Shown here one piece after another: positions 1-64,000 of a stretch of DNA of 64,000 bases. Position 1 is the first letter of the stretch, and each line of letters begins with the position of its first letter. Below the pieces are notes generated by a model, which was given only the letters and a program-made list of their open reading frames with translations, did no database searches and had not been told where the DNA came from. The translations under genes were made by a program, and so were the position numbers. The stretch is from positions 3,782,001-3,846,000 of the forward strand of contig NZ_CP019239.1 of the NCBI RefSeq assembly GCF_001955715.1. The letters run 5' to 3'. The stretch is from Rhodoferax saidenbachensis (GTDB lineage: Bacteria > Pseudomonadota > Gammaproteobacteria > Burkholderiales > Burkholderiaceae_C).

Positions 1-1
1 C

Positions 2-325
2 GCACGGCGCGTAGAAAACCGTGTGCCGGGTGTCGATGTGAACCCGTATCTGGCGATTGCCACCACGCTGGCCTGCGGCTATCTGGGGATGCTGGAACAG
101 GAGCAGCCCAGTGCGCCGCTGACCGCCAGCGCCTGGCAAATGGAAGCCGCACTACCGCGCCACCTGGAAGACGCTATTCGATTGCTGCGCGAATGCGGCC
201 CCATGCGCGGTGTGCTGGGTGAGCTGTTCATCGACGCGTTTTGCGCCGTCAAGGAACTGGAGTTCCGCACCTACAACCGCGTGATCAGTTCCTGGGAGCG
301 CGAACATCTGCTCTTGCTGGTCTGA
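2..325 (+). CDS. Glutamine synthetase family protein, C-terminal part
   Basis: This is the 3' end of a gene that begins before the window; the frame is open from base 2 and ends with TGA at 323-325. About 107 residues are visible. The stretch RRVENRVPGVDVNPYLAIA is the conserved C-terminal active-site region of type III glutamine synthetases and gamma-glutamylpolyamine synthetases, followed by the usual helical tail. Enzymes of this family ligate an amine or ammonia to the gamma-carboxylate of glutamate using ATP. The next gene on the same strand is a class III aminotransferase followed by a GntR regulator, which suggests amine or polyamine catabolism rather than general nitrogen assimilation; that is inference. 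The family is clear, the substrate is not. Confidence 0.8.
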   Translation, partial: ARRVENRVPGVDVNPYLAIATTLACGYLGMLEQEQPSAPLTASAWQMEAALPRHLEDAIRLLRECGPMRGVLGELFIDAFCAVKELEFRTYNRVISSWEREHLLLLV

Positions 326-331
326 CTTCCA

Positions 332-391
332 CCGTTCGGGCTGAGCCTGTCGAAGCCTTGCGAGCCCTTCGACAGGCTCAGGGCGAACGGG
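332..391. repeat. REP-like palindromic repeat (family A)
   Basis: Two arms, CTGAGCCTGTCGAAG and CTTCGACAGGCTCAG, face each other across a short spacer and are bounded by CCGTTCGG and CGAACGG. The element lies between the glutamine synthetase-like gene and the aminotransferase. Related copies occur at 22605, 43642 and, inside genes, at 57095 and (degenerate) 1816. Such palindromes are widespread in proteobacteria and may act as terminators or mRNA stabilisers. Confidence 0.85.
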
Positions 392-418
392 ATGACGTAC
401 TTCTGTTCTGAGAACAAC

Positions 419-1798
419 ATGAACACTTCTGAACCCTCTTTTCGCCACGGCATCCGCTGGGACCGCGCGCAAGCGCTGCTGGCACGCGAAGTGGCCGCTT
501 TCGTACAACGCAACCCGCGCTCGCAGTCACTGTCGCAGCGCGCCCAAAAGCACCTGATGTTTGGCGTGCCGCTGCACTGGATGAACGACTGGGGCACGCC
601 GTTTGCGCTGCAGGTGGCCAAGGCCCAGGGCGTGGACATCACGGACGCCGACGGCCACACGCTGGTGGACTTTTGCCTGGGCGATACCGGCGCCATGTTC
701 GGCCACGCACCCACCGTGGTGGTTCAGGCCATCGCCCAACAGGCCGCGCAGGGCATGACAGCGATGCTGGGCGGTGAAGACGCAGCCGTGGTGGGCGAGC
801 TGTTCCACGCGCACTTTGGCCTGACGCACTGGCAGTTCGCCATGACCGCGACGGACGCCAACCGCTATGTATTGCGCTGGCTGCGTGCTGCCAGCGGGCG
901 CAAGAAACTGCTGGTGTTCAACGGCTGTTACCACGGCACGATTGAAGACGTGTTTGTCGATCTGGTGGACGGCGTACCCACGCAGCGCGACAGCCTGCTG
1001 GGTCAGGTACATGACCTGACCGCCCACACGGTGGTCGTGGAGTTCAACGACCTGGCCGCGCTGGAAGCGGCACTGGCCAAGGGCGACATCGCCTGTGTGC
1101 TGGCCGAACCAGCGATGACCAATATCGGCATGGTGCTGCCCGAGCCCGGCTTCTGGGAAGCGGCGCAGACCCTCATCAAAAAGCATGGTGCCGCGCTGGT
1201 CCTCGACGAAACTCACACCATCAGCTGCGGCCCCGGCGGCTACACACGGGCGCAAGGCCTGCAGCCGGATGCGCTGGTGGTCGGTAAACCCGTGGGCGGT
1301 GGCCTGCCCTGCGCGGCCTATGGCTTTAGCGCTGAGTGGGCCGCACGTGTGGTGCACGCCAAGCGCACCGCGCCGCCCGGCCACTCGGGCATTGGCACCA
1401 CGCTGTCCGGCAACCTGCTGGCCATGGCGGCGATGCGTGCCACGCTAAGCGAGTTGATGACACCGGCCGTCTATGCGCCCATGCTGGCGCTGTCGCACAC
1501 GCTGGCCGAAGGCTTGCGCACACGCATCGCCCAGCGCCGCCTGCCCTGGTGCGTGACACAACTGGGCGCGCGCAGCGAGTTCCAGTTCCGCACCACGCCA
1601 CCTCGCAACGGCAGTGAGGCCGGTGACGCACTGGACAGCGACCTGGAGCACCTGATCCATCTGGCGTTACTGAACCGCGGCGTGATGATCACCCCCTTCC
1701 ACAACATGATGCTGATCTGCCCCAGTACCACAGCGGCCCATGTGCAGCAGTTGCTGGATACGTTTGACAACGTGCTGGACGCGCTTTGCCATGGCTAA
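419..1798 (+). CDS. Class III (PLP-dependent) aminotransferase, glutamate-1-semialdehyde aminotransferase-like
   Basis: A 459-residue fold-type I PLP enzyme. Visible motifs are the substrate/cofactor segment LVDFCLGDTGAMFGHAP near residue 85, NGCYHGT, the PLP-binding aspartate in VLDETHT, and the Schiff-base lysine in VVGKPVGGGLPCAAYG. Family members transfer or migrate amino groups on omega-amino acids or semialdehydes. An in-frame ATG at 392 exists, but it abuts the upstream palindromic repeat, so the ATG at 419 is preferred. The stop overlaps the start of the GntR regulator by 8 bases, so the two are probably co-transcribed. With the upstream glutamine synthetase-like gene this looks like an amine or amino-acid catabolic operon. 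It is not the haem-pathway HemL, since the GSA signature is only partly kept; the substrate is unknown. Confidence 0.82.
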   Translation: MNTSEPSFRHGIRWDRAQALLAREVAAFVQRNPRSQSLSQRAQKHLMFGVPLHWMNDWGTPFALQVAKAQGVDITDADGHTLVDFCLGDTGAMFGHAPTVVVQAIAQQAAQGMTAMLGGEDAAVVGELFHAHFGLTHWQFAMTATDANRYVLRWLRAASGRKKLLVFNGCYHGTIEDVFVDLVDGVPTQRDSLLGQVHDLTAHTVVVEFNDLAALEAALAKGDIACVLAEPAMTNIGMVLPEPGFWEAAQTLIKKHGAALVLDETHTISCGPGGYTRAQGLQPDALVVGKPVGGGLPCAAYGFSAEWAARVVHAKRTAPPGHSGIGTTLSGNLLAMAAMRATLSELMTPAVYAPMLALSHTLAEGLRTRIAQRRLPWCVTQLGARSEFQFRTTPPRNGSEAGDALDSDLEHLIHLALLNRGVMITPFHNMMLICPSTTAAHVQQLLDTFDNVLDALCHG

Positions 1799-2504
1799 AA
1801 CGAAGGTGACCAAACCCGTTCGCGTTGCAGAGGCTTCAACAGCCTCCGCCCGAACGGATGCCCCGACGACCACGCAACAAGACACCTGTTACCAAACCCT
1901 GCGCCAGTGGGTCACCGTGGGGCGCTTTCTGCCAGGTGAACGGCTGAAGATTCGCCAGGTCGCCGAAGACCTGGGCGTGGGCGTCATGCCGGTGCGCGCC
2001 GCGCTGCAGCGCCTGGCGTCCGAAGGCGCGCTGGTCAATGTGCCCAACGCCGGTGTGGCCGTGCCCTTTCTGTCGCGCGCCGAGTTTGACGATGTGCTGG
2101 ACATGCGCCTGCTGCTGGAGGGCGAGGCCGCCGAGCGCGGCACGCTGCGGCTGTCTACGCAAGACCAGGCCACGCTGAAAACCTTGTCCCGGCAAATGGA
2201 TGCAGCGCTGAAGGCGGCCGACGCCAAGGCTTACCTGGCCGCCAACGAAGACTTCCATCTCATCCTGTACCGCGCCGCTGGCTCACCCACGCTGCTCGCG
2301 CTGATAGAAACCGTGTGGCTCAAGGTGGGGCCGCTGTCCAACCAGTTGTTTGAACATGCGGATGCGCTGGGGGTACTCAACGACGCCCACTCGGACGTGC
2401 TCAAGGCCGTGGCTAAACGCGACAGCGCCGCGGTGCGCCGGGGGATAGAGCGGGATTTGTTTGTGGCCGGGCAGTTTTTGCGCCAGGCCTGCAAGGGACG
2501 CTAG
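1791..2504 (+). CDS. GntR family transcriptional regulator (FadR/FCD type)
   Basis: A 237-residue DNA-binding regulator. An N-terminal winged helix (about residues 28-95, with [20 protein letters not shown] typical of GntR) is followed by an all-alpha FCD ligand domain beginning [17 protein letters not shown], with the metal/ligand helix [13 protein letters not shown]. The start ATG at 1791 overlaps the end of the aminotransferase gene; a longer frame from 1740 is an overlap artefact. It most likely controls the preceding amine operon. Residues 9-22 are encoded by a degenerate copy of the palindromic repeat found elsewhere in the window, so the N-terminal tail is probably not part of the ancestral fold. 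Confidence 0.88.
1816..1859. repeat. Degenerate palindromic repeat (family A) inside the GntR gene
   Basis: CCCGTTCG ... GAGGCTTCAACAGCCTC ... GCCCGAACGG keeps the outer arms and part of the inner arms of the family A repeat. It is read in frame as the peptide [14 protein letters not shown] near the N-terminus of the regulator. Confidence 0.5.
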
Positions 2505-2514
2505 AGAACGGGCT

Positions 2515-2778
2515 TCAAGCGCCGCGGCTGGGCGGTTTCTTGGCCGCCGGGTCGGGCAGGTCCATGGGCTCGGTGTCGTCGTAGGCCCCGTCCAATGGCG
2601 CGATCTGGGTTTCCTCGGGTCCGTCGTGCGGGGTTTGCAGGCTGTCCTCCCACAGGCCCCAGGCCGTGTCGGAGTCACTTTCCACCACGTCGGGCAGGGG
2701 CAGCGGGTCCAGCAAGGGATCGTACGGCCGGGTGCCGCCGGGCTTGGGGGGTACGGTCTTCGGCTTCTCCGGTGTCAT
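2515..2778 (-). CDS. Small proline-rich acidic hypothetical protein
   Basis: An 87-residue protein rich in Pro, Asp and Glu without transmembrane segments or recognised domains; it contains [32 protein letters not shown] split over its first half. The start ATG at 2778 is chosen because AAGGGA lies about 10 bases upstream; the open frame continues further without a ribosome site. It is divergent from htpG, and its start lies about 80 bases from the htpG promoter. No function can be assigned. Composition fits a disordered protein. Confidence 0.55.
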
Positions 2779-2858
2779 GGTCGGCTTATCCCTTGCGTCA
2801 GTATTTCCATTAACTGTAGCCGTTCTTGCCCCTCCATGGGAAGAGCCCGGACGCCCCT

Positions 2859-2885
2859 CTTGAAACCCGGCCCATCGCCCATAAT
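2859..2885 (+). promoter_or_regulatory. Sigma-32-type heat-shock promoter of htpG
   Basis: CTTGAAA at 2859-2865, 12 bases of spacer, then CCCATAAT at 2878-2885. This fits the known RpoH consensus (CTTGAAA / CCCCATNT) and lies about 75 bases before the htpG start, in agreement with heat-shock control of this chaperone. Confidence 0.7.
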
Positions 2886-2958
2886 TGCGGGTTGCCCGCG
2901 CCACAGGCACCGCCTGACAGGCGCGCGAACCGTTTTACAGAGACTCAGAGACCCATCT

Positions 2959-4941
2959 ATGACCAAGCAAACCATGAATTTCCAGGCCGAAGTTGCACAA
3001 CTGTTGCACCTGGTTACCCACTCGCTGTACTCCAACAAGGAAATTTTCCTGCGCGAGCTGATCTCCAACGCGTCCGACGCCTGCGACAAGCTGCGCTTTG
3101 AAGCGATCAACAACAGCGGCCTGTACGAGAACGATCCCGAGCTGAAAGTCAAAGTCACCTTCGACAAGGATGCCAAGACACTGACCATCACCGACAACGG
3201 CATTGGCCTCTCGCAACAGGAAGCCATCGACAACCTGGGCACCATCGCCAAGAGCGGCACCAAGGACTTTGTGAGCAAGCTGTCCGGCGACCAGAAGGCC
3301 GACTCGCAGCTCATCGGCCAGTTCGGCGTGGGCTTTTACTCCGGCTTTATCGTGGCCGACAAGATCACGGTCGAATCCCGCCGTGCCGGCCTGCCCGCGG
3401 ACCAAGCCGTACGCTGGGTCAGCGACGGCGGCGCCAGCGGTGGCGGCGCGTTTGAGGTGGAAAGCATCACCCGCGAAGCACGCGGCACCAGCGTCATCCT
3501 GCACCTGCGCGACGACGCACAAGACTACGCCCAAGCCTGGAAAGTCAAAGGCATCATCAACAAGTACTCCGACCACATCAGCCTGCCCATCCAGATGGAA
3601 AAGGAAGAGTGGAAAGACGGCGAGCTGATCAACCCATCGGACGAAAACGGTGGCCGCCAGCCCGGCGCCATGGTCAAGACCGGCGAGTGGGAAACCGTCA
3701 ACAAGGCCAACGCCATCTGGGCCCGCGCCAAGAAGGACATCAGCCCAGAGCAGTACGACGACTTCTACAAGCAGATCAGCCACGACTTTGAAGCGCCGCT
3801 GGCCCACACGCACAACCGCGTGGAAGGCAGCACCGAATACACCCAGCTGCTGTACATCCCCGGCAAGGCCCCGATGGACCTGTACAACCGCGAGAAGTCT
3901 GCGGGCGTGAAGCTGTACGTCAAACGCGTCTTCATCATGGACGACGCCGAGGCGCTGTTGCCTACCTACCTGCGCTTTGTCAAAGGCGTTGTGGACTCTG
4001 TCGACCTGCCGTTGAACGTATCGCGCGAACTGCTGCAGGAAAGCCGCGACGTGAAGGCCATCCGCGAGGGCAACACCAAACGTGTGCTGTCCATGCTGGA
4101 AACGCTGGCCAAACACGACAAGCTGCCGGAAGCCGGTGCTGACGGTGTAACCGACGTAGTCAGCGAAGAAGACAAAGCACAGGTTGGCAAGTACAGCAAG
4201 TTCTACGCAGAATTTGGCGCCGTGCTCAAAGAAGGCCTGGGCGAAGACTTCGCCAACAAGGAACGCCTGGCCAAACTGCTGCGCTTTGCCAGCAGCACCA
4301 CCGACAGCGTGAGCGTGTCGCTGGCCGACTACAAGGCGCGCATGAAGGAAGGCCAGGAGGCGATTTACTACATCACCGCCGACAACGCGGCCGCCGCCAA
4401 GAACAGCCCGCAGCTCGAAGTGTTCAAGAAAAAGGGCATCGAAGTCCTGCTGATGACCGATCGCGTGGACGAGTGGGCGCTGAACTACCTGCACGACTTC
4501 GACGGCACGCCGATGCAGTCCGTCGCCAAGGGCGCGGTCGATCTGGGCAAGCTGCAGGACGAGGCCGAGAAGAAAGCCGCTGAAGAAGCTGCCGAAGCTT
4601 TCAAGCCCCTGCTGGCCAAGCTGAAAGAAGCGCTCAAGGACAAAGCGCAAGACGTGCGCGTCACCACCCGCCTGGTCGACAGCCCCGCCTGCCTGGTGGT
4701 GCAAGACGACGGCATGAGCACACAACTCGCCCGCATGCTCAAGCAGGCTGGCCAAGTTGCGCCCGAGGTGAAGCCCGTGCTGGAAGTCAACGCCGAACAC
4801 GCGCTGGTGAAAAAGCTCGACGGCTCGGTGCATTTCAACGACCTGGCCCACATCCTGTTTGACCAGGCCCTGCTGGCTGAAGGCGGACTGCCTGCGGACC
4901 CTGCGGCGTATGTGAAGCGCGTAAATGCCTTGTTGGTGTAA
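2959..4941 (+). CDS. htpG: Molecular chaperone HtpG (Hsp90)
   Basis: A 660-residue cytoplasmic Hsp90. The N-terminal GHKL ATPase domain has NASDA (ATP/Mg contact), [14 protein letters not shown] and GQFGVGFYS in the right order; the middle domain carries the catalytic-loop region [13 protein letters not shown], and the C-terminal dimerisation domain ends without the eukaryotic MEEVD tail. It is somewhat longer than the E. coli protein because of small insertions such as GASGGGAF. The ATG at 2959 gives the canonical start [12 protein letters not shown]; the open frame extending back to 2461 runs through promoter sequence and is rejected. It is preceded by a heat-shock promoter and followed by a strong terminator, so it is monocistronic. 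Confidence 0.98.
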
Positions 4942-4964
4942 TACGAGGGATTTAGGGGAAAAAT

Positions 4965-5018
4965 TGGCCTCTAGCCCTCGTGGAATATGCGCAACCAGCT
5001 ATTGAATTAGTAGCAAAT
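4965..5018 (+). repeat. ~50-nt interspersed repeat (family B)
   Basis: GGCCTCTAGCCCTCGTGG ... TGCGCAACCAGCTATTGAATTAG ... AGCAAAT. The same pattern (GGCCTCCAGCCCTTAT, a short spacer, TGCGCAAGCAGCTATT, A/T-rich, ATAGCAAA) recurs at 19460, 24203, 32589, 40854, 50125, 50981, 60022 and, inverted, 61972. It follows a gene end here and precedes the htpG terminator. Confidence 0.85.
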
Positions 5019-5026
5019 ACGCATAG

Positions 5027-5065
5027 AAAAAAGCCCCGCAGTTGCAAGACTGGCGGGGCTTTTTC
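5027..5065 (+). terminator. Rho-independent terminator after htpG
   Basis: AAAAAGCCCCGC, a short loop, then GCGGGGCTTTTTC: a GC-rich stem with a T tract, in the orientation to end htpG transcription. Confidence 0.9.
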
Positions 5066-5116
5066 TTGATGTCTCGGCGCACGCATCTATTTCAAATACC
5101 CAGCTAGGATGGATGC

Positions 5117-5524
5117 ATGCACATCCCCCTCACTGCACCCCATCTCTCCAAGCCCGTCTGGCTGTTGCTGGCCGTGTACTTCATCGCCAGCCTCACGCAC
5201 TTCGCGCACAACGCAGAGTTCATTGCCATCTACCCCAATATGCCGGCCTTCATCACACGGGAGACGGTGTACTGGGCGTGGCTCGCGGTGAGCAGCTTGG
5301 GCGTGGCAGGCCTGATCGTGAGCCGCCTGGGGCTGCATGCCTTGGGGGCCTTGCTTCTCATGGCCTACGGCGTTTGCGGGCTTGATGGCCTGCTGCACTA
5401 CACGCTGGCCCTGTGCACCGAGCACACATTGGCCACCAACCTCACCATCTGGTTTGAAGTGTTGGCAGGCTCTGCATTGGCGGTCGGCGCAGTGTGCATG
5501 GCGTGGCACAGGGTTAAGAACTAA
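5117..5524 (+). CDS. Integral membrane protein of unknown function
   Basis: A 135-residue hydrophobic protein with about four predicted transmembrane helices (roughly residues 13-30, 51-67, 74-92 and 107-127). Histidines HFAH and LLHYTL lie near membrane edges. AGGA seven bases before the ATG at 5117 supports this start over the out-of-frame ATG at 5113. It stands alone, convergent with the histidine kinase gene downstream. I do not recognise a characterised family; a role as a small membrane sensor or transporter accessory cannot be decided from sequence. Confidence 0.65.
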   Translation: MHIPLTAPHLSKPVWLLLAVYFIASLTHFAHNAEFIAIYPNMPAFITRETVYWAWLAVSSLGVAGLIVSRLGLHALGALLLMAYGVCGLDGLLHYTLALCTEHTLATNLTIWFEVLAGSALAVGAVCMAWHRVKN

Positions 5525-5595
5525 AACTGGCTTTCGCAGGATGCTTGGCGGGCGGCGCATGCAGCCACGCCCATTCGGCCTTGCACAACGTCCCT

Positions 5596-7458
5596 CTATT
5601 CGGACGCTTCAATCTGCTTGCGTAGCGTCACTGTGCATCCTTGGCCCAGTTGGGCGTCCATCGAAAACTGCGCCCCCACCGCATCCGCACGCTGCTGCAT
5701 GCCCAGTATTCCCAGACTGGCGCCAGCTTCGGCCAGTGCACGTTTGGCTCGGATGTCAAATCCACGACCGTTATCTGTCAGGGTCATGTCCAGCCAACCC
5801 GCCCTTTTGCGCAAGTCAATCACAACACGGCTGGCGTGTGCATGGCGTGCGATATTGGTCAGTGCTTCTTGCGCCACACGAAAACAGACCGTTTCCATTT
5901 CCGGAGGCAGGCGAGTACCACCCAAATCGTGGTCAAACAGAATTTCGGCTTTGCTGCGTGATGTGTGCTGGTCCACCAACCAGCGCAGGGCCGGAATCAG
6001 CCCCAGGTCATCGAGCATGGGCGGCCGCAGGGTATGGGCCAGGCGTCGCACCTCCCGCATGGCATGGTCGATCAACGTCAGGCTTTCCGACAGGTGTCCC
6101 GGCGTTGTCGACGGTGCCTGCTGCGCCAATTGCAGGTTGATCTTCAAGGCGGTGAGCGTCTGCCCCAACTCATCATGCAATTCCAGTGCCACACGACGAC
6201 GCTCGTCCTCCTGGGCTTCAATGACCTGACGGGTCAGCATCTGGGAACGGTTGATATGCTCCTTCTGCGCGGCCAGGTAGCGCTTTCGGGCACTGTTGTC
6301 GCGCACGATTTTGGAGGCGCCAGTGATCCAGCCGTCGGCATCCCGTATGGGAGAGATGGTCACGGAAACGTCCAGCAGGGAGCCATTTTTGTGGCGGCGC
6401 ACAGTTTCAAAGTGGTCTATCTTCTCGCCCTGCCTGAGCCGTTCCAGTATGAGGTCCTCGTCATTCCACAGATCGTCCGGAATGATGCGGCGAATCGATT
6501 TACCCAGAATTTCCTGTGAGGCATAACCAAACATCGCTTGTGCTGCGGGATTCCAGCTGGTCACCGTGCCGTCCAGCGACTTGCTGATGATGGCGTCATC
6601 CGTTGACGCCACGATGGCCGCGAAATGCTCCGCCATGACCTCCATTCGCAGACGCTGCGTAATGTCGCGTGCGATTTTGGAAGCGCCAACAATCCGCCCG
6701 GTGGCATCCCGGATGGGGGATATCGTGACAGACACATTGACCAGGCTTTGGTCCTTGCGCATGCGCACAGTTTCAAAATGGTCAACCTTTTCACCCGCAA
6801 GCAACTTCTCCAGAATGAAGCCTTCTTCCTGCAGACGGTCTGGCGGAAACAGAAGCACCATGGGCTTGCCCATCATCTCTTCTTCGGTGTAGCCAAAAAT
6901 AGCCGCCGCACCACGGTTCCAGCTCGTGATACGGCCATCCAGCGATTTGCTGATGATGGCGTCGTCGGAATGCTGCACGATCGCGCGAAAGCGCTCTGCA
7001 TCCAGTTCAAAAGCCTTGCGTTCGCGGATCAGCGTTTGCAACTGCGCTTGCGCTTGCGCCAGATCCGTGATGTCCTTTCCGTCTGAGACGACTGAGGTCA
7101 CGATGCCATCCTCCCCCTGCAACGGAATCAGGCGCGAATAAATCTGGTGTTTTTGGCTGGGGCCATCAAAGGAAAAACTGATCTCGGAGGTTCGCCCGCT
7201 TTCAAAGACGGTGCGCAGCTCACGATCCCACAGATCACACAGCACCCGGGGCATACCCAGCTCACGATTGGTCTTCCCCAGAAACCACTCTGACGGCAAG
7301 CCCGTCGCCGTTTCGACGGCCTTGTTGACGTACAAATGGCGAAACTGCGCGTCGAATTGCGCGACTATGTTTTGCATATAGTCGGCAAACTGGATGCTGG
7401 AACCCGGAACTTCAGCCGCACCGCCTTCGTCCGTTTTGGCGATTTTTGATTTATTCAA
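5596..7458 (-). CDS. Triple-PAS sensor histidine kinase, NarX/UhpB type
   Basis: About 620 residues and apparently soluble. PAS 1 (about 20-130) is followed by two closely similar PAS domains, each with DDAIISKSLDG and an FGY segment. After these come a HisKA_3 dimerisation domain with the phospho-acceptor histidine in RRRVALELHDELGQTL, and a HATPase_c domain with EALTNIARHAHA, DNGRGFD and LGILGMQQRA. It should phosphorylate a LuxR-type response regulator, and one is divergently encoded next door at 7711. The likely start is TTG at 7458, because AAGGGAG lies five bases before it; another TTG upstream at 7521 has no ribosome site. The two similar PAS domains suggest internal duplication. The ligand is unknown. 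Confidence 0.88.
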   Translation of the reverse strand: MNKSKIAKTDEGGAAEVPGSSIQFADYMQNIVAQFDAQFRHLYVNKAVETATGLPSEWFLGKTNRELGMPRVLCDLWDRELRTVFESGRTSEISFSFDGPSQKHQIYSRLIPLQGEDGIVTSVVSDGKDITDLAQAQAQLQTLIRERKAFELDAERFRAIVQHSDDAIISKSLDGRITSWNRGAAAIFGYTEEEMMGKPMVLLFPPDRLQEEGFILEKLLAGEKVDHFETVRMRKDQSLVNVSVTISPIRDATGRIVGASKIARDITQRLRMEVMAEHFAAIVASTDDAIISKSLDGTVTSWNPAAQAMFGYASQEILGKSIRRIIPDDLWNDEDLILERLRQGEKIDHFETVRRHKNGSLLDVSVTISPIRDADGWITGASKIVRDNSARKRYLAAQKEHINRSQMLTRQVIEAQEDERRRVALELHDELGQTLTALKINLQLAQQAPSTTPGHLSESLTLIDHAMREVRRLAHTLRPPMLDDLGLIPALRWLVDQHTSRSKAEILFDHDLGGTRLPPEMETVCFRVAQEALTNIARHAHASRVVIDLRKRAGWLDMTLTDNGRGFDIRAKRALAEAGASLGILGMQQRADAVGAQFSMDAQLGQGCTVTLRKQIEASE

Positions 7459-7710
7459 GAGAACTCCCTTTGCGTGACCAAGGTAACAGAGTTTTATAAC
7501 AAACATCACTGCAATACGCAAAGGCCTTTCCTTTGCAGGAATATCGGCTACCAGGACGATGCCCGCTCCAATAGATGCAAGGCATTAATTTCACACCACT
7601 TCTTTGTCCTTTTGGTTAGCATTGGTAGCAATAGAAGGGGAGCGCATCGTGCAACAAAAATGTCTGAATCGACCATTGGAGCGCTTGTGGAAACGCAAGA
7701 ACGCACAGTA

Positions 7711-8361
7711 ATGCCCATACGCACCCTCGTAGCAGACGACCACCAACTGATGCGCGCAGGCCTGCGCAAATTGCTGGAGAACCTGCCCGACATCGAGGTC
7801 ATGGGCGAAGCCGACAACGGCTTGCAATTGCTGGAGATGGCGCAGTCCCTGTCACCTGACCTGGTACTGATGGACATCAGCATGCCGACACTCAATGGCT
7901 TGGACGCTACCGCCCAATTGACCAAGGTGCTGCCCACAGTGCGCATCTTGATCCTGTCGATGCACATGAATGAAGAATATGTGCGTCAGGCACTGGTCAA
8001 CGGTGCCGCAGGCTACATCCTGAAAGATGCGGCCCCCCGCGACTTTGACCGTGCTATCCGCACTGTCATGCAGGGGGAGACCTACCTCAGCCCCGAAGTT
8101 TCCAAGGGCGTCATGAACGACTATGTGCAGCGGCTGCGCAGCGAATCCACCGAAACGGAAGTACTCACGCCACGCCAGCGTGAAGTACTGAAACTGATTG
8201 CCGAAGGCAGCAGTACCAAGGACATTGCACGCCGGCTGGATCTGTCCGTCAAGACGGCCGATACGCACCGCACGCAACTCATGCGCGTGCTCGACATCCA
8301 CGATGTCGCCGGACTGGTCCGTTACGCCATCCGCACCGGGATCATCTCCGCAGAGTCCTGA
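7711..8361 (+). CDS. NarL/FixJ family response regulator
   Basis: A 216-residue regulator. The receiver domain (residues 1-120) starts MPIRTLVADDHQLMRAG, with the phospho-acceptor aspartate in LVLMDISMPTLNG and the lysine in GYILKDAAP. A LuxR-type helix-turn-helix follows (VLTPRQREVLKLIAEG, DIARRLDLSVKTADTHR). The ATG at 7711 gives the usual receiver start; an upstream in-frame ATG at 7660 would add 17 residues and has only a distant GGGG. The gene is divergent from the PAS histidine kinase, its likely partner. Target genes are not visible, though the downstream motility and c-di-GMP genes are candidates. Confidence 0.9.
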   Translation: MPIRTLVADDHQLMRAGLRKLLENLPDIEVMGEADNGLQLLEMAQSLSPDLVLMDISMPTLNGLDATAQLTKVLPTVRILILSMHMNEEYVRQALVNGAAGYILKDAAPRDFDRAIRTVMQGETYLSPEVSKGVMNDYVQRLRSESTETEVLTPRQREVLKLIAEGSSTKDIARRLDLSVKTADTHRTQLMRVLDIHDVAGLVRYAIRTGIISAES

Positions 8362-8468
8362 AAGCAGACCATCGCGTCTCCGGTATGCCGGGCTCTCAGG
8401 TGTTTTAGGTCACCCTTTCAGGTACCTACCTGATTTTCTTTCGGTGCCCCCACTTCTACAGTGGACCC

Positions 8469-8933
8469 ATGGCACACACACAATCACTTTTGCACGATGG
8501 AGCGGTCAACAGCCGCTCTTTCAGCATTGTGTTGGTTGATGACAGCGACACCTTCCGCTTAGCCTGCCAGGCAGCCCTGGAAAGCGTGCCGGGTGTCAAG
8601 GTGGTTGCGTCTGCACAGGACGGTCCCAGCGCCCTGGCACTGGTTCGCACGGCGCCCCCCGACCTGGTCATTCTGGACATTGCCATGCCCGGCATGGGCG
8701 GCCTGGAAGTGGCCCGCCAGTTGAAGCTGTTGCCAGAGACCCCGCCATTTGTTTTCCTGTCCATGAACTGTTCCCCGGAATACCAACAGATTGCGTCCCA
8801 CATGGGCGCAATGGCGTTTGTCAGCAAAAAGGACCTGTTTGAAGAGCTGCTGCCCTTGGTGAGCCATTTGACCCAGGGTTTGCACACCGCATCGCCAGCG
8901 CATGGCACCACTTCCCAAGGAGATGAACCATGA
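8469..8933 (+). CDS. Stand-alone receiver-domain response regulator
   Basis: 154 residues consisting of one CheY-like domain ([20 protein letters not shown], phospho-acceptor in [14 protein letters not shown], lysine in AFVSKKDL) and a short tail, without an output domain. The end overlaps the next gene (ATGA, 8930-8933), so it is translationally coupled to a PAS chemoreceptor. Such receivers pass phosphoryl groups or act by protein contact. The gene order suggests a role in the chemosensory or HD-GYP circuit encoded downstream. It is not a canonical CheY, having an N-terminal extension of about 18 residues. Confidence 0.85.
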
Positions 8934-10549
8934 GAGTCAACCAACCCATCACCGACAATGAATACCGTTTGTCCCCCGACCAAACCCTGGTCTCCGTGAC
9001 GGACACCAAGGGGCGCATTACCTACTGCAACCCCGCCTTTGTCGCCGCAAGCGGCTTTTCTACTGAAGAATTGCTGGGGCAACCCCACAATCTGGTGCGG
9101 CACCCCGACATGCCCGCAGAAGCCTTCCGCGACATGTGGGAGACGATTCAGGCGCAGTTGCCATGGAGCGGCCTGGTCAAGAACCGGCGCAAGAATGGCG
9201 ACTTTTACTGGGTACAAGCCAATGCCACGCCCATGATGGATGGCGCAGAGGTCACCGGATTCCTGTCAGTGCGCACGGTGCCTTCCGCAAAAGGCGTGGC
9301 TGCGGCTGCCAGCCTTTACCAAAAAATGTCTGCCGATGCCACCAAGGGCCACCAGACCTACGTGCTGAAGCAAGGGCAAGTGTTGCGCCGCGACCTGTGG
9401 GGCCGCGTGCAACGACTGTTCCAGTGGAGTCCACTGGGCAAGCTCGCATGGATGCAGACGCTTGCCGCTGTGGTGCTGGCAGCGTGCGGAGCCTTTGGCT
9501 TACCGTGGGTAGTAACCGCCTGTGTCGTAGCGCTGGCCGTGACAGCGCTGGTTGGGTTCACCTGGCATTGGATGGTCAAGCCCATGCACGCGCTGGTGGC
9601 GGATGCCAATCGCCTGGCCTCCGGTGATCTGGCCCATAACGTACAGACGGGCGCAGCCGGTATGACAGGCAAACTGCAGCAGGCGCTGATGCAAATGTCC
9701 GTGAACCTGCGTACCGTCGTCAATGATGTGCGCCAGGAAGTGGACCAGTTGCGTACCGCTGTGCAGGAGATTGCCGACGGCAACCAGGACCTGTCGTCGC
9801 GCACCGAGTCCCAGGCCAGCAGCCTGCAGCAGACCGCGGCCTCCATGGAGCAGATCAACGGCACCATGCAGCAAAGTGCATCCTCCGCGATACAAGGGGC
9901 CCGACTGGCACAAGAGACATCGCAGGTCACCGGGCGCAGCAACGACGCCGTACATGCCGTGGGTGGCACGATGCAAAACATCAGCGATTCGTCCAAGCGC
10001 ATTGGTGAAATCATTCAGCTGATTGAGGGTGTTGCCTTTCAGACCAACATCCTGGCATTGAACGCCGCCGTAGAAGCCGCCCGGGCTGGAGATGCTGGCC
10101 GTGGGTTTGCGGTAGTGGCGTCCGAGGTACGTTCGCTGGCACAGCGCACCACCAGTGCGGCCCGGGAAATCAAGCAACTTATCACTGAATCGGCAGAGCG
10201 TGTTTCTACCGGCAACGCACAAACCCAGAATGCCCTGGAAAAAATGCAGGAAGCCCTCGACTCCGTAGGCAAAGTGCGCAGCATGTTGGACGAAATCAGC
10301 TCTGCCACCTCTGAACAGCAAGTCGGTGTTTCGCAGATCAATGAAGCAGTGGCACACATGGACTCCATCACCCAGCAAAACGCTGCCATGGTCGAAGAAC
10401 TGGCCGCTGCCGCTAAATCTGTGCAGAGCCAGGTAGAAGGCGTCAGCAGTTCCATGCGGTTGTTCCGCCTGGTGCGGGGAGAAAAGACCCTATCCCAAAT
10501 CGATGCCGTGGAGTTGCGCAGGGAACACAAGCAGCTCGCCTTCGCATAG
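8930..10549 (+). CDS. Aer-like PAS methyl-accepting chemotaxis protein
   Basis: 539 residues. The N-terminal PAS domain (about 10-125; [31 protein letters not shown] split over the redox/ligand pocket) resembles aerotaxis receptors. It is followed by two membrane helices near 175-215, a HAMP segment, and the cytoplasmic signalling domain with the hairpin tip [21 protein letters not shown] interrupted only by normal variation. The PAS and the paired helices without a periplasmic domain imply sensing of cytoplasmic or membrane redox state. No C-terminal CheR-docking pentapeptide is visible. It is coupled to the receiver gene upstream and followed by an HD-GYP gene. Confidence 0.92.
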
Positions 10550-10592
10550 CCCTTTCGCAAACTTTTATCAGAACAGCCGGGAGACAAGCGTT

Positions 10593-11762
10593 ATGCCAAA
10601 CACACACTTCCACACCCTCACAGACCACGGAGGGGCCATGTCCGGCAACCTGGCACTGCACCTGACACGGGTACATGGTGTGATTGCCGACCAGTTTCCC
10701 GATGTGGACCGGGTTGCACTTGCCGTGTATGACCCCTCCACGGACATGCTGAAGACATTTCTTAGCAGCAGTACCGATACCCAACCCCTGAAACACTATG
10801 AAACCCGACTGCGCGATATTCCCGCCCTGGAAGCTTTGGCGCATCAACGTAAAAGCCGGGTCATAGACGACATTCAGGCGGCGCCTGCGCAATATGCAGT
10901 GCATGCGCAATGGCTGCGAGAGATGAACTACCGCTCCAGCCTGACCGTCCCCATCCACGACGGCGACAGGCTCGCAGCCTTTTTGTTTTTTGACTCGTAC
11001 AAGGCTCGCGCGTTCACACTGGAAGTAGCCCAATTCCTGGAGGTTTTTGCCGACCTCATCTCCCAACACTACCTGCTGCAACAGAAAGTGGCAGGTAGTC
11101 TGATAGGTATCGTGCGCCTGGTGAGCGAGCTGGCCGGAACACGCGACCAAGAGACAGGCCAACACCTCGATCGCATGGGCCAGTACGCGCATCTGATGGC
11201 AACCAAACTCGCTGACAGCCACCACTTCAGCGACCTGTTTGTGGAACAGGTACGGCTCTTCGCTCCGATGCACGACATCGGAAAAGTCGGCATTCCCGAC
11301 AGCATCTTGCTCAAACCCGGCAAACTCAATGCCGAGGAATGGAACATCATGCGCACCCACGTCGAATTGGGTATTCGGATTGTCGACAAGATCCGCTTAG
11401 ACACCGGCTTTGGTGATGATGGCGCCATCACCGTGATACGCAACATCGTGGCCTGCCACCATGAACGTGGCGATGGAAATGGCTATCCACGCGGATTGCA
11501 GATGCATGAGATCCCCATGGAAGGGCGGCTGATCGCCGTCGCTGACGTGTACGACGCGCTGACCAGCGCCAGGCCCTACAAGGCTCCGTGGACCGAGGAA
11601 GCGGCCATAGTCGAACTGCGCAAGGAGGTTGAACGAGGCCGGTTGGACGGCGATTGCGTCGAGGCATTGGTTTTAGCACGCGCTGAAAGACTCGCCATCC
11701 AGTTGCAGTTTTGCGATACGCCTCAGGAGGCACGCGAATGCAAATCTGTACTGCTGGTTTGA
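10593..11762 (+). CDS. GAF-HD-GYP cyclic-di-GMP phosphodiesterase
   Basis: 389 residues. A GAF sensor domain lies at about 20-165 and an HD-GYP domain at about 175-370. The metal and catalytic motifs are MHDIGKVGIP, a histidine in MRTHVELG, ACHHERGDGNGYP (the GYP motif) and AVADVYDALTSARPYK. All are intact, so c-di-GMP hydrolysis is expected. The ATG at 10593 is preceded by GGGAG; upstream in-frame codons overlap the chemoreceptor gene. The neighbouring chemoreceptors suggest a role in switching between motile and sessile states. Confidence 0.9.
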   Translation: MPNTHFHTLTDHGGAMSGNLALHLTRVHGVIADQFPDVDRVALAVYDPSTDMLKTFLSSSTDTQPLKHYETRLRDIPALEALAHQRKSRVIDDIQAAPAQYAVHAQWLREMNYRSSLTVPIHDGDRLAAFLFFDSYKARAFTLEVAQFLEVFADLISQHYLLQQKVAGSLIGIVRLVSELAGTRDQETGQHLDRMGQYAHLMATKLADSHHFSDLFVEQVRLFAPMHDIGKVGIPDSILLKPGKLNAEEWNIMRTHVELGIRIVDKIRLDTGFGDDGAITVIRNIVACHHERGDGNGYPRGLQMHEIPMEGRLIAVADVYDALTSARPYKAPWTEEAAIVELRKEVERGRLDGDCVEALVLARAERLAIQLQFCDTPQEARECKSVLLV

Positions 11763-11876
11763 AGTCACACGACAAAGCTTGGTCTACATCAACCTGCTTG
11801 CATCCATCCATTTCTAGCATGGCCGCATGACAACGGCCATGGCCCCAGATCACGTTTCATTTTTAGGAGAAACACC

Positions 11877-13619
11877 ATGCGCATCAAAGACCTGAAGGTT
11901 TCCACGCGACTGGCAGGCGCATTCGGCTTGGTACTGGCGATCAGTGTGATTGCAGCCGCCTTGTCCATTGCCAAGCTTGCCGCGATTCAGGACAACCTGC
12001 GCGACATTGTTCAGATCAACAACGTCAAAATCCAGCTCAACACCAACATGGCAGACGCCCTGCATGTGGTGGCACGGGTCATGCGCAGCGTGGTCTTGCT
12101 GCATGAGCCTGCAGAAAAGGAACGCGAAAAAGTCAAAATTGCCAAGGCGCGAGAAGACTACGACCAGAGTTGGACCGCATTGGAAAAGTTTGCGCCCAAC
12201 CCACAGGCCAAAGCCCTGCGGGTCAAAATTGACGAAGCCAAAAACCTGTCGCGGCCCCTGAATAACAAAGTGATTGAGTTGGGAATGGGAGGCAAGGAGG
12301 CAGAAGCCATCGCACTGCTCTTCAAGGAGGCCAACCCCGCCTGGCAAAAATGGCTGGATGCGCTGGAAGAAAACATTGCCGTCCAACAAAAGCAAAACCA
12401 AGAGCAGTTCCAGCAGACAGAGGCCGAGTATGTGCAGGCGCGCACCATGCTCATCGTAGCCAACGCACTGAGTATTGCACTGGCCATCGTGCTGGGTTGG
12501 ATGGTGACACGTTCGATTACCCGTCAGCTGGGTGGTGAGCCTGCAGAGGCCGCCAAACTGGCGCAAGCGGTCGCCAGCGGTGATCTCAGTGTGCATATCG
12601 CACTGCACCCCAATGACAACCACAGCATGATGTCGCACCTCAAGCACATGCAGGAAAGCCTGGTCCAGGTGGTGGGCTCTGTACGGCAGGGCTCGGAAGG
12701 GGTGTCCACGGCCAGTGCAGAAATTGCACAGGGCAACCACGATCTGAGTGCACGCACGGAAGCCCAGGCCAGCTCACTGGAAGAGACCGCCGCCTCCATG
12801 GAGCAACTGAGCGCCACCGTCAAACAAAACGCCGATAGCGCACGCCAGGCCAACCAACTGGCCATCAGTGCGTCATCCGTCGCAGTCAAAGGCGGGGAAG
12901 TCGTGGGCCAGGTCGTGGACACCATGAGGGACATCAACGCGTCATCCCACAAGATATCGGACATCATTGGCGTCATCGACGGCATTGCCTTCCAGACCAA
13001 CATCCTGGCCCTCAACGCAGCGGTGGAAGCGGCCCGTGCCGGAGAGCAAGGCCGCGGCTTTGCCGTGGTGGCCACCGAAGTGCGTTCGCTGGCGGGGCGA
13101 TCTGCCGAGGCGGCCAAGGAAATCAAGGCATTGATAGGCGCCAGCGTGGAACGGGTAGAGATGGGCACCCGTCTGGTGGGCCAGGCCGGCACCACCATGT
13201 CAGAAGTGGTGAACTCCATCCAGCGGGTGGCCGACCTGATGGGCGAAATCAGTGCTGCCAGCAACGAGCAGAGTGCTGGTGTGGCGCAGGTCGGTGAGGC
13301 TGTGATTCAAATGGACCAAGTGACCCAGCAAAACGCCGCTTTGGTGGAGGAAATGGCGGCCGCCGCCAGCAGTCTGAAGTCACAGGCCCAGGAGCTGGTG
13401 CAAACCGTCAGCGTATTCAAGCTGGACGCCAATGACGCCTCGTCTTACGTTACGCCAACTCCCAGCCCGGCATTGCATCGGGTTGCCCCTGTCGTCCGCA
13501 AGCTGGGCACCCTGGTCAAGTCTTCACCTCTGGTGAAAGGCATGTCCCGGGCATTGCCAGTGCCGGCATCACCCAAGCCGGCACTGGCCGCTGCCGACGG
13601 CGACTGGAGTTCCTTTTAA
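11877..13619 (+). CDS. Methyl-accepting chemotaxis protein, four-helix-bundle sensor
   Basis: 580 residues with the classic layout. TM1 is at about 12-32, a periplasmic four-helix-bundle ligand domain at 33-190, TM2 near 190-210, then HAMP and a signalling domain with [20 protein letters not shown] at the tip. AGGAGAAACACC precedes the ATG. The periplasmic part is helical and charged, without a recognisable ligand motif. It lies directly before cheW, 33 bases from its start, and is probably transcribed with it. The C-terminus lacks an obvious NWETF-type pentapeptide. Confidence 0.93.
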
Positions 13620-13652
13620 CCCTTGCCTGCAACAACCCCAAGGAGAAATGCT

Positions 13653-14192
13653 ATGACTTCCACAGACCTTGCTGTATCCCCAACCCTGGCGACTCCCATG
13701 GCGGACAGGCACTTGCCACCTGCTGCGCGCGAATGTCTGAGTTTTCGTATCGGCCAGGAGGAATACGCCATCGACATCCTCAAGGTGCAGGAAATCCGTG
13801 GCTATGAACGGTCCACCCGCATGGTGGGTACTTCTGATTTTGTCAAAGGTGTCCTGAATCTGCGGGGTGTCATGGTCCCCATCATTGACTTGCGCATGCA
13901 ATTCGGCCTGGCAGACGTCCCGTACGATGCATTGACAGTCACGGTCATCCTTCAGCTCCAGGGTCGCGTGGTCGGAATCGTAGTGGATGCTGTCAGTGAT
14001 GTGGTGGAACTGTCTGCCGACATGGTCAAGCCGGTACCGGCCTTTAGTGGCCACGTCGACTCCACCAGCATCCTGGGCATCGCCACGGTTCCAAAAGGCG
14101 AAGATGAAGATGAGCGTATGCTGATACTGTTAGACGTGGAGCAACTGATGCGCGGCCCAGCCATGGGCCTGGCAGAACAGACACTGCAGTAA
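13653..14192 (+). CDS. cheW: Chemotaxis coupling protein CheW
   Basis: 179 residues with a single CheW SH3-like domain (ECLSFRIGQEEYAIDILKVQEIRG, GVLNLRGVMVPIIDLR, GIVVDAVSDVVEL). It links chemoreceptors to the CheA kinase. AAGGAG lies about seven bases before the ATG at 13653. It follows a chemoreceptor gene and precedes an HD-GYP gene. No cheA, cheB or cheR is in this window, so this would be an auxiliary CheW that feeds a kinase encoded elsewhere. Confidence 0.94.
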   Translation: MTSTDLAVSPTLATPMADRHLPPAARECLSFRIGQEEYAIDILKVQEIRGYERSTRMVGTSDFVKGVLNLRGVMVPIIDLRMQFGLADVPYDALTVTVILQLQGRVVGIVVDAVSDVVELSADMVKPVPAFSGHVDSTSILGIATVPKGEDEDERMLILLDVEQLMRGPAMGLAEQTLQ

Positions 14193-14222
14193 AAAACCGG
14201 AGGGGCTGACCACAGCACCCAT

Positions 14223-15470
14223 ATGCTCAAAAAAATAAGCGTTCAGCAGTTGACCGTTGGCATGCACCTCAAGGAGTTTTGTGGCTCCTGGATGGACCAT
14301 CCTTTTTGGCGATCCGGCTTTGTCATCACCGACCCCAAGGACCTGGCCACCATCCTCGCCAGCAGCATCCGGGAGGTCTGGATCGACACCGACAAAGGTC
14401 TGGACCTGGCCAAAGACCAGGTCGCCGTGTCGGAAGCCGAATCTGCCGAGCAAGCAGAAGCCGAGTTGAACAAGGCGGATCAGGAAATACGGTCCATCGA
14501 TCCGGTTTCCACCGCACAAGAGCTGAGACAGGCTGCCAAGATTTTTCAGCATTCGCGTGAAGCCGTGCTCTCCATGTTTGAAGAGGCCCGCATGGGCAAG
14601 GCGGTGGACACCGGCCACGCCAAGGCACTGGTGGAAGAAATCTCCGACTCCGTGTCACGCAACCCGGGTGCGCTGATCAGCCTGGCCCGCCTGAAAAACG
14701 CCGACGACTACACCTACATGCATTCGGTCGCGGTGTGCGCCATGATGGTCGCGTTGGCGCGCCAATTGAAACTGGACGAAGAGCAGGTTCGACTGGCGGG
14801 CGTGGCGGGGCTGATGCACGACCTGGGCAAGGCCGCCATGCCCATGGAAGTACTCAACAAACCCGGCAAGTTGACCGACGCGGAATTCGCCGTCATCCGC
14901 ACCCACCCGGAGAGAGGGCACAAAATGCTCCAAACCGACCCCAGTGTCGATCCCCTGGTGCTGGATGTCTGCCTGCACCACCATGAAAAGATGGACGGCT
15001 CGGGTTATCCCAAGGGCCTCCAAGGCCATGAGATCAGTCAGTTCGCCAAGATGGGCGCCGTGTGCGACGTGTACGACGCCATCACCTCCAACCGCCCGTA
15101 CAAGTCCGGTTGGGATCCTGCGGAGTCACTGCGCAAGATGGCCGAATGGACTGGCCACTTCGACCCCAAAGTATTCCAGGCGTTTGTCAAGAGCCTGGGC
15201 ATTTACCCCATCGGCTCCCTGGTGCGGCTGAGCTCAGGACGCCTGGGTGTGGTGGTGGACCAGACCGGAAAATCGCTCACCACACCGGTCGTTCGGGTAT
15301 TTTTCTCGACCAAGGCGAACATGCGCATCCTGCCGGAATTGGTGGACCTGTCCAAATCACAAGGCAGCGAAAAAATCGCCGCTCGCGAAGACCCCGCCAA
15401 ATGGAACTTCCCCGATCTCAGCGAATTGCTGCTCGCTCCAGTTGCCGCCACAACTGGGGGCAGCACCTGA
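14223..15470 (+). CDS. DUF3391-HD-GYP cyclic-di-GMP phosphodiesterase
   Basis: 415 residues. The N-terminal DUF3391 domain (about 3-140, starting MLKKISVQQLTVGMHLKEF) is followed by an HD-GYP domain with LMHDLGKAAMP, RTHPERGHK, CLHHHEKMDGSGYP and KMGAVCDVYDAITSNRPYK. Metal ligands and the GYP motif are intact. The tail (from about residue 320) is a small beta-rich domain, VRLSSGRLGVVVDQ, usual for this architecture. It is the last gene of the chemoreceptor-cheW series on this strand. A c-di-GMP hydrolase that tunes motility is the likely role. Confidence 0.9.
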   Translation: MLKKISVQQLTVGMHLKEFCGSWMDHPFWRSGFVITDPKDLATILASSIREVWIDTDKGLDLAKDQVAVSEAESAEQAEAELNKADQEIRSIDPVSTAQELRQAAKIFQHSREAVLSMFEEARMGKAVDTGHAKALVEEISDSVSRNPGALISLARLKNADDYTYMHSVAVCAMMVALARQLKLDEEQVRLAGVAGLMHDLGKAAMPMEVLNKPGKLTDAEFAVIRTHPERGHKMLQTDPSVDPLVLDVCLHHHEKMDGSGYPKGLQGHEISQFAKMGAVCDVYDAITSNRPYKSGWDPAESLRKMAEWTGHFDPKVFQAFVKSLGIYPIGSLVRLSSGRLGVVVDQTGKSLTTPVVRVFFSTKANMRILPELVDLSKSQGSEKIAAREDPAKWNFPDLSELLLAPVAATTGGST

Positions 15471-15510
15471 CTTCACGCCTCGCACGCAGTGTGCATTTTT
15501 TGTCTGGCGA

Positions 15511-16257
15511 TCAGGTCGGGCTTTTCACATACCCCGTGCGCAAGGCATACGCCCACTCTGGACGCCCACGCAGCTCAGCCAAGCGCGCCATGGGCTCGTA
15601 GTCATACGGCACGTTATGCAGTGCGGTGTGCCACAAACTGCCTACCTGTTCGATGATGGCGTAACGGGCGTCGGGCGAGCCGTTTTGCACGATGTGCGCT
15701 ACCGGGTGCATGTCCTCATAGGCCGCCAGCCCCACGCTGCCCGGGTTGCACAGCAGTTGTCCGGCGCGTGAACGCAAGGCGCGTGGAATGTGGGTGTGGC
15801 CGCAGGCCACCACCGCGGCTTTCACGTCACCCAGGCGGGCTTCGACCTCATCGGCGGTGGCGGGCAGCGTGCCACCTGGCACGGCATTCTCAAAGAAGTA
15901 ATGCAGGTCGCTGGTGGGCGTGCCGTGGCACAGGAAAACATCTTGCGCCAGCAGATGGGTGGCAGGCAACGCACGCAGCCACGCCAATTCGGCCTCGCCC
16001 AACTGGGCGTGTGCATAGGCATCGGATGCACCACGCTGCTCGGCGGAGTGGGTCAGGATTTGCCGCTCGTGGTTGCCCGCCAGACTGAGCCACCCCGACG
16101 CCATGAGGTACTGCGCGGTCTCCAACGGTAGCAAGGGGCCAGACAGGCTGTCGCCCAGGTTGACGATCAAGTCCACACCCCGGCGCCGGATGTCCGCCGC
16201 CACGGCTTCGAGTGCGGGCAGGTTGCCATGGATGTCGGAGATAAGTGCGATGCGCAT
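15511..16257 (-). CDS. Metallophosphoesterase (YfcE/MJ0936-like)
   Basis: 248 residues. The calcineurin-like di-metal motifs are in order: SDIHGN near residue 7, NLGDSLSGP, LAGNHERQ, a histidine in FLCHGTP and CGHTHIPR. Family members hydrolyse phosphodiesters or phosphomonoesters; the physiological substrate is unknown. It is convergent with the HD-GYP gene and has no signal peptide, so it is cytoplasmic. It is presumably a single gene, since its upstream neighbour on the same strand has different composition and lies 130 bases away. Confidence 0.88.
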   Translation of the reverse strand: MRIALISDIHGNLPALEAVAADIRRRGVDLIVNLGDSLSGPLLPLETAQYLMASGWLSLAGNHERQILTHSAEQRGASDAYAHAQLGEAELAWLRALPATHLLAQDVFLCHGTPTSDLHYFFENAVPGGTLPATADEVEARLGDVKAAVVACGHTHIPRALRSRAGQLLCNPGSVGLAAYEDMHPVAHIVQNGSPDARYAIIEQVGSLWHTALHNVPYDYEPMARLAELRGRPEWAYALRTGYVKSPT

Positions 16258-16390
16258 AGTGCAGTCACTGTACTGCAGCGAACAAGTGAGTGAGCTGACC
16301 GAGGGTTACGACCGTCTCCCTGGGGCCAGTAGTTGACTTCTATGTATGACCACACTTGAGAACTCCCAAAGTGGCTACTTCAAGGTCTGA

Positions 16391-17254
16391 TCAGACCCCA
16401 AAGCGGTTAGAGGCTGCCAATCCAACTTCCAACTTGCTGATATGGTCCTTGATCGAAGCGAGATAGGTTTTCATATCAGATATGGCCTTGTCACCATAAC
16501 GCCCACGCACACTCAGTCCAACGTCCTCACGATTCTTGACGATGGACTCGGCAATTCCCAATGAAGTCTTCGCAACGTCGAGTGGCAAATCAGAGATGTT
16601 TGGCAAGGTGATGGCATGATTCTCTTCGTAGCGGAAAGCTTTAGCTTCATTTGCACGTGCGGCTGCCGAAGTTGCGTTTGAAATAGCCATTTTTTTGTCG
16701 TATTCCGTACTGCCAACAATTTTGTCCGGCCTTATGAAGTCTTTGGTGACATCATTTGCGCGATTGACTTTGACCGGCTCAGAAGAGGCCAAGAACTCGA
16801 CCGTACTCCTGGTTGCAGCTTCAAAAAAATCGCGAGTGACATACTCTTGCCTCTCCACCTTTGAAGGCTTGCCAGATTGCGCTGATCTTCTTTCCTCTAC
16901 TTGTTGCACGATCTTCATTCCATTATCAAATCCTGAAAGTCTTTTCTGCACGAACGCCTCCTTGTCCTCCGCGTTCATGCTGCGAAATTTTGCGTGCAGT
17001 GTTTCTGTATCTTCATCGCCAATAATTTCTATGCGTGCCCTTGCTTGAGATTGCTCGGTGGCAGCATCTTCTTGGGTTGATACCAAGCTTTGTTCGAACA
17101 GAGCCTTACCCTCCTCCGAAAGTACTAGAGTCGTTCCTGGAGCTTTTTCTTGAGGAACCCCGTTTTCAGGAAGAATCGCTTTCGTGTCGGCAACAATGCG
17201 CTCAAGGCGAGCCCCAGTGCTGGATTCAGTAGCTGCACGCGAAATTGTGGTCAT
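16391..17254 (-). CDS. Orphan hypothetical protein, low GC
   Basis: 287 residues, mainly charged helix-forming sequence with no signal peptide, membrane segment or recognised motif. The third-codon positions are noticeably more A/T-rich than in neighbours, suggesting recent transfer. GAGAG seven bases before the ATG supports the start at 17254. The N-terminal third contains TLVLSEEGKALFEQS and a long acidic stretch, and the C-terminal half is Ala/Lys-rich and could form coiled coils. A ~45-nt sequence about 150 bases upstream is shared with the region upstream of the lipoprotein gene at 50809. I do not recognise a function. Confidence 0.65.
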   Translation of the reverse strand: MTTISRAATESSTGARLERIVADTKAILPENGVPQEKAPGTTLVLSEEGKALFEQSLVSTQEDAATEQSQARARIEIIGDEDTETLHAKFRSMNAEDKEAFVQKRLSGFDNGMKIVQQVEERRSAQSGKPSKVERQEYVTRDFFEAATRSTVEFLASSEPVKVNRANDVTKDFIRPDKIVGSTEYDKKMAISNATSAAARANEAKAFRYEENHAITLPNISDLPLDVAKTSLGIAESIVKNREDVGLSVRGRYGDKAISDMKTYLASIKDHISKLEVGLAASNRFGV

Positions 17255-17730
17255 GTTTTCACTCTCTTCAGTTGGCTCAAAGAGTTGCCGGAGGACTGTC
17301 TATTGCTCAATCATTCCGCGGTCGTGAGCCTCGATCAGACGCTGACCTACGGCATAGACGGCGACGCTTGAGCGAGATCACTCTTATGGAAACGACGGTA
17401 AACGAGATGACAGGACTTTGCTATCCCCCAATCGGGTGAATCTGGGTGCGATAACCAAAAATAAGCCCCTGTTTTTGCAGCTATATCGTCCAGATTGTGG
17501 CGCACTCATATCGGGTCAGTGCCGCAAGGCAATTACTCAGCGCGGGCTTCTATGAGCCAGCTCTTGGAAACCGTGGCACTAGGACGGACTGCTTTGCGAA
17601 CCTCCGCTTTGTGGCGTCGACTCCACGGCAGCCGACTTCCGCTTTGGGTCTAGTGCACGCATAGAAATGCAGCCCCCGCGCCGCAACAATGCCTCGAGCG
17701 CCATTTGAACGCCACCGGCACAATCCCCCC
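17255..17730. other. Intergenic region with no convincing gene
   Basis: About 475 bases between two divergent genes. Short open frames here lack ribosome sites. The only notable content is the shared element at 17404-17444 and A/T-rich sequence around 17450-17480 that could hold the promoter of the low-GC orphan gene. Confidence 0.6.
17404..17444 (-). repeat. Two-copy upstream element, copy 1
   Basis: Contains GAGATG, then TATCCCCCAATCGGGTGAA and TCTG. A second copy at 50889-50930 has TATCCCCCATTCAGGTGAA in the same context. Each copy lies 80-150 bases upstream of a minus-strand orphan gene. The core CACCCGATTGGGGG (minus strand) is an imperfect palindrome and could be an operator or part of a promoter. 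Confidence 0.5.
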
Positions 17731-18927
17731 ATGCATTCACCCAAGCCCCTCGCCATCGCTTTGGCCGGCATGTTGTCCCTGGCGGTGGCCATGGGCATTG
17801 GCCGCTTTGCCTTCACGCCACTCCTGCCCATGATGCTGCACGACGGTGTGATCAACCTGCCCACCGCCAGCTGGCTGGCCACGGCCAACTACCTGGGTTA
17901 CTGGCTGGGCGCCATGGCCTGCGCGCTGCAGCCCTGGGTCTGGTCGCGCTGGCCTGGGTTGCGGCCCGTGGTGCACACCAGTGCCGTGCGCATGGGACTG
18001 GTGGCGACCGTGTTGCTGACCTGCGGCATGGCCTGGCACTGGCCGGTGGTGTGGCCGTTGTGGCGTTTTCTGGCGGGTGTGATCAGTGCGGTGGTGTTTG
18101 TCTACACCTCGGGCTGGTGCCTGGCGCGGCTGGCGGCGCTGGGTGCGCCGCGCTTGTCTGGCATCATTTTTGTGGGGCCCGGGCTGGGCATCACGGTGAG
18201 CGGCCTGGCCGCCACGGCCATGGTGGCCAGTGGGGTGACTGCGGCCACGGGCTGGCTGGCGTTTGGCGCGCTGGCCGTGGTCCTCACCGCGCTGGCGTGG
18301 CCGCAGCTCCACGGTAAGGTACCCGCCACGCCACCACCTGCCGGTCCTTCGGGCGCGGCCAGCCACGGCGAGGTGGCCGTGCTGGCGTTGGCCTATGGGC
18401 TGGCCGGGTTTGGTTACATCATCACCGCCACCTTTTTGCCAGTGATCGCGCGCCAAGCGCTGCCAGGCTCGGTCTGGCTGGATTTGTTCTGGCCGCTGCT
18501 GGGCCTGGGCGTTGCGGCGGGCGCGCTGCTCACCATCCGCCTGCCGGTGCACTGGGACCGGCGCCATCTGCTGATGGGTTGTTACGCCATGCAGGCCTGC
18601 GGTGTGTTGATGGGCGTGTACCTGCCCAGCCTGTTGGGTTTTGCGCTGGGCAGCCTGCTGATCGGTTTGCCCTTCACCGCCATCACGCTGTTTGCCATGC
18701 AAGAAGTCCGGCGCCTGCGGCCCCATGGCGCATCGGCCCTGATTGGTCTGCTGACCGCCGTGTACGGCGTGGGCCAGATTGCCGGGCCGCCGCTGGTGGC
18801 CTGGCTGCTGCACCACAGCGCCAGCCCGGCGCAGGGGTTTGCCGTGTCGCTGCAGATTGCTGCGGGCACATTGCTGATTGGCGTGGCGCTGTACGGCTGG
18901 CTGGTGCGGCGTTACCCATTGCACTAA
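17731..18927 (+). CDS. YbfB/YjiJ family MFS transporter
   Basis: 398 residues, about 12 transmembrane helices. The N-terminus LAVAMGIGRFAFTPLLPMM is the signature of the YbfB/YjiJ family of major facilitator proteins, and the central loop near residues 190-215 divides two six-helix halves. The substrate is unknown; family members are proposed efflux or small-molecule carriers. The start at 17731 gives MHSPKPLAIALAGML; the 14-codon extension upstream has no ribosome site. It stands alone on its strand, 76 bases ahead of the FKBP gene. Confidence 0.88.
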   Translation: MHSPKPLAIALAGMLSLAVAMGIGRFAFTPLLPMMLHDGVINLPTASWLATANYLGYWLGAMACALQPWVWSRWPGLRPVVHTSAVRMGLVATVLLTCGMAWHWPVVWPLWRFLAGVISAVVFVYTSGWCLARLAALGAPRLSGIIFVGPGLGITVSGLAATAMVASGVTAATGWLAFGALAVVLTALAWPQLHGKVPATPPPAGPSGAASHGEVAVLALAYGLAGFGYIITATFLPVIARQALPGSVWLDLFWPLLGLGVAAGALLTIRLPVHWDRRHLLMGCYAMQACGVLMGVYLPSLLGFALGSLLIGLPFTAITLFAMQEVRRLRPHGASALIGLLTAVYGVGQIAGPPLVAWLLHHSASPAQGFAVSLQIAAGTLLIGVALYGWLVRRYPLH

Positions 18928-19003
18928 GCGCCTGTTTACGATCTATGTGCTTTACCCGGGGCTGCGACAATCTCCGAAGATTCACCACCAGACACCAACA
19001 CAC

Positions 19004-19447
19004 ATGCAAACATCCACCCGCATCGCCGCCCTCACCCTGGCCCTGGTCTCCCTGAGCACCGCTTGGGCCCAAAACGCCGTGACCGCTGCCGCCGCCAAGG
19101 AAGAAGGCGCACAGGTCACCGCCAGTGGCCTGGTGTACCGCTCACTCAAAGACGGCACCGGCGCCAGCCCCGCCACTAGCGACAAGGTCAAGGTGCACTA
19201 CCGCGGCACCTTCCCCGATGGCCGTGAGTTCGACAGCTCCTACAAACGTGGCACCCCTATCGAGTTCCCGCTGAACGGCGTGATCGCCTGCTGGACCGAA
19301 GGCGTGCAGCGCATGAAGGTGGGCGGCAAGGCCAAGCTGACCTGCCCGCCACAAATCGCTTACGGCGAGCGCGGCGCCGGTGGTGTGATCCCGCCGAACG
19401 CGACGCTGCAGTTCGAGGTGGAACTGCTGGGCATCAACGGAAAATAA
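19004..19447 (+). CDS. Periplasmic FKBP-type peptidyl-prolyl isomerase
   Basis: 147 residues. A signal peptide (ALTLALVSLSTAWAQ) is followed by one FKBP domain (about 40-145) with KVKVHYRGTFPDGREFDSS, the active-site tryptophan in VIACWTEGVQRMKVGGKAKL, IAYGERGAGGVIPPNATLQF and VELLGI. It catalyses cis-trans isomerisation of prolyl bonds and probably helps fold exported proteins. It is shorter than FkpA or Mip because it lacks the N-terminal dimerisation helices. A family B repeat follows the stop. Confidence 0.93.
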   Translation: MQTSTRIAALTLALVSLSTAWAQNAVTAAAAKEEGAQVTASGLVYRSLKDGTGASPATSDKVKVHYRGTFPDGREFDSSYKRGTPIEFPLNGVIACWTEGVQRMKVGGKAKLTCPPQIAYGERGAGGVIPPNATLQFEVELLGINGK

Positions 19448-19459
19448 ATGCCAAACAGG

Positions 19460-19509
19460 GCGCTAGCCCTTATGGATATTGCGCAAGCAGCTATTAAATA
19501 AATAGCAAA
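19460..19509 (+). repeat. ~50-nt interspersed repeat (family B)
   Basis: GCGCTAGCCCTTATGG, then ATATTGCGCAAGCAGCTATT and AAATAAATAGCAAA. It lies between the FKBP gene and the amidohydrolase gene, and its first half closely matches the copy inside icmF. Confidence 0.85.
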
Positions 19510-19546
19510 CTGAGGGCGCTGGCACCTTCTTTGCTACTGGCAAAGG

Positions 19547-21061
19547 ATGCCAGACACCCACCCAAACCCCGCCCCAACCACGCTGGACTGCGCCTGGCTG
19601 CTGTCTGACCCCGGCAGCACGCCACCCCAGGCCAACACGCGCATCACGCTGGCTTCCGGATTGGTCAGCACGGTAGCTGCACTGCCACAGCCGGTCGCAG
19701 GCCCGCGCCAACTGGTGCTGCCTGCACTGGCCAACGCGCATGACCATGGCCGCACGTTCCGCAGCGCCACGCTGGGCTCGCAAGACCTGCCGCTGGAAGG
19801 CTGGCTGCCCTACCAGGGCCTGGTTCCGGGGGCGGACCCTTACTTGTGTGCTGCCACTTCATTCGCCCGCTCGGTGCGCCGCGGCGTGGCGCACCTGATG
19901 GTGCACTACACGCGTGTGCAGGGCGGCATGCCGTTTGTGGAGGAAGGCTTGGCGGTGGTGCGCGCGGCGCGCGACGTCGGCGTACGAATTGGCTTTGCGG
20001 TGGCGCTGCGCGACCGCAACGGTCTGGGCCTGTGCGACGACGCCACCATGCTCGCCGCATTGCGCCCGGAGATACGCGACGAAGTGGCCCGGCGCATGGC
20101 GGTGCGCGGCCTGCCGCCCGCGCAGCAAGTGGCACTAGTGGAAGAACTGGCCGCCAGCGTGCAACAGGACGACAGCCTGGCGCAGCACATGACCGTGCAG
20201 TACGGCCCCACCGGCGTGCAGTGGTGCAGCCAGCCGCTGCTGGAGGCCATCGCCCAGGGCTCGGCCGACCACCAGCGCCCGGTGCACATGCACCTGCTGG
20301 AAACACCCTACCAGCGCCAGTGGGCTGACCATGCTTACCCAAAAGGCATCGTGCATTACCTGGACCAGATCGGGCTGCTGAGCCCGCGCCTGACGCTGGC
20401 GCACTGCGTCCATGCGCGCAGCGACGAGCTGGCTCTGCTGGCCGAGCGCGGCGTCACCATCGCCGTCAACACCAGTTCCAATCTGGCGCTCAAATCCGGC
20501 ATCGCGCCGTTGGCCGAGATGCTGCGCCAGGGCTGCCGCGTGGCCATGGGCCTGGACGGAGCGGGCCCGGACGAAGACGATGACGCCCTGCGCGAAATGC
20601 GCCTGGCCTACACGCTGCAACGCGGCTGGGGGTTCGCGGAAGATATGACGCGCACGCAGCTGTGGACGTTTGCCGCACGCAACGGACGGCGCAGCGTGAG
20701 TGCCGACACGCACCCGCTGGGTGGCACCATCGCACCCGGTGCGCCGGCCGATTTGGTGGTGCTGAACTGGGATGCGCTGGACGACGACGCACTGTTTGAC
20801 AACATCGACCCGCTGGACCTGCTGCTGGCGCGCGCCAATGGCAGCCATATCGACCAGGTCATCGTGGGCGGACGTACCGTGGTGCGCCGCGGCCAGTTGA
20901 CCACGCTGGACGAACCCGCCCTGCGCGCCGAACTGCTGGCGCAGGTGCGCTCACGCATCGCCGCGCAAGCCGACCTGAGCCCGTGGCGTGCCACCGTGGA
21001 CGCCTTCGTAGAAGACCTGGGGCCGTTTTACCGGCGCAGTGCCTGGGCCGGTTGCTGCTGA
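19547..21061 (+). CDS. Amidohydrolase (cytosine/guanine deaminase-like)
   Basis: 504 residues. Metal ligands of the amidohydrolase TIM barrel are visible as ANAHDHGRTF (HxH variant), MHLLETPYQ, LAHCVHA and the terminal aspartate in GLDGAGPDEDDD. A C-terminal composite beta domain follows, with LGGTIAPGAPADLVVLNWDAL and VIVGGRTVVRRG. These enzymes hydrolytically deaminate or dechlorinate N-heterocycles or cleave cyclic amides. The substrate cannot be read from the motifs. It is 74 bases ahead of the carotenoid-oxygenase-type gene on the same strand, so the two may share a transcript. Confidence 0.85.
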   Translation: MPDTHPNPAPTTLDCAWLLSDPGSTPPQANTRITLASGLVSTVAALPQPVAGPRQLVLPALANAHDHGRTFRSATLGSQDLPLEGWLPYQGLVPGADPYLCAATSFARSVRRGVAHLMVHYTRVQGGMPFVEEGLAVVRAARDVGVRIGFAVALRDRNGLGLCDDATMLAALRPEIRDEVARRMAVRGLPPAQQVALVEELAASVQQDDSLAQHMTVQYGPTGVQWCSQPLLEAIAQGSADHQRPVHMHLLETPYQRQWADHAYPKGIVHYLDQIGLLSPRLTLAHCVHARSDELALLAERGVTIAVNTSSNLALKSGIAPLAEMLRQGCRVAMGLDGAGPDEDDDALREMRLAYTLQRGWGFAEDMTRTQLWTFAARNGRRSVSADTHPLGGTIAPGAPADLVVLNWDALDDDALFDNIDPLDLLLARANGSHIDQVIVGGRTVVRRGQLTTLDEPALRAELLAQVRSRIAAQADLSPWRATVDAFVEDLGPFYRRSAWAGCC

Positions 21062-21135
21062 CAGGCAGATCATCACGCGGGTACACCGGGGCAAGCCCGC
21101 TTGTCCTGGCCGCACAGTTGGCCTAAGCTGGTTGC

Positions 21136-22617
21136 ATGAATGCACCTCTTAACGCTGCACTGCTTGCCCCTTTTGGCGAAGACCACGGCCCGCACCTGAG
21201 CGGTGTGTACGCGCCGGTAAATGCCGAACAAACCCTGCACAACCTGCCGCTGCTGCGCGGCCAGATTCCGACGGATCTGAATGGCGTGTACTTGCGCGCC
21301 GGGCCCAATGCACGCTTTGAGCCGCATGGCCGTTACCACCCGTTTGATGGCGACGGCATGGTGCACGCCGCACAGTTTTCCAAAGGCCAGCTCACCTACC
21401 GCAACCGCTGGATTCACACCGACGGCTGGCAGGAAGAAGACCTGGCGCAGCAGGCCACCTTCTACGGCATCCGCGAGACCCTCAAGGGCCGCACCGACAA
21501 ACGGCTCAAGGACACGGCCAACACCGACGTCGTGGGCCACGCGGGGAAGGCGCTGGCGCTCTGGTACATGGCGGGTGATGCGTACGAGATCGACCCCGTC
21601 ACGCTGCAAACACTGGGCAAGGCGCGCGGCATCACCGCCACGGGCAAAGGCATCTCGGCCCATGCCAAGGTGGACGAAACGACTGAAGAGCTGATGTTCT
21701 TTGACTACAGCACCGAGGCGCCCTACATGCACTACGGCGTGCTGAGCGCCGACGGTGCACTCCAACACCATGTGCCGATTGACCTGCCCGGCCCGCGCTT
21801 GCCGCACGACATGGCCATCACGCAGCACTATTCCATCCTGCACGACCTGCCACTGTTCCACGATGCCGATGCGCTGGCGCTGGGCCGCCACAAGATCCGC
21901 TTTCACCCCGAGATGCACACCCGCTTTGGTGTGATCCCGCGCCTGGGTGCGAGTGACAGCATCCGCTGGTTCAGCTTCACGCCCTGTTACCTGTACCACA
22001 CGGTCAATGCCTGGGAAGACGGCGACTGGCTGGTGCTGGTGGGCTGCCGCTATATGCCGCGCACACGCGCCGACGGCAGTATCGACCCCGAAGGCACTGC
22101 GCGTGATGTGGCCGAGCTGGTGATGCGTGCGCGCCTGTGGTGCTGGCGCATGAACCTGGCCACCGGCGAGACCGAAGAACATGTGCTCAACCCCGATCTC
22201 AACGTCGAGTTCCCCAGTTGCAATGCGCGTCTGGCCGGGCGCAAGACGCGTTACGGCTACCTGGTGGACCACTCTTCGGTGACCACGCTGCAATGGGCCG
22301 GGCTGCGCAAGATGGATCTGGAAACCGGTGCCAGCCTCAGCGCCTGGACCGATGACCCGGTGCACAGTTGGTACACCGAACCCTGGTTTGCCGAGGCTGA
22401 CAACGCCACCGCCGAAGACCACGGCTATCTGATCGCTTTCCAGTGGAACGAAGCACTGCAGCGCCAGACGCTGGACATCTTTGACGCGCGCGACCTCAGC
22501 ACCGGGCCGGTCGCGCAGGTGGAACTACCGGCGCGCGTTCCGGTGGGCTTTCATGGTTGCTGGATCGCTGAGCGCCGGCTTTTGTACAGCGCTGAAAAAA
22601 ACCTCCGTTCGGGCTGA
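21136..22617 (+). CDS. Carotenoid oxygenase (RPE65/lignostilbene dioxygenase) family protein
   Basis: 493 residues. The N-terminus PTDLNGVYLRAGPNARFEP and HPFDGDGMVHAAQF are hallmarks of carotenoid cleavage oxygenases. Four iron-binding histidines are expected in the seven-bladed propeller; candidates are in GKGISAHAKVDE, PHDMAITQHY, LVDHSSVTTL-like and GFHGCWIAE contexts. Members split alkene double bonds in carotenoids or stilbenes. The coding sequence ends abruptly: the last codons and the TGA stop at 22615 lie inside the palindromic repeat beginning at 22605. The natural C-terminus after FHGCWIAERRLLY may therefore be altered by a few residues. Confidence 0.88.
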   Translation: MNAPLNAALLAPFGEDHGPHLSGVYAPVNAEQTLHNLPLLRGQIPTDLNGVYLRAGPNARFEPHGRYHPFDGDGMVHAAQFSKGQLTYRNRWIHTDGWQEEDLAQQATFYGIRETLKGRTDKRLKDTANTDVVGHAGKALALWYMAGDAYEIDPVTLQTLGKARGITATGKGISAHAKVDETTEELMFFDYSTEAPYMHYGVLSADGALQHHVPIDLPGPRLPHDMAITQHYSILHDLPLFHDADALALGRHKIRFHPEMHTRFGVIPRLGASDSIRWFSFTPCYLYHTVNAWEDGDWLVLVGCRYMPRTRADGSIDPEGTARDVAELVMRARLWCWRMNLATGETEEHVLNPDLNVEFPSCNARLAGRKTRYGYLVDHSSVTTLQWAGLRKMDLETGASLSAWTDDPVHSWYTEPWFAEADNATAEDHGYLIAFQWNEALQRQTLDIFDARDLSTGPVAQVELPARVPVGFHGCWIAERRLLYSAEKNLRSG

Positions 22618-22686
22618 GCCTGTCGAAGCCCTCAACACATCCGGGATTTGCAAGGGCGGCGTTTCGACCGACTCAGTCCGAACGGA
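22605..22686. repeat. Palindromic repeat (family A) supplying a stop codon
   Basis: CCGTTCGGGCTGAGCCTGTC begins in the last codons of the carotenoid oxygenase gene; the facing, partly diverged arm ends at GTCCGAACGGA near 22686. The TGA within GGGCTGAGCC is the stop of that gene. The loop is longer than in other copies. Confidence 0.75.
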
Positions 22687-22698
22687 CTCTATCTGGCC

Positions 22699-23838
22699 TT
22701 AGAGCACCGCCAACAGCGGCTGCAATACGCTGGCGCCAAGCTTTTTGGAGCGTGCGCCGCTCCAGCCCGTGGCCGCGTCGGGCAACTGGGCGTTGTCCTT
22801 GAACGGCATCTCGATGGTGAACGCCAGGCAGGCAAACTGCTGCGCCACCCAATTGGTGGCCAGGGTAGGGTTGGCCTTGCCGGCTTCGGTGCGGCCGTAG
22901 TTGAACTCGTCCTGAAAATCCGGGCAACTGGCCATCCAGGTGGTCTTGAAGGTGTTTTCCAGATCGGCCACATGCGGCGTGTAACCTGGGTTGCCTTCGG
23001 AGCCAACAACAAAGTTGTAGGGCAGGCCTTCGTCGCCATGGGCATCGAGGCACAGGTCCACGCCCGTGGCCAGCATCTTCTGGCGCACCAGAAACACCTC
23101 GGGTGATTTCTCCATGCTGGGCTCCAGCCACTCACGGTTCAGGTTGGCACCGGCGGCGTTGGTGCGCAGGTTGCCGCGCACCGCGCCGTCAGGGTTCATG
23201 TTGGGCACCACGTGGAAGACACAGCGCTGCAGCAACACGCGGCTCACGGCGTCGTCCGGGTCCAGCAGGCGCTCCAGAAAACCTTCGACAAACCACTCGG
23301 CCATAGTCTCGCCCGGGTGCTGGCGTGCAATCAGCCAGACCTTCTTTTTCTCGGCCAGCGAAATGCTGCTCTGTGCATCGGTGATGCGCAGCAGGCCCAT
23401 GTCGCGGCCGTCCAGCGTGTGGCCCAGGCACTCCTGGGTCACGTGCGGCGACGCTGCGGCCGACGCCAGCAGGTCCAGGTGCTGCTCCCAGGAGTAGGGC
23501 TCGAAGTAGGCAAAGTAGATGCACTGCGTCTCGGGCTTCACACGCGCTGTCATCACATGCCCGTCAAACGTGGTGTCGACGCGAAACCAGTGCTGGCGGT
23601 CGTGGCTGGCCACCACGCGGTAGCCTTCCCAGCCCTTGGGGTAGGCGCTGGCGCCGGCGTTGAGAAACTTCACGTTGACTGCCAGCCCCGCCGCACCCTG
23701 CAGGCTGAAGTGAAACCACTGGGCAAACCCGGCGGCCGAGTCCTTGCGGATGTTGACCTGGATGTTGCGGGGGTCCTCCAGGCTCACCACCTCGATGGCG
23801 CCGGAATCGAACTGGGTGGAGATATGGAGTTGTGTCAT
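22699..23838 (-). CDS. M14 family zinc carboxypeptidase (AGBL/CPP-like)
   Basis: 379 residues. An N-terminal beta-sandwich (about 1-125) typical of the cytosolic carboxypeptidase branch is followed by the catalytic domain. Zinc ligands are the HxxE in RQHPGETMAEWF and the histidine in LCLDAHGDE; the catalytic glutamate is in AFTIEMPFKD, and NMNPDGAVRGNLRTN provides the substrate-binding Asn/Arg. It removes C-terminal residues, perhaps acidic ones, from peptides. The ATG at 23838 (MTQLHIS) is preferred to a TTG three codons earlier. It is convergent with the carotenoid oxygenase gene, with the repeat between the two stops. Confidence 0.88.
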   Translation of the reverse strand: MTQLHISTQFDSGAIEVVSLEDPRNIQVNIRKDSAAGFAQWFHFSLQGAAGLAVNVKFLNAGASAYPKGWEGYRVVASHDRQHWFRVDTTFDGHVMTARVKPETQCIYFAYFEPYSWEQHLDLLASAAASPHVTQECLGHTLDGRDMGLLRITDAQSSISLAEKKKVWLIARQHPGETMAEWFVEGFLERLLDPDDAVSRVLLQRCVFHVVPNMNPDGAVRGNLRTNAAGANLNREWLEPSMEKSPEVFLVRQKMLATGVDLCLDAHGDEGLPYNFVVGSEGNPGYTPHVADLENTFKTTWMASCPDFQDEFNYGRTEAGKANPTLATNWVAQQFACLAFTIEMPFKDNAQLPDAATGWSGARSKKLGASVLQPLLAVL

Positions 23839-23904
23839 GGGCTGCAAAGTGGTGCCGAAAGGCTGATAGGGATTGTAGAAGCCCGGTGCGCCAGGGGCGC
23901 GTAT

Positions 23905-23931
23905 TCAAGTTTTCAGAAAAAGGGCCGATAT
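23905..23931 (+). promoter_or_regulatory. Sigma-28 (FliA)-type promoter of the yjfB-like gene
   Basis: TCAAGTTT (23905-23912), 11 bases, then GCCGATAT (23924-23931). This differs at only two positions from the known flagellar consensus TAAAGTTT-N11-GCCGATAA, and the spacing is exact. It directly precedes a gene of the YjfB putative motility family. Confidence 0.7.
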
Positions 23932-23956
23932 GACAGAAAGCCCTCAAAGCACCACC

Positions 23957-24160
23957 ATGAACATCGCCAGCACCCCCGCCGTACAAGCCGCCACTGCCGC
24001 CGCGCAGGGCCCCACGTCGGACGCGTTGAACATTCTGGTGCTCAAGAAGGCGCTGAACCAGCAGGCCGTGGCCGCCGCCACGCTGATCCAGTCCCTGCCG
24101 CCCGTGCCCGCCCTGGCCACCAGCGGCAGCGTTGGCACCCGGCTCAACACCTTCGCGTAA
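23957..24160 (+). CDS. YjfB family putative motility protein
   Basis: 67 residues. MNIASTPAV at the start, LNILVLKKALNQQAVAAATLI in the middle (one long helix) and a Gly/Thr/Asn tail, GSVGTRLNTFA, match the small YjfB-like family, which is linked to motility in other bacteria but not biochemically understood. An in-frame ATG at 23930 with AAGGG upstream exists. However, it overlaps the -10 element of the flagellar-type promoter, so transcripts from that promoter could only use the ATG at 23957, which also gives the usual family start. No strong ribosome site precedes 23957. Confidence 0.7.
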   Translation: MNIASTPAVQAATAAAQGPTSDALNILVLKKALNQQAVAAATLIQSLPPVPALATSGSVGTRLNTFA

Positions 24161-24202
24161 ACACGCCAGCGCCCCTTGCGGCGCAGATGCAGATTAGGCA
24201 TC

Positions 24203-24257
24203 AAATCGGCCTCCAGCTCTTATAGGGTGTGCGCAAGCAGCTATGCATTCAATAGCG
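24203..24257 (+). repeat. ~50-nt interspersed repeat (family B)
   Basis: AAATCGGCCTCCAGCTCTTA, then TGTGCGCAAGCAGCTAT and TCAATAGCG. It lies directly upstream of the putative KdpE sites. Confidence 0.85.
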
Positions 24258-24324
24258 TTTTACACCCGCCGTTTACGCTTTTTTTACGCCCGCTCTCTGA
24301 ATCTCATCCCCGTTTTTACGCCCG
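24258..24324 (+). promoter_or_regulatory. Putative KdpE operator array upstream of kdpFABC
   Basis: Three direct repeats: TTTTACACCCGC (24258), TTTTTTTACGCCCGC (24279) and TTTTTACGCCCG (24313), with ACxCCCG cores 24 and 32 bases apart. The T-rich run followed by ACACCCCGCCC is the known KdpE target in E. coli, and the position (40-110 bases before kdpF) fits activation of the operon. Confidence 0.65.
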
Positions 24325-24365
24325 TCTGACCACACTTCACCCATCGATTTGATGCAGGAGAAATG

Positions 24366-24473
24366 ATGGAAACGGTGAACACATTGCATGTGGTCTACGG
24401 CCTGGGCGGCACCTGTGCTGTCTTGTTGCTGGCGTATTTGGTGTATGCGCTGGTATGCGCGGAGGACTTTTAA
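24366..24473 (+). CDS. kdpF: KdpF, small subunit of the K+-transporting ATPase
   Basis: A 35-residue peptide with one transmembrane helix ([18 protein letters not shown]) and a short acidic end. KdpF stabilises the KdpABC complex in the membrane. Two adjacent ATG codons occur at 24363 and 24366; GGAG lies at better distance from the second. Its TAA overlaps the kdpA start by one base, so translation is coupled. Confidence 0.85.
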
Positions 24474-26272
24474 TGAGCAGCTCGGCTTGGGGGCTGCTGG
24501 CCCTGTTTTTGACAACCCTTTTGGTGACCTCCTGGCCCTTGGGCATCTGGGTGGCACGTCTGAGTTCAGGCCGCCTGCCGCAGTGGCTGCTGCGGCTGGA
24601 GACGCCGCTGTTCCGCCTGGCGGGCACCTCGCCCGACCAGTCCATGCCCTGGAAGCAGTACACGCTGGCCTTGCTGGCGTTCAATGCGTTGGGCGTGCTG
24701 GTGGTCTACCTGCTGCAGCGCTGGCAAGCGGTGTTGCCGCTCAACCCCGCGAGCATGGGCGCCGTGTCGGTGGACTCGGCTTTCAACACCGCGGTGAGTT
24801 TTGTCACCAACACCAACTGGCAGGGTTATGCGGGTGAGTCCACCATGGGCTACCTCACACAAATGCTGGGCCTGGCGGTGCAAAACTTCCTGTCCGCCGC
24901 CACCGGCATTGCCGTGGTGTTTGCGCTGTTCCGCGGCTTTGCCGCCAAGTCGACCGCCGTGATCGGCAACTTCTGGGTCGACATGACGCGCATCACCGCA
25001 TGGTTGCTGCTACCGCTCTCCTTGGTGTTCGCCATCTTCCTGGTCGGCCAGGGCGTGATCCAGAACTTTGACGCCTACCAAGACGTCAGCACGGTGGAGA
25101 CCACGCAGTTCCAGCAGCCCAAGCTGGGCGCGGACGGCCAGCCCGTGCTGGACGACAAGGGCGCACCCGTGATGGAAGACACCAGCACCTCCACGCAAAC
25201 CCTGGCCATGGGCCCGGTGGCGTCGCAAGAGGCCATCAAGATGCTGGGCACCAACGGTGGCGGTTTCTTCAACGCCAACTCGGCCCACCCGTATGAGAAC
25301 CCCACTTCCTTAAGCAACTTCCTGCAGATGCTGGCGATCTTCCTGATCCCTGCCGCGCTGTGTTTTGCCTTTGGCCGCGAGGTGGGCGACCAGCGCCAGG
25401 GCTGGGCCGTGCTGGCTGCCATGACGGTGATGTTTGTGGTCGCCGTGGTGGCCATCATGCCGGCCGAGCAGGCAGGCAATCCGCAGATTGCTGCACTGGG
25501 TGTGGACCAGACCGCCAGCAGCCTGCAGAGCGGCGGCAATATGGAAGGCAAGGAAACCCGCTTTGGCATCACCGCTAGCAGCCTGTTTGCAGTGATAACC
25601 ACTGCGGCTTCCTGCGGCGCGGTCAACGCCATGCACGACTCCTTCACCCCGCTGGGCGGCATGGTGCCCATGGTGATGATGCAGCTGGGTGAGGTGGTGT
25701 TTGGTGGCACCGGCACCGGCCTCTACGGCATGCTGATCTTCGCCATCCTGGCGGTGTTCATTGCAGGCCTGATGATTGGCCGCACCCCCGAATACCTGGG
25801 CAAGAAGATCGAAGCGCATGAGATGAAGCTGACCTCGATCGCCATCCTGGTCACGCCAATTCTGGTGTTGGCAGGTACGGCCATTGCCGTGCTGGCCGGC
25901 GCCGGCAAGGCCGGTATTGCCAACCCAAGTGCGCATGGTTTCTCGGAAATCCTGTACGCACTGACCTCGGCCGCCAACAACAACGGCAGCGCCTTTGCGG
26001 GCTTGTCGGCGAACACACCGTTCTACAACGTCCTGTTGGCCATCGCCATGTGGTTCGGCCGCTTTGGCGTGATCGTGCCGGTGCTGGCCATTGCCGGTGC
26101 GCTGGCGGCCAAGAAGCGCCTGCCCGCCACAGCAGGCACCTTCCCAACGCACGGCCCGCTGTTTGTGGTGCTGTTGATCGGCACCGTGCTGCTGGTGGGC
26201 CTGTTGAACTACGTGCCCTCGCTGGCCCTGGGCCCGGTGGTCGAGCACCTGATGCTTTGGGCATCCGTCTAA
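24473..26272 (+). CDS. kdpA: KdpA, K+-binding subunit of the K+-transporting ATPase
   Basis: 599 residues, about ten membrane helices. It resembles a pseudo-tetrameric K+ channel: filter-like segments are visible at [55 protein letters not shown] and [18 protein letters not shown]. It selects and conducts K+ in the high-affinity KdpFABC uptake system. The start at 24473 overlaps the kdpF stop; the six-codon extension upstream lies in kdpF. Length and motifs are normal for the family. Confidence 0.97.
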
Positions 26273-26297
26273 ACGCCCCTATTTGCGAGAGAAATTT

Positions 26298-28373
<2,076 letters not shown>

Positions 28374-28384
28374 GGAGCCATCTC

Positions 28385-28957
28385 ATGAATAAAACAGTAC
28401 GTCCCCTGCTGGTTGTGTTTGCAGCACTCACCCTGGTTACCGGTGTGGCCTACCCGCTGGTGGTCACGGCGGTGGGCCAGACGGTCTTCCCGCACCAGGC
28501 GCACGGCAGCCTGATCCTGCGTGATGGCAAGCCCGTCGGCTCCGCGCTGATCGGCCAGAACTTCAGTGACCCCGGCCACTTCTGGGGCCGCCCCTCGGCC
28601 ACCGGTCCGTTTGGCAACAATGCCGCCGCCTCCAGCGGCTCCAACCAGGGCCCGCTGAACCCGGCCCTGGTGGACGCCGCCAAAGGCCGTTTGGACGCCC
28701 TGCGCGCAGCCGACCCGACCAACAAGGCCGCCGTGCCGGTGGAACTGGTAAGCGCCTCGGCCAGCGGGCTGGACCCGCATATCAGCCCCGCCGCCGCCCA
28801 GTACCAGCTGGCGCGCGTAGCCGCTGCCCGCAAGCTGCCGGTAGAAGCCGTGCAGGCGCTGGTGGCGCAACACACCACACGCCCGTTGCTGGGCGTGCTG
28901 GGTGAACCCGTGGTCAACGTGCTGCAACTGAACCTGGCGCTGGACGCAACGCGCTAA
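28385..28957 (+). CDS. kdpC: KdpC, K+-transporting ATPase C chain
   Basis: 190 residues. One N-terminal membrane helix ([20 protein letters not shown]) anchors a periplasmic domain with the conserved [20 protein letters not shown] and [17 protein letters not shown] segments. KdpC assists ATP binding and assembly of the complex. TAAGGAG, overlapping the kdpB stop, is its ribosome site. Normal length. Confidence 0.97.
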
Positions 28958-28961
28958 GGCC

Positions 28962-29114
28962 ATGGCAGCAGATTGGTTGACCGTGGCTCTCGCGCTAGCG
29001 GTACTGGTGGTGCCCATGCTGATGGCATGGGGCATCCTCAGTTGGAGCGACCGACGTAAACCCAAGGACAATAGGCCGAGTTCTCCTATCAACAAGCATG
29101 GCAAGCACCACTGA
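28962..29114 (+). CDS. Unlisted 50-residue membrane peptide between kdpC and kdpD
   Basis: The ATG at 28962 follows the kdpC stop by four bases (TAAGGCC in between), and the frame runs 50 codons to TGA at 29112, overlapping the kdpD start by 17 bases. The peptide has one strongly hydrophobic helix (LTVALALAVLVVPMLMAWGI), then SWSDRRKPKD and a polar His/Lys tail. Its position, coupling and composition resemble KdpF-like or sensor-accessory micropeptides, but I recognise no family. It might also be only a spacer with a chance open frame. Confidence 0.5.
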   Translation: MAADWLTVALALAVLVVPMLMAWGILSWSDRRKPKDNRPSSPINKHGKHH

Positions 29115-31875
29115 CTCCCGGCCCGACCCGGACGCCCTGTTGGCCCAACTGCAAGAGGCGCAGGCCACGCAGCAGCGCGGCAAGCTGCGCATCTACTTTG
29201 GCGCCAACGCGGGCGTGGGCAAGACCTACGCCATGCTCAGCGCCGCACAACGCGCGCAGCGCGCTGGCCAGCAGGTGCTGGTGGGCGTGGTGGAAACCCA
29301 TGGCCGCAAGGACACCATGGAGCTGCAGGCCGGTCTGCAGGTGCTGCCGCTGCAGGAAGTTGCTTACCGCGGCCAGGTGTTGCTGGAGCTGGACATTGAC
29401 GCCGCGCTGGCCGCCAAGCCCGATGTGTTGCTGGTGGATGAGCTGGCCCACAGCAATGCCCCGGGCTCGCGCCACCCCAAACGCTGGCAGGATGTGCAGG
29501 AGCTGCTGGATGCGGGCATCGATGTCTGGACCGCGCTGAACGTACAACACCTTGAGAGCCTCAACGGCACGGTGGGCGCCATCACCGGCGTACGTGTCAA
29601 CGAGACCGTGCCCGACACCGTGTTGGACGGTGCCGACGAAATCGTGCTGGTGGACGTCACAGCGGATGAGTTGCTGGCGCGCCTGAAGGCCGGCAAGGTC
29701 TACATCCCACAGCAGGCCGAACGCGCCAGCCAGAACTTTTTCCGCAAGGGCAACCTGATCGCGCTGCGCGAAATTGCGCTGCGCCGCACCGCCGAGCACG
29801 TCGGCGACGATGTGCGCAGCTACCGCCAGCACCTGGTGCAAACCTCGCGCCAACAAAACGCCGCTGACCAACCCGCGTGGAACACCTCGGGCGCACTGCT
29901 GGTGTGTGTGGGCCCGCACGCCGGGGCCGAACACGCGGTGCGCACCGCGGCGCGCTTGGCCGGGCAACTCAATGTGCGCTGGCACGCCGCCTATGTGGAA
30001 ACCCCCACACTGCAACGGCTGGCCGCGCAGGACCGTGACCGCACGCTGGCCGTACTCAAGCTGGCAGAGGAACTGGGTGGCAGCACTACCGTGCTCACCG
30101 GTGACGACATTGCCAGCGCCTTGCTACAACACGCGCAGACCCTCAACTGCGCCACCGTGGTGCTGGGTCGCCCTGCGCAGCGCAGTGGGAGCAGTGTGTG
30201 GCGCCTGCTGCGCCCCACACTGACGCGCCAGCTCGCCAATATGGCACCCACGCTGGACGTGGTGGAAGTAGGCTTTACCGATAGCGTGCGCAAGCTGGGC
30301 CAAGCCATACGCCGCGAGGTGGAAGACGCGCCAGAGGCAGCCACGCGCCAACGTGAAACCTGGCTGCGCTATGGCAAAGCGGTCGCGGCCTGCCTGTTCA
30401 CCACGGTGCTCACCCAGCCCCTGCTGCCCTGGTTTGACCTGGCCAACATCGTCATGCTGTTTTTGCTGGGGGTGGTGCTGGTAGCCGTGAAGCTGGGCCG
30501 CGGGCCGGCCAGTCTGGCGGCGGTGCTGTCGGTGGCCTCCTTTGATTTTTTCCACGTGCAACCGCGCCTGTCGTTTGCGGTGAGTGATGCGCAGTACCTG
30601 GTGACCTTTGCGGTGATGCTGGTGGTGGGTCTGCTGATCGGCCAACTCACGGCCAATTTGCGTTTTTCAGCCAACGTGGCCGCCAGCCGTGAGCGGCGTG
30701 CGCAGGCGCTGTTTGAACTCACACGCGATCTGTCCGCCGCGCTGCAGACCGAACAGGTGGTGGAGCTCGGCGAAGCCGCCGTGCGGCGCACATTTGGCGG
30801 AGACGCCAAGATGCTGCTGCCCGACGCCCGCGACCAACTCGCGCTGCCCACCGACCTGCCGCCCGGTCTGGATGGCAGCATTGCCGACTGGGCGTTCCAC
30901 AACGGTCAACATGCCGGGCTGGCCACCTCCACGCTGCCATCCAACCCCTGGCACTATGTCCCGCTGAAGGCGCCCATGCGCGTGCGCGGCGTGCTCGCAC
31001 TGCAACCGGCGCAGGCGCGCTGGCTGCTGATTCCCGAGCAGGTGCAGCAGCTCGAAACGCTGGCGCGGCAAATCGCGATTGCGCTGGAGCGTGTGCACTA
31101 CGTGGAAGTGGCGCAAAGCGCCGTGGTGCAAATGGAGTCCGAGCGCCTGCGCAATACGCTGTTGGCCGCCATGTCCCACGACGTGCGCACCCCGCTCACC
31201 GCGCTGGTCGGCCAGGCCGAAACACTGGCGGCCTCCAGTACGCTGAGCGCAGAACAAAAAACCTCGGCCCAGGCCATCAGCCACGAAGCGCGCGAACTGA
31301 GCGCGCTGGTGGGCAATCTGCTGGAGATGGCACGCCTGGAAAGCGGGCAAGTAGAGTTGCGCCAGGAGTGGCAATCCACCGAAGAGGTGGTGGGCGGCGC
31401 CATCCGCGCGGCGCGGCACGCGCTGGGCGCACTGCAGGTACGCACCGACCTTCCAGCCGATTTGCCGCTGGTGGAGTTTGATGCGGGGCTGATAGAACGG
31501 GTGCTGGTCAACCTGCTGGAAAACGCCGCCAAATACGGCGTGGCTACGCCGCCCGAGCGTCCGGCCATCGTGGTGTCGGCCCAGGTGCGGTCCGATGCGC
31601 TGGAGATACGCGTGCGCGACTTCGGCGCGGGCCTGCCCCCATCCAGCCGCGGCAAAGAGGCGGACCTGTTTGAGAAATTCACCCGCGGCAAAAACGAGTC
31701 GTCCACGCGGGGTGTCGGTTTGGGCCTGGCGATTTGCAAGGCGGTGGTGGACGCGCACAAGGGCCGCATCAGCGCCCGCAATGCCGATGGCGGTGGTGCA
31801 GAATTCACCATCACCCTGCCGCGCCGCGCGCCGCCGCCCGCGCCCACCGAAACTGACGACATCGACGAAACCTAA
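29098..31875 (+). CDS. kdpD: KdpD, K+/osmotic sensor histidine kinase
   Basis: 925 residues. The N-terminal KdpD domain has a Walker A motif GANAGVGKT (35-43) and VDELAHSNAPGSRHPKRW. A universal-stress-protein-like domain (about 255-370), four membrane helices (about 425-525) and a GAF-like region follow. Then come the kinase core with AAMSHDVRTPLTALVGQAE (phospho-acceptor His), NLLENAAKYG, VRDFGAGLP and GVGLGLAICKAVVDAHKG. It senses low K+ or ionic stress and phosphorylates KdpE. Its start overlaps the preceding 50-codon ORF. All functional motifs are intact. Confidence 0.96.
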   Translation: MASTTDSRPDPDALLAQLQEAQATQQRGKLRIYFGANAGVGKTYAMLSAAQRAQRAGQQVLVGVVETHGRKDTMELQAGLQVLPLQEVAYRGQVLLELDIDAALAAKPDVLLVDELAHSNAPGSRHPKRWQDVQELLDAGIDVWTALNVQHLESLNGTVGAITGVRVNETVPDTVLDGADEIVLVDVTADELLARLKAGKVYIPQQAERASQNFFRKGNLIALREIALRRTAEHVGDDVRSYRQHLVQTSRQQNAADQPAWNTSGALLVCVGPHAGAEHAVRTAARLAGQLNVRWHAAYVETPTLQRLAAQDRDRTLAVLKLAEELGGSTTVLTGDDIASALLQHAQTLNCATVVLGRPAQRSGSSVWRLLRPTLTRQLANMAPTLDVVEVGFTDSVRKLGQAIRREVEDAPEAATRQRETWLRYGKAVAACLFTTVLTQPLLPWFDLANIVMLFLLGVVLVAVKLGRGPASLAAVLSVASFDFFHVQPRLSFAVSDAQYLVTFAVMLVVGLLIGQLTANLRFSANVAASRERRAQALFELTRDLSAALQTEQVVELGEAAVRRTFGGDAKMLLPDARDQLALPTDLPPGLDGSIADWAFHNGQHAGLATSTLPSNPWHYVPLKAPMRVRGVLALQPAQARWLLIPEQVQQLETLARQIAIALERVHYVEVAQSAVVQMESERLRNTLLAAMSHDVRTPLTALVGQAETLAASSTLSAEQKTSAQAISHEARELSALVGNLLEMARLESGQVELRQEWQSTEEVVGGAIRAARHALGALQVRTDLPADLPLVEFDAGLIERVLVNLLENAAKYGVATPPERPAIVVSAQVRSDALEIRVRDFGAGLPPSSRGKEADLFEKFTRGKNESSTRGVGLGLAICKAVVDAHKGRISARNADGGGAEFTITLPRRAPPPAPTETDDIDET

Positions 31876-31880
31876 GCCCC

Positions 31881-32585
31881 ATGTCTACCCCTGCGCCCGT
31901 TGCCGTGCTGATTGAAGACGAGCCCCAGATCCGCCGCTTTGTGCGCGCGGCGCTGGAGGCCGAAGGCTGGCAGGTGTTTGAGGCCGAGACCGCACAGCAT
32001 GGCCTGCGCGATGCCGCCACCCGCAAACCCGACCTGCTGGTGCTGGACCTGGGGCTACCCGATGGCGACGGACTGGACGTGATCCGCGATGTGCGCAGCT
32101 GGTCGGCCGTGCCCATCGTCGTGCTGTCCGCGCGCAGTGATGAGGGCGACAAGATCGCCGCGCTGGACGCCGGTGCCGACGACTACCTGACCAAACCCTT
32201 TGGCGTGGGCGAGCTGTTGGCCCGCGTGCGCGCCAACCTGCGCCGCCCGCGCGCGGCGAGTAGCGATGGCAAGGCCGACGAATCGCTGTTCCGTTTTGGC
32301 GATGTGGAAGTGGACCGCCAGGCCCGGCTGGTGCGGCGTGGGGGCGCCGAGGTACACCTCACCCCCATCGAATACCGCCTGCTGTTGGTGCTGGTGGCCA
32401 ACGCCGGGCGCGTGCTGACACACCGCCAGCTGTTGCGCGAGGTGTGGGGCCCGTCGCACGCCGACCAGAGCCACTACCTGCGCATCTACATGGGCCACCT
32501 GCGCCAAAAGCTGGAGGCCGACCCCAGCCAGCCCCAGCACCTGCTGACCGAAACTGCCGTGGGCTACCGGCTCGTGGTTTTATAA
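31881..32585 (+). CDS. kdpE: KdpE, OmpR-family response regulator
   Basis: 234 residues. The receiver domain has VLIEDEPQIRRFVRAAL, the phospho-acceptor aspartate in LLVLDLGLPDGDG, and LTKPFGVGELLARVRANLRR. The winged-helix DNA-binding domain contains LTPIEYRLLLVLVANAGRVL and SHYLRIYMGHLRQKLE. It activates kdpFABC; candidate binding sites are at 24258-24324. It begins five bases after the kdpD stop. Confidence 0.96.
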   Translation: MSTPAPVAVLIEDEPQIRRFVRAALEAEGWQVFEAETAQHGLRDAATRKPDLLVLDLGLPDGDGLDVIRDVRSWSAVPIVVLSARSDEGDKIAALDAGADDYLTKPFGVGELLARVRANLRRPRAASSDGKADESLFRFGDVEVDRQARLVRRGGAEVHLTPIEYRLLLVLVANAGRVLTHRQLLREVWGPSHADQSHYLRIYMGHLRQKLEADPSQPQHLLTETAVGYRLVVL

Positions 32586-32588
32586 GTC

Positions 32589-32644
32589 AAATCGGCCCCA
32601 GCCCTTTCCGAATGTGCGCAAGCAGCTCCTGAATCCATAGCAGC
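32589..32644 (+). repeat. ~50-nt interspersed repeat (family B)
   Basis: AAATCGGCCCCAGCCCTTTC, then TGTGCGCAAGCAGCTCCTGA and CCATAGCAGCT, immediately after kdpE. Confidence 0.8.
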
Positions 32645-32690
32645 TAGCGCGTACTACTGTGCAACAAACGTTGGAACGAGAGCTGAAAAA

Positions 32691-33095
32691 ATGCGGAAAC
32701 ACACCCTGCTATGGCTCACCGCCGCCAAAGACTGGGCCCGCCGTATCAAGCGGGATGTGGTGGCCGTCTACTTTGCGGCGCGCCACCCTGACACCCCGTG
32801 GCCGGTGCGCCTGCTGGCCCTGACCGTGGCGGCGTACGCGTTGAGCCCTATCGACCTCATACCCGACTTCATTCCCGTGCTGGGTTACCTGGATGACCTG
32901 CTGATCGTTCCCCTGGGCCTGTGGCTGGTGGTGCGCCTGCTGCCGCCCCACGTACTGGAGGCCTCGCGCAGCCAGGCACAGCAGGTGTTGGAGCGCCCGC
33001 GCAGCCTGTTGGCGGCAGCCGTGATCATCAGCCTCTGGATCTTGGGCACCGGCCTGCTCGTAGGGTGGCTGCTCAACCACGGAGCGAAGTCATAA
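32691..33095 (+). CDS. DUF1232 (YkvA-like) membrane protein
   Basis: 134 residues. The DUF1232 core [21 protein letters not shown] is exact and marks the first of two or three membrane segments; a C-terminal helix ([23 protein letters not shown]) follows. Function of the family is unknown. It lies between kdpE and a DUF3750 gene; the 63-base gap to the latter suggests possible co-transcription. Confidence 0.85.
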
Positions 33096-33157
33096 GCGCC
33101 AAGGCCAATGCCCCTCGGTGGCAAGGGGACAGTACACTTCCGGATAATGGACGGCAG

Positions 33158-33952
33158 ATGAAACACCTTTCCCGTTTGTTAAGCGCCGCCGGTGGTGTCT
33201 ACCTGGTACTCATGGCGCATGTCGCGCTGGCGCAGGGCAACGCCAGTGCGGCGCAAACACCGCGCAACTGGGCCACCGCCCCCCGTCACTCGGCCGGTTT
33301 GGCGCCCGACCCGGCGCAACTGGCCAGCACGGCCATCGTGCAGGTCTACGCCGCGCCTACCTATGGCTGGCGTGGCAACTTTGCGGTGCACCCCTGGATC
33401 ATCTACAAGCGCCGTGGCGAGACGGCCTACACCCGCTTTGATGTGGTGGGCTGGCGCGCGCCGAACATCGTGCAGCGCGACTACGCCGTGCCGGACGGGC
33501 TCTGGTACGGCTCAGTGCCAGCGCTGCTGGTGGACCACCGTGGTGACGGTGTGGAGGCCATGATTGACGCCGTTGAAGCCGCGGTGGCCAGCTACCCCTA
33601 CGCCCATAAATACCGCAGCTACCCCGGGCCCAACAGCAATACGTTTCTGGCGCACATCGGGCGCGAGGTGCCTGCGCTCAAGCTGGACTTGCCCGCCAAC
33701 GCCATCGGCAAGGATTACCGGCCGCTGATCCACCCGGTGGGCCTGTCACCGTCCGGCTCGGGCGTGCAGGTTTCCCTCTTGGGCTTGCTGGGCGTGAGCA
33801 TCGGCGTGCAGGAAGGGCTGGAGTTCAATGTGCTGGGCCTGAACTTCGGCATTGACCTCAACACCCCGGCACTGCGCCTGCCTTTTGTGGGACGGCTGGG
33901 GTTCAAGGACACCGCGGTGTCCGGCCCCGAGCCCGTGGCAGCGGGCAGCTAG
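33158..33952 (+). CDS. DUF3750 exported protein
   Basis: 264 residues. A signal peptide (AAGGVYLVLMAHVALAQG) precedes a DUF3750 domain with IVQVYAAPTYGWRGNFAVHP, YTRFDVVGW, PYAHKYRSYPGPNSNTFLAH and LGLLGVSIGVQEGLEFN. The Pro-Gly-Pro-Asn-Ser-Asn-Thr region suggests an enzyme fold, but no reaction is known to me. The start ATG at 33158 gives the signal peptide; the longer open frame from 32921 lies inside the DUF1232 gene. It is convergent with the glycosyltransferase-HAD fusion. Confidence 0.82.
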   Translation: MKHLSRLLSAAGGVYLVLMAHVALAQGNASAAQTPRNWATAPRHSAGLAPDPAQLASTAIVQVYAAPTYGWRGNFAVHPWIIYKRRGETAYTRFDVVGWRAPNIVQRDYAVPDGLWYGSVPALLVDHRGDGVEAMIDAVEAAVASYPYAHKYRSYPGPNSNTFLAHIGREVPALKLDLPANAIGKDYRPLIHPVGLSPSGSGVQVSLLGLLGVSIGVQEGLEFNVLGLNFGIDLNTPALRLPFVGRLGFKDTAVSGPEPVAAGS

Positions 33953-33974
33953 GGCGCTTTACCGCCACCAGACG

Positions 33975-35534
33975 CTAAGCAGCCTTTGCCACCAAAATAT
34001 GGTTGGGCAACCGCTCCAGAAGGGCGCCAAATGAATCGATCACGGTAATGTCCGGGTCGTTCATCAGCGAGGGCGACTTGGGCTCGATCGCAAAAGCAGC
34101 GTCTGCCAAACGCATGAGGGCCAGGTCATTGGTGTTGTCCCCAACCACCCAGGTGAGATGGACCGCCGGCTCACTGGGGTCGGACAAAAACCGCCGCAAC
34201 ACATTGCTCTTGCAGATCGGGTTCCCTGCGGACCCGGTTGGATGGATGAATGCGGGGTTGATGCGCACCTGCCCGGTGCACACTTCGTTTTCAAAAACGA
34301 TGGAATGCGCCATGGCAAAGTCTGCAAAGATGCGGCGCCGTAGAACATCGGCCGCCACAAAATAGCTGTCACTGACCACACCCACCATGAACCCGCGCCT
34401 GCGCATCTGGTTCACAAATTCGATCACGCCGGGCCGAATCTCCATGGCACGGGCCACTTGCTCAAACTTCTTTTTGTGCAGGTACTGAAACAGCCTGGCA
34501 ATGTTTTCGCTGCGTGTCGACGCGTCGCCGTCGTGCGTATCCAGCAGTTGCATCAACGCCGTACTCTGCCCATTGGCCTTTGCCAGTTCCACGGCAAAAC
34601 GCGACGGGGTAACCGTGCCATCCATGTCCAGCAGCAGCAGGCGCTGCCTCCCCTTGCGGCGCGTGAGCACATAGTCAATGCCGGAAGCCGCTTGCCGCTG
34701 GGCTTCGTACATGGTGGCAACCTGCTCCACATGCAATCGCCCTGCAGAGCGGGCCCGATTGAAGATGACGCGACTCACTTCATTGGCCATCACGGTCAAG
34801 TCATGCAGAGGCTGGCTGTCATGCTCCAGTGAGCCGATGTCCACCTCGGCAATCCGGGCGCCAGAGAGATGGGCGTCAATGAGAATGCCCACGTCCACAC
34901 CGTACCCGTCTTCAAAAGGCAGTGTCTGCAGCAGCTTCTTGCGTGCGGCAATGATGCCTCCCAAGGGCTGGCTGATGTGCGCCAATTCCGGAAAAAATAT
35001 CTTCAGCATCGGTTTGGCAGTCAACTCCGTCACACGCCCGCCACCCCGCCCGAACCGGGCTTTGACAAAATCAGCCGCTCCGCGCAAAAGTGGAATGCAA
35101 AGGTCGGTGATGATGCCGGGGCGCAGGCCGGCCAAGTCGCCATCCAGGTAGACCAGCAAATCCTGCCGGGCGGGCTCTATGCCGTCTTGCATGGAGGCGC
35201 CTTTCCCGAGCATGCTGCTGAGAATGACCCTGGCGCCCGCTGCGCGTGCCAACTGCGCAGTGGCGTCAATGGAGCTGTCATCAATCACGATGACTTCGGC
35301 CGTGGCAGGGTCTGCCAACGCATAGGCCACGACGTCCGCAATCCGCTTGGCTTCGTTCAACGCAGGAATGATGACGGTGGCATAGGCTTTTGCGTCCAGC
35401 GCCAGCGGTGACGCCGGGGGCAATACTTTGTGCTCAGGCGCGGGGTGCTGCGGTGCTTGTTTGTCCAGCAGCTTGCCGAGCTGGGCCCAAAGCCATCGCC
35501 AAACCAAGGGGCCCCAAGACGCGTTTTTTTTCAT
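33975..35534 (-). CDS. GpgS-like glycosyltransferase fused to a HAD-IB phosphatase
   Basis: 519 residues. The first part (about 50-290) is a family 2-type nucleotide-sugar transferase very like glucosyl-3-phosphoglycerate synthase: IIPALNEAKRIADVVAYA, VIDDSSIDAT, the metal motif YLDGDLAG, GGGRVTELTAKPMLKIFFPE, QPLGG and EDGYGVDVGILIDA. The second part (about 300-510) is a HAD phosphatase with LLLLDMDGTVT, VVSDSYFVAADVL and WVVGDNTNDLALM. A synthase plus phosphatase in one chain would make glucosylglycerate, a compatible solute, from NDP-glucose and 3-phosphoglycerate. That pairing is known for separate GpgS and GpgP; the bifunctional role here is inference. The start at 35534 has AGGAG eight bases before it. 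Confidence 0.78.
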   Translation of the reverse strand: MKKNASWGPLVWRWLWAQLGKLLDKQAPQHPAPEHKVLPPASPLALDAKAYATVIIPALNEAKRIADVVAYALADPATAEVIVIDDSSIDATAQLARAAGARVILSSMLGKGASMQDGIEPARQDLLVYLDGDLAGLRPGIITDLCIPLLRGAADFVKARFGRGGGRVTELTAKPMLKIFFPELAHISQPLGGIIAARKKLLQTLPFEDGYGVDVGILIDAHLSGARIAEVDIGSLEHDSQPLHDLTVMANEVSRVIFNRARSAGRLHVEQVATMYEAQRQAASGIDYVLTRRKGRQRLLLLDMDGTVTPSRFAVELAKANGQSTALMQLLDTHDGDASTRSENIARLFQYLHKKKFEQVARAMEIRPGVIEFVNQMRRRGFMVGVVSDSYFVAADVLRRRIFADFAMAHSIVFENEVCTGQVRINPAFIHPTGSAGNPICKSNVLRRFLSDPSEPAVHLTWVVGDNTNDLALMRLADAAFAIEPKSPSLMNDPDITVIDSFGALLERLPNHILVAKAA

Positions 35535-35578
35535 GCCCATTTCTCCTTGTGCAGTTGAAATAGCGGAGGGAGAGCACC

Positions 35579-35618
35579 CCAAAAAAGAGACTGGTGGAGT
35601 GATCCACTCACACCAGTC
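35579..35618 (-). terminator. Rho-independent terminator after the Pal-like gene
   Basis: On the minus strand GACTGGTGTGAGTG, a 3-base loop and CACTCCACCAGTC (one-base bulge) are followed by TCTTTTTT. It lies between the Pal-like gene and the glycosyltransferase fusion, so they are probably separate transcripts. Confidence 0.75.
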
Positions 35619-35671
35619 CAAGGCTCACTAAAGATTCCTGTCGCGAGGACAACAATGTCCGGCGGGATGCC

Positions 35672-36220
35672 CTACTTCGCCGGGTAGGCCAGATCGGCGC
35701 GGCGATTCATTTGGTAGGCGGCCTCATCGTGGCCCGTTGCTTTGGGCTTCTCTTCGCCCCAACTGACGGCCTCCAGTTGGGCGTCCCTGGCTCCATAAAT
35801 CTTGAGGGCAGCGACAACGGCCGCAGCTCTCTTTTGTCCCAAAGCCAGGTTGTACTCGGCGCCACCTTGTTCGTCCGTATTGCCTTCCACCCGCACAGCC
35901 AAGCCAGGATTGGCTGCCAGGTACTTGCCATGCATTTCCAGCAGCGGCGTGTATTCGGCCTTCACATTCGACTGCTCGAAGTCAAAATAGACACTGCGTT
36001 TCTGGAAAAGCAGGCTGGCAGGGTCTGCATGTGGCGCCAGAGGGCTCTTTGCTGCAGGTGAGGAGGTCACTGCCGCCATGGCCGGGCTCGCGGTGGTTGC
36101 CGTACCAGCGGCAGCAGAGGCATTCACGGAACTGGCGTCCATAGGCGTACTACTGCACGCACCCAAAAAAATGGTGGTGCAAATTCCCAGGGCATAACCC
36201 ACCCGATGCAGTGACTTCAT
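35672..36220 (-). CDS. OmpA/Pal-like peptidoglycan-associated lipoprotein
   Basis: 182 residues. A lipoprotein signal peptide ends in IFLGAC (acylated Cys 22); a low-complexity Ala/Ser/Pro linker follows, then an OmpA-like domain (about 70-180) with SVYFDFEQSNVKAEYTPLL, VEGNTDEQGGAEYNLALGQK and NRRADLAYP. It should bind peptidoglycan from the outer membrane. AGGAGGAACGCA precedes the ATG at 36220. The tolB/tolA genes that accompany true pal are absent, so this is probably a paralogue. Confidence 0.88.
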   Translation of the reverse strand: MKSLHRVGYALGICTTIFLGACSSTPMDASSVNASAAAGTATTASPAMAAVTSSPAAKSPLAPHADPASLLFQKRSVYFDFEQSNVKAEYTPLLEMHGKYLAANPGLAVRVEGNTDEQGGAEYNLALGQKRAAAVVAALKIYGARDAQLEAVSWGEEKPKATGHDEAAYQMNRRADLAYPAK

Positions 36221-36277
36221 TGCGTTCCTCCTGTGTATGTCCATTGAATTTTTCCAAACGACCCTGCACCCACTTCT

Positions 36278-36553
36278 TTACGGGTCTTCCACCGGTTGGG
36301 ATGTTGCGGGATCAATGAGTATCTGTACGCGCCTGCCGAAAGGGTCCAGACCATAAATTTCGTAGCATTCGTTTCTGACACGAATGGTTTTTATCAAATA
36401 GCCTTGCCTCAGCAACTCCCGCTTGAGGCTGGTCTCATCCATCCACCTGTCTTTTGGAATACTGCAGGTGGGCGATGTTGCGGCCACGCTTGACAAGGCC
36501 ACCAGCCCGATTACAAACACGGCTATGGACCTGACACCTGGGGCACTTTTCAT
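36278..36553 (-). CDS. Exported PepSY-domain protein
   Basis: 91 residues. A signal peptide (VRSIAVFVIGLVALSSVAA) is followed by a PepSY-like domain, KDRWMDETSLKRELLRQGY, IKTIRVRNECYEIYGLD and GRRVQILIDPATSQPV. Small periplasmic PepSY proteins are often encoded beside QseBC/PmrAB-type two-component systems and may inhibit proteases or modulate the sensor. This one is divergent from the response regulator at 36715. The ATG at 36553 is preferred to a TTG further upstream. Confidence 0.75.
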   Translation of the reverse strand: MKSAPGVRSIAVFVIGLVALSSVAATSPTCSIPKDRWMDETSLKRELLRQGYLIKTIRVRNECYEIYGLDPFGRRVQILIDPATSQPVEDP

Positions 36554-36600
36554 CGCAGGGACACTCGCTGATTTCAAGCGTGCCAATTGTCGGCCCGTAG

Positions 36601-36714
36601 TCTTAGGTGAAACTTAAACGCCATAGACTCCACCCCGCCTCGGACCGATGTCGGTTTAACGTCGAGGTCGAATGGGTACGGGACCGACCCGACCACAAAT
36701 CATGAAAGACTCTG
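36601..36714. promoter_or_regulatory. Divergent promoter region with palindrome
   Basis: Between the PepSY gene and the response regulator gene lie an inverted repeat ACCGATGTCGGT (36644-36655) and ACTTAAACG / GTTTAACG segments facing each other. These are candidates for autoregulation by the downstream response regulator; no match to a specific consensus is claimed. Confidence 0.4.
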
Positions 36715-37386
36715 ATGCGTTTACTCTTGATTGAGGATGACCTGATGATTGGCGAGTCCGTCATGGATTTGCTTCGCGCAGAAGGGTATGCCGTCGATTG
36801 GGTCAAGGACGGAGAAATGGCCGAGCACACGCTGGAGAGCCAAAGCTACGACCTGATCCTGCTGGACCTGGGCCTGCCCAAGGTGGACGGGCTGGTGGTG
36901 CTGCGCAACCTGCGCGCCAGGAAGATTCGCACGCCGGTGCTCATTGCCACGGCCCGGGATGCGTTGGACTTGCGGGTGCTGGGTTTGAACATGGGGGCAG
37001 ATGATTACGTGGTCAAACCCTACGAGCTGGCAGAGTTGTTGGCGCGCATCCGCGCACTGATCCGGCGTGCCTCAGGAAGGGCAGAACCCGTGTACGAGCA
37101 CATGGGCGTGAGCATTGATCCCGTGACCCGCGAGGTTCTGGTGGGCGACCAGCCGGTGGCACTCGCGGCCAGGGAATGGGCCATCCTGGAGCTATTGCTG
37201 GCGCGCCCAGGCATGGTGCTGTCCCGCAAACAACTGGAAGAAAAGTTGTACAGCTGGAAAGATGAAGTCAGCAGCAACGCCGTGGAGGTGTACATCCACG
37301 GTTTGCGCAAAAAACTCGGCACCCACATGATTCAGAACGTCCGCGGAGTCGGGTACATGGTGCCCAGGGGAACACATGCCGCGTAG
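36715..37386 (+). CDS. OmpR-family response regulator, QseB/PmrA-like
   Basis: 223 residues. Receiver: MRLLLIEDDLMIGESVMDLL, phospho-acceptor in LILLDLGLPKVDG, and VVKPYELAELLARIRALIRR. Winged helix: LAAREWAILELLLARPGMVL and SNAVEVYIHGLRKKLG, ending VRGVGYMVP. It overlaps the kinase gene by 11 bases. The divergent PepSY gene is a probable target. Confidence 0.92.
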   Translation: MRLLLIEDDLMIGESVMDLLRAEGYAVDWVKDGEMAEHTLESQSYDLILLDLGLPKVDGLVVLRNLRARKIRTPVLIATARDALDLRVLGLNMGADDYVVKPYELAELLARIRALIRRASGRAEPVYEHMGVSIDPVTREVLVGDQPVALAAREWAILELLLARPGMVLSRKQLEEKLYSWKDEVSSNAVEVYIHGLRKKLGTHMIQNVRGVGYMVPRGTHAA

Positions 37387-38737
37387 AGCCTTGCATTCGC
37401 TGCGCGCCCGACTGCTCTTGCTGCTGTTTGGGGCTGTCGTCTCCACGGCCTGTCTGCAGGCGTATGTGGCGTACCGCACGTCATTGGATGAAACCAATGC
37501 TATTTTTGACTACCAGATGGAACGCATCGCGTTGTCCCTGAGGGCCGGACTGCCCAGCACAGGGCTGCCGAAAAACCGCTTTCGGGGCTCCAAGGACGAG
37601 AGTTTTGATTTCATCGTGCAGGTCTCCACCACCAATGGCCGCACCATTTTCAAGTCAGCACCGAACAGCACCCTGCCCCGCGATGTGCCACCCGGCTTGT
37701 CGACATTCGATGCACGGGGAACCACCTACAAGCTCTACTCGCTTTTCTACGAGGGGCAACTCATTCAGGTAGCGCAAGACCGGGCCGCACGGCGCGACTT
37801 GGCGCGCAATCTGGCTTTCAAAACCGTGACGCCCATTTTCGTCATGGTTCCCCTGTTGGTCCTGTTTGTCTGGCTGGTCGTCAACGCCTCACTCGCCCCG
37901 GTGGATCGGGTCCGCAGGCAAGTGGCATCCCGCCAGGCTGACGAGCTGGCGGCCTTGCGCGAAGATGGTTTGCCCGACGAAATATTCCCGCTGGTGCAGG
38001 AGCTCAATTGGTTGTTCCAGCGGGTGCGCAGGGCGTTTGACGCGCAGAAAAATTTCATCGCCGACGCGGCGCACGAACTGCGGTCCCCGCTATCGGCTTT
38101 GAAACTCCAGGTGGAAGGCCTGCGCAGGGCCTCGGACGAGGCCAGCCGCACACTGGCTTTTAACCGCCTGTCCGCCGGTGTGGACCGCGCCACCCGGTTG
38201 GTAGAACAACTGCTCATACTGGCCCGCCATCAGGCGACACCGGGCGAAATGGACTTGGCCCAGTCGCTTGATTTGGTGGAGTTGGTGCAAACCTGCGTGG
38301 CGGACACCTGGGAATACGCCACAGCCCACCAGTTGGACATCGGACTGACAGCGGCCGACACCTGCAGCATCGTGGCGCACAGCGATGCGCTGAAAATTCT
38401 GGTGAGAAATCTTTTGGACAACGCCATCAAATACACCCCCCAAGGCGGGACGGTGAATGTGGCGGTGCAGTCCGACCATGGGAAAACCATACTGACCATT
38501 GAAGACAGCGGCCCCGGTATTCTGCCGGCAGAGCGTGCGCGGGTATTTGACCGGTTTTACCGTGCAACGGACGCACAAGGCAACGGCAGTGGCCTGGGCC
38601 TGGCGATTGTCAAAACCATCGCAGACATGCACGCGGCCACCATCACGATGGACGCATCACCCACTCTGGGAGGCCTCCAGGTCACCGTCGTATTCCCCGA
38701 AGACCTTGCAAAAACTGCGCAAGACGCTGCCCCATAG
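37376..38737 (+). CDS. Sensor histidine kinase, QseC/PmrB-like
   Basis: 453 residues. Two membrane helices (about 12-32 and 142-165) enclose a periplasmic sensor of about 110 residues. They are followed by HAMP, a HisKA domain with FIADAAHELRSPLSALKLQV (phospho-acceptor His), NLLDNAIKYTPQGG, IEDSGPGI and GSGLGLAIVKTIADMH. It is the partner of the overlapping response regulator. The signal is unknown; relatives respond to cations, peptides or catechols. Confidence 0.92.
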   Translation: MPRRALHSLRARLLLLLFGAVVSTACLQAYVAYRTSLDETNAIFDYQMERIALSLRAGLPSTGLPKNRFRGSKDESFDFIVQVSTTNGRTIFKSAPNSTLPRDVPPGLSTFDARGTTYKLYSLFYEGQLIQVAQDRAARRDLARNLAFKTVTPIFVMVPLLVLFVWLVVNASLAPVDRVRRQVASRQADELAALREDGLPDEIFPLVQELNWLFQRVRRAFDAQKNFIADAAHELRSPLSALKLQVEGLRRASDEASRTLAFNRLSAGVDRATRLVEQLLILARHQATPGEMDLAQSLDLVELVQTCVADTWEYATAHQLDIGLTAADTCSIVAHSDALKILVRNLLDNAIKYTPQGGTVNVAVQSDHGKTILTIEDSGPGILPAERARVFDRFYRATDAQGNGSGLGLAIVKTIADMHAATITMDASPTLGGLQVTVVFPEDLAKTAQDAAP

Positions 38738-38744
38738 ATAGCGG

Positions 38745-40235
38745 TTACAGGCTATCCACCACCTTCACCAATTGCCCCTGCTTGGGCTCACCACCGCCGT
38801 AGAAGCCGTTGATCAGCCGCAACTGCTGCAGCGCATCCTCCAGCGGTGAGGTCTTGGCCAGCTCGGCAAAACCACCGCGCGGGTAGGCCACGGTCTTCAG
38901 TACCCAGGGTTTAGCCGCGTTGCGGTCCTGGGCCGTGAGGGCGCGGAAGCTGCCTTCTGCTTCGCGCAGGCCTGCGCTGGCGCGCTGCAGGGCGGCCGCG
39001 TCTTTGGCGTTGGACTGCAGCAGGTAGACCGAATCACCGGGCCCGCTGACCACGGTGGCCTGCACGGTCACCTGCTGGCCCTGGGCCGTTTGCCGCGTGC
39101 CGGTGAAACGGGTGGCCTGCAAGCCATTGAGCTGCGTCGTTTCCGTGCGACCCTGCGTGGGCTTGAAGACGTTGCGCAGGATGTCGGTGTGGTTCTTGCC
39201 TACCTTGGGCGGCACCAGACGCACGATGAGGGCCGCGTCACGCGCCGCGTTCGTCAGCGCGAGCTGGTCGGTGCCGTTGTTGATCTGCCAGCCGCTGGGT
39301 GCCGTCATCGCAAAGCCCAGGCCAGCGTGGTAGAAATTGCGCCCACGCGTCAGGCCCTGGTCAGGGCTTTCGCCAAACTCCAGCCCCGCAATCACCTTGA
39401 GGTAACGGGCACGGCCTTCGTCATCGTATTTGCCCTGGTACTGGGCCGCCAGTTCGGTGATGTTCTGCAGGCGTTGGTCGTTGCTGGGGTGGGAGGCCAG
39501 CCAGTCACCGCCGGTAGGCACGGGGCGGCCAGCGGCCTTGGCCTCATCCGCCGCAAAACGTTCCTGGTTCTTGAGCACGGTGATCACGTCGACCATGTTG
39601 TGCGGGTCGTAGTTGCTGCGCGCCAGGTACTCGGCCCCCAGCTTGTCGGCCTGTAACTCCTGGTCACGCCCGTAGGACGCGACATAGCCCGCGGCCACGG
39701 TTTGCGACACCTGGCCGGCCAACTGCCCGGCGCCGGACACGCCATAAGCTTCTGCCACCGCACCCAACACACTGGCGGCAAACACGCCTATGCCTGCGTT
39801 CTGCTGGCTGGTGGCGCGCTGCGCACCGTGACGGGCGGTGACGTGGCCAATCTCATGGCCGATCACACCGGCCAGATCGGCCTCACTCTCCATATAGGCC
39901 ATGATGCCGCGCGTGACATACACATAACCACCGGGCAGCGCAAAGGCGTTGATCTCGGGACTGTCCAACACCGTGAAGTGCCACTGCAGGTTGCTGCGGT
40001 GCGAGTGCGTTGCCAGCTTCTGGCCCAGCGTGTTCACATAGTTCTGCACTGCCGTGTTTTTGTAGACACCGTACTCCTTGAGCACCTCCTGGTGCGCCTT
40101 GGCGCCCTCGGCAATCTCGGCCTCCTCGCTCATCACGCTGCGCTCGGACTCGCCCGTCACCGGATTGACCACCATGCTGCCGCAGCCTGTGAGCAGCAGG
40201 GCGGTGAATGCGAGGGAGAGAAGTTTGAATTTCAT
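38745..40235 (-). CDS. M48 family metalloprotease lipoprotein
   Basis: 496 residues. A lipoprotein signal peptide (LLSLAFTALLLTGC, acylated Cys 18) precedes a BepA/LoiP-type M48 domain with the zinc motif HEIGH at 127-131 and a third ligand in the ELQADKLGAEYLARSNYDP helix. The C-terminal half (about 285-495) is a further domain rich in beta strands. Relatives act in the periplasm on misassembled outer-membrane proteins. It converges on the QseC-like gene with only seven bases between stops. Confidence 0.9.
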   Translation of the reverse strand: MKFKLLSLAFTALLLTGCGSMVVNPVTGESERSVMSEEAEIAEGAKAHQEVLKEYGVYKNTAVQNYVNTLGQKLATHSHRSNLQWHFTVLDSPEINAFALPGGYVYVTRGIMAYMESEADLAGVIGHEIGHVTARHGAQRATSQQNAGIGVFAASVLGAVAEAYGVSGAGQLAGQVSQTVAAGYVASYGRDQELQADKLGAEYLARSNYDPHNMVDVITVLKNQERFAADEAKAAGRPVPTGGDWLASHPSNDQRLQNITELAAQYQGKYDDEGRARYLKVIAGLEFGESPDQGLTRGRNFYHAGLGFAMTAPSGWQINNGTDQLALTNAARDAALIVRLVPPKVGKNHTDILRNVFKPTQGRTETTQLNGLQATRFTGTRQTAQGQQVTVQATVVSGPGDSVYLLQSNAKDAAALQRASAGLREAEGSFRALTAQDRNAAKPWVLKTVAYPRGGFAELAKTSPLEDALQQLRLINGFYGGGEPKQGQLVKVVDSL

Positions 40236-40298
40236 GGCGTTTCCAATGGCTGGCGATGCTGCATTCTAGGGAGCGCGCGGGTCAACGATGGGCCCAGA

Positions 40299-40739
40299 TT
40301 ACTGGCTGGCGCCAGAGGACGCCGGTTGCTGCGGCGGGCTGGGCACCACCTCTGTCGTGACCCGCTCGCGCAAGATGCCGCCTGCGGCAACGCTACCGCT
40401 GGTGGTGCCTGCGCCGCGAATTCTTGCCACACAGGCCGTGTGCTCGTCCCCTGTCAGGGCATCACAGCGCAGCAAGCTGTTGCGTTCGAGTTGCTCGGGG
40501 CTGACCGACGGGTTGGCACCGGGTCGCTCATTCCGCACAGCGTGGGCCTCCCGCATGCAGGATTCGTAACTCTGGCCGAATGCGCCGCCCAGGCAGGCCT
40601 GGCGATCGGCTTCGAAACGCCGCTGCTTGTCATTGCGGTCTTGTGCAGCGGCCGAAAATACCTGTCCACAGGCCAGTAGCACCAAACCCATGGCGACGCT
40701 TCGGCGAAACGGCGGCAGGGAACTTGCGGTTGATTTCAT
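40299..40739 (-). CDS. Exported hypothetical protein
   Basis: 146 residues. A signal peptide (SVAMGLVLLACGQVFSAAAQ) is followed by a short Cys-containing domain (QRRFEADRQACLGG, SYESCMREAHAVRNE, NSLLRCDALTGDEHTACVAR) with four cysteines that could form two disulfides, then a Ser/Gly/Pro-rich tail. Conserved small periplasmic proteins with this cysteine pattern are common in Burkholderiales, but I know no function. It is single, upstream of the M48 gene on the same strand. Confidence 0.65.
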   Translation of the reverse strand: MKSTASSLPPFRRSVAMGLVLLACGQVFSAAAQDRNDKQRRFEADRQACLGGAFGQSYESCMREAHAVRNERPGANPSVSPEQLERNSLLRCDALTGDEHTACVARIRGAGTTSGSVAAGGILRERVTTEVVPSPPQQPASSGASQ

Positions 40740-40853
40740 GGTTGCTCCTTATGCATCGCAGAACGCGATGGCAGAACCTCAGCGTGCCCTGGTGCGGGGC
40801 AGCGGTCTGTTCGATGGCTAACGCAGGAACCCCGCCCCGGACATTTCAAGCAT

Positions 40854-40913
40854 GAAATAGGCCTCCAGCCCGCATAAAACATGCGCAATCAGCTATAAAA
40901 ACAGTAGCAAATA
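40854..40913 (+). repeat. ~50-nt interspersed repeat (family B)
   Basis: AAATAGGCCTCCAGCCCGCA, then ATGCGCAATCAGCTATAAAA and CAGTAGCAAATAG, about 50 bases upstream of dbpA. Confidence 0.8.
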
Positions 40914-40960
40914 GAGCAGCACGCCAACCCTTCGCCAACCCCAAGCCCGATAATCGGCGC

Positions 40961-42343
40961 ATGACTTCTTTCTCTTCCCTCCCCCTCTCGCCCGCCATGC
41001 TGGCCAATCTGCAGCAACTGGGCTATGAGGCGATGACGCCCATTCAGGCGACCAGCCTGCCTATCGCCCTGCAGGGCAAAGACCTGATTGCCCAGGCCAA
41101 AACTGGCAGCGGCAAGACCGCCGCATTCGCGCTGGCCTTGCTCTCCAAGCTGAATCCACGCTGGTTTGCGGTGCAAACGCTGGTGTTGTGCCCCACACGC
41201 GAACTGGCCGACCAGGTGACGGTGGAAATTCGCCGCCTGGCGCGGGCCGAGGAAAACATCAAGGTGGTGACCGTATGTGGCGGCGTACCGGTGCGCGGCC
41301 AACGTGCCTCACTGGAAAACGGCGCACACATTGTGGTCGGAACGCCCGGTCGCGTGATGGACCTGCTGGAGCGCGGCTACCTGAATCTGGAAGGGCTCAA
41401 CACGCTGGTGCTGGACGAGGCCGACCGCATGCTGGACATGGGTTTCTTTGACGACATTGCCACCGTAGTCAAACAGGCGCCCAAAGAACGCCAGACCCTG
41501 CTGTTCTCCGCCACTTATCCGGAAGGCATAGCGAAGCTGGCCCAACAGTTCATGCGCGATCCGCAGCAAATCACCATCAAGGCCCCGGTGGCCGAGAACA
41601 CGATTGAGCAGCGCTTTTACGAAGTGGAGCGCGGCAACCGGCTGGAGACCGTGGCCATGTTGCTCAACCATTTCCGCCCGGTCAGCACGATTGCCTTTTG
41701 CAACACGCGCCAGCAATGCAATGACCTGGTGACGCTGCTGCAGGCCCAGGGTTTTGTGGCGCAGGCGCTGCACGGTGACCTGGAGCAGCGCGAGCGCGAC
41801 CAGGTGCTGGCGCAGTTTGCGGGCCGCAGTTGCTCGGTGCTGGTGGCGACCGACGTGGCCTCACGCGGGCTGGACGTGAAAGAGTTAGAGGCCGTAATCA
41901 ACGTGGACATCACGCCCGACCCCGAAGTGCATGTGCACCGCATTGGCCGCACCGGCCGCGCGGGCGAGTCCGGCCTGGCGCTGAGCCTGGCCTCCATGAA
42001 CGAGATGGGGGCCGTGGGCAAGATTGAGCAGTACCAGAACGCACCGTCCGTCTGGTTCAAGCGTGATGAGCTCACCCCCACGGGCAAGGGCCGCTTGCTG
42101 CCGCCCATGGTGACGCTGCAGATTCTGGGCGGGCGCAAGGAGAAGATTCGCCCCGGCGACGTGCTGGGTGCGCTGACCAGCACCGAGGGCGGCGTGGCCT
42201 ACACGCGCGAGCAGATCGGCAAGATCCAGGTCACCGAGTTCTGCACCTTTGTGGCTGTGGCGCGCGATGTGGCACAGGCCGCGAGTGAAAAACTCAACTT
42301 TGGCAAGATCAAAGGCAAAAGCGTCAAAGTACGCCTGATGTAG
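40961..42343 (+). CDS. dbpA: ATP-dependent RNA helicase DbpA
   Basis: 460 residues. DEAD-box motifs are in order: Q-motif GYEAMTPIQATSLP, Walker A AKTGSGKT, PTRELADQ, GTPGRVMDLL, VLDEADRMLD, SAT, and the C-terminal RecA domain with VATDVASRGLD and HRIGRTGRAG. The last 75 residues (KIRPGDVLGALTSTEGG, GKIQVTEFCTFVAV, GKIKGKSVKVRLM) form the DbpA RNA-binding domain that targets hairpin 92 of 23S rRNA. It acts in assembly of the large ribosomal subunit. Confidence 0.95.
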   Translation: MTSFSSLPLSPAMLANLQQLGYEAMTPIQATSLPIALQGKDLIAQAKTGSGKTAAFALALLSKLNPRWFAVQTLVLCPTRELADQVTVEIRRLARAEENIKVVTVCGGVPVRGQRASLENGAHIVVGTPGRVMDLLERGYLNLEGLNTLVLDEADRMLDMGFFDDIATVVKQAPKERQTLLFSATYPEGIAKLAQQFMRDPQQITIKAPVAENTIEQRFYEVERGNRLETVAMLLNHFRPVSTIAFCNTRQQCNDLVTLLQAQGFVAQALHGDLEQRERDQVLAQFAGRSCSVLVATDVASRGLDVKELEAVINVDITPDPEVHVHRIGRTGRAGESGLALSLASMNEMGAVGKIEQYQNAPSVWFKRDELTPTGKGRLLPPMVTLQILGGRKEKIRPGDVLGALTSTEGGVAYTREQIGKIQVTEFCTFVAVARDVAQAASEKLNFGKIKGKSVKVRLM

Positions 42344-42360
42344 CCCGCTTTTTCGGGCCA

Positions 42361-42379
42361 TGTAGGAAAAAATCCTACA
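42361..42379. promoter_or_regulatory. Perfect palindrome TGTAGGA-N5-TCCTACA
   Basis: Seven-base arms around an all-A spacer, 100 bases upstream of the small gene at 42481 and 18 bases after the dbpA stop. There is no T tract, so it looks more like an operator than a terminator. Confidence 0.45.
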
Positions 42380-42480
42380 CAGCTTCCATCCTTTTACTGA
42401 CTCCAGTTTCGAGGGCGGGTGACTACAGTGGATGCAAGCGCCAATGCCTCTGTTCGGCGCAGATTTGCTGGAGTAGCCCC

Positions 42481-42717
42481 ATGAAAGATACCGCCGTTGC
42501 CCTGAACCCCTTCAGCCTGATGATGGAGCCCGAACTGGTCTTGCAGACCATGGAGCGCTCGCAACAGCTGCGCGGCCTGCGCCGTCACAAACTGCGTCCG
42601 CTGGACAAGCCGCTGATCCCCTACACCAAGGAAGCCGTGGCCGCCCGCGCTGCCTTTGACGCCGCCATTGACGCCGAAGACTTCGAGGACCAGGCCGACA
42701 GCTACATGCTGAACTGA
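42481..42717 (+). CDS. Small conserved hypothetical protein
   Basis: 78 residues: a helical, charged protein without signal or membrane segment (PFSLMMEPELVLQTMERSQQ, then LRGLRRHKLRPLDKPLIP and an acidic C-terminus DAEDFEDQAD). TGGAG lies about nine bases before the ATG, inside CTGGAGTAGCCCC. It has its own upstream region with a palindrome at 42361. I do not recognise a function. Basic first half and acidic end could suit a nucleic-acid- or protein-binding adaptor. Confidence 0.65.
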   Translation: MKDTAVALNPFSLMMEPELVLQTMERSQQLRGLRRHKLRPLDKPLIPYTKEAVAARAAFDAAIDAEDFEDQADSYMLN

Positions 42718-42746
42718 GTGGTGCGCTTCGTTGGTAGACTGGGTGC

Positions 42747-43616
42747 ATGAGCACTCCCATCTACCGCGATTTCACCACCCAGGCGCAGATCGATGCGCAA
42801 TACAACCCCTCCATGGGGTTGGCCGACCCGAATGCACCCGGCGCACACTACGGCGCGCAGGCCGACAAGGCCCGCAGCACACTGCGCAGCCACCTGGATG
42901 TGCCCTTTGGCCCCACGGTGCACGAGACGCTGGACATCTTCCCGGCCGACAAACCCAACGCACCAGTGTTTGTCTTTATCCACGGCGGCTACTGGCGCGC
43001 CTTTCAGAGCAAACACTTTCATGGCGTGGCCCTGGGCCTGCAAGCCCGTGGCATCACCACCGTGGTGATCAACTACGCGCTGTGCCCCTTTGTCACGATT
43101 GACGAGATCACCCGCCAGGCCCGTGCGGCCGTGGCCTGGACCGTGCGCAACATCGCCCAGTACGGCGGTGACCCGACACGTATTGCCATCGGCGGCCATT
43201 CCGCTGGCGGCCACCTCACCGCCATGTGCCTGCAAACCGAGTGGCAACGCGACTACGGCCTGGCGCAAGACCCGCTCAAGGCGGCGGTGCTGGTGAGCGG
43301 CCTGTACGACCTGCAGCCACTGCGCTACAGCTACCTGCAGCCCATGATCCAGCTCGACGACGGCATCGTCCAACGCAACTCCCCCGCGTTTCTGGTGCGC
43401 AAGAGCGACACCCCGGTCTGGATCACCTGGGGCGGCGCAGAGTCTCCCGAGTTCGCACGCCAGGCGCAGATTTACCATGACGCATGGACGGCTGCGGGCA
43501 ACCGCGCCGAGCTGAGCGCCATCCCCGACGCCGACCACTTCACCGCCATCCACGGTTTCGAGCAGGCCCACAGCCCGCTGTGCAACTGGCTGGCTGGCAA
43601 GCTGGGCATCGCTTAA
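42747..43616 (+). CDS. Alpha/beta hydrolase, esterase/kynurenine formamidase-like
   Basis: 289 residues. Motifs are the oxyanion-hole HGGYW (FIHGGYWRAFQSKHFHG), the nucleophile in GGHSAGGHL, an acidic residue near TWGGAESPEF and a histidine in ADHFTAIHGF. This layout matches the BD-FAE/KynB-like hormone-sensitive-lipase branch. Substrate unknown; an arylformamidase or short-chain esterase is possible. It lies 29 bases after the small protein gene and is followed by a family A repeat that separates it from alkB. Confidence 0.85.
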   Translation: MSTPIYRDFTTQAQIDAQYNPSMGLADPNAPGAHYGAQADKARSTLRSHLDVPFGPTVHETLDIFPADKPNAPVFVFIHGGYWRAFQSKHFHGVALGLQARGITTVVINYALCPFVTIDEITRQARAAVAWTVRNIAQYGGDPTRIAIGGHSAGGHLTAMCLQTEWQRDYGLAQDPLKAAVLVSGLYDLQPLRYSYLQPMIQLDDGIVQRNSPAFLVRKSDTPVWITWGGAESPEFARQAQIYHDAWTAAGNRAELSAIPDADHFTAIHGFEQAHSPLCNWLAGKLGIA

Positions 43617-43641
43617 CTCCGTTTACGCCGCGCTTGTTATC

Positions 43642-43708
43642 CCGTTCGCCCTGAGCTTGTCGAAGGGTCGAAGGGCTTGCAAGGCTTCGACAGGCTCAGC
43701 CCGAACGG
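43642..43708. repeat. REP-like palindromic repeat (family A)
   Basis: CCGTTCGCCCTGAGCTTGTC with GAAGG, facing GGCTTCGACAGGCTCAG with CCGAACGG. It lies between the hydrolase gene and alkB, 75 bases before the alkB start. Confidence 0.85.
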
Positions 43709-43794
43709 AAGTGCCTGTCTGCTTTGCTAGGGCAGCCCCCGGGGGAAACACCGGCTTGGTGGGGGCGGTGTTTTCCCGCACAATGGGCCGCACC

Positions 43795-44976
43795 ATGCCC
43801 AGCCCCACCGGCATCCTGCCACCCTCCCCCGCAACCCCCTACCGTGACCGCAAGCGTTACGCTTGGATACTGTCGCTGCTGGTGCCCTGCTCCGTAGCAC
43901 TGGGCCCCTTGCTGGTACTGACTTACGGCGACGCGCACCTGTTGTGGATACAGGTAGGCTTCTTCTACCTGTGTGTGCCGCTGATCGACCTGTGGATGGG
44001 CGAAGACCAAAGCAACCCGCCCGAGAGCGCCGTGCCCGCGCTGGAGGCGGACATGTACTACCGCTGGATCACCTACCTGCTGGTGCCCATCCTGTGGGCG
44101 TCGTTCATCTTCAGCGCCTGGTTTGTAGCCACCACGCCGCTGCCCTGGTACGGTTTGTTGGCCATGGTGCTGATCACCGGATCGGCTGGCGGCTTCTGCA
44201 TCAACCTGGGCCACGAGATGGGCCACAAGGCCACACAGCTGGAGCGCTGGTTGACCAAGATCGTGCTCGCGCCCACCTTTTACGGCCACTTCACCGTGGA
44301 ACACAACCGTGGCCACCACCGCGATGTGGCCACCCCGGCGGACCCCGCCTCGTCACGCATGGGGGAGTCGATTTATCGGTTTGTGCTGCGCGAAATGCCG
44401 GGCGCCTTTGTGCGCGCCTGGACGCTGGAGAGCGACCGACTGCGCAAGAACGGTTTGCCGGTCTGGTCACTGCACAACGAGATCGTGCAACCTGCGCTGA
44501 TCACGCTTGCGCTGTGGGTGGCGCTGGTGGCGTGGCTGGGTGTGCACATCGTGCCCTTTCTGCTAGTGGCCTCGTTCTGGGCCAACTTCCAGCTCACCTC
44601 GGCCAACTATGTGGAGCACTACGGCCTGCTGCGCCAGCAGGTGGCGCCGGGCCGTTATGAGCCCTGTCAGCCCCACCACTCGTGGAACAGCAACCACATC
44701 TTTTCCAACTGGGCGCTGTTCCATTTGCAGCGCCACTCTGACCACCACGCCCACCCGCTGCGGCGCTACCAGTCGCTGCGCCACTTTGACAATCTGCCGC
44801 GCCTGCCCAATGGCTACTTTGGCATGTTCCTCGTGGCCTACATCCCGCCGCTGTGGCGCTATGTGATGGACGAACGGCTGCTGGCCGTCGTGGGCCGCCA
44901 CACCTCCAGGATCAACCTCGACCCGCGCCAGCGCGCGGCCCTGGTGCAACGTTACGGATTGATTGACACCCCATGA
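43795..44976 (+). CDS. alkB: Alkane 1-monooxygenase (AlkB-type membrane hydroxylase)
   Basis: 393 residues with about six membrane helices. The di-iron histidine motifs are all present: NLGHEMGHK, EHNRGHHRDV, LQRHSDHHAHP, and NYVEHYGLLR between the second and third. The enzyme hydroxylates medium-chain alkanes at the terminal carbon with electrons from rubredoxin; no rubredoxin gene is visible here. An in-frame ATG at 43783 would add four residues. The frame running back to 43657 is repeat sequence and is rejected. The next gene starts 10 bases after the stop. Confidence 0.9.
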   Translation: MPSPTGILPPSPATPYRDRKRYAWILSLLVPCSVALGPLLVLTYGDAHLLWIQVGFFYLCVPLIDLWMGEDQSNPPESAVPALEADMYYRWITYLLVPILWASFIFSAWFVATTPLPWYGLLAMVLITGSAGGFCINLGHEMGHKATQLERWLTKIVLAPTFYGHFTVEHNRGHHRDVATPADPASSRMGESIYRFVLREMPGAFVRAWTLESDRLRKNGLPVWSLHNEIVQPALITLALWVALVAWLGVHIVPFLLVASFWANFQLTSANYVEHYGLLRQQVAPGRYEPCQPHHSWNSNHIFSNWALFHLQRHSDHHAHPLRRYQSLRHFDNLPRLPNGYFGMFLVAYIPPLWRYVMDERLLAVVGRHTSRINLDPRQRAALVQRYGLIDTP

Positions 44977-44986
44977 GCAAAACTCC

Positions 44987-46150
44987 ATGAGCCTGAAAAC
45001 CTGGTTGATGCCGCCCATCATGGAACGCATGCTCAGCGAGCAACGCCTGCTGGCAAAACGTGCCAGCGCCGAGAAGCAGCGCGCCGCCCGCAACGCGCCC
45101 CACGTGCTGCACTACTTCCACCAGAGTGACGACCCGTACAGCGCCCTGCTCGCATCCGTGCTGCCACGCCTGCTGGAGCGTTACCGCGTGTCGCTGCACA
45201 CCCACATCGTGAGTCCGCCCATCGCCGCCGCCGCGCCCGAGCGCGCCAAACTCGTGGCCTACAGCCAGCGTGATGCGTCACTGCTGGCGGCGCACTACGG
45301 TCTGCCTGCGTCGGCCACTGCGCCGAACGACAGCATCAAAGCCAGCCCCCCGGAAGAGACCCTCACCCACGCCGATGTGCTGCGCAAAAAATGGGGTCAC
45401 TACCTGGGCGCCACCATTTATTACGCGGGCGAGTGGTACTGGGGCATAGACCGCCTGCACCACCTCGAAGCACGTCTGCAAAGCCTGGGCCTGCAGCACG
45501 CGGGCGTGAGCGGCTGCCTGTTCCCGCCCGGCGAAGACCTGCGCACACCGGTGGCGCTGGACAAGCCACCGCCGATTGATTTTTTCCTGTCGCTGCGCAG
45601 CCCGTATTCGGCCATCGTCGCGCCCCGTGTGTTTGAGCTGGCCCGCCTGACGGGCGCCGAAGTGAGCCTGCGGTTTGTGTTGCCCATGGTGATGCGCGGC
45701 CTGCCGGTGCCGCGCGAGAAACGCCTGTACATCGTGCACGACGCGGCCCGTGAAGCGCGCCTGCGCGGCACCCCGTTCGGCCGCATGAACGACCCCGTGG
45801 GCCGCCCCACCGAACGCGGACTGGCGCTGATCCCGCTGGCGGTGTCGGAGGGCAAAGGAAAAGAATACTTACTGTCTTTCATGCACGGCGTCTGGGCCGA
45901 AGGGCTGGACGCAGGCTCGGACAACGCTCTCAAAACCATAGCTGCTCGCGCAGATCTGGATTGGGCTGCAGCCCAAAAAGCCTTGCAAAACCCGGCCTGG
46001 CGTGCCGAGGCCGAGGCCAACCGCGAAGAGATGTTCGCGCTGGGCCTGTGGGGTGTGCCCTCGTTCAAAGTGGGCAACACAGCCGTCTGGGGCCAGGACC
46101 GCTTATGGGCCGTGCAGGACGCCTTGCTGGCGCACCGCCGAACACCATGA
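44987..46150 (+). CDS. DsbA/2-hydroxychromene-2-carboxylate isomerase-like protein, possible tandem thioredoxin folds
   Basis: 387 residues. The C-terminal half (about 190-380) is a kappa-GST/HCCA-isomerase fold, with FFLSLRSPYSAIVAPRVFEL, VLPMVMRGLPVPREKR and GLWGVPSFKVGNTAVWGQDR. The N-terminal half begins similarly, VLHYFHQSDDPYSALLASVL, suggesting a second, divergent thioredoxin-like unit. There is no CxxC, so thiol oxidase activity is unlikely; a glutathione-dependent isomerase or a detoxification role is possible. The stop overlaps the next start (ATGA). Codons 315-330 resemble an inverted family B repeat. It lies in an operon with alkB. Confidence 0.75.
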   Translation: MSLKTWLMPPIMERMLSEQRLLAKRASAEKQRAARNAPHVLHYFHQSDDPYSALLASVLPRLLERYRVSLHTHIVSPPIAAAAPERAKLVAYSQRDASLLAAHYGLPASATAPNDSIKASPPEETLTHADVLRKKWGHYLGATIYYAGEWYWGIDRLHHLEARLQSLGLQHAGVSGCLFPPGEDLRTPVALDKPPPIDFFLSLRSPYSAIVAPRVFELARLTGAEVSLRFVLPMVMRGLPVPREKRLYIVHDAAREARLRGTPFGRMNDPVGRPTERGLALIPLAVSEGKGKEYLLSFMHGVWAEGLDAGSDNALKTIAARADLDWAAAQKALQNPAWRAEAEANREEMFALGLWGVPSFKVGNTAVWGQDRLWAVQDALLAHRRTP

Positions 46151-47628
46151 AACGCCGTGCGCTTTGGCAACTGGGTCTGGCGTACACATTGCCAGAACTG
46201 GGCCACAGCGCTCCTTCCGCTGCACCAACAGCACCCACCAGCCCCGCGCAGGCGGCGCTGGCGTTGGCCGAAAAAGCCATGGGCAGCGCCACGCTGGGCG
46301 CCGTGCAGTTCACGGCCACCGGTACCGGTGCGCTGGTAGGCCAATCGTTCGAACCCGGCAAACCCTGGCCGCGTATCAAGCTGCGCGGCTATGCGCTCTT
46401 GGCCGACTACACGCACCAGGCCCTGCGCGAAGAAATGGTGGCCAGCCGCCTGGAGGCCACGGGTGGCGGCAGCCTGCCACCACTGGGCGCGGGCGAGCAG
46501 CGCAGCACCACCTTCCTGCGCGAGAGCCGCGCCTGGAACATGCTGGGCCCTTTCCCCGTGCCAACACCCTGGGCCGTGGCCGAGCGCCAGCATGCGCTGT
46601 GGACCACACCGCACGGTGTGCTGCACGCGGCACGGCGCAATGCGGCCAGCCTGCGCCTGAGCGGCAGCCGCACGCTGGCCTTCAGCGAACCAGGCTTGTT
46701 TGACGCCACCGTGTTGTTCAACGCGGCCTGGCAGGTGGTGGAAATCCAGACCGTGCTGGACCATCCGTTTATGGGCGATGTCACCGTGCGCACCCGCTTT
46801 GCCGACTACCGGTTGTGGAATGGCGTTTCCTCTCTCATTCCTTTTCCCGCACGCATCCAGCAGGACTGGGGTGGCTTTGCTGCGCAGGACCTGGTGGTGC
46901 AGCGGGTCGACGTGAACCCCACGTTTGTCATCACCATTCCCCCAGCAGCGGCCAGCGGGCAGGAGCAGGTGGGCACAGAGCAACTGGCCGAAGGCGTGTG
47001 GCTGCTGCACGGCGCCGCGCACCACAGCGTGGCCATCGAGATGAAAGACCATGTGCTGCTGGTGGACAGTCCGCTCTCGCCCGCGCGCGCCGAAGGCGTG
47101 GCCGCCGCGGTGAAGAAGCTGGCGCACGACAAACCCATCGCCATGCTGGTCCACACGCACCACCACTTCGACACCTCTACCGGTGTGCGCACCGCCGCCG
47201 CCTGGGGCGCTTCCATCCTGACCGCCGAGCCCAACCGGACTTATGTGGAACGTTTGCTGGCCGCGCCCCACCGCATCCAGCCCGACGCACTATCGCGCGC
47301 CACGGCCCGGCCCAAGTGCATCGGCGTGAACGCCAAGAGTGTGCTGACCGACGGCACCCGCAGCGTGGAAATCCACGCACTGCAGGGCAGCCAGCACGCC
47401 AGGGGCCTGCTCATGGTCTACCTGCCACTGGAAAAAATACTGGTGCAGGTAGACGCCTACACCCCCGGTCCACCGTTCAGCGCCCCACCCGCCACGCCGC
47501 AGCCCGCGCACCTGAATCTACTGGCGAATATCGAACGGCTCAAGCTGGATGTGGCGCGCATTGTTCCGCTGCGCGGGCGTGTGGTGCCTGTCGCAGAGTT
47601 GCTACGGGCGGTGGGGCGAATGGCCTGA
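46147..47628 (+). CDS. Metallo-beta-lactamase-fold hydrolase, exported
   Basis: 493 residues. A possible N-terminal export signal is followed by an N-terminal beta-rich region (about 35-275) and an MBL-fold domain beginning GVWLLHGAAHHSVAIEMKDH, with the metal motif VHTHHHFDTSTGVRTA and a later LPLEKILVQVDAYTPGPP strand. The HxHxxD-like motif here is H-T-H-H-H-F-D. It is translationally coupled to the upstream gene (ATGA). The TGA stop at 47626 lies in the 9-bp target duplication of the downstream IS element, so the insertion just spares the gene. Substrate unknown. Confidence 0.75.
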   Translation: MKRRALWQLGLAYTLPELGHSAPSAAPTAPTSPAQAALALAEKAMGSATLGAVQFTATGTGALVGQSFEPGKPWPRIKLRGYALLADYTHQALREEMVASRLEATGGGSLPPLGAGEQRSTTFLRESRAWNMLGPFPVPTPWAVAERQHALWTTPHGVLHAARRNAASLRLSGSRTLAFSEPGLFDATVLFNAAWQVVEIQTVLDHPFMGDVTVRTRFADYRLWNGVSSLIPFPARIQQDWGGFAAQDLVVQRVDVNPTFVITIPPAAASGQEQVGTEQLAEGVWLLHGAAHHSVAIEMKDHVLLVDSPLSPARAEGVAAAVKKLAHDKPIAMLVHTHHHFDTSTGVRTAAAWGASILTAEPNRTYVERLLAAPHRIQPDALSRATARPKCIGVNAKSVLTDGTRSVEIHALQGSQHARGLLMVYLPLEKILVQVDAYTPGPPFSAPPATPQPAHLNLLANIERLKLDVARIVPLRGRVVPVAELLRAVGRMA

Positions 47629-47635
47629 GATTTAT

Positions 47636-48971
47636 CACTACTGTCCGGTAAATTTTGCCCCGTTTTCAGAAGAGTTCAACCTGCGATTTCAGCTCTTCGA
47701 AACTGTCGTCCTTGATAGCGTTGTCTACCATCTGAGCCAAAGAGATCTTCTCAAACATGTTGACCTCCACCAGATGCAAGAAGTTACGCAGTGACAGGTC
47801 AGTATGTAGTCCGTGGTGTGCGACCAAAGCTATCAAATAGGTACACACTGCAATCCATATCTGTGATCTCACCGCGTTCAATGAATTGCCAAAGAAGTGT
47901 TGGATGTTCAGGTTCTGCTTGAGCCATTTGAAGAACAGCTCAATCTGCCAGCGCTGCTTGTAGATGGCTGCGATGGTGAGGGCGGATAGGTCTAGACGGT
48001 TGGTTAGAAAGACGAGTTCCAAACAACTCACTGCATCGTAGAAACGTACCCGGCGCAAAGGCTCAGGGTAGCCTTTCTTGGAGCGCTCCCCCGTCAGCAC
48101 AATGGTTTGATCCGAGTACACGCCGGTTTGCACATCAGCCGCGTGGGCTTCACTGCAGATGAAGCTCAAATTGTCTTTGGCGCGCACCACAAAGCTGCAC
48201 TCCCGTTGCACCAAGCGGTGCAACCTTGCAAAGTCCACGTAGCCGCGATCCAGCACGACGATAGAGCCCTTGGGCAGACTCAATGCATCCAATTGCCCCG
48301 AGTCGCCGACTTTGCCGGTGGTGATCGATAGCATCACTGGAATGGCACCCCGCAGGTCGATCACCGTATGGGCCTTGATTCCCGCTTTGGTGGACCGAAA
48401 GTCAGCCCAGGGAAACAGTTTCAGACACAAGTCGATGGTGGTGGAGTCCATGGCATACAGTGGCTCCTTGAGGCCCAAGCCGATGTCATGGTCTTTGTAC
48501 AAATCCAACGCGGTTTCGATCAGGCGTTGCCCCAGTGCTTCGAACAAATGCGAGTCACGCCGCTCGTTGGCATCGGCCAATGTGGAGCGTGATACACGCT
48601 GACGCAGGCCGCAGTGGTAAAGCTTGGAGCTTTGCGAGTTCAGGCACACGATCAGGTCGCGCAAGCCTTCCCTGCGAGTGAACTGCGCGTAGGCCATGCA
48701 AATGAATTGGCTCCAGGCAGTGAAATCCCGTGTCCAGCGGTTGGCTTGGTACCTATCAACGAGGTGTTCAAAGTGGCTAAACGGTACGACGGCCAGCAAT
48801 TGCGCGAATACCGTGCGACCAGCGTTCATGACGTAAACCTCGAAAAATGAGGTCACGATATGCCCACGGGCAAAAATCGGATTTCAAATCGCCGGAATCC
48901 AAAAAGCTCTTGAAACCCGCATCCAGCTTAGGTTTGAACTGCCCTGATGCAAAATTTACCGGACACTAGTG
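47636..48971. mobile_element. IS4-family insertion sequence, complete
   Basis: 1336 bp with 23-bp terminal inverted repeats: CACTACTGTCCGGTAAATTT at 47636 and its match ending at 48971 (one mismatch in 23). Both sides carry the 9-bp direct repeat GAGATTTAT (47627-47635 and 48972-48980). It contains one transposase gene on the minus strand and lies directly after the MBL-fold gene. Confidence 0.95.
47666..48829 (-). CDS. IS4-family (DUF4372-type) transposase
   Basis: 387 residues. The N-terminal DUF4372-like part begins MNAGRTVFAQLL and WSQFICMAYAQFTRREGLRD. The DDE catalytic residues are in YAMDSTTIDLCL, IVVLDRGYVDF and the YKQRWQIELFFKWLKQNL signature (Y-(2)-R-(3)-E-(6)-K). The ATG at 48829 has GAGG upstream and gives the usual family start; a GTG nine codons earlier also exists. 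No frameshift is visible, so it may be active. Confidence 0.93.
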   Translation of the reverse strand: MNAGRTVFAQLLAVVPFSHFEHLVDRYQANRWTRDFTAWSQFICMAYAQFTRREGLRDLIVCLNSQSSKLYHCGLRQRVSRSTLADANERRDSHLFEALGQRLIETALDLYKDHDIGLGLKEPLYAMDSTTIDLCLKLFPWADFRSTKAGIKAHTVIDLRGAIPVMLSITTGKVGDSGQLDALSLPKGSIVVLDRGYVDFARLHRLVQRECSFVVRAKDNLSFICSEAHAADVQTGVYSDQTIVLTGERSKKGYPEPLRRVRFYDAVSCLELVFLTNRLDLSALTIAAIYKQRWQIELFFKWLKQNLNIQHFFGNSLNAVRSQIWIAVCTYLIALVAHHGLHTDLSLRNFLHLVEVNMFEKISLAQMVDNAIKDDSFEELKSQVELF

Positions 48972-48982
48972 GAGATTTATAC

Positions 48983-49001
48983 AAAATCTGGCTGTAGCCC
49001 T
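48983..49001 (+). repeat. Left half of a family B repeat split by the IS30 element
   Basis: AAAATCTGGCTGTAGCCCT ends exactly where the IS30-type element begins; the rest (CTTATCTATATTGCGCAAAC, AGCTATTG) resumes at 50125. Confidence 0.75.
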
Positions 49002-50124
49002 GGCTCGCTCAAAAGTGAAGTGCAACACACCGATTGAAACTTCAATAAGGTGTGTCCATGAAACTGAACCAAGAGTACAAACAGCTCGATTACAAAGAGC
49101 GCCAGACCATTGCTGTATGCCTTGAGCTCGGATTGAGTATCCGGGCGGTAGCCCGAGTACTGGGTCGTGCCCCCTCCACGGTGAGTCGTGAGATCAACCG
49201 AAACAGCGGTGCTGGTGCCTATAGTTGCCGATTCGCACAACAGCGCTTTGTGCGCAGGCGTCGCCACAGCAGACCGCCCCCGAAGCTGGTGGCGGGCAAT
49301 GCCCTCTTCGCCTCTGTGCACGCCTTATTGCAACTGCGTTGGTCACCCCAGCAAATTGCCTCTCGCCTAGCTACACTGCATCCGCATGAGGCGCACCAAC
49401 GCGTCTCTCACGAAACCATCTACAACGTCATCTACGCCCAACCCCGGGGTGAGCTGCGCCGCGAGCTCATTGCCTGTTTGCGTCTGGCCCGCACCAAGCG
49501 CTGGCCCCGTTCACGTGGCGAAGACCGCCGCGGTCAGATCGCTGATCTCTTGAGCATCCATGTACGTCCCCCGCAGGTTGAGGATCGACTGTTCCCTGGT
49601 CACTGGGAAGGTGACTTGATCAAAGGAGCAGGCAACCTCAGTGCTGTGGGCACCCTGGTAGAGCGCAGCACCCGGCTCCTGATGTTGGTAAAGCTGCCGC
49701 ATCCCAACCCAGCCACTGCAGCCCACGTGCTGCAAGCGTTTACGGACAAGCTCAACGGTATTGCCAAGCCTATGCGCCAAACACTGACTTATGACCGGGG
49801 GCGTGAGATGGCTCACCATGCGCAATTGACAGCCAACACCGGGGTTGCCGTGTATTTCTGTGATCCGCACAGTCCTTGGCAGCGTGGCACCAATGAGAAC
49901 ACCAACGGTTTGGTACGACAGTTCCTGCCAAAGGGGACAGACCTGTCGGGTTACAGCCAGGAGCAACTCGACGGGATTGCTGACTTGATGAATGGACGGC
50001 CTCGCAAGACGCTGGGCTGGTTGACTCCGCTGGAGGTGTACGGCCAGTGGCTGGCCAAGCTTGAGCACTCTCCTGACTCCATCCAATAAACTCAGCTTGT
50101 GTTGCACTTGGATTTGACTCCGCC
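49002..50124. mobile_element. IS30-family insertion sequence, complete
   Basis: 1123 bp. Ends read GGCTCGCTCAAAAGTGAAGT(left) and, on the other strand, GGCGGAGTCAAATCCAAGT (right), both continuing GCAACACA. A 3-bp duplication CCT flanks it (48999-49001 and 50125-50127), as expected for IS30. It carries one transposase gene and interrupts a family B repeat. Confidence 0.88.
49058..50089 (+). CDS. IS30-family transposase
   Basis: 343 residues. An N-terminal helix-turn-helix (YKERQTIAVCLELGLSIRAV, GRAPSTVSREINRN) precedes a DDE integrase core with FPGHWEGDLIKGAGN, TYDRGREMAHH and CDPHSPWQRGTNENTNGLVR, ending in RPRKTLGWLTPLEVY. AAGG lies seven bases before the ATG at 49058. Intact. Confidence 0.95.
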   Translation: MKLNQEYKQLDYKERQTIAVCLELGLSIRAVARVLGRAPSTVSREINRNSGAGAYSCRFAQQRFVRRRRHSRPPPKLVAGNALFASVHALLQLRWSPQQIASRLATLHPHEAHQRVSHETIYNVIYAQPRGELRRELIACLRLARTKRWPRSRGEDRRGQIADLLSIHVRPPQVEDRLFPGHWEGDLIKGAGNLSAVGTLVERSTRLLMLVKLPHPNPATAAHVLQAFTDKLNGIAKPMRQTLTYDRGREMAHHAQLTANTGVAVYFCDPHSPWQRGTNENTNGLVRQFLPKGTDLSGYSQEQLDGIADLMNGRPRKTLGWLTPLEVYGQWLAKLEHSPDSIQ

Positions 50125-50166
50125 CCTTATCTATATTGCGCAAACAGCTATTGATTTCATAGCAAT
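50125..50166 (+). repeat. Right half of the split family B repeat
   Basis: CCTTATCTATATTGCGCAAA, CAGCTATTGATTTCATAGC. Joined to 48983-49001 it restores a full family B copy. Confidence 0.75.
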
Positions 50167-50236
50167 TTTACAGTAAACGATTGCCTCTCGCTCTGAGCGC
50201 GCATCCAGTATCCATCGCGAAAGCTCACCCCTCGGG

Positions 50237-50809
50237 TCAACAAGCGGTACGCCACTTGGCCACGATTCCTTTGTATTCCGGTTCGATCTTCGGATTTCTT
50301 TTAATAAGTTGTTTACTGGAAATGGTGTGGTTTGGTTCGCCGCTGGAGCGGATTGAAGTCAGCATGTTCGCCTCGCGTCCGATCAACTTCTCGGACAGCG
50401 CCTGTTGCACCCACTGGCTATTGCGGTAACGGAACTCGGTATAGGGCAGCTTGGGGCGGCCTAGGTTGTACCAGCTGGTGCAGCTGTAGAACGTGGCAAC
50501 CATGAACCACTCCTTGGTCTCCGGATCACGGTCAAAAACCAGCGGCACGAACTTGGCACTCCAGGGGCCAGGATTTTCTGGATGTGCTGGTGCCATGATT
50601 TCCACTGTCATGCCTTCGTTCTCCCAGCCCCCGGTTCCTCCGATTTGACCGAAAGGTTCCGCAAGGGCAGTGCGGCGTGTCTGGATAATTTCGCCGCTCT
50701 GTAGCTGGACGTCTTCTGTCCACGCAATGGTCTTGGGGCCACAACCTGCCAGGAGACTCAAAACCCAAAAAATGAACGCGACATATCGCACTGGATTAGC
50801 TGAATGCAT
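50237..50809 (-). CDS. Hypothetical lipoprotein
   Basis: 190 residues. The signal peptide VAFIFWVLSLLAGC gives an acylated Cys 23. The mature part has TEDVQLQSGEIIQTRRTALA, a Gly-rich segment, FDRDPETKEWFMVATFY and YTEFRYRNSQWVQQ. No known domain is recognised. GC is lower than in neighbours. The longer open frame from 50917 runs over upstream sequence without a ribosome site. About 80-120 bases upstream is a copy of the element also found upstream of the orphan gene at 17254. Confidence 0.65.
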   Translation of the reverse strand: MHSANPVRYVAFIFWVLSLLAGCGPKTIAWTEDVQLQSGEIIQTRRTALAEPFGQIGGTGGWENEGMTVEIMAPAHPENPGPWSAKFVPLVFDRDPETKEWFMVATFYSCTSWYNLGRPKLPYTEFRYRNSQWVQQALSEKLIGREANMLTSIRSSGEPNHTISSKQLIKRNPKIEPEYKGIVAKWRTAC

Positions 50810-50888
50810 GCTTGGTGTCTGTAGCTTTGAAGTGGCGGGGAGCGGCTCATGCAGCCAGACCACATTTGAACCTCGGGCGAACGGTAAC

Positions 50889-50930
50889 CGAGATGCCCAG
50901 GTTCTGGTATCCCCCATTCAGGTGAATCTG
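50889..50930 (-). repeat. Two-copy upstream element, copy 2
   Basis: GAGATG, then GGTATCCCCCATTCAGGTGA and ATCTG; pairs with 17404-17444. Confidence 0.5.
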
Positions 50931-50980
50931 TAGCGCAACGCAACACCCGTTGCTACGCCTCCACACCTAAAATTTAGGCC

Positions 50981-51037
50981 GAATAAGGCTGTAGCCCTTA
51001 CAGAACCTGCGCAACCAGCTATCAATACAGTAGCAAA
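50981..51037 (+). repeat. ~50-nt interspersed repeat (family B)
   Basis: GGCTGTAGCCCTTACAGAAC, CTGCGCAACCAGCTATC, CAGTAGCAAAT. It directly abuts the stop codon of the GGDEF-EAL gene on the other strand. Confidence 0.85.
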
Positions 51038-54000
51038 TTACCGATGCCGCCGCTTTTCCGGCTTGTCGTCCTGAGCCAGAACCCACTCCTGAAACTGCTC
51101 TGCCGGTAGTGGGCGGCTGAAGCAGAAACCCTGAAGTTCGTCACAGCCCAGCGCGGCCAGCGTCTGCGCGGTGGGCAGGTTTTCCACGCCCTCGGCCACC
51201 ACCTTCAGGCCCAGCGTGTGGCCCAGTGCGATGACGGCGTGGACGATGGCGGCGTCGGCTGTGTCGTCCAGCATGCCTTGCACAAACGACTGGTCGACCT
51301 TGAGTTTGTCGATCTCGAAGCGCTTGAGGTAGGCCAGGCTGGAGTAGCCGGTGCCAAAGTCGTCAATCGCGATCTGCAGGCCCAGCCCCTTGAGGGCCGT
51401 GACCTGCGCCTGCGCGCCGGCGGGGTTGTCCATCAGATGGGACTCCGTCAGCTCCAGCTCCAGCAGGTGCGGGGGCATGCCGGTGGCGCGCAGGATATCC
51501 TGCAACTGCTCCACCAGTTCAGGATCCGACAGTTGCGCCACTGACAGGTTGACCGACAGCTCCAGCCCCTCGGGCAAGCCCTGCTTTTGAAACAGCATCC
51601 ACTGCGCGCAGGCCTGCTGCAGCACCCACAGGCCGATGGGTTTGATGAGGCCGGTTTCTTCGGCCAGGTGGATGAAATGCGCGGGCGGCACCTGGCCCAG
51701 CACCGGGTTGCTCCAACGCAAGAGCGCCTCTGCACCCTGCACGCGGCGCGTGCGCGCGTTCAGGCGCGGCTGGAAGCTCAGGCTGAATTCATTGTTGGCC
51801 AGCGCCTGGCGCAACTGCCCTTCCATGGTCTGGCGGGCCAGTACCCGTTCATCGGTCTCGGGCGAGAAGAAACGCGCCATGTCGCGGCCCGCGGCCTTGG
51901 CTTCGTACATGGCGGCGTCGGCGCGGCGCATCAGTTCGTCCTGATCCGTCGCATCGTCCGGGTACAGGGCCACACCCACGCTGCACGACACGGTGAGGTT
52001 GTTGCCCTCCACCAATGCGGTCTGGCGGATGGAGGGGATGAGGCGCTGGTTGACCATGGTGTCCAGCTCTTCGCGGTCTTCGATGTGGCGCAGGATGATG
52101 ACGAACTCGTCACCGCCCAGACGGCTCACCGTGTCGTCCGCACGCACCGACTGCGTGAGCCGGCGCGCCACGGTGCGCAGCAGGCCGTCGCCAATGTGGT
52201 GGCCCAGCGTGTCGTTGATGAGTTTGAAGCGGTCCAGGTCGATAAACAGCACGGCGACCTTTTCGCCATCGGCTTGGGCCTGCACCAGCGCCTCGGCCAG
52301 GCGCTGCTGACACATGGCGCGGTTGGGCAGTTCGGTCAGCACATCGTGCTGGGCGAGGAACTGGATGCGTTCTTCCTTGGCCTTGCGGTCGGTGATGTCG
52401 ATGGAGATACCGATGTAGTTGACTACCTCGCCGCTGGTGGCGTTCTTGTGCACGGCCGACACCATGAGCCAGGCCGGGTAGCTGTCGCCGGAGCGTTTGC
52501 GGATGTGCACCTCGCCCTGCCAAGCCTCCTGGTCATGCAGGTCAGACCACACGGGCTGCTCCTTGCTGTCCACCAGGAAAGACATGTCCTGGCCCACCAC
52601 CTCGTAAAAGTCGTACGAAGTGCTGCGGCAGAACGCGCGGTTGACGCTGATGATCTGGTGCGCCTCGTTCATGATGATGATGCTCTCGCTGGATGCCTCA
52701 AACACCTTGGCCCACAGCTCCAGGCGCTGCTCCATGACCTTGAGCTGGTTGATGGGCGTAAACGCCGTGAGCACTGCATCACGCCCCTGAAACTGCAGGC
52801 GCCGCGCCGACAGCACAGCCCAGGTGGGCGCCGCGCCGCCGAGCCAGCGCACCTCAAACTCATCCACCGCATCCTTGTCGGCCAGGCGCTGAAAGAAGCG
52901 GCCGCGCACACCAGGCTCTAGCCCCATGCGCCACGGGTCCCGTGTGCTGCCGCCCAGCCAGGGGAGTGCCGGGGTGTTGGCGTGCAACACCTCGTGGTCC
53001 GGCACCGAGGTGACCACCATGGGGATGGGGAAGGCCTCCACCAACTCACGCTGCGCCTCCGCAGCCCGCGCATTGGCGGCCAGCTCCTGTTGGGCCAGGC
53101 GGTCGCGGTCCAGTTGCGCGAGCATGCTGTTGAAGGCGGTAAAAAGTTGGCCAATCTCGTCGCGGCTGTGCCAGTTGGCGCGGTGCGAGTAGTCGGCCGA
53201 GTTGCGCACATCGTCGGCCACGCGGGCCAGCGCCTGCAAGGGCCGCGCGATCTGGCTGGCCACCAGGTACACCAGGCTCAAGATGCAACCCAGCAGGGCC
53301 AGCGCGGTGCCCATGTGCAGCCACATGCGCGAGAACAGGCTGTCGATGCGGGTGTGCAGCAGGCCTTGCATCTCCACCACACCAATGCGCCAGGCGTCAT
53401 TGAGTGCAGCCAGCGCGGCCTGGTAAGGCGCGTCCAACGCGGCGATCTGCGCAGGTGACAAGTCGCCCCCCGAGGCCTCCTGCACCACGGTGCCGAAATG
53501 CCGCCCGGCCTGCAGCAACGCGGTGCGTGACTCGCCCAGCGCGGCCTTGAGTTGGGGTGAGCCCGCCGCCCAGGCCTGGCCGTAGTCGGACTCCATGCCC
53601 AAGAGCACGGCGTCCAACCGCCCCACCAAGGTCAGCAGCTCGGCAGTCTGGTTGTGGCCGGGGATTTTGAGGCCCCAGCTCTGCATGAACTGGCGGGTTT
53701 CAAACAGCACCTGCAGCAGCTCCGGGAAACGCAGCACGGTGAGCGACATCACGTAGTAGCTGTCCAGGTCCGGGTCGAGGATCAGGTTGGACTGGTTGCC
53801 CACGGTGGTCAGCAGGTCGCGGCCCTGGGCCAGCAACTTGGCTTTCTGGACATCGTTCATGCCCTTGGGGTCGGTCAGCAGCTTGGAAAACCGTTCGGCG
53901 GAGTCTTCGGAGTGCAAGTCGGCATCGTACAGGGTGCGCACTTCCTGCAAGGCCTGCTGGGTGGACTGGGCCTCGGCTTTGGCGACCGGAGGCACGATAA

Positions 54001-54202
54001 AGGTGTCCATCAGGTTGCGCCGCACCACTTCGGTGTAGGTGGTGCCCACCACTTCCTTGCGCGCGAAGTCGATGGCCAGGAATTTCTCGTGAATGAGGAT
54101 GCCCGAGACGTAGATGACGGCCGAGAGATCCAACAGATAAATAAGCGTGAGCTTGCGCCCGACGCTCAGGCGTCCCAACCAATGGGAGATTTTTGTCAGC
54201 AT
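51038..54202 (-). CDS. HAMP-PAS-GGDEF-EAL signalling protein
   Basis: About 1054 residues. TM1 (LTLIYLLDLSAVIYVSGILI) and TM2 (near 290-310) enclose a periplasmic helical sensor. HAMP, two PAS regions (VTSVPDHEVLHANTPAL; ASSESIIIMNEAHQIISVNR), a GGDEF domain (VSRLGGDEFVIILR) and an EAL domain (AEALLRWSNP, LELTESHLMD, IDDFGTGYSSLAYLKRF) follow. Both signature motifs are intact, so it may make and degrade c-di-GMP. The ATG at 54202 is preferred to one nine codons earlier because AAAGGG lies at better distance. With the HD-GYP pair it adds to the c-di-GMP network of this window. Confidence 0.93.
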   Translation of the reverse strand: MLTKISHWLGRLSVGRKLTLIYLLDLSAVIYVSGILIHEKFLAIDFARKEVVGTTYTEVVRRNLMDTFIVPPVAKAEAQSTQQALQEVRTLYDADLHSEDSAERFSKLLTDPKGMNDVQKAKLLAQGRDLLTTVGNQSNLILDPDLDSYYVMSLTVLRFPELLQVLFETRQFMQSWGLKIPGHNQTAELLTLVGRLDAVLLGMESDYGQAWAAGSPQLKAALGESRTALLQAGRHFGTVVQEASGGDLSPAQIAALDAPYQAALAALNDAWRIGVVEMQGLLHTRIDSLFSRMWLHMGTALALLGCILSLVYLVASQIARPLQALARVADDVRNSADYSHRANWHSRDEIGQLFTAFNSMLAQLDRDRLAQQELAANARAAEAQRELVEAFPIPMVVTSVPDHEVLHANTPALPWLGGSTRDPWRMGLEPGVRGRFFQRLADKDAVDEFEVRWLGGAAPTWAVLSARRLQFQGRDAVLTAFTPINQLKVMEQRLELWAKVFEASSESIIIMNEAHQIISVNRAFCRSTSYDFYEVVGQDMSFLVDSKEQPVWSDLHDQEAWQGEVHIRKRSGDSYPAWLMVSAVHKNATSGEVVNYIGISIDITDRKAKEERIQFLAQHDVLTELPNRAMCQQRLAEALVQAQADGEKVAVLFIDLDRFKLINDTLGHHIGDGLLRTVARRLTQSVRADDTVSRLGGDEFVIILRHIEDREELDTMVNQRLIPSIRQTALVEGNNLTVSCSVGVALYPDDATDQDELMRRADAAMYEAKAAGRDMARFFSPETDERVLARQTMEGQLRQALANNEFSLSFQPRLNARTRRVQGAEALLRWSNPVLGQVPPAHFIHLAEETGLIKPIGLWVLQQACAQWMLFQKQGLPEGLELSVNLSVAQLSDPELVEQLQDILRATGMPPHLLELELTESHLMDNPAGAQAQVTALKGLGLQIAIDDFGTGYSSLAYLKRFEIDKLKVDQSFVQGMLDDTADAAIVHAVIALGHTLGLKVVAEGVENLPTAQTLAALGCDELQGFCFSRPLPAEQFQEWVLAQDDKPEKRRHR

Positions 54203-54321
54203 GGTATGCACCCTTTTGGGTACATACATGCAATTACCGCACCAACCCGGTTCGATTCACCGTGTCGGGATTGGGGCCGCGACTCTAGTAACGGCCCACT
54301 CTTGCCTTTGGCTTGCAGGTT

Positions 54322-54513
54322 TTAGAGTTTGCCCGCGCGCCCCAGGGAGACCGCCTCAGCCTTGGTGGCGACGGCCTCGGCCACCTCAGGCGTGGCGCCC
54401 TGTTGAATCAGGAACACCACAACGTCCGCGCGGCTCTTTCCTTCGTCGAAGGCGGTAGCCGCCTGCAAGATCAGCGTGGTTACCAGTTGCTGTGTATTCG
54501 CATCAATGTTCAT
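54322..54513 (-). CDS. Small hypothetical protein
   Basis: 63 residues, two predicted helices: MNIDANTQQLVTTLILQAAT, then EGKSRADVVVFLIQQGATPE and VAEAVATKAEAVSLGRAG. The ATG at 54513 is preceded by GGGGG about five bases away. It is encoded in the 400-base gap between the GGDEF-EAL gene and icmF, on the same strand. The GATPEVAEAVA segment resembles short helical adaptor repeats, but no family is recognised. Confidence 0.55.
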   Translation of the reverse strand: MNIDANTQQLVTTLILQAATAFDEGKSRADVVVFLIQQGATPEVAEAVATKAEAVSLGRAGKL

Positions 54514-54598
54514 AAGGCCCCCAAGTTACAGGAAGCATAGCAATACACAGGAAATTGAACGCATCTGGTGCGGGGTAAATCCCCGCGTTATGCAGGGA

Positions 54599-57500
54599 CT
54601 ACATGTTCCGGCGGTATTGCCCACCCACCTCAAACAGCGCATTGGTGATCTGGCCCAGGGAGCAGACGCGCACGGCATCCATCAGCACGTTGAAGACGTT
54701 CTGGTTGTCGATGACGGCCTGCTGCAGTTGCTTGAGCATGGTGGGTGCTTCTGCCGCATGGCGGGTGTGGAAATCGGCCAGGCGTTTGAGCTGGTTTTGC
54801 TTTTCCTCGTCCGTGCTGCGGGCCAGCTCCAGCTTTTCCATCACCTGATCACCATGCGGGTTGCGGAAGGTGTTGACGCCGATGATGGGCAGCTCGCCCG
54901 TGTGTTTGAGCATCTCGTAGTGCATGGATTCGTCCTGGATCTTGCCGCGCTGGTAGCCTGTTTCCATGGCACCCAGTACACCGCCACGCTCGGCAATGCT
55001 TTCAAACTCTTTGAGCACGGCTTCTTCCACCAGCTCGGTCAGCTCTTCGATGATGAAGGCGCCTTGTGACGGGTTCTCGTTCTTGGCCAGGCCCCACTCG
55101 CGGTTGATGATGAGCTGGATGGCCATGGCGCGGCGCACGCTGTCTTCGGTGGGCGTGGTGATGGCCTCGTCAAACGCATTGGTGTGCAGGCTGTTGCAGT
55201 TGTCGTAAATGGCGATCAGGGCCTGCAGTGTGGTGCGGATGTCGTTGAACTGAATTTCCTGCGCGTGCAGGCTGCGGCCACTGGTCTGAATGTGGTACTT
55301 GAGCTTCTGGCTGCGCTCATTCGCGCCGTATTTCTCTTTCATCGCAACCGCCCAGATGCGGCGCGCCACGCGACCCATCACGGTGTACTCGGGGTCCATG
55401 CCGTTGCTGAAGAAGAAGCTCAGGTTGGGTGCGAAGTCGTCAATGTGCATGCCGCGCGCGAGGTACGCTTCGACAAACGTAAAGCCGTTGCTAAGCGTGA
55501 ACGCGAGCTGGCTGATCGGGTTGGCACCCGCCTCGGCAATGTGGTACCCGGAGATGGACACACTGTAGAAGTTGCGCACGTCATGGTGCACAAAGTACTC
55601 GGCAATGTCGCCCATGACCTTCAGCGAAAACTCGGTGCTGAAGATGCAGGTGTTCTGGCCCTGGTCTTCTTTCAGGATGTCGGCTTGCACGGTGCCGCGC
55701 ACATTGGCCAGCACCCATTCCTTGATTTTGGCAATTTCGGTATCGGTGGGCTCGCGGCCGTTGTCGGCCTGGAACTTCTCGATGTTCTGGTCGATGGCCG
55801 TGTTCATGAACATGGCCAGGATCGAAGGCGCGGGGCCGTTGATGGTCATGGACACGCTGGTAGACGGGCTGCACAAATCGAACCCGCCGTACAGCACCTT
55901 CATGTCGTCCAGCGTGGCAATGCTCACGCCGCTGTTGCCCACCTTGCCGTAGATGTCGGGGCGCGGGTCGGGGTCGTTGCCGTACAGCGTGACCGAGTCA
56001 AATGCGGTGGACAGGCGCTTGGCCGCCATGCCGCTGCTGAGCAGCTTGAAACGCGTGTTGGTGCGGAAGGCATCACCCTCGCCCGCGAACATGCGGGTCG
56101 GGTCTTCACCCTCGCGCTTGAAGGCAAAGGTGCCGGCCGTGTAGGGATAGCTGCCGGGCACGTTGTCCAGCATCAGCCACTGCAACACCTCGCCCTGGTC
56201 TTCATACTGCGGCAAGGCGACTTTGCGAATCACGGTACCACTCAAACTCTTGGTGGTCAGTGCGGTGCGGATTTCCTTGTCGCGGATCTTCACGACGTAC
56301 TCGTCGCCTGCGTAGGCCTTTTGCATCTCAGGCCACTGGGCGAGCAGCTTGCGTTCGGCCGCGCCCATGCGGTCTTCGCGCTGCTGGGCCAGATCGGTCA
56401 CCGCGGCCACCGCGCCGCGTTTGTCGGGGTTGGCTTCCTGCAGCATGCGGCCGCTGGCGCGCAGTTGCTGGATCTCACGCGCCAGCCGGGCTTGTTCGCG
56501 TGCGCGCTTTTTGTAGCCGCGCACCGTGTCGCTGATCTCGGCCAGATAGCGCGTGCGCGCAGCGGGCACCACCGGGGTTTGGTTGCTGCTGTGGCGCACC
56601 GTCACCTTGGGCAAGATGCCATCCTTGAGCGGCACGCCTAAGGCCTGCAAGCGCGGCAACAGCGCCTGGTAAAGCGCCGTCACACCGTCGTCGTTGAAAC
56701 GCGCGGCCATGGTGCCGAAGACGGGCATCTGGTCGGCAGGTGTGGTCCAGGCTTCCTTGTTGCGCTGCACCTGCTTGGACACATCGCGCAGCGCATCGCT
56801 GGCGCCCTTGCGATCAAACTTGTTGATGGCGACAAACTCGGCAAAGTCCAGCATGTCGATTTTTTCCAGCTGGCTGGCGGCGCCAAACTCGGGCGTCATC
56901 ACATACATGGGCACATCCACCAGCGGTGCAATGGCCGCATCACCCTGGCCAATGCCGGAGGTCTCCACCACCACCAGATCGAACCCCGCCACCTTGCAGG
57001 CAGCAATCACATCGGGCAGAGCGGCGCTGATCTCGGAGCCAAAATCACGCGTGGCCAGGCTACGCATAAAGACACGTTGGCCTGAATCTTTCTGCGTTCG
57101 GGCTGGGCCTGTCGAAGCCTTGGCGAGCCCTTCGACAGGCTCAGCCCGAACGGTGGTATTCCAGGGCGAGATGGCATTCATGCGGATGCGGTCGCCCAGC
57201 AACGCACCACCGCTCTTGCGGCGGCTTGGGTCTATGGAGATGACAGCGACGCGCAAGGCATCGTTCTGGTCCAGGCGCAGGCGGCGAATCAGCTCATCGG
57301 TCAGGCTGGACTTGCCCGCACCGCCGGTGCCGGTGATACCCACGACCGCTATCTTTTTAGTAGCTGCTTGCGCACGTATCTCCTGGGCTAGCGCCTGATT
57401 TACCTTGGAAGCCTCGATAGCGGTGAGCAGCTGGGAGAGTGCGCGCCAACTGGCCTCGGTATGGCCCTGGATGGCGGTAAGGTCGGTAGGCGCCAGCGCG

Positions 57501-57964
57501 GTAATGTCTTTGTCGCAGCGCATCACCATCTCGCCAATCATGCCGGCCAGGCCCATCCGCTGGCCGTCTTCGGGGCTGTAGATGCGGGCCACGCCGTAGG
57601 CATGCAGCTCGCGGATCTCGGCCGGCACGATGACACCGCCGCCGCCGCCAAACACTTGGATATGCGCGCCGCCACGGGCCTTGAGCAGGTCCACCATGTA
57701 CTTGAAGTACTCCACATGGCCGCCTTGGTAGGAGCTGATGGCGATGCCTTGCACGTCTTCCTGCAGCGCAGCGGTGACCACCTCGTCCACACTGCGGTTG
57801 TGGCCCAAGTGGATGACTTCAGCGCCCATGCCCTGCAGGATGCGGCGCATGATGTTGATGGCCGCATCATGCCCGTCGAACAGGCTGGCGGCGGTCACAA
57901 AACGCACCTTGTGCGTGGGCCGGTAGTTGGCAAGGGCCTTGAACTCTGCAGACAGGTCGGTCAT
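54599..57964 (-). CDS. icmF: Fused isobutyryl-CoA mutase IcmF
   Basis: 1121 residues. A B12-binding domain (about 15-150; candidate lower ligand His 32 in [10 protein letters not shown]) is followed by a MeaB-like GTPase chaperone domain (P-loop [13 protein letters not shown] near 210-222, VISIDPSRR) and a large mutase TIM barrel and linker ([17 protein letters not shown] [33 protein letters not shown]). It interconverts isobutyryl-CoA and n-butyryl-CoA using adenosylcobalamin, with built-in reactivation. Two repeat families are read in frame: family B at about residues 188-206, just before the P-loop, and family A at about residues 271-290 in the loop after DRIRMNAI. The protein is correspondingly longer than IcmF elsewhere, as I recall about 1093 residues. 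A perfect palindrome lies 15 bases upstream. Confidence 0.93.
57095..57153. repeat. Palindromic repeat (family A) inside icmF
   Basis: CGTTCGGGCTGGGCCTGTCG, AAGCC, GGCGAGCC, CTTCGACAGGCTCAGCCCG and AACGG. On the coding strand it reads [19 protein letters not shown] without a stop. It separates DRIRMNAI from [10 protein letters not shown], which are adjacent in typical family members. Confidence 0.88.
57348..57402 (-). repeat. ~50-nt repeat (family B) inside icmF
   Basis: On the coding strand AAATCAGGCGCTAGCCCAGG, AGATACGTGCGCAAGCAGCT, ACTAAAAAGATAGC follows the family B pattern (compare the intergenic copy at 19460). It encodes [19 protein letters not shown], the linker just before the GTPase P-loop. 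Confidence 0.75.
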
Positions 57965-57978
57965 GGCTTGGCACCTAA

Positions 57979-58000
57979 TTGACGTTTACGTAAACGTCAA
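57979..58000. promoter_or_regulatory. Perfect 22-bp palindrome upstream of icmF
   Basis: Arms TTGACGTTTAC and GTAAACGTCAA, 15 bases before the icmF start. It resembles operators of MerR-type LiuR regulators of branched-chain amino acid catabolism as I recall them, which would fit the function of IcmF; this is inference. Confidence 0.65.
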
Positions 58001-58090
58001 CTGTAAACCATTTGCCTGACGCGTATTTCCCTTTCAATATCCTTTAGAGTTGACCCAGCTTCACAGAACCCGCCGCCGCACCCGACAGCC

Positions 58091-59203
58091 ATGCAACCGA
58101 TCCAGCTTTTTGACCCCGCCTCCAGCACCTACACCTATGTGCTGTTTGACGAGGCGACGCGCGACGCGCTGATCATTGACCCGGTGGACAACCAGCTGGA
58201 GCGCGACCTGAATGTGCTGCGCCAATACGGCCTGAAGCTGGCCTGGACGGTAGAAACCCATGCCCACGCCGACCACATCACCAGCGCTGGCCAACTGGCC
58301 GAACACGCGGGCGCCAAAACCGCGGCACCCGCAGGCTGCGGCATCACCACCGCGGCGGTGCAACTGGCAGATGGCGATGTGCTGCCGTTTGGCGGCGAAC
58401 ACATCAAAGTGCTGCACACACCGGGCCACACCGCCGGCAGCATGAGTTTTGTCTGGCGCACGCATGTGTTCACCGGCGATACGCTCTTGATCCACGGCTG
58501 TGGCCGCACCGATTTCCAGTCGGGTAGTGCCGAAGCGCTGTACCACAGCATCACCCAGGTGCTATTCAAACTGCCTGATACCACCACGGTCTGGCCTGGC
58601 CACGATTACCAGGGCCGCACCCACTCCAGCATCGCTGCCGAGAAATCGGGCAACCCCCGGGTCGCCGACAAAACCGAACAAGAATTCATCACCATCATGG
58701 AATCCCTGAACCTGCCCAAACCCCAACGCATGGACGAAGCCGTCCCCGCGAACCTGACCTCGGGTGTGCGCCATGATGCCGGCGGTGCAGGTGCGATAGA
58801 GCTACGCGCCGCAGCCGGGTATGCCGGGGATGTATCCCCCGCACTGGCTTGCGCCTGGTGGCAGGCCAGGGACGCCGTGCTGGTGGACGTACGCACCGAC
58901 GCTGAACGCGAGTGGGTGGGTTTTGTGCCCGGCGCAGTCGCCATTGCCTGGAAACAATGGCCTGGCATGGCACTGAACGCCAGCTTTGACGCCAGCGTGC
59001 AGGCCGCCGTGCCCGCAGGCAAAAAACTGGTCCTGCTGTGCCGCAGTGGTGTGCGCTCCGTCGCAGCAGCCAAACGCGCGACCGAGCTGGGCCTGGAGGC
59101 CTACAACATCCTCGAAGGTTTTGAAGGCGACCCGGACACTGAGGCGCACCGCGGCAACAGGGGCGGCTGGCGCATGCGTGGCCTGCCCTGGCGCCAAGGG
59201 TGA
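58091..59203 (+). CDS. Persulfide dioxygenase-rhodanese fusion (ETHE1-like)
   Basis: 370 residues. An MBL-fold ETHE1-type domain (about 1-235) has ETHAHADHITSAG, HTPGHTAGSMSF, FTGDTLLIHGCGRTDFQSG and WPGHDYQGRTHS. A rhodanese domain (about 255-365) follows, with the active-site cysteine in LLCRSGVRS (Cys 317). Such fusions oxidise glutathione persulfide to sulfite and move sulfane sulfur between thiosulfate and glutathione. The gene is divergent from icmF and lies seven bases before coaX. Confidence 0.9.
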   Translation: MQPIQLFDPASSTYTYVLFDEATRDALIIDPVDNQLERDLNVLRQYGLKLAWTVETHAHADHITSAGQLAEHAGAKTAAPAGCGITTAAVQLADGDVLPFGGEHIKVLHTPGHTAGSMSFVWRTHVFTGDTLLIHGCGRTDFQSGSAEALYHSITQVLFKLPDTTTVWPGHDYQGRTHSSIAAEKSGNPRVADKTEQEFITIMESLNLPKPQRMDEAVPANLTSGVRHDAGGAGAIELRAAAGYAGDVSPALACAWWQARDAVLVDVRTDAEREWVGFVPGAVAIAWKQWPGMALNASFDASVQAAVPAGKKLVLLCRSGVRSVAAAKRATELGLEAYNILEGFEGDPDTEAHRGNRGGWRMRGLPWRQG

Positions 59204-59210
59204 GTAACAC

Positions 59211-59990
59211 ATGAGCTTTCTCGCACTCGATATCGGCAACACCCGGCTCAAATGGGCGCAGTACGCGTCCGCCCATCCCAAAGCTGCGCTGCTAAGCCAG
59301 GGCGCCGAGTTTCTGGAAAACATCGACAAACTGGCGGAAGGCCCTTGGCACGGTATGCCAGTGCCCAAGCAGGTGCTGGGCTGCGTTGTGGCTGGCGACA
59401 CGGTGCGCCGCCGCGTGCAGGAGCAGATGGAACACTGGGAGGTGGTCCCGCAATGGGTGGTGGCCAGCGAGTCCGAGGCCGGCCTGCGCAATGGCTACGA
59501 CCACCCCTCCCGCTTGGGCGCAGACCGCTGGGTGGCGATGGTCGGGGCCTACCACCGCATGTTGTCGCAAGGCGCGCCGCTGCCCATGGTGGTGGTCATG
59601 GTGGGTACTGCCGTGACGGTGGAAGCGGTGGATGCCGAGGGCAAGTTTTTGGGCGGTCTGATCTTGCCGGGCCACGGCATCATGCTGCGCGCGCTAGAGT
59701 CCGGCACCGCCGGGCTGCACGTGCCCACGGGCGAAGTGCGCGAGTTCCCCACCAACACCAGTGACGCGTTGACCAGCGGCGGCACCTACGCTATTGCCGG
59801 CGCCGTGGAACGCATGGTGCAGCATGTGCGCAGCCACTGCGGCGCAGAGCCCAAATGCATCATGACCGGTGGTGCAGGCTGGAAGATGGCACCCAGCATG
59901 ACGCGGCCATTTGAGCTGGTGGACAACCTGATTTTTGATGGGTTGCTGCAAATGGCGCAGAGGCGGTTTTCCTCTGTTGCAGCTTCCTAG
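59211..59990 (+). CDS. coaX: Type III pantothenate kinase CoaX
   Basis: 259 residues. Acetate/sugar-kinase-fold motifs are [12 protein letters not shown] (phosphate 1), the pantothenate-binding [18 protein letters not shown] with catalytic Asp, [10 protein letters not shown] (phosphate 2) and [13 protein letters not shown]. It carries out the first step of coenzyme A synthesis. It starts eight bases after the persulfide dioxygenase gene and is probably co-transcribed. Its position next to acyl-CoA and sulfur genes may be coincidental. Confidence 0.95.
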
Positions 59991-60021
59991 TGCCTCAGGG
60001 CTAATTCAGTATATTTCTGGC

Positions 60022-60151
60022 CTTCAGCCCTTATTGGGATTGCGCAAGCAGCTATTGAATTTGTAGCGGTTTTTGCTTCTGGTGAGATAGTTTGATTTTT
60101 TGGCATGTCGGGTTGTGCGCCCGACAGCGCAGTAACTTTTCTTTGCTTCGC
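60022..60151. repeat. Left arm of a large inverted repeat (includes family B copy)
   Basis: It begins with a family B copy (GGCCTTCAGCCCTTATTGGG, TTGCGCAAGCAGCTATT) and continues into sequence ending TTTGGCATGTCGGGTTGTGC. Bases 60041-60118 are an exact inverted match of 61900-61977 (78 of 78). The arm ends in the stem ACTTTTCTTTG and loop CTTCGC, where the IS481-type element is inserted. Confidence 0.88.
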
Positions 60152-61434
60152 TGTATGGACCGGAGACATAGGTAACAGGTGTGCCAGGACATGGGTAACG
60201 CTTGCGAGGGTTGTAAACCCTTGGAGGAGTCCCATGGTTTGGATGGAGAAGAGCACCGTGTCCCTGCGTCAAGAATTTGTCCTCCTGGCCAGCCAGGAGG
60301 GCGCAAACAAGCGAGAGCTGTGCCGGCGCTTCGGCATCAGCCCCAAGACGGGCTACAAGTGGCTGGCCCGAGCAAGCGATGGATTGCAGGCGGTGCTGAC
60401 TGACCGTAGCCGGCGTCCGCATACCTCACCCGCACGCAGCCCCGAAACCACCGAACAAGCTGTGCTGGCCCTGCGTGGCGAGCACCCGGCCTGGGGCGGG
60501 CGCAAGATTGCCCGGCGCCTGGCCGACCTTGGTCAAGCCCAACTCGCGCCCAGCACGGTCACTCATATCCTGCATCGCCACGGTCTCATCACGCCCCAAG
60601 CCAGCCGTGCTGCACAGCCTTGGCAACGCTTCGAGCACGATGCACCTAACAGTCTGTGGCAAATCGACTTCAAGGGTCACTTCGCCACCATAGCCGGGCG
60701 CTGCCATGGGCTCACGCTGTTGGACGATCACTCACGCTTCAATTTGCTGCTCGGCGCACTATCGCGCACCGACGCCGCCAGCGTACAGGCCAGGCTCATT
60801 GAGGTGTTTCGTCTCTATGGGCTGCCGCTACGCATCAATGCCGACAACGGTGCGCCCTGGGGTAGCCCCAGCGCGGGCGGGCGTAGCCTGAGTGAGCTGG
60901 CGATCTGGTTGATCCGGCTGGGCGTGCGCGTGAGCTTCAGCGCGCCGTATCATCCACAGACCAATGGGAAGCTGGAGCGATTCCATCGCTCCTTGGGCGT
61001 GGAAGTGATCGCGGGACAGCACTTCAGGGATCACGCGTCAGTGCAGTGCGCGTTCGACGCTTGGCGCCAGACCTACAACTGCGAGCGCCCGCACGAGGCG
61101 TTGCAGATGACAGTGCCTGCCCAACATTACCGGGCCAGCATCTTGGGCTATCCAGAGCACCTCAAGGAGATTGAATATCCGAGCACCGATATCGTGGTGA
61201 CGGTGGGCTGGAATGGTTTCATTCGCTTCCGAGGCCACACGCTGAGAACCTCAACAGCACTGCATCGGCTGCCTATCGGTATTCGCCCCCATCTGGGGCG
61301 AGATGGGGTGCATGATGTGTACTTCTGTCATCAGCTTTTCATGCAAATTGACCTGCATGCCCTGCGCGCAGGTGGTTGAGCAAGGTGTTACCCATGTCCT
61401 GGCACACCTGTTACCTATGTCTCCGGTCCATACA
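60152..61434. mobile_element. IS481-family insertion sequence, complete
   Basis: 1283 bp. Perfect 48-bp inverted repeats (60152-60199 and 61387-61434) begin TGTATGGACCGGAGACATAG. The 6-bp target duplication CTTCGC flanks it (60146-60151 and 61435-61440). The element lies in the loop of a perfect 11-bp hairpin (ACTTTTCTTTG / CAAAGAAAAGT). Confidence 0.95.
60234..61379 (+). CDS. IS481-family transposase
   Basis: 381 residues. An N-terminal helix-turn-helix (LRQEFVLLASQEGANKREL, CRRFGISPKTGYKW) is followed by a rve integrase core with WQIDFKGHF (first Asp), RINADNGAPWGS (second Asp) and YHPQTNGKLERFHRSLG (Glu), then FDAWRQTYNCERPHEAL. GGAGGAG lies seven bases before the ATG at 60234. No frameshift. 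The open frame extends back to 60105 through the inverted repeat and flank, which is not coding. Confidence 0.95.
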   Translation: MVWMEKSTVSLRQEFVLLASQEGANKRELCRRFGISPKTGYKWLARASDGLQAVLTDRSRRPHTSPARSPETTEQAVLALRGEHPAWGGRKIARRLADLGQAQLAPSTVTHILHRHGLITPQASRAAQPWQRFEHDAPNSLWQIDFKGHFATIAGRCHGLTLLDDHSRFNLLLGALSRTDAASVQARLIEVFRLYGLPLRINADNGAPWGSPSAGGRSLSELAIWLIRLGVRVSFSAPYHPQTNGKLERFHRSLGVEVIAGQHFRDHASVQCAFDAWRQTYNCERPHEALQMTVPAQHYRASILGYPEHLKEIEYPSTDIVVTVGWNGFIRFRGHTLRTSTALHRLPIGIRPHLGRDGVHDVYFCHQLFMQIDLHALRAGG

Positions 61435-62008
61435 CTTCGCCAAAGAAAAGTCACCAAAAGAAAGGCGACCCTACTGTCTGCGACCCCGGCTGCGCCGGGG
61501 CAACCTGCGGTGCTCGGGTTCAGTGGGGTCTGGCTCGAACTCGCCCTACGGGCTCAAACAATCGCCAGCCCTGATCCACTGAACCCTGCGCTCCTCGGCG
61601 CAACCAGAAGGGAGTAGGGGAAATACAGGCCGCCGCTGCGCTCGGCCCGTCCGCGCGCAGCGCGGACGAAGTTCGGCATTTGGTATCCGGCTGTTGGGTT
61701 TGCGTTAGCGCCGTAATGAGGAGGCGAGTAGCGCAGGTTTGGGCGGATCAGGGGCGTGCATGTTTGAGCGCAGCGAGTTTGCGCGCACCCCGTCCAAACC
61801 GAGCAGCGCAGCGTGCCCGCAGGGCCGACGAATCCGGCTCGCCTTTTCTTTGCTTACTTTCTTTTGGCGAAGCAAAAGAAAGTGAGTGCGCTGTCGGGTG
61901 CACAACCCGACATGCCAAAAAATCAAACTATCTCACCAGAAGCAAAAACCGCTACAAATTCAATAGCTGCTTGCGCAGACCCTATAAGAGCCAGAGGCCA
62001 AAATCCAA
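61435..62008. repeat. Composite repeat region and right arm of the large inverted repeat
   Basis: No convincing gene over about 570 bases. It holds CAAAGAAAAGT (right half of the interrupted hairpin), GC-rich palindromes (CCCCGGCTGCGCCGGGG at about 61485; CCGCGCGCAGCGCGG near 61655), and a second, uninterrupted hairpin ACTTTCTTTTG-GCGAAG-CAAAAGAAAGT at 61856-61883. The right arm (61900-62008) follows, ending in an inverted family B copy. The open frames here are repeat sequence. Confidence 0.8.
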
Positions 62009-62020
62009 GGAAACCGCAAC

Positions 62021-63211
62021 CTAGGAAGCCGCCAACCAAGCCTCCGCCAACCGCACCCAATACGTAGCCCCCAACGGAATCAAATCGTCGTTGAAGTCAT
62101 AACTCGGGTTGTGCAGCATGCACGGCCCACCACCGTGCCCCATCTCGCGGTGGGCGCCATCGCCATTGGCAATGAAGGCATAACAGCCGGGCTTGGCCAT
62201 TAGCATGTATGCAAAGTCCTCGGCGCCCATGGTGGGCTCCTGCTGCTCGACGTTGTCTGCACCCACAATGTCAGCCATCACACGGCGTGCGAATTCGGCC
62301 TCTTTGGCGGAGTTGATGGTAGGCGGGTAGTTGCGCTCAAACTCGAACTCGCAGGTCATGCCAAACGCTGCAGCCGTGTGCTCGGCCATCTCGCGCATGC
62401 GCTGCTCGATCATGTCCAGCACCTCGATGGTGAAGGTACGCACCGTGCCCTGCAATTCAACGCTATCGGGGATCACATTGGTGGCCTCGCCCGCGTGGAT
62501 CATGGTCACGGAAATCACACCGGCGTCGATGGGCTTTTTGTTGCGGCTGATGATGGTCTGAAAGGCCTGCACCATCTGACAGGCCACAGGCACCGGGTCC
62601 AGTCCGTTGTGCGGCATGGCGGCGTGGCCACCCTTGCCGCGCACGGTGATCTTGAACTCATTGCTCGACGCCATGACGGGGCCCGCGCTGGCGGCGAACT
62701 TGCCCACCTGCGAGCCGGGCCAGTTGTGCATGCCAAACACGGCCTCCACCGGGAATTTCTCGAACAGGCCGTCCTTGATCATCTCGCGTGCGCCACCACC
62801 GCCCTCTTCGGCGGGCTGGAACACCAGGTACACCGTGCCGTCAAAGTTGCGCTGCTTGGCAACGTGCTGGGCTGCAGCCAGCAGCATGGCGGTGTGGCCG
62901 TCGTGGCCACAGGCGTGCATCTTGCCGGGGTGCTGGCTGGTGTGGGCGAAGGTGTTGAACTCCTGCATGGGCAGGGCGTCCATGTCGGCGCGCAGGGCAA
63001 TGGCGCGGTCCGACGTGCCCGCCTTAACGATACCGACGACGCCGGTTGTGCCCATGCCGCGGTGGATGGGGATGCCCCATTCGGTCAGCTTGGCGGCCAC
63101 TACATCGGCGGTGCGCACTTCGTGAAAGCACAGTTCGGGGTGGGCGTGCAGGTCGCGCCGCAGGGCGGCCATGCCGGCGGCTTGGGTCAGGATGCTGTCT
63201 ATGATTTTCAT
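62021..63211 (-). CDS. M20 family amidohydrolase (hippurate hydrolase-like)
   Basis: 396 residues. Metal-binding and catalytic motifs are LRRDLHAHPELCFHEVRT, ALRADMDALPMQE, HACGHDGHTAMLLAAA, FQPAEEGGGGAREMI, and a late GHGGGPCMLHNPSYDFND histidine. The dimerisation domain lies at about 190-300 (KITVRGKGGHAAMPHNG). It hydrolyses N-acyl amino acids such as hippurate; the exact substrate is unknown. The ATG at 63211 gives the usual start MKIIDSIL. The open frame back to 63481 lies over the divergent oxidoreductase gene and is rejected. Confidence 0.92.
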   Translation of the reverse strand: MKIIDSILTQAAGMAALRRDLHAHPELCFHEVRTADVVAAKLTEWGIPIHRGMGTTGVVGIVKAGTSDRAIALRADMDALPMQEFNTFAHTSQHPGKMHACGHDGHTAMLLAAAQHVAKQRNFDGTVYLVFQPAEEGGGGAREMIKDGLFEKFPVEAVFGMHNWPGSQVGKFAASAGPVMASSNEFKITVRGKGGHAAMPHNGLDPVPVACQMVQAFQTIISRNKKPIDAGVISVTMIHAGEATNVIPDSVELQGTVRTFTIEVLDMIEQRMREMAEHTAAAFGMTCEFEFERNYPPTINSAKEAEFARRVMADIVGADNVEQQEPTMGAEDFAYMLMAKPGCYAFIANGDGAHREMGHGGGPCMLHNPSYDFNDDLIPLGATYWVRLAEAWLAAS

Positions 63212-63290
63212 GCTGCGTATGTCCTGTCGGTAAGCTGCCATTCTCCCCCATCCACAGGCACGGTGAAAGCCTTCGCGGTACAGTGGAGGG

Positions 63291-64000
63291 ATGCGTGAAT
63301 CTTCCCTTGCCCCGGCCTCTGCCACCCCAGACGAACACCAGGCCGAACAGCTGATCCTTGGCGCCTGCCCGCACGACTGCCCGGACACCTGTTCGCTGCA
63401 AACCACCGTGCGCAACGGCATTGCCATCAAGGTGCAAGGCAACCCCCACCACCCCCAGACCAACGGCGTGTTGTGCGCCAAGGTATCCCGCTACACCGAG
63501 CGTACCTACCACCCCGAACGCATCCTGCACCCACTCAAACGCGTGGGGCCCAAAGGCTCAGGCCAGTTTGAACAGGTGAGCTGGGGCAGCGCGCTGGCAG
63601 ACATTGCGCAGTGCCTGAAGACCATCGCAGCCGTGGATCCGCAGGCCATCCTTCCCTACAGCTACGCCGGCACCATGGGCCAGGTGCAGAGCGAGAGCAT
63701 GGCCGCGCGCTTTTTCAACAAGCTGGGCGCCTCGCGACTGGAACGCACCATTTGCGCCGCTGCCGGTGGTGAGGGGCTGCGCTATACGCTGGGCGGCAAA
63801 GTGGGTATGCGCGTGGAGTTTTTTGCCGAATCGCGCCTGATCCTGATCTGGGGCAGCAACTCGATTGGCAGCAACCTGCATTTCTGGCGCTATGCCCAGG
63901 AGGCCAAGCGCCGTGGCGCCACGCTGGTCTGCATCGACCCGCGCCGCTCCGAAACTGCCGACAAATGCCACCAGCACATCGCACTGCGCCCGGGCACCGA
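63291..64000 (+). CDS. Molybdopterin-dependent oxidoreductase, N-terminal part
   Basis: 237 codons are visible and the frame is open at the window end. The [4Fe-4S] motif CPHDCPDTC with a later cysteine in NGVLCAKVSRY identifies the DMSO-reductase/formate-dehydrogenase superfamily. HPERILHPLKRVGPKGSG, FEQVSWGSALADIA and RLILIWGSNSIGSNLHFW continue the MGD-binding fold. There is no Tat signal before the cluster, so it is cytoplasmic. AGGG immediately before the ATG is close for a ribosome site; the start is nevertheless the only one consistent with the motif. It is divergent from the M20 gene, 79 bases away. The substrate is unknown. Confidence 0.88.
   Translation, partial: MRESSLAPASATPDEHQAEQLILGACPHDCPDTCSLQTTVRNGIAIKVQGNPHHPQTNGVLCAKVSRYTERTYHPERILHPLKRVGPKGSGQFEQVSWGSALADIAQCLKTIAAVDPQAILPYSYAGTMGQVQSESMAARFFNKLGASRLERTICAAAGGEGLRYTLGGKVGMRVEFFAESRLILIWGSNSIGSNLHFWRYAQEAKRRGATLVCIDPRRSETADKCHQHIALRPGT

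Follow-up and report, generated by a model that had tools for sequence, protein, structure and literature searches.

Palindromic repeats lying in frame within protein-coding genes have so far been best known from Rickettsia and from scattered cases among REPs. The Rickettsia palindromic elements (RPE) are described, in the accessible part of PMC10969869, as dispersed palindromes that sit in frame in many unrelated housekeeping genes. Intragenic REPs of the GTAG and CGTC types are small palindromes within ORFs, more than half of them arranged as dimers or groups that encode 20-30 amino acids; uvrA is among their hosts, and in recB of Xanthomonas different REPs occupy about the same site in two species (Di Nocera et al. 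2013, PMC3733652). Here we analyse a palindromic repeat, family A, that lies in frame in the icmF gene of a Rhodoferax genome, starting from a window of 64 kb (the whole stretch of DNA that was analysed) and extending the comparison to the genome and to relatives.

The icmF gene and its palindrome

The icmF reading frame is unbroken over its 1121 codons. In a profile search the product scored 1922.4 bits against NF045497 over residues 18-1121, above the curated cut-off of 1500 that marks proteins with fused Cbl-binding, MeaB-like GTPase and mutase domains, and the conserved P-loop and switch residues are present (Table 1). Switch I was placed on the ORF by eye, through the spacing of residues 92, 105 and 108 given in the accessible part of the MeaB source; the numbering of switch III carries an offset of 24 relative to the Cupriavidus metallidurans protein after the loop. 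IcmF of C. metallidurans (4xc6, 8ssl) belongs to the same protein family and has the same fold, but its loop is about 28 residues shorter than that of the Rhodoferax protein.

Table 1. Positions, in the window, of icmF, its functional motifs and the repeats discussed in the text
Feature	Position	Strand	Basis or remark
icmF, fused isobutyryl-CoA mutase/GTPase, 1121 aa	54599..57964	-	ORF list (start 57964, end 54599); NCBIfam NF045497; best PDB match 4xc6
P-loop, 12 residues, 209-220	57305..57340	-	ORF translation
Switch I, equivalent to MeaB 92-108 by homology	57182..57232	-	D245, D258, R261 = MeaB D92, D105, R108
Switch III by homology, residues 357-368	56861..56896	-	Q365, K368 = C. metallidurans Q341, K344
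Family A palindromic repeat, 59 nt	57095..57153	-	near-perfect palindrome, fold, arm matches
19 repeat codons, residues 272-290	57095..57151	-	coordinates counted from ORF start
Palindrome arm 1	57097..57117	+	1 mismatch to arm pattern
Palindrome arm 2	57130..57150	-	0 mismatches to arm pattern
Flank QKDSGQ, residues 291-296	57077..57094	-	outside repeat, missing in short-loop relatives
Flank NTT, residues 269-271	57152..57160	-	
Further family A copies	333-390; 22606-22685; 43643-43708		not scored coding-like
Family B copy in icmF, residues ~190-206	57347..57395	-	pattern match; just N-terminal of P-loop

The original prediction of a near-perfect palindrome at this place was borne out by the arm matches and by the fold: the mRNA strand of the element has a folding energy of -43.4 kcal/mol, as against a mean of -21.2 for 200 dinucleotide shuffles, none of which was as stable (z -6.7), and the hairpin stacks helices of 11, 9 and 4 pairs across its 59 nt. 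The reading frame is kept through the repeat, as had been proposed, so that this large metabolic enzyme has indeed accepted a spreading repeat in a loop of its G domain. The proposed gain in protein length also holds. The closest orthologues are of 1097 aa and have a loop of 7 residues (SPWQQGS or SPWQQGN), compared with 31 in the Rhodoferax protein; 19 of the 24 extra residues are the palindrome and the other 5 are flank (NTT...QKDSGQ versus QQGS). The prediction was correct in placing the repeat in the GTPase domain, but not in letting it directly adjoin DRIRMNAI and the next conserved peptide, from which it is separated by short stretches including QKDSGQ. The insert begins 11 residues past R261, the counterpart of MeaB R108, and falls in a segment predicted to be disordered; as the AlphaFold model of full-length IcmF was weak (pLDDT 57.5), a model of residues 1-460 was used instead.

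A second repeat, family B, touches the same gene. Its core at 57348-57373 agrees without mismatch with a search pattern, deliberately designed to include the icmF copy, that has 232 matches in the genome and none when reversed. Over the 49-nt extent, which was set by eye, the icmF copy is identical to nine other window copies at 26-36 positions, while eight of those nine share 31-38 with one another. It encodes a 16-residue linker before the P-loop, and since the linker is equally long in most relatives, overwriting or chance codon resemblance has to be considered rather than simple insertion. Codon usage favours overwriting: one CTA and two ATA codons occur in the copy, while in the rest of icmF CTA serves 0 of 87 leucines and ATA 1 of 65 isoleucines. 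B-like DNA is also present in icmF of related Rhodoferax. Eight plus-strand copies of the 49-nt repeat lie between 4967 and 60068 of the window, and among the 100 genome matches listed (of 232) the plus strand carries nearly all those up to about 3 Mb, with many on the minus strand beyond, which suggests an orientation bias of family B with replication.

Family A copies across the genome and their reading phase

With up to three mismatches allowed, the family A arm pattern occurs 9 times in the window, where 0.04 would be expected. With up to two, it occurs 220 times (107 + 113) in the single-contig genome of 4.26 Mb, and the reversed pattern 1 + 0 times; the full copy most similar to that in icmF shares 93% identity with it. 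The nearest named homologues of IcmF are themselves from Rhodoferax. Given the fold, the copy number against the reversed control and the closely matching copy, the icmF palindrome is a dispersed repeat and not a product of coding drift. A chance or ordinary coding origin, which the copy counts against the reversed pattern refute, has practically no probability left: nothing speaks for it at the icmF copy itself, although some of the loops of relatives that we class as 'other' (see below) may be ordinary low-complexity loops. At gathering cut-offs, Rfam had no hit in the window.

We took 78 genome stretches around family A arms. Since these arms were drawn from among the matches listed, which for the arm pattern are 100 of the 220, the number of coding sites obtained is a lower bound. 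The stretches hold 99 elements; in 49 of them the frame is open to either side, and 16 look coding on both. One of the 16 (L223:2949) proved to be a false arm match, leaving at least 15 in-frame coding-like sites in 14 genes of one genome. The hosts are uvrA, xdhB, mfd, purL, hrpA, tex, lpdA, aceF, nirB, trmJ, a biotin carboxylase gene with a PCC_BT domain, pbpC (two sites), a DTW-domain gene and icmF. The original reading needs correcting to this extent: the icmF insertion is no lone event, and in relatives the same loop of IcmF has been filled repeatedly by unrelated repeats. As side observations, pbpC (L228) carries two family A copies, and in aceF and lpdA (L213) family A adjoins lipoyl domains; by eye the AceF protein contains it twice, the additional copy standing outside the count of 15.

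All 15 sites read V(R/L)xEPVE, in the same reading phase, while the other open phase, FGLSLSK, is absent from all 13 two-armed coding copies in the usual order. The phase in use encodes no aromatic residues. Hydropathy was considered as the cause of the phase choice and rejected, because the phase in use is not the most hydrophilic on the Kyte-Doolittle scale. Coding copies are not distinguished from the others by length modulo 3 (Fisher p 0.16); a 56-nt length class does differ significantly, but was picked after the lengths had been seen. A spurious-looking plus-strand ORF of 234 aa antisense to icmF (56694-57398) also reads the palindrome as 19 residues, and thus shows the peptide to be independent of orientation.

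Repeated filling of the same loop in IcmF, PurL and UvrA

The IcmF loop was readable in 118 of the 120 best homologues, having 7 residues in 87, 16-17 in 10 and 30-45 in 21. Part of the long loops contain a repeat unrelated to family A, family C, whose two strands give the loop classes C-plus and C-minus. In samples not picked for the insert, long loops are in the minority, at 5 of the 47 genus loci that could be read (A 1, C-plus 2, C-minus 2) and at 8 of 79 readable loci of named genomes (A 2, C-plus 1, C-minus 1, other 4). Two region-limited searches aimed at insert-bearing loops then gave 337 proteins, 333 of them readable, with genera including Rhodoferax, Polaromonas (JS666 among them), Hydrogenophaga, Serpentinimonas, Paucibacter, Rhizobacter, Variovorax and Ramlibacter. 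With 126 loci added, the resulting 459 rows, which are enriched for inserts by design and come from overlapping sources, comprise 193 short, 116 C-minus, 52 A, 39 other, 35 C-plus and 24 middle-length loops; of the 242 rows with loops of at least 19 residues, 203 are A or C and 39 other. Most of these classes rest on peptide patterns and not on DNA, and P0050, P0296, P0302, P0336 and L093, which did not match the loop pattern, were left out.

Family C DNA is present in 8 to 49 copies each in nine of the ten genomes searched and was not found in the tenth, and its icmF copy in G031 is oriented opposite to those in G006 and G024. Two tandem family C copies fill the loop in P0227 and P0228, shortened A-like remnants are found in P0150, P0154, P0167 and P0173, and the loops of L061, L124 and P0201 resemble other repeats. 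The P0201 loop, VIPAKAGIH..SRLRGND, known here as peptide only, is presumably the translation of another common palindrome. The loop thus holds family A and both orientations of family C, and probably further families.

We then counted changes of loop class on a FastTree tree of 418 of the 459 rows, built with the loop cut out and with rows that were identical or shorter than 880 residues dropped. This tree requires no fewer than 35 changes for A, 21 for C-plus and 51 for C-minus, numbers that mix gain, loss and exchange between lineages; recombination between alleles can mimic repeated gain. With branches of support below 99 collapsed (FastTree supports can be too high) and the polytomies resolved most favourably, at least 16, 8 and 23 changes remained. 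A single ancestral insertion behind all the inserts is very unlikely, because families, orientations and flanks vary.

The origin of the present allele is less clear-cut. On the loop-free tree the Rhodoferax protein falls, with support of 97, in a clade of 63 rows, of which by the initial loop classification (the other class counts use a tightened one) 59 are short and 3 middle-length, its own being the single family A row. The icmF region was matched in 37 of 103 genus genomes (E<=1e-20), and the insert was spanned only by the genome's own match. The search for an empty site proposed earlier yielded short loops, but they differ in their flanks as well; no clean empty/filled pair is available for IcmF, because the difference to close relatives is 24 residues and not 19. 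Comparison of the IcmF and PurL sites with relatives, whose flanks have diverged, reveals no target-site duplication. One possibility, which we rate as less likely than not, is that the repeat was inserted elsewhere and earlier, and that homologous recombination then brought loop and flanks in from a Rhodoferax bearing family A. The NTT and QKDSGQ flanks resemble A-type and middle-length alleles of distant rows and not those of close relatives, and in residues 294-320 the nearest relative is only 0.82 identical (0.90 overall), the best match there being the A-bearing L064 (0.87). Against this, a slight difference over a short patch is all there is; from residue 320 onward the nearest relative is again at 0.92-0.95, and among the 103 genus genomes none was found that could have donated this DNA. 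Local import from an L064-like donor is thus suggestive only. Family A DNA was read at the IcmF loop in our genome, in L064 and in L069. Loops of the same length with the family A peptide are known from protein sequence in P0106, P0057, P0117 and P0081. The finding that was to count against a repeat origin, the same peptide and length in orthologues that do not have the repeat DNA, was accordingly not encountered, although these most similar loops are known as protein only.

The same pattern appears in two further hosts. In purL of our genome the loop is longer than in four relatives by 19 codons, precisely those of the palindrome; in a fifth relative this loop holds family C. Among the 26 readable loops of the 30 best matches to the insert-bearing PurL query, 2 are A, 8 C-minus, 3 truncated or other and 13 short. 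At the same site, PurL of G086 (L270) has a long loop of a different repeat-like peptide, LPPLLHKEG..GGRGLSP. For uvrA, 29 of 30 loops were readable; our genome has A and G022 has C-minus in the same loop, recurrence here resting on this one relative. Families A and C thus share one loop in all three host genes that were compared with relatives (icmF, purL and uvrA, 3 of the 14 hosts). Such recurrence could also arise if the hotspot were set by the DNA target choice of the mobilising enzyme rather than by tolerance of the protein. We hold this to be unlikely: unrelated families and both orientations of C would need one target, the loops (PW..SGQ in IcmF, LVDEGAES in PurL, NVYV..WR in UvrA) have no obvious sequence in common, and the bias in reading phase suggests that selection acts on the protein.

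Tolerant loops as landing sites: a proposed explanation and precedents

The explanation that we favour, and consider as a whole likely, is that selfish palindromes persist where they are read in a harmless phase, in tolerant loops that are hit recurrently. A copy of a dispersed, presumably non-autonomous palindrome would have entered the G-domain loop of IcmF, presumably at the surface, that joins the helix behind switch I to the following beta strand. An intragenic copy would survive only if it keeps the frame open and encodes a harmless peptide, and because the element is a palindrome, the harmless phase would give nearly one peptide, VRxEPVEG...STxSxRT, in either orientation. If only such copies survive, loops that tolerate the peptide should receive insertions again and again, from any repeat family that happens to be active in the lineage. 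Most likely, therefore, the repeat peptide of IcmF forms a disordered, nearly neutral surface loop.

From the place of the insert beside switch I, an effect on GTPase-mutase coupling is possible. In MeaB, R108 forms an inter-protomer salt bridge, and the contact between protomers brings switch III of one together with switch I of its partner, according to the accessible parts of the sources. An insert starting so close behind the counterpart of R108 might weaken or strengthen this contact between G-proteins, and so tune cofactor loading or repair. We regard such tuning as distinctly improbable, however, since the loop is occupied by peptides of many sequences and lengths, which argues for tolerance, shortened remnants exist, the same repeats sit in unrelated enzymes, and the P-loop and switch residues of the protein are conserved. 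More speculatively, and in our estimate with rather little likelihood, palindromes of the Comamonadaceae may have been selected to be harmless if translated; tolerant loops of core enzymes would then be shared refuges where one family takes the place of another unrelated to it, a turnover that would give rise to new surface loops near functional sites such as switch I of IcmF. This reading draws on the nearly identical, soluble peptide of both orientations and on the five of six reading frames that are open in the icmF copy.

The IcmF loop and those of the two other host genes amount to a natural, replicated experiment that bears on which protein loops accept insertions, on the phase in which a repeat survives and on possible gain of function by repeat-made loops. 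IcmF is an attractive case because the family has solved structures and GTPase assays and because a short-loop orthologue of about 95% identity is available.

Family A resembles REPIN/RAYT systems in its high copy number and palindromic form, and in being presumably non-autonomous. A search for Y1_Tnp (PF01797) found one RAYT-like gene of the Y1 type (L056, G000 C1:3412960-3413280), with no A arm of up to four substitutions in its 3321-base locus, and no transposase tied to family A was found. Searches of the open-licence literature for the arm DNA, for the encoded peptide words and for an insertion in isobutyryl-CoA mutase of Polaromonas returned no report, and the accessible parts of PMC5217627 and PMC2755013 do not describe these insertions.

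Like the Rickettsia elements, family A is palindromic, dispersed and in frame in unrelated ORFs. PMC10969869 gives the Rickettsia elements a length of about 150 bp, versus about 57-59 nt for family A. The host of family A, a Rhodoferax, is free-living. With the intragenic REPs it shares the position of palindromes within ORFs and uvrA as a host. It differs in sequence and structure: neither GTAG nor CGTC occurs on either strand of 57095-57153, which places the element outside the GTAG and CGTC superfamilies of REPs, and REP stems, in the part of the source available, have 5-13 bp (GTAG) or 8-9 bp (CGTC) compared with the longer family A hairpin. It differs also in its recurrence, which involves unrelated families and both orientations, and was seen in every gene compared. 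What these data add to the precedents is that, within one bacterial family, single loops of several core enzymes have taken up unrelated palindromes repeatedly and in both orientations.
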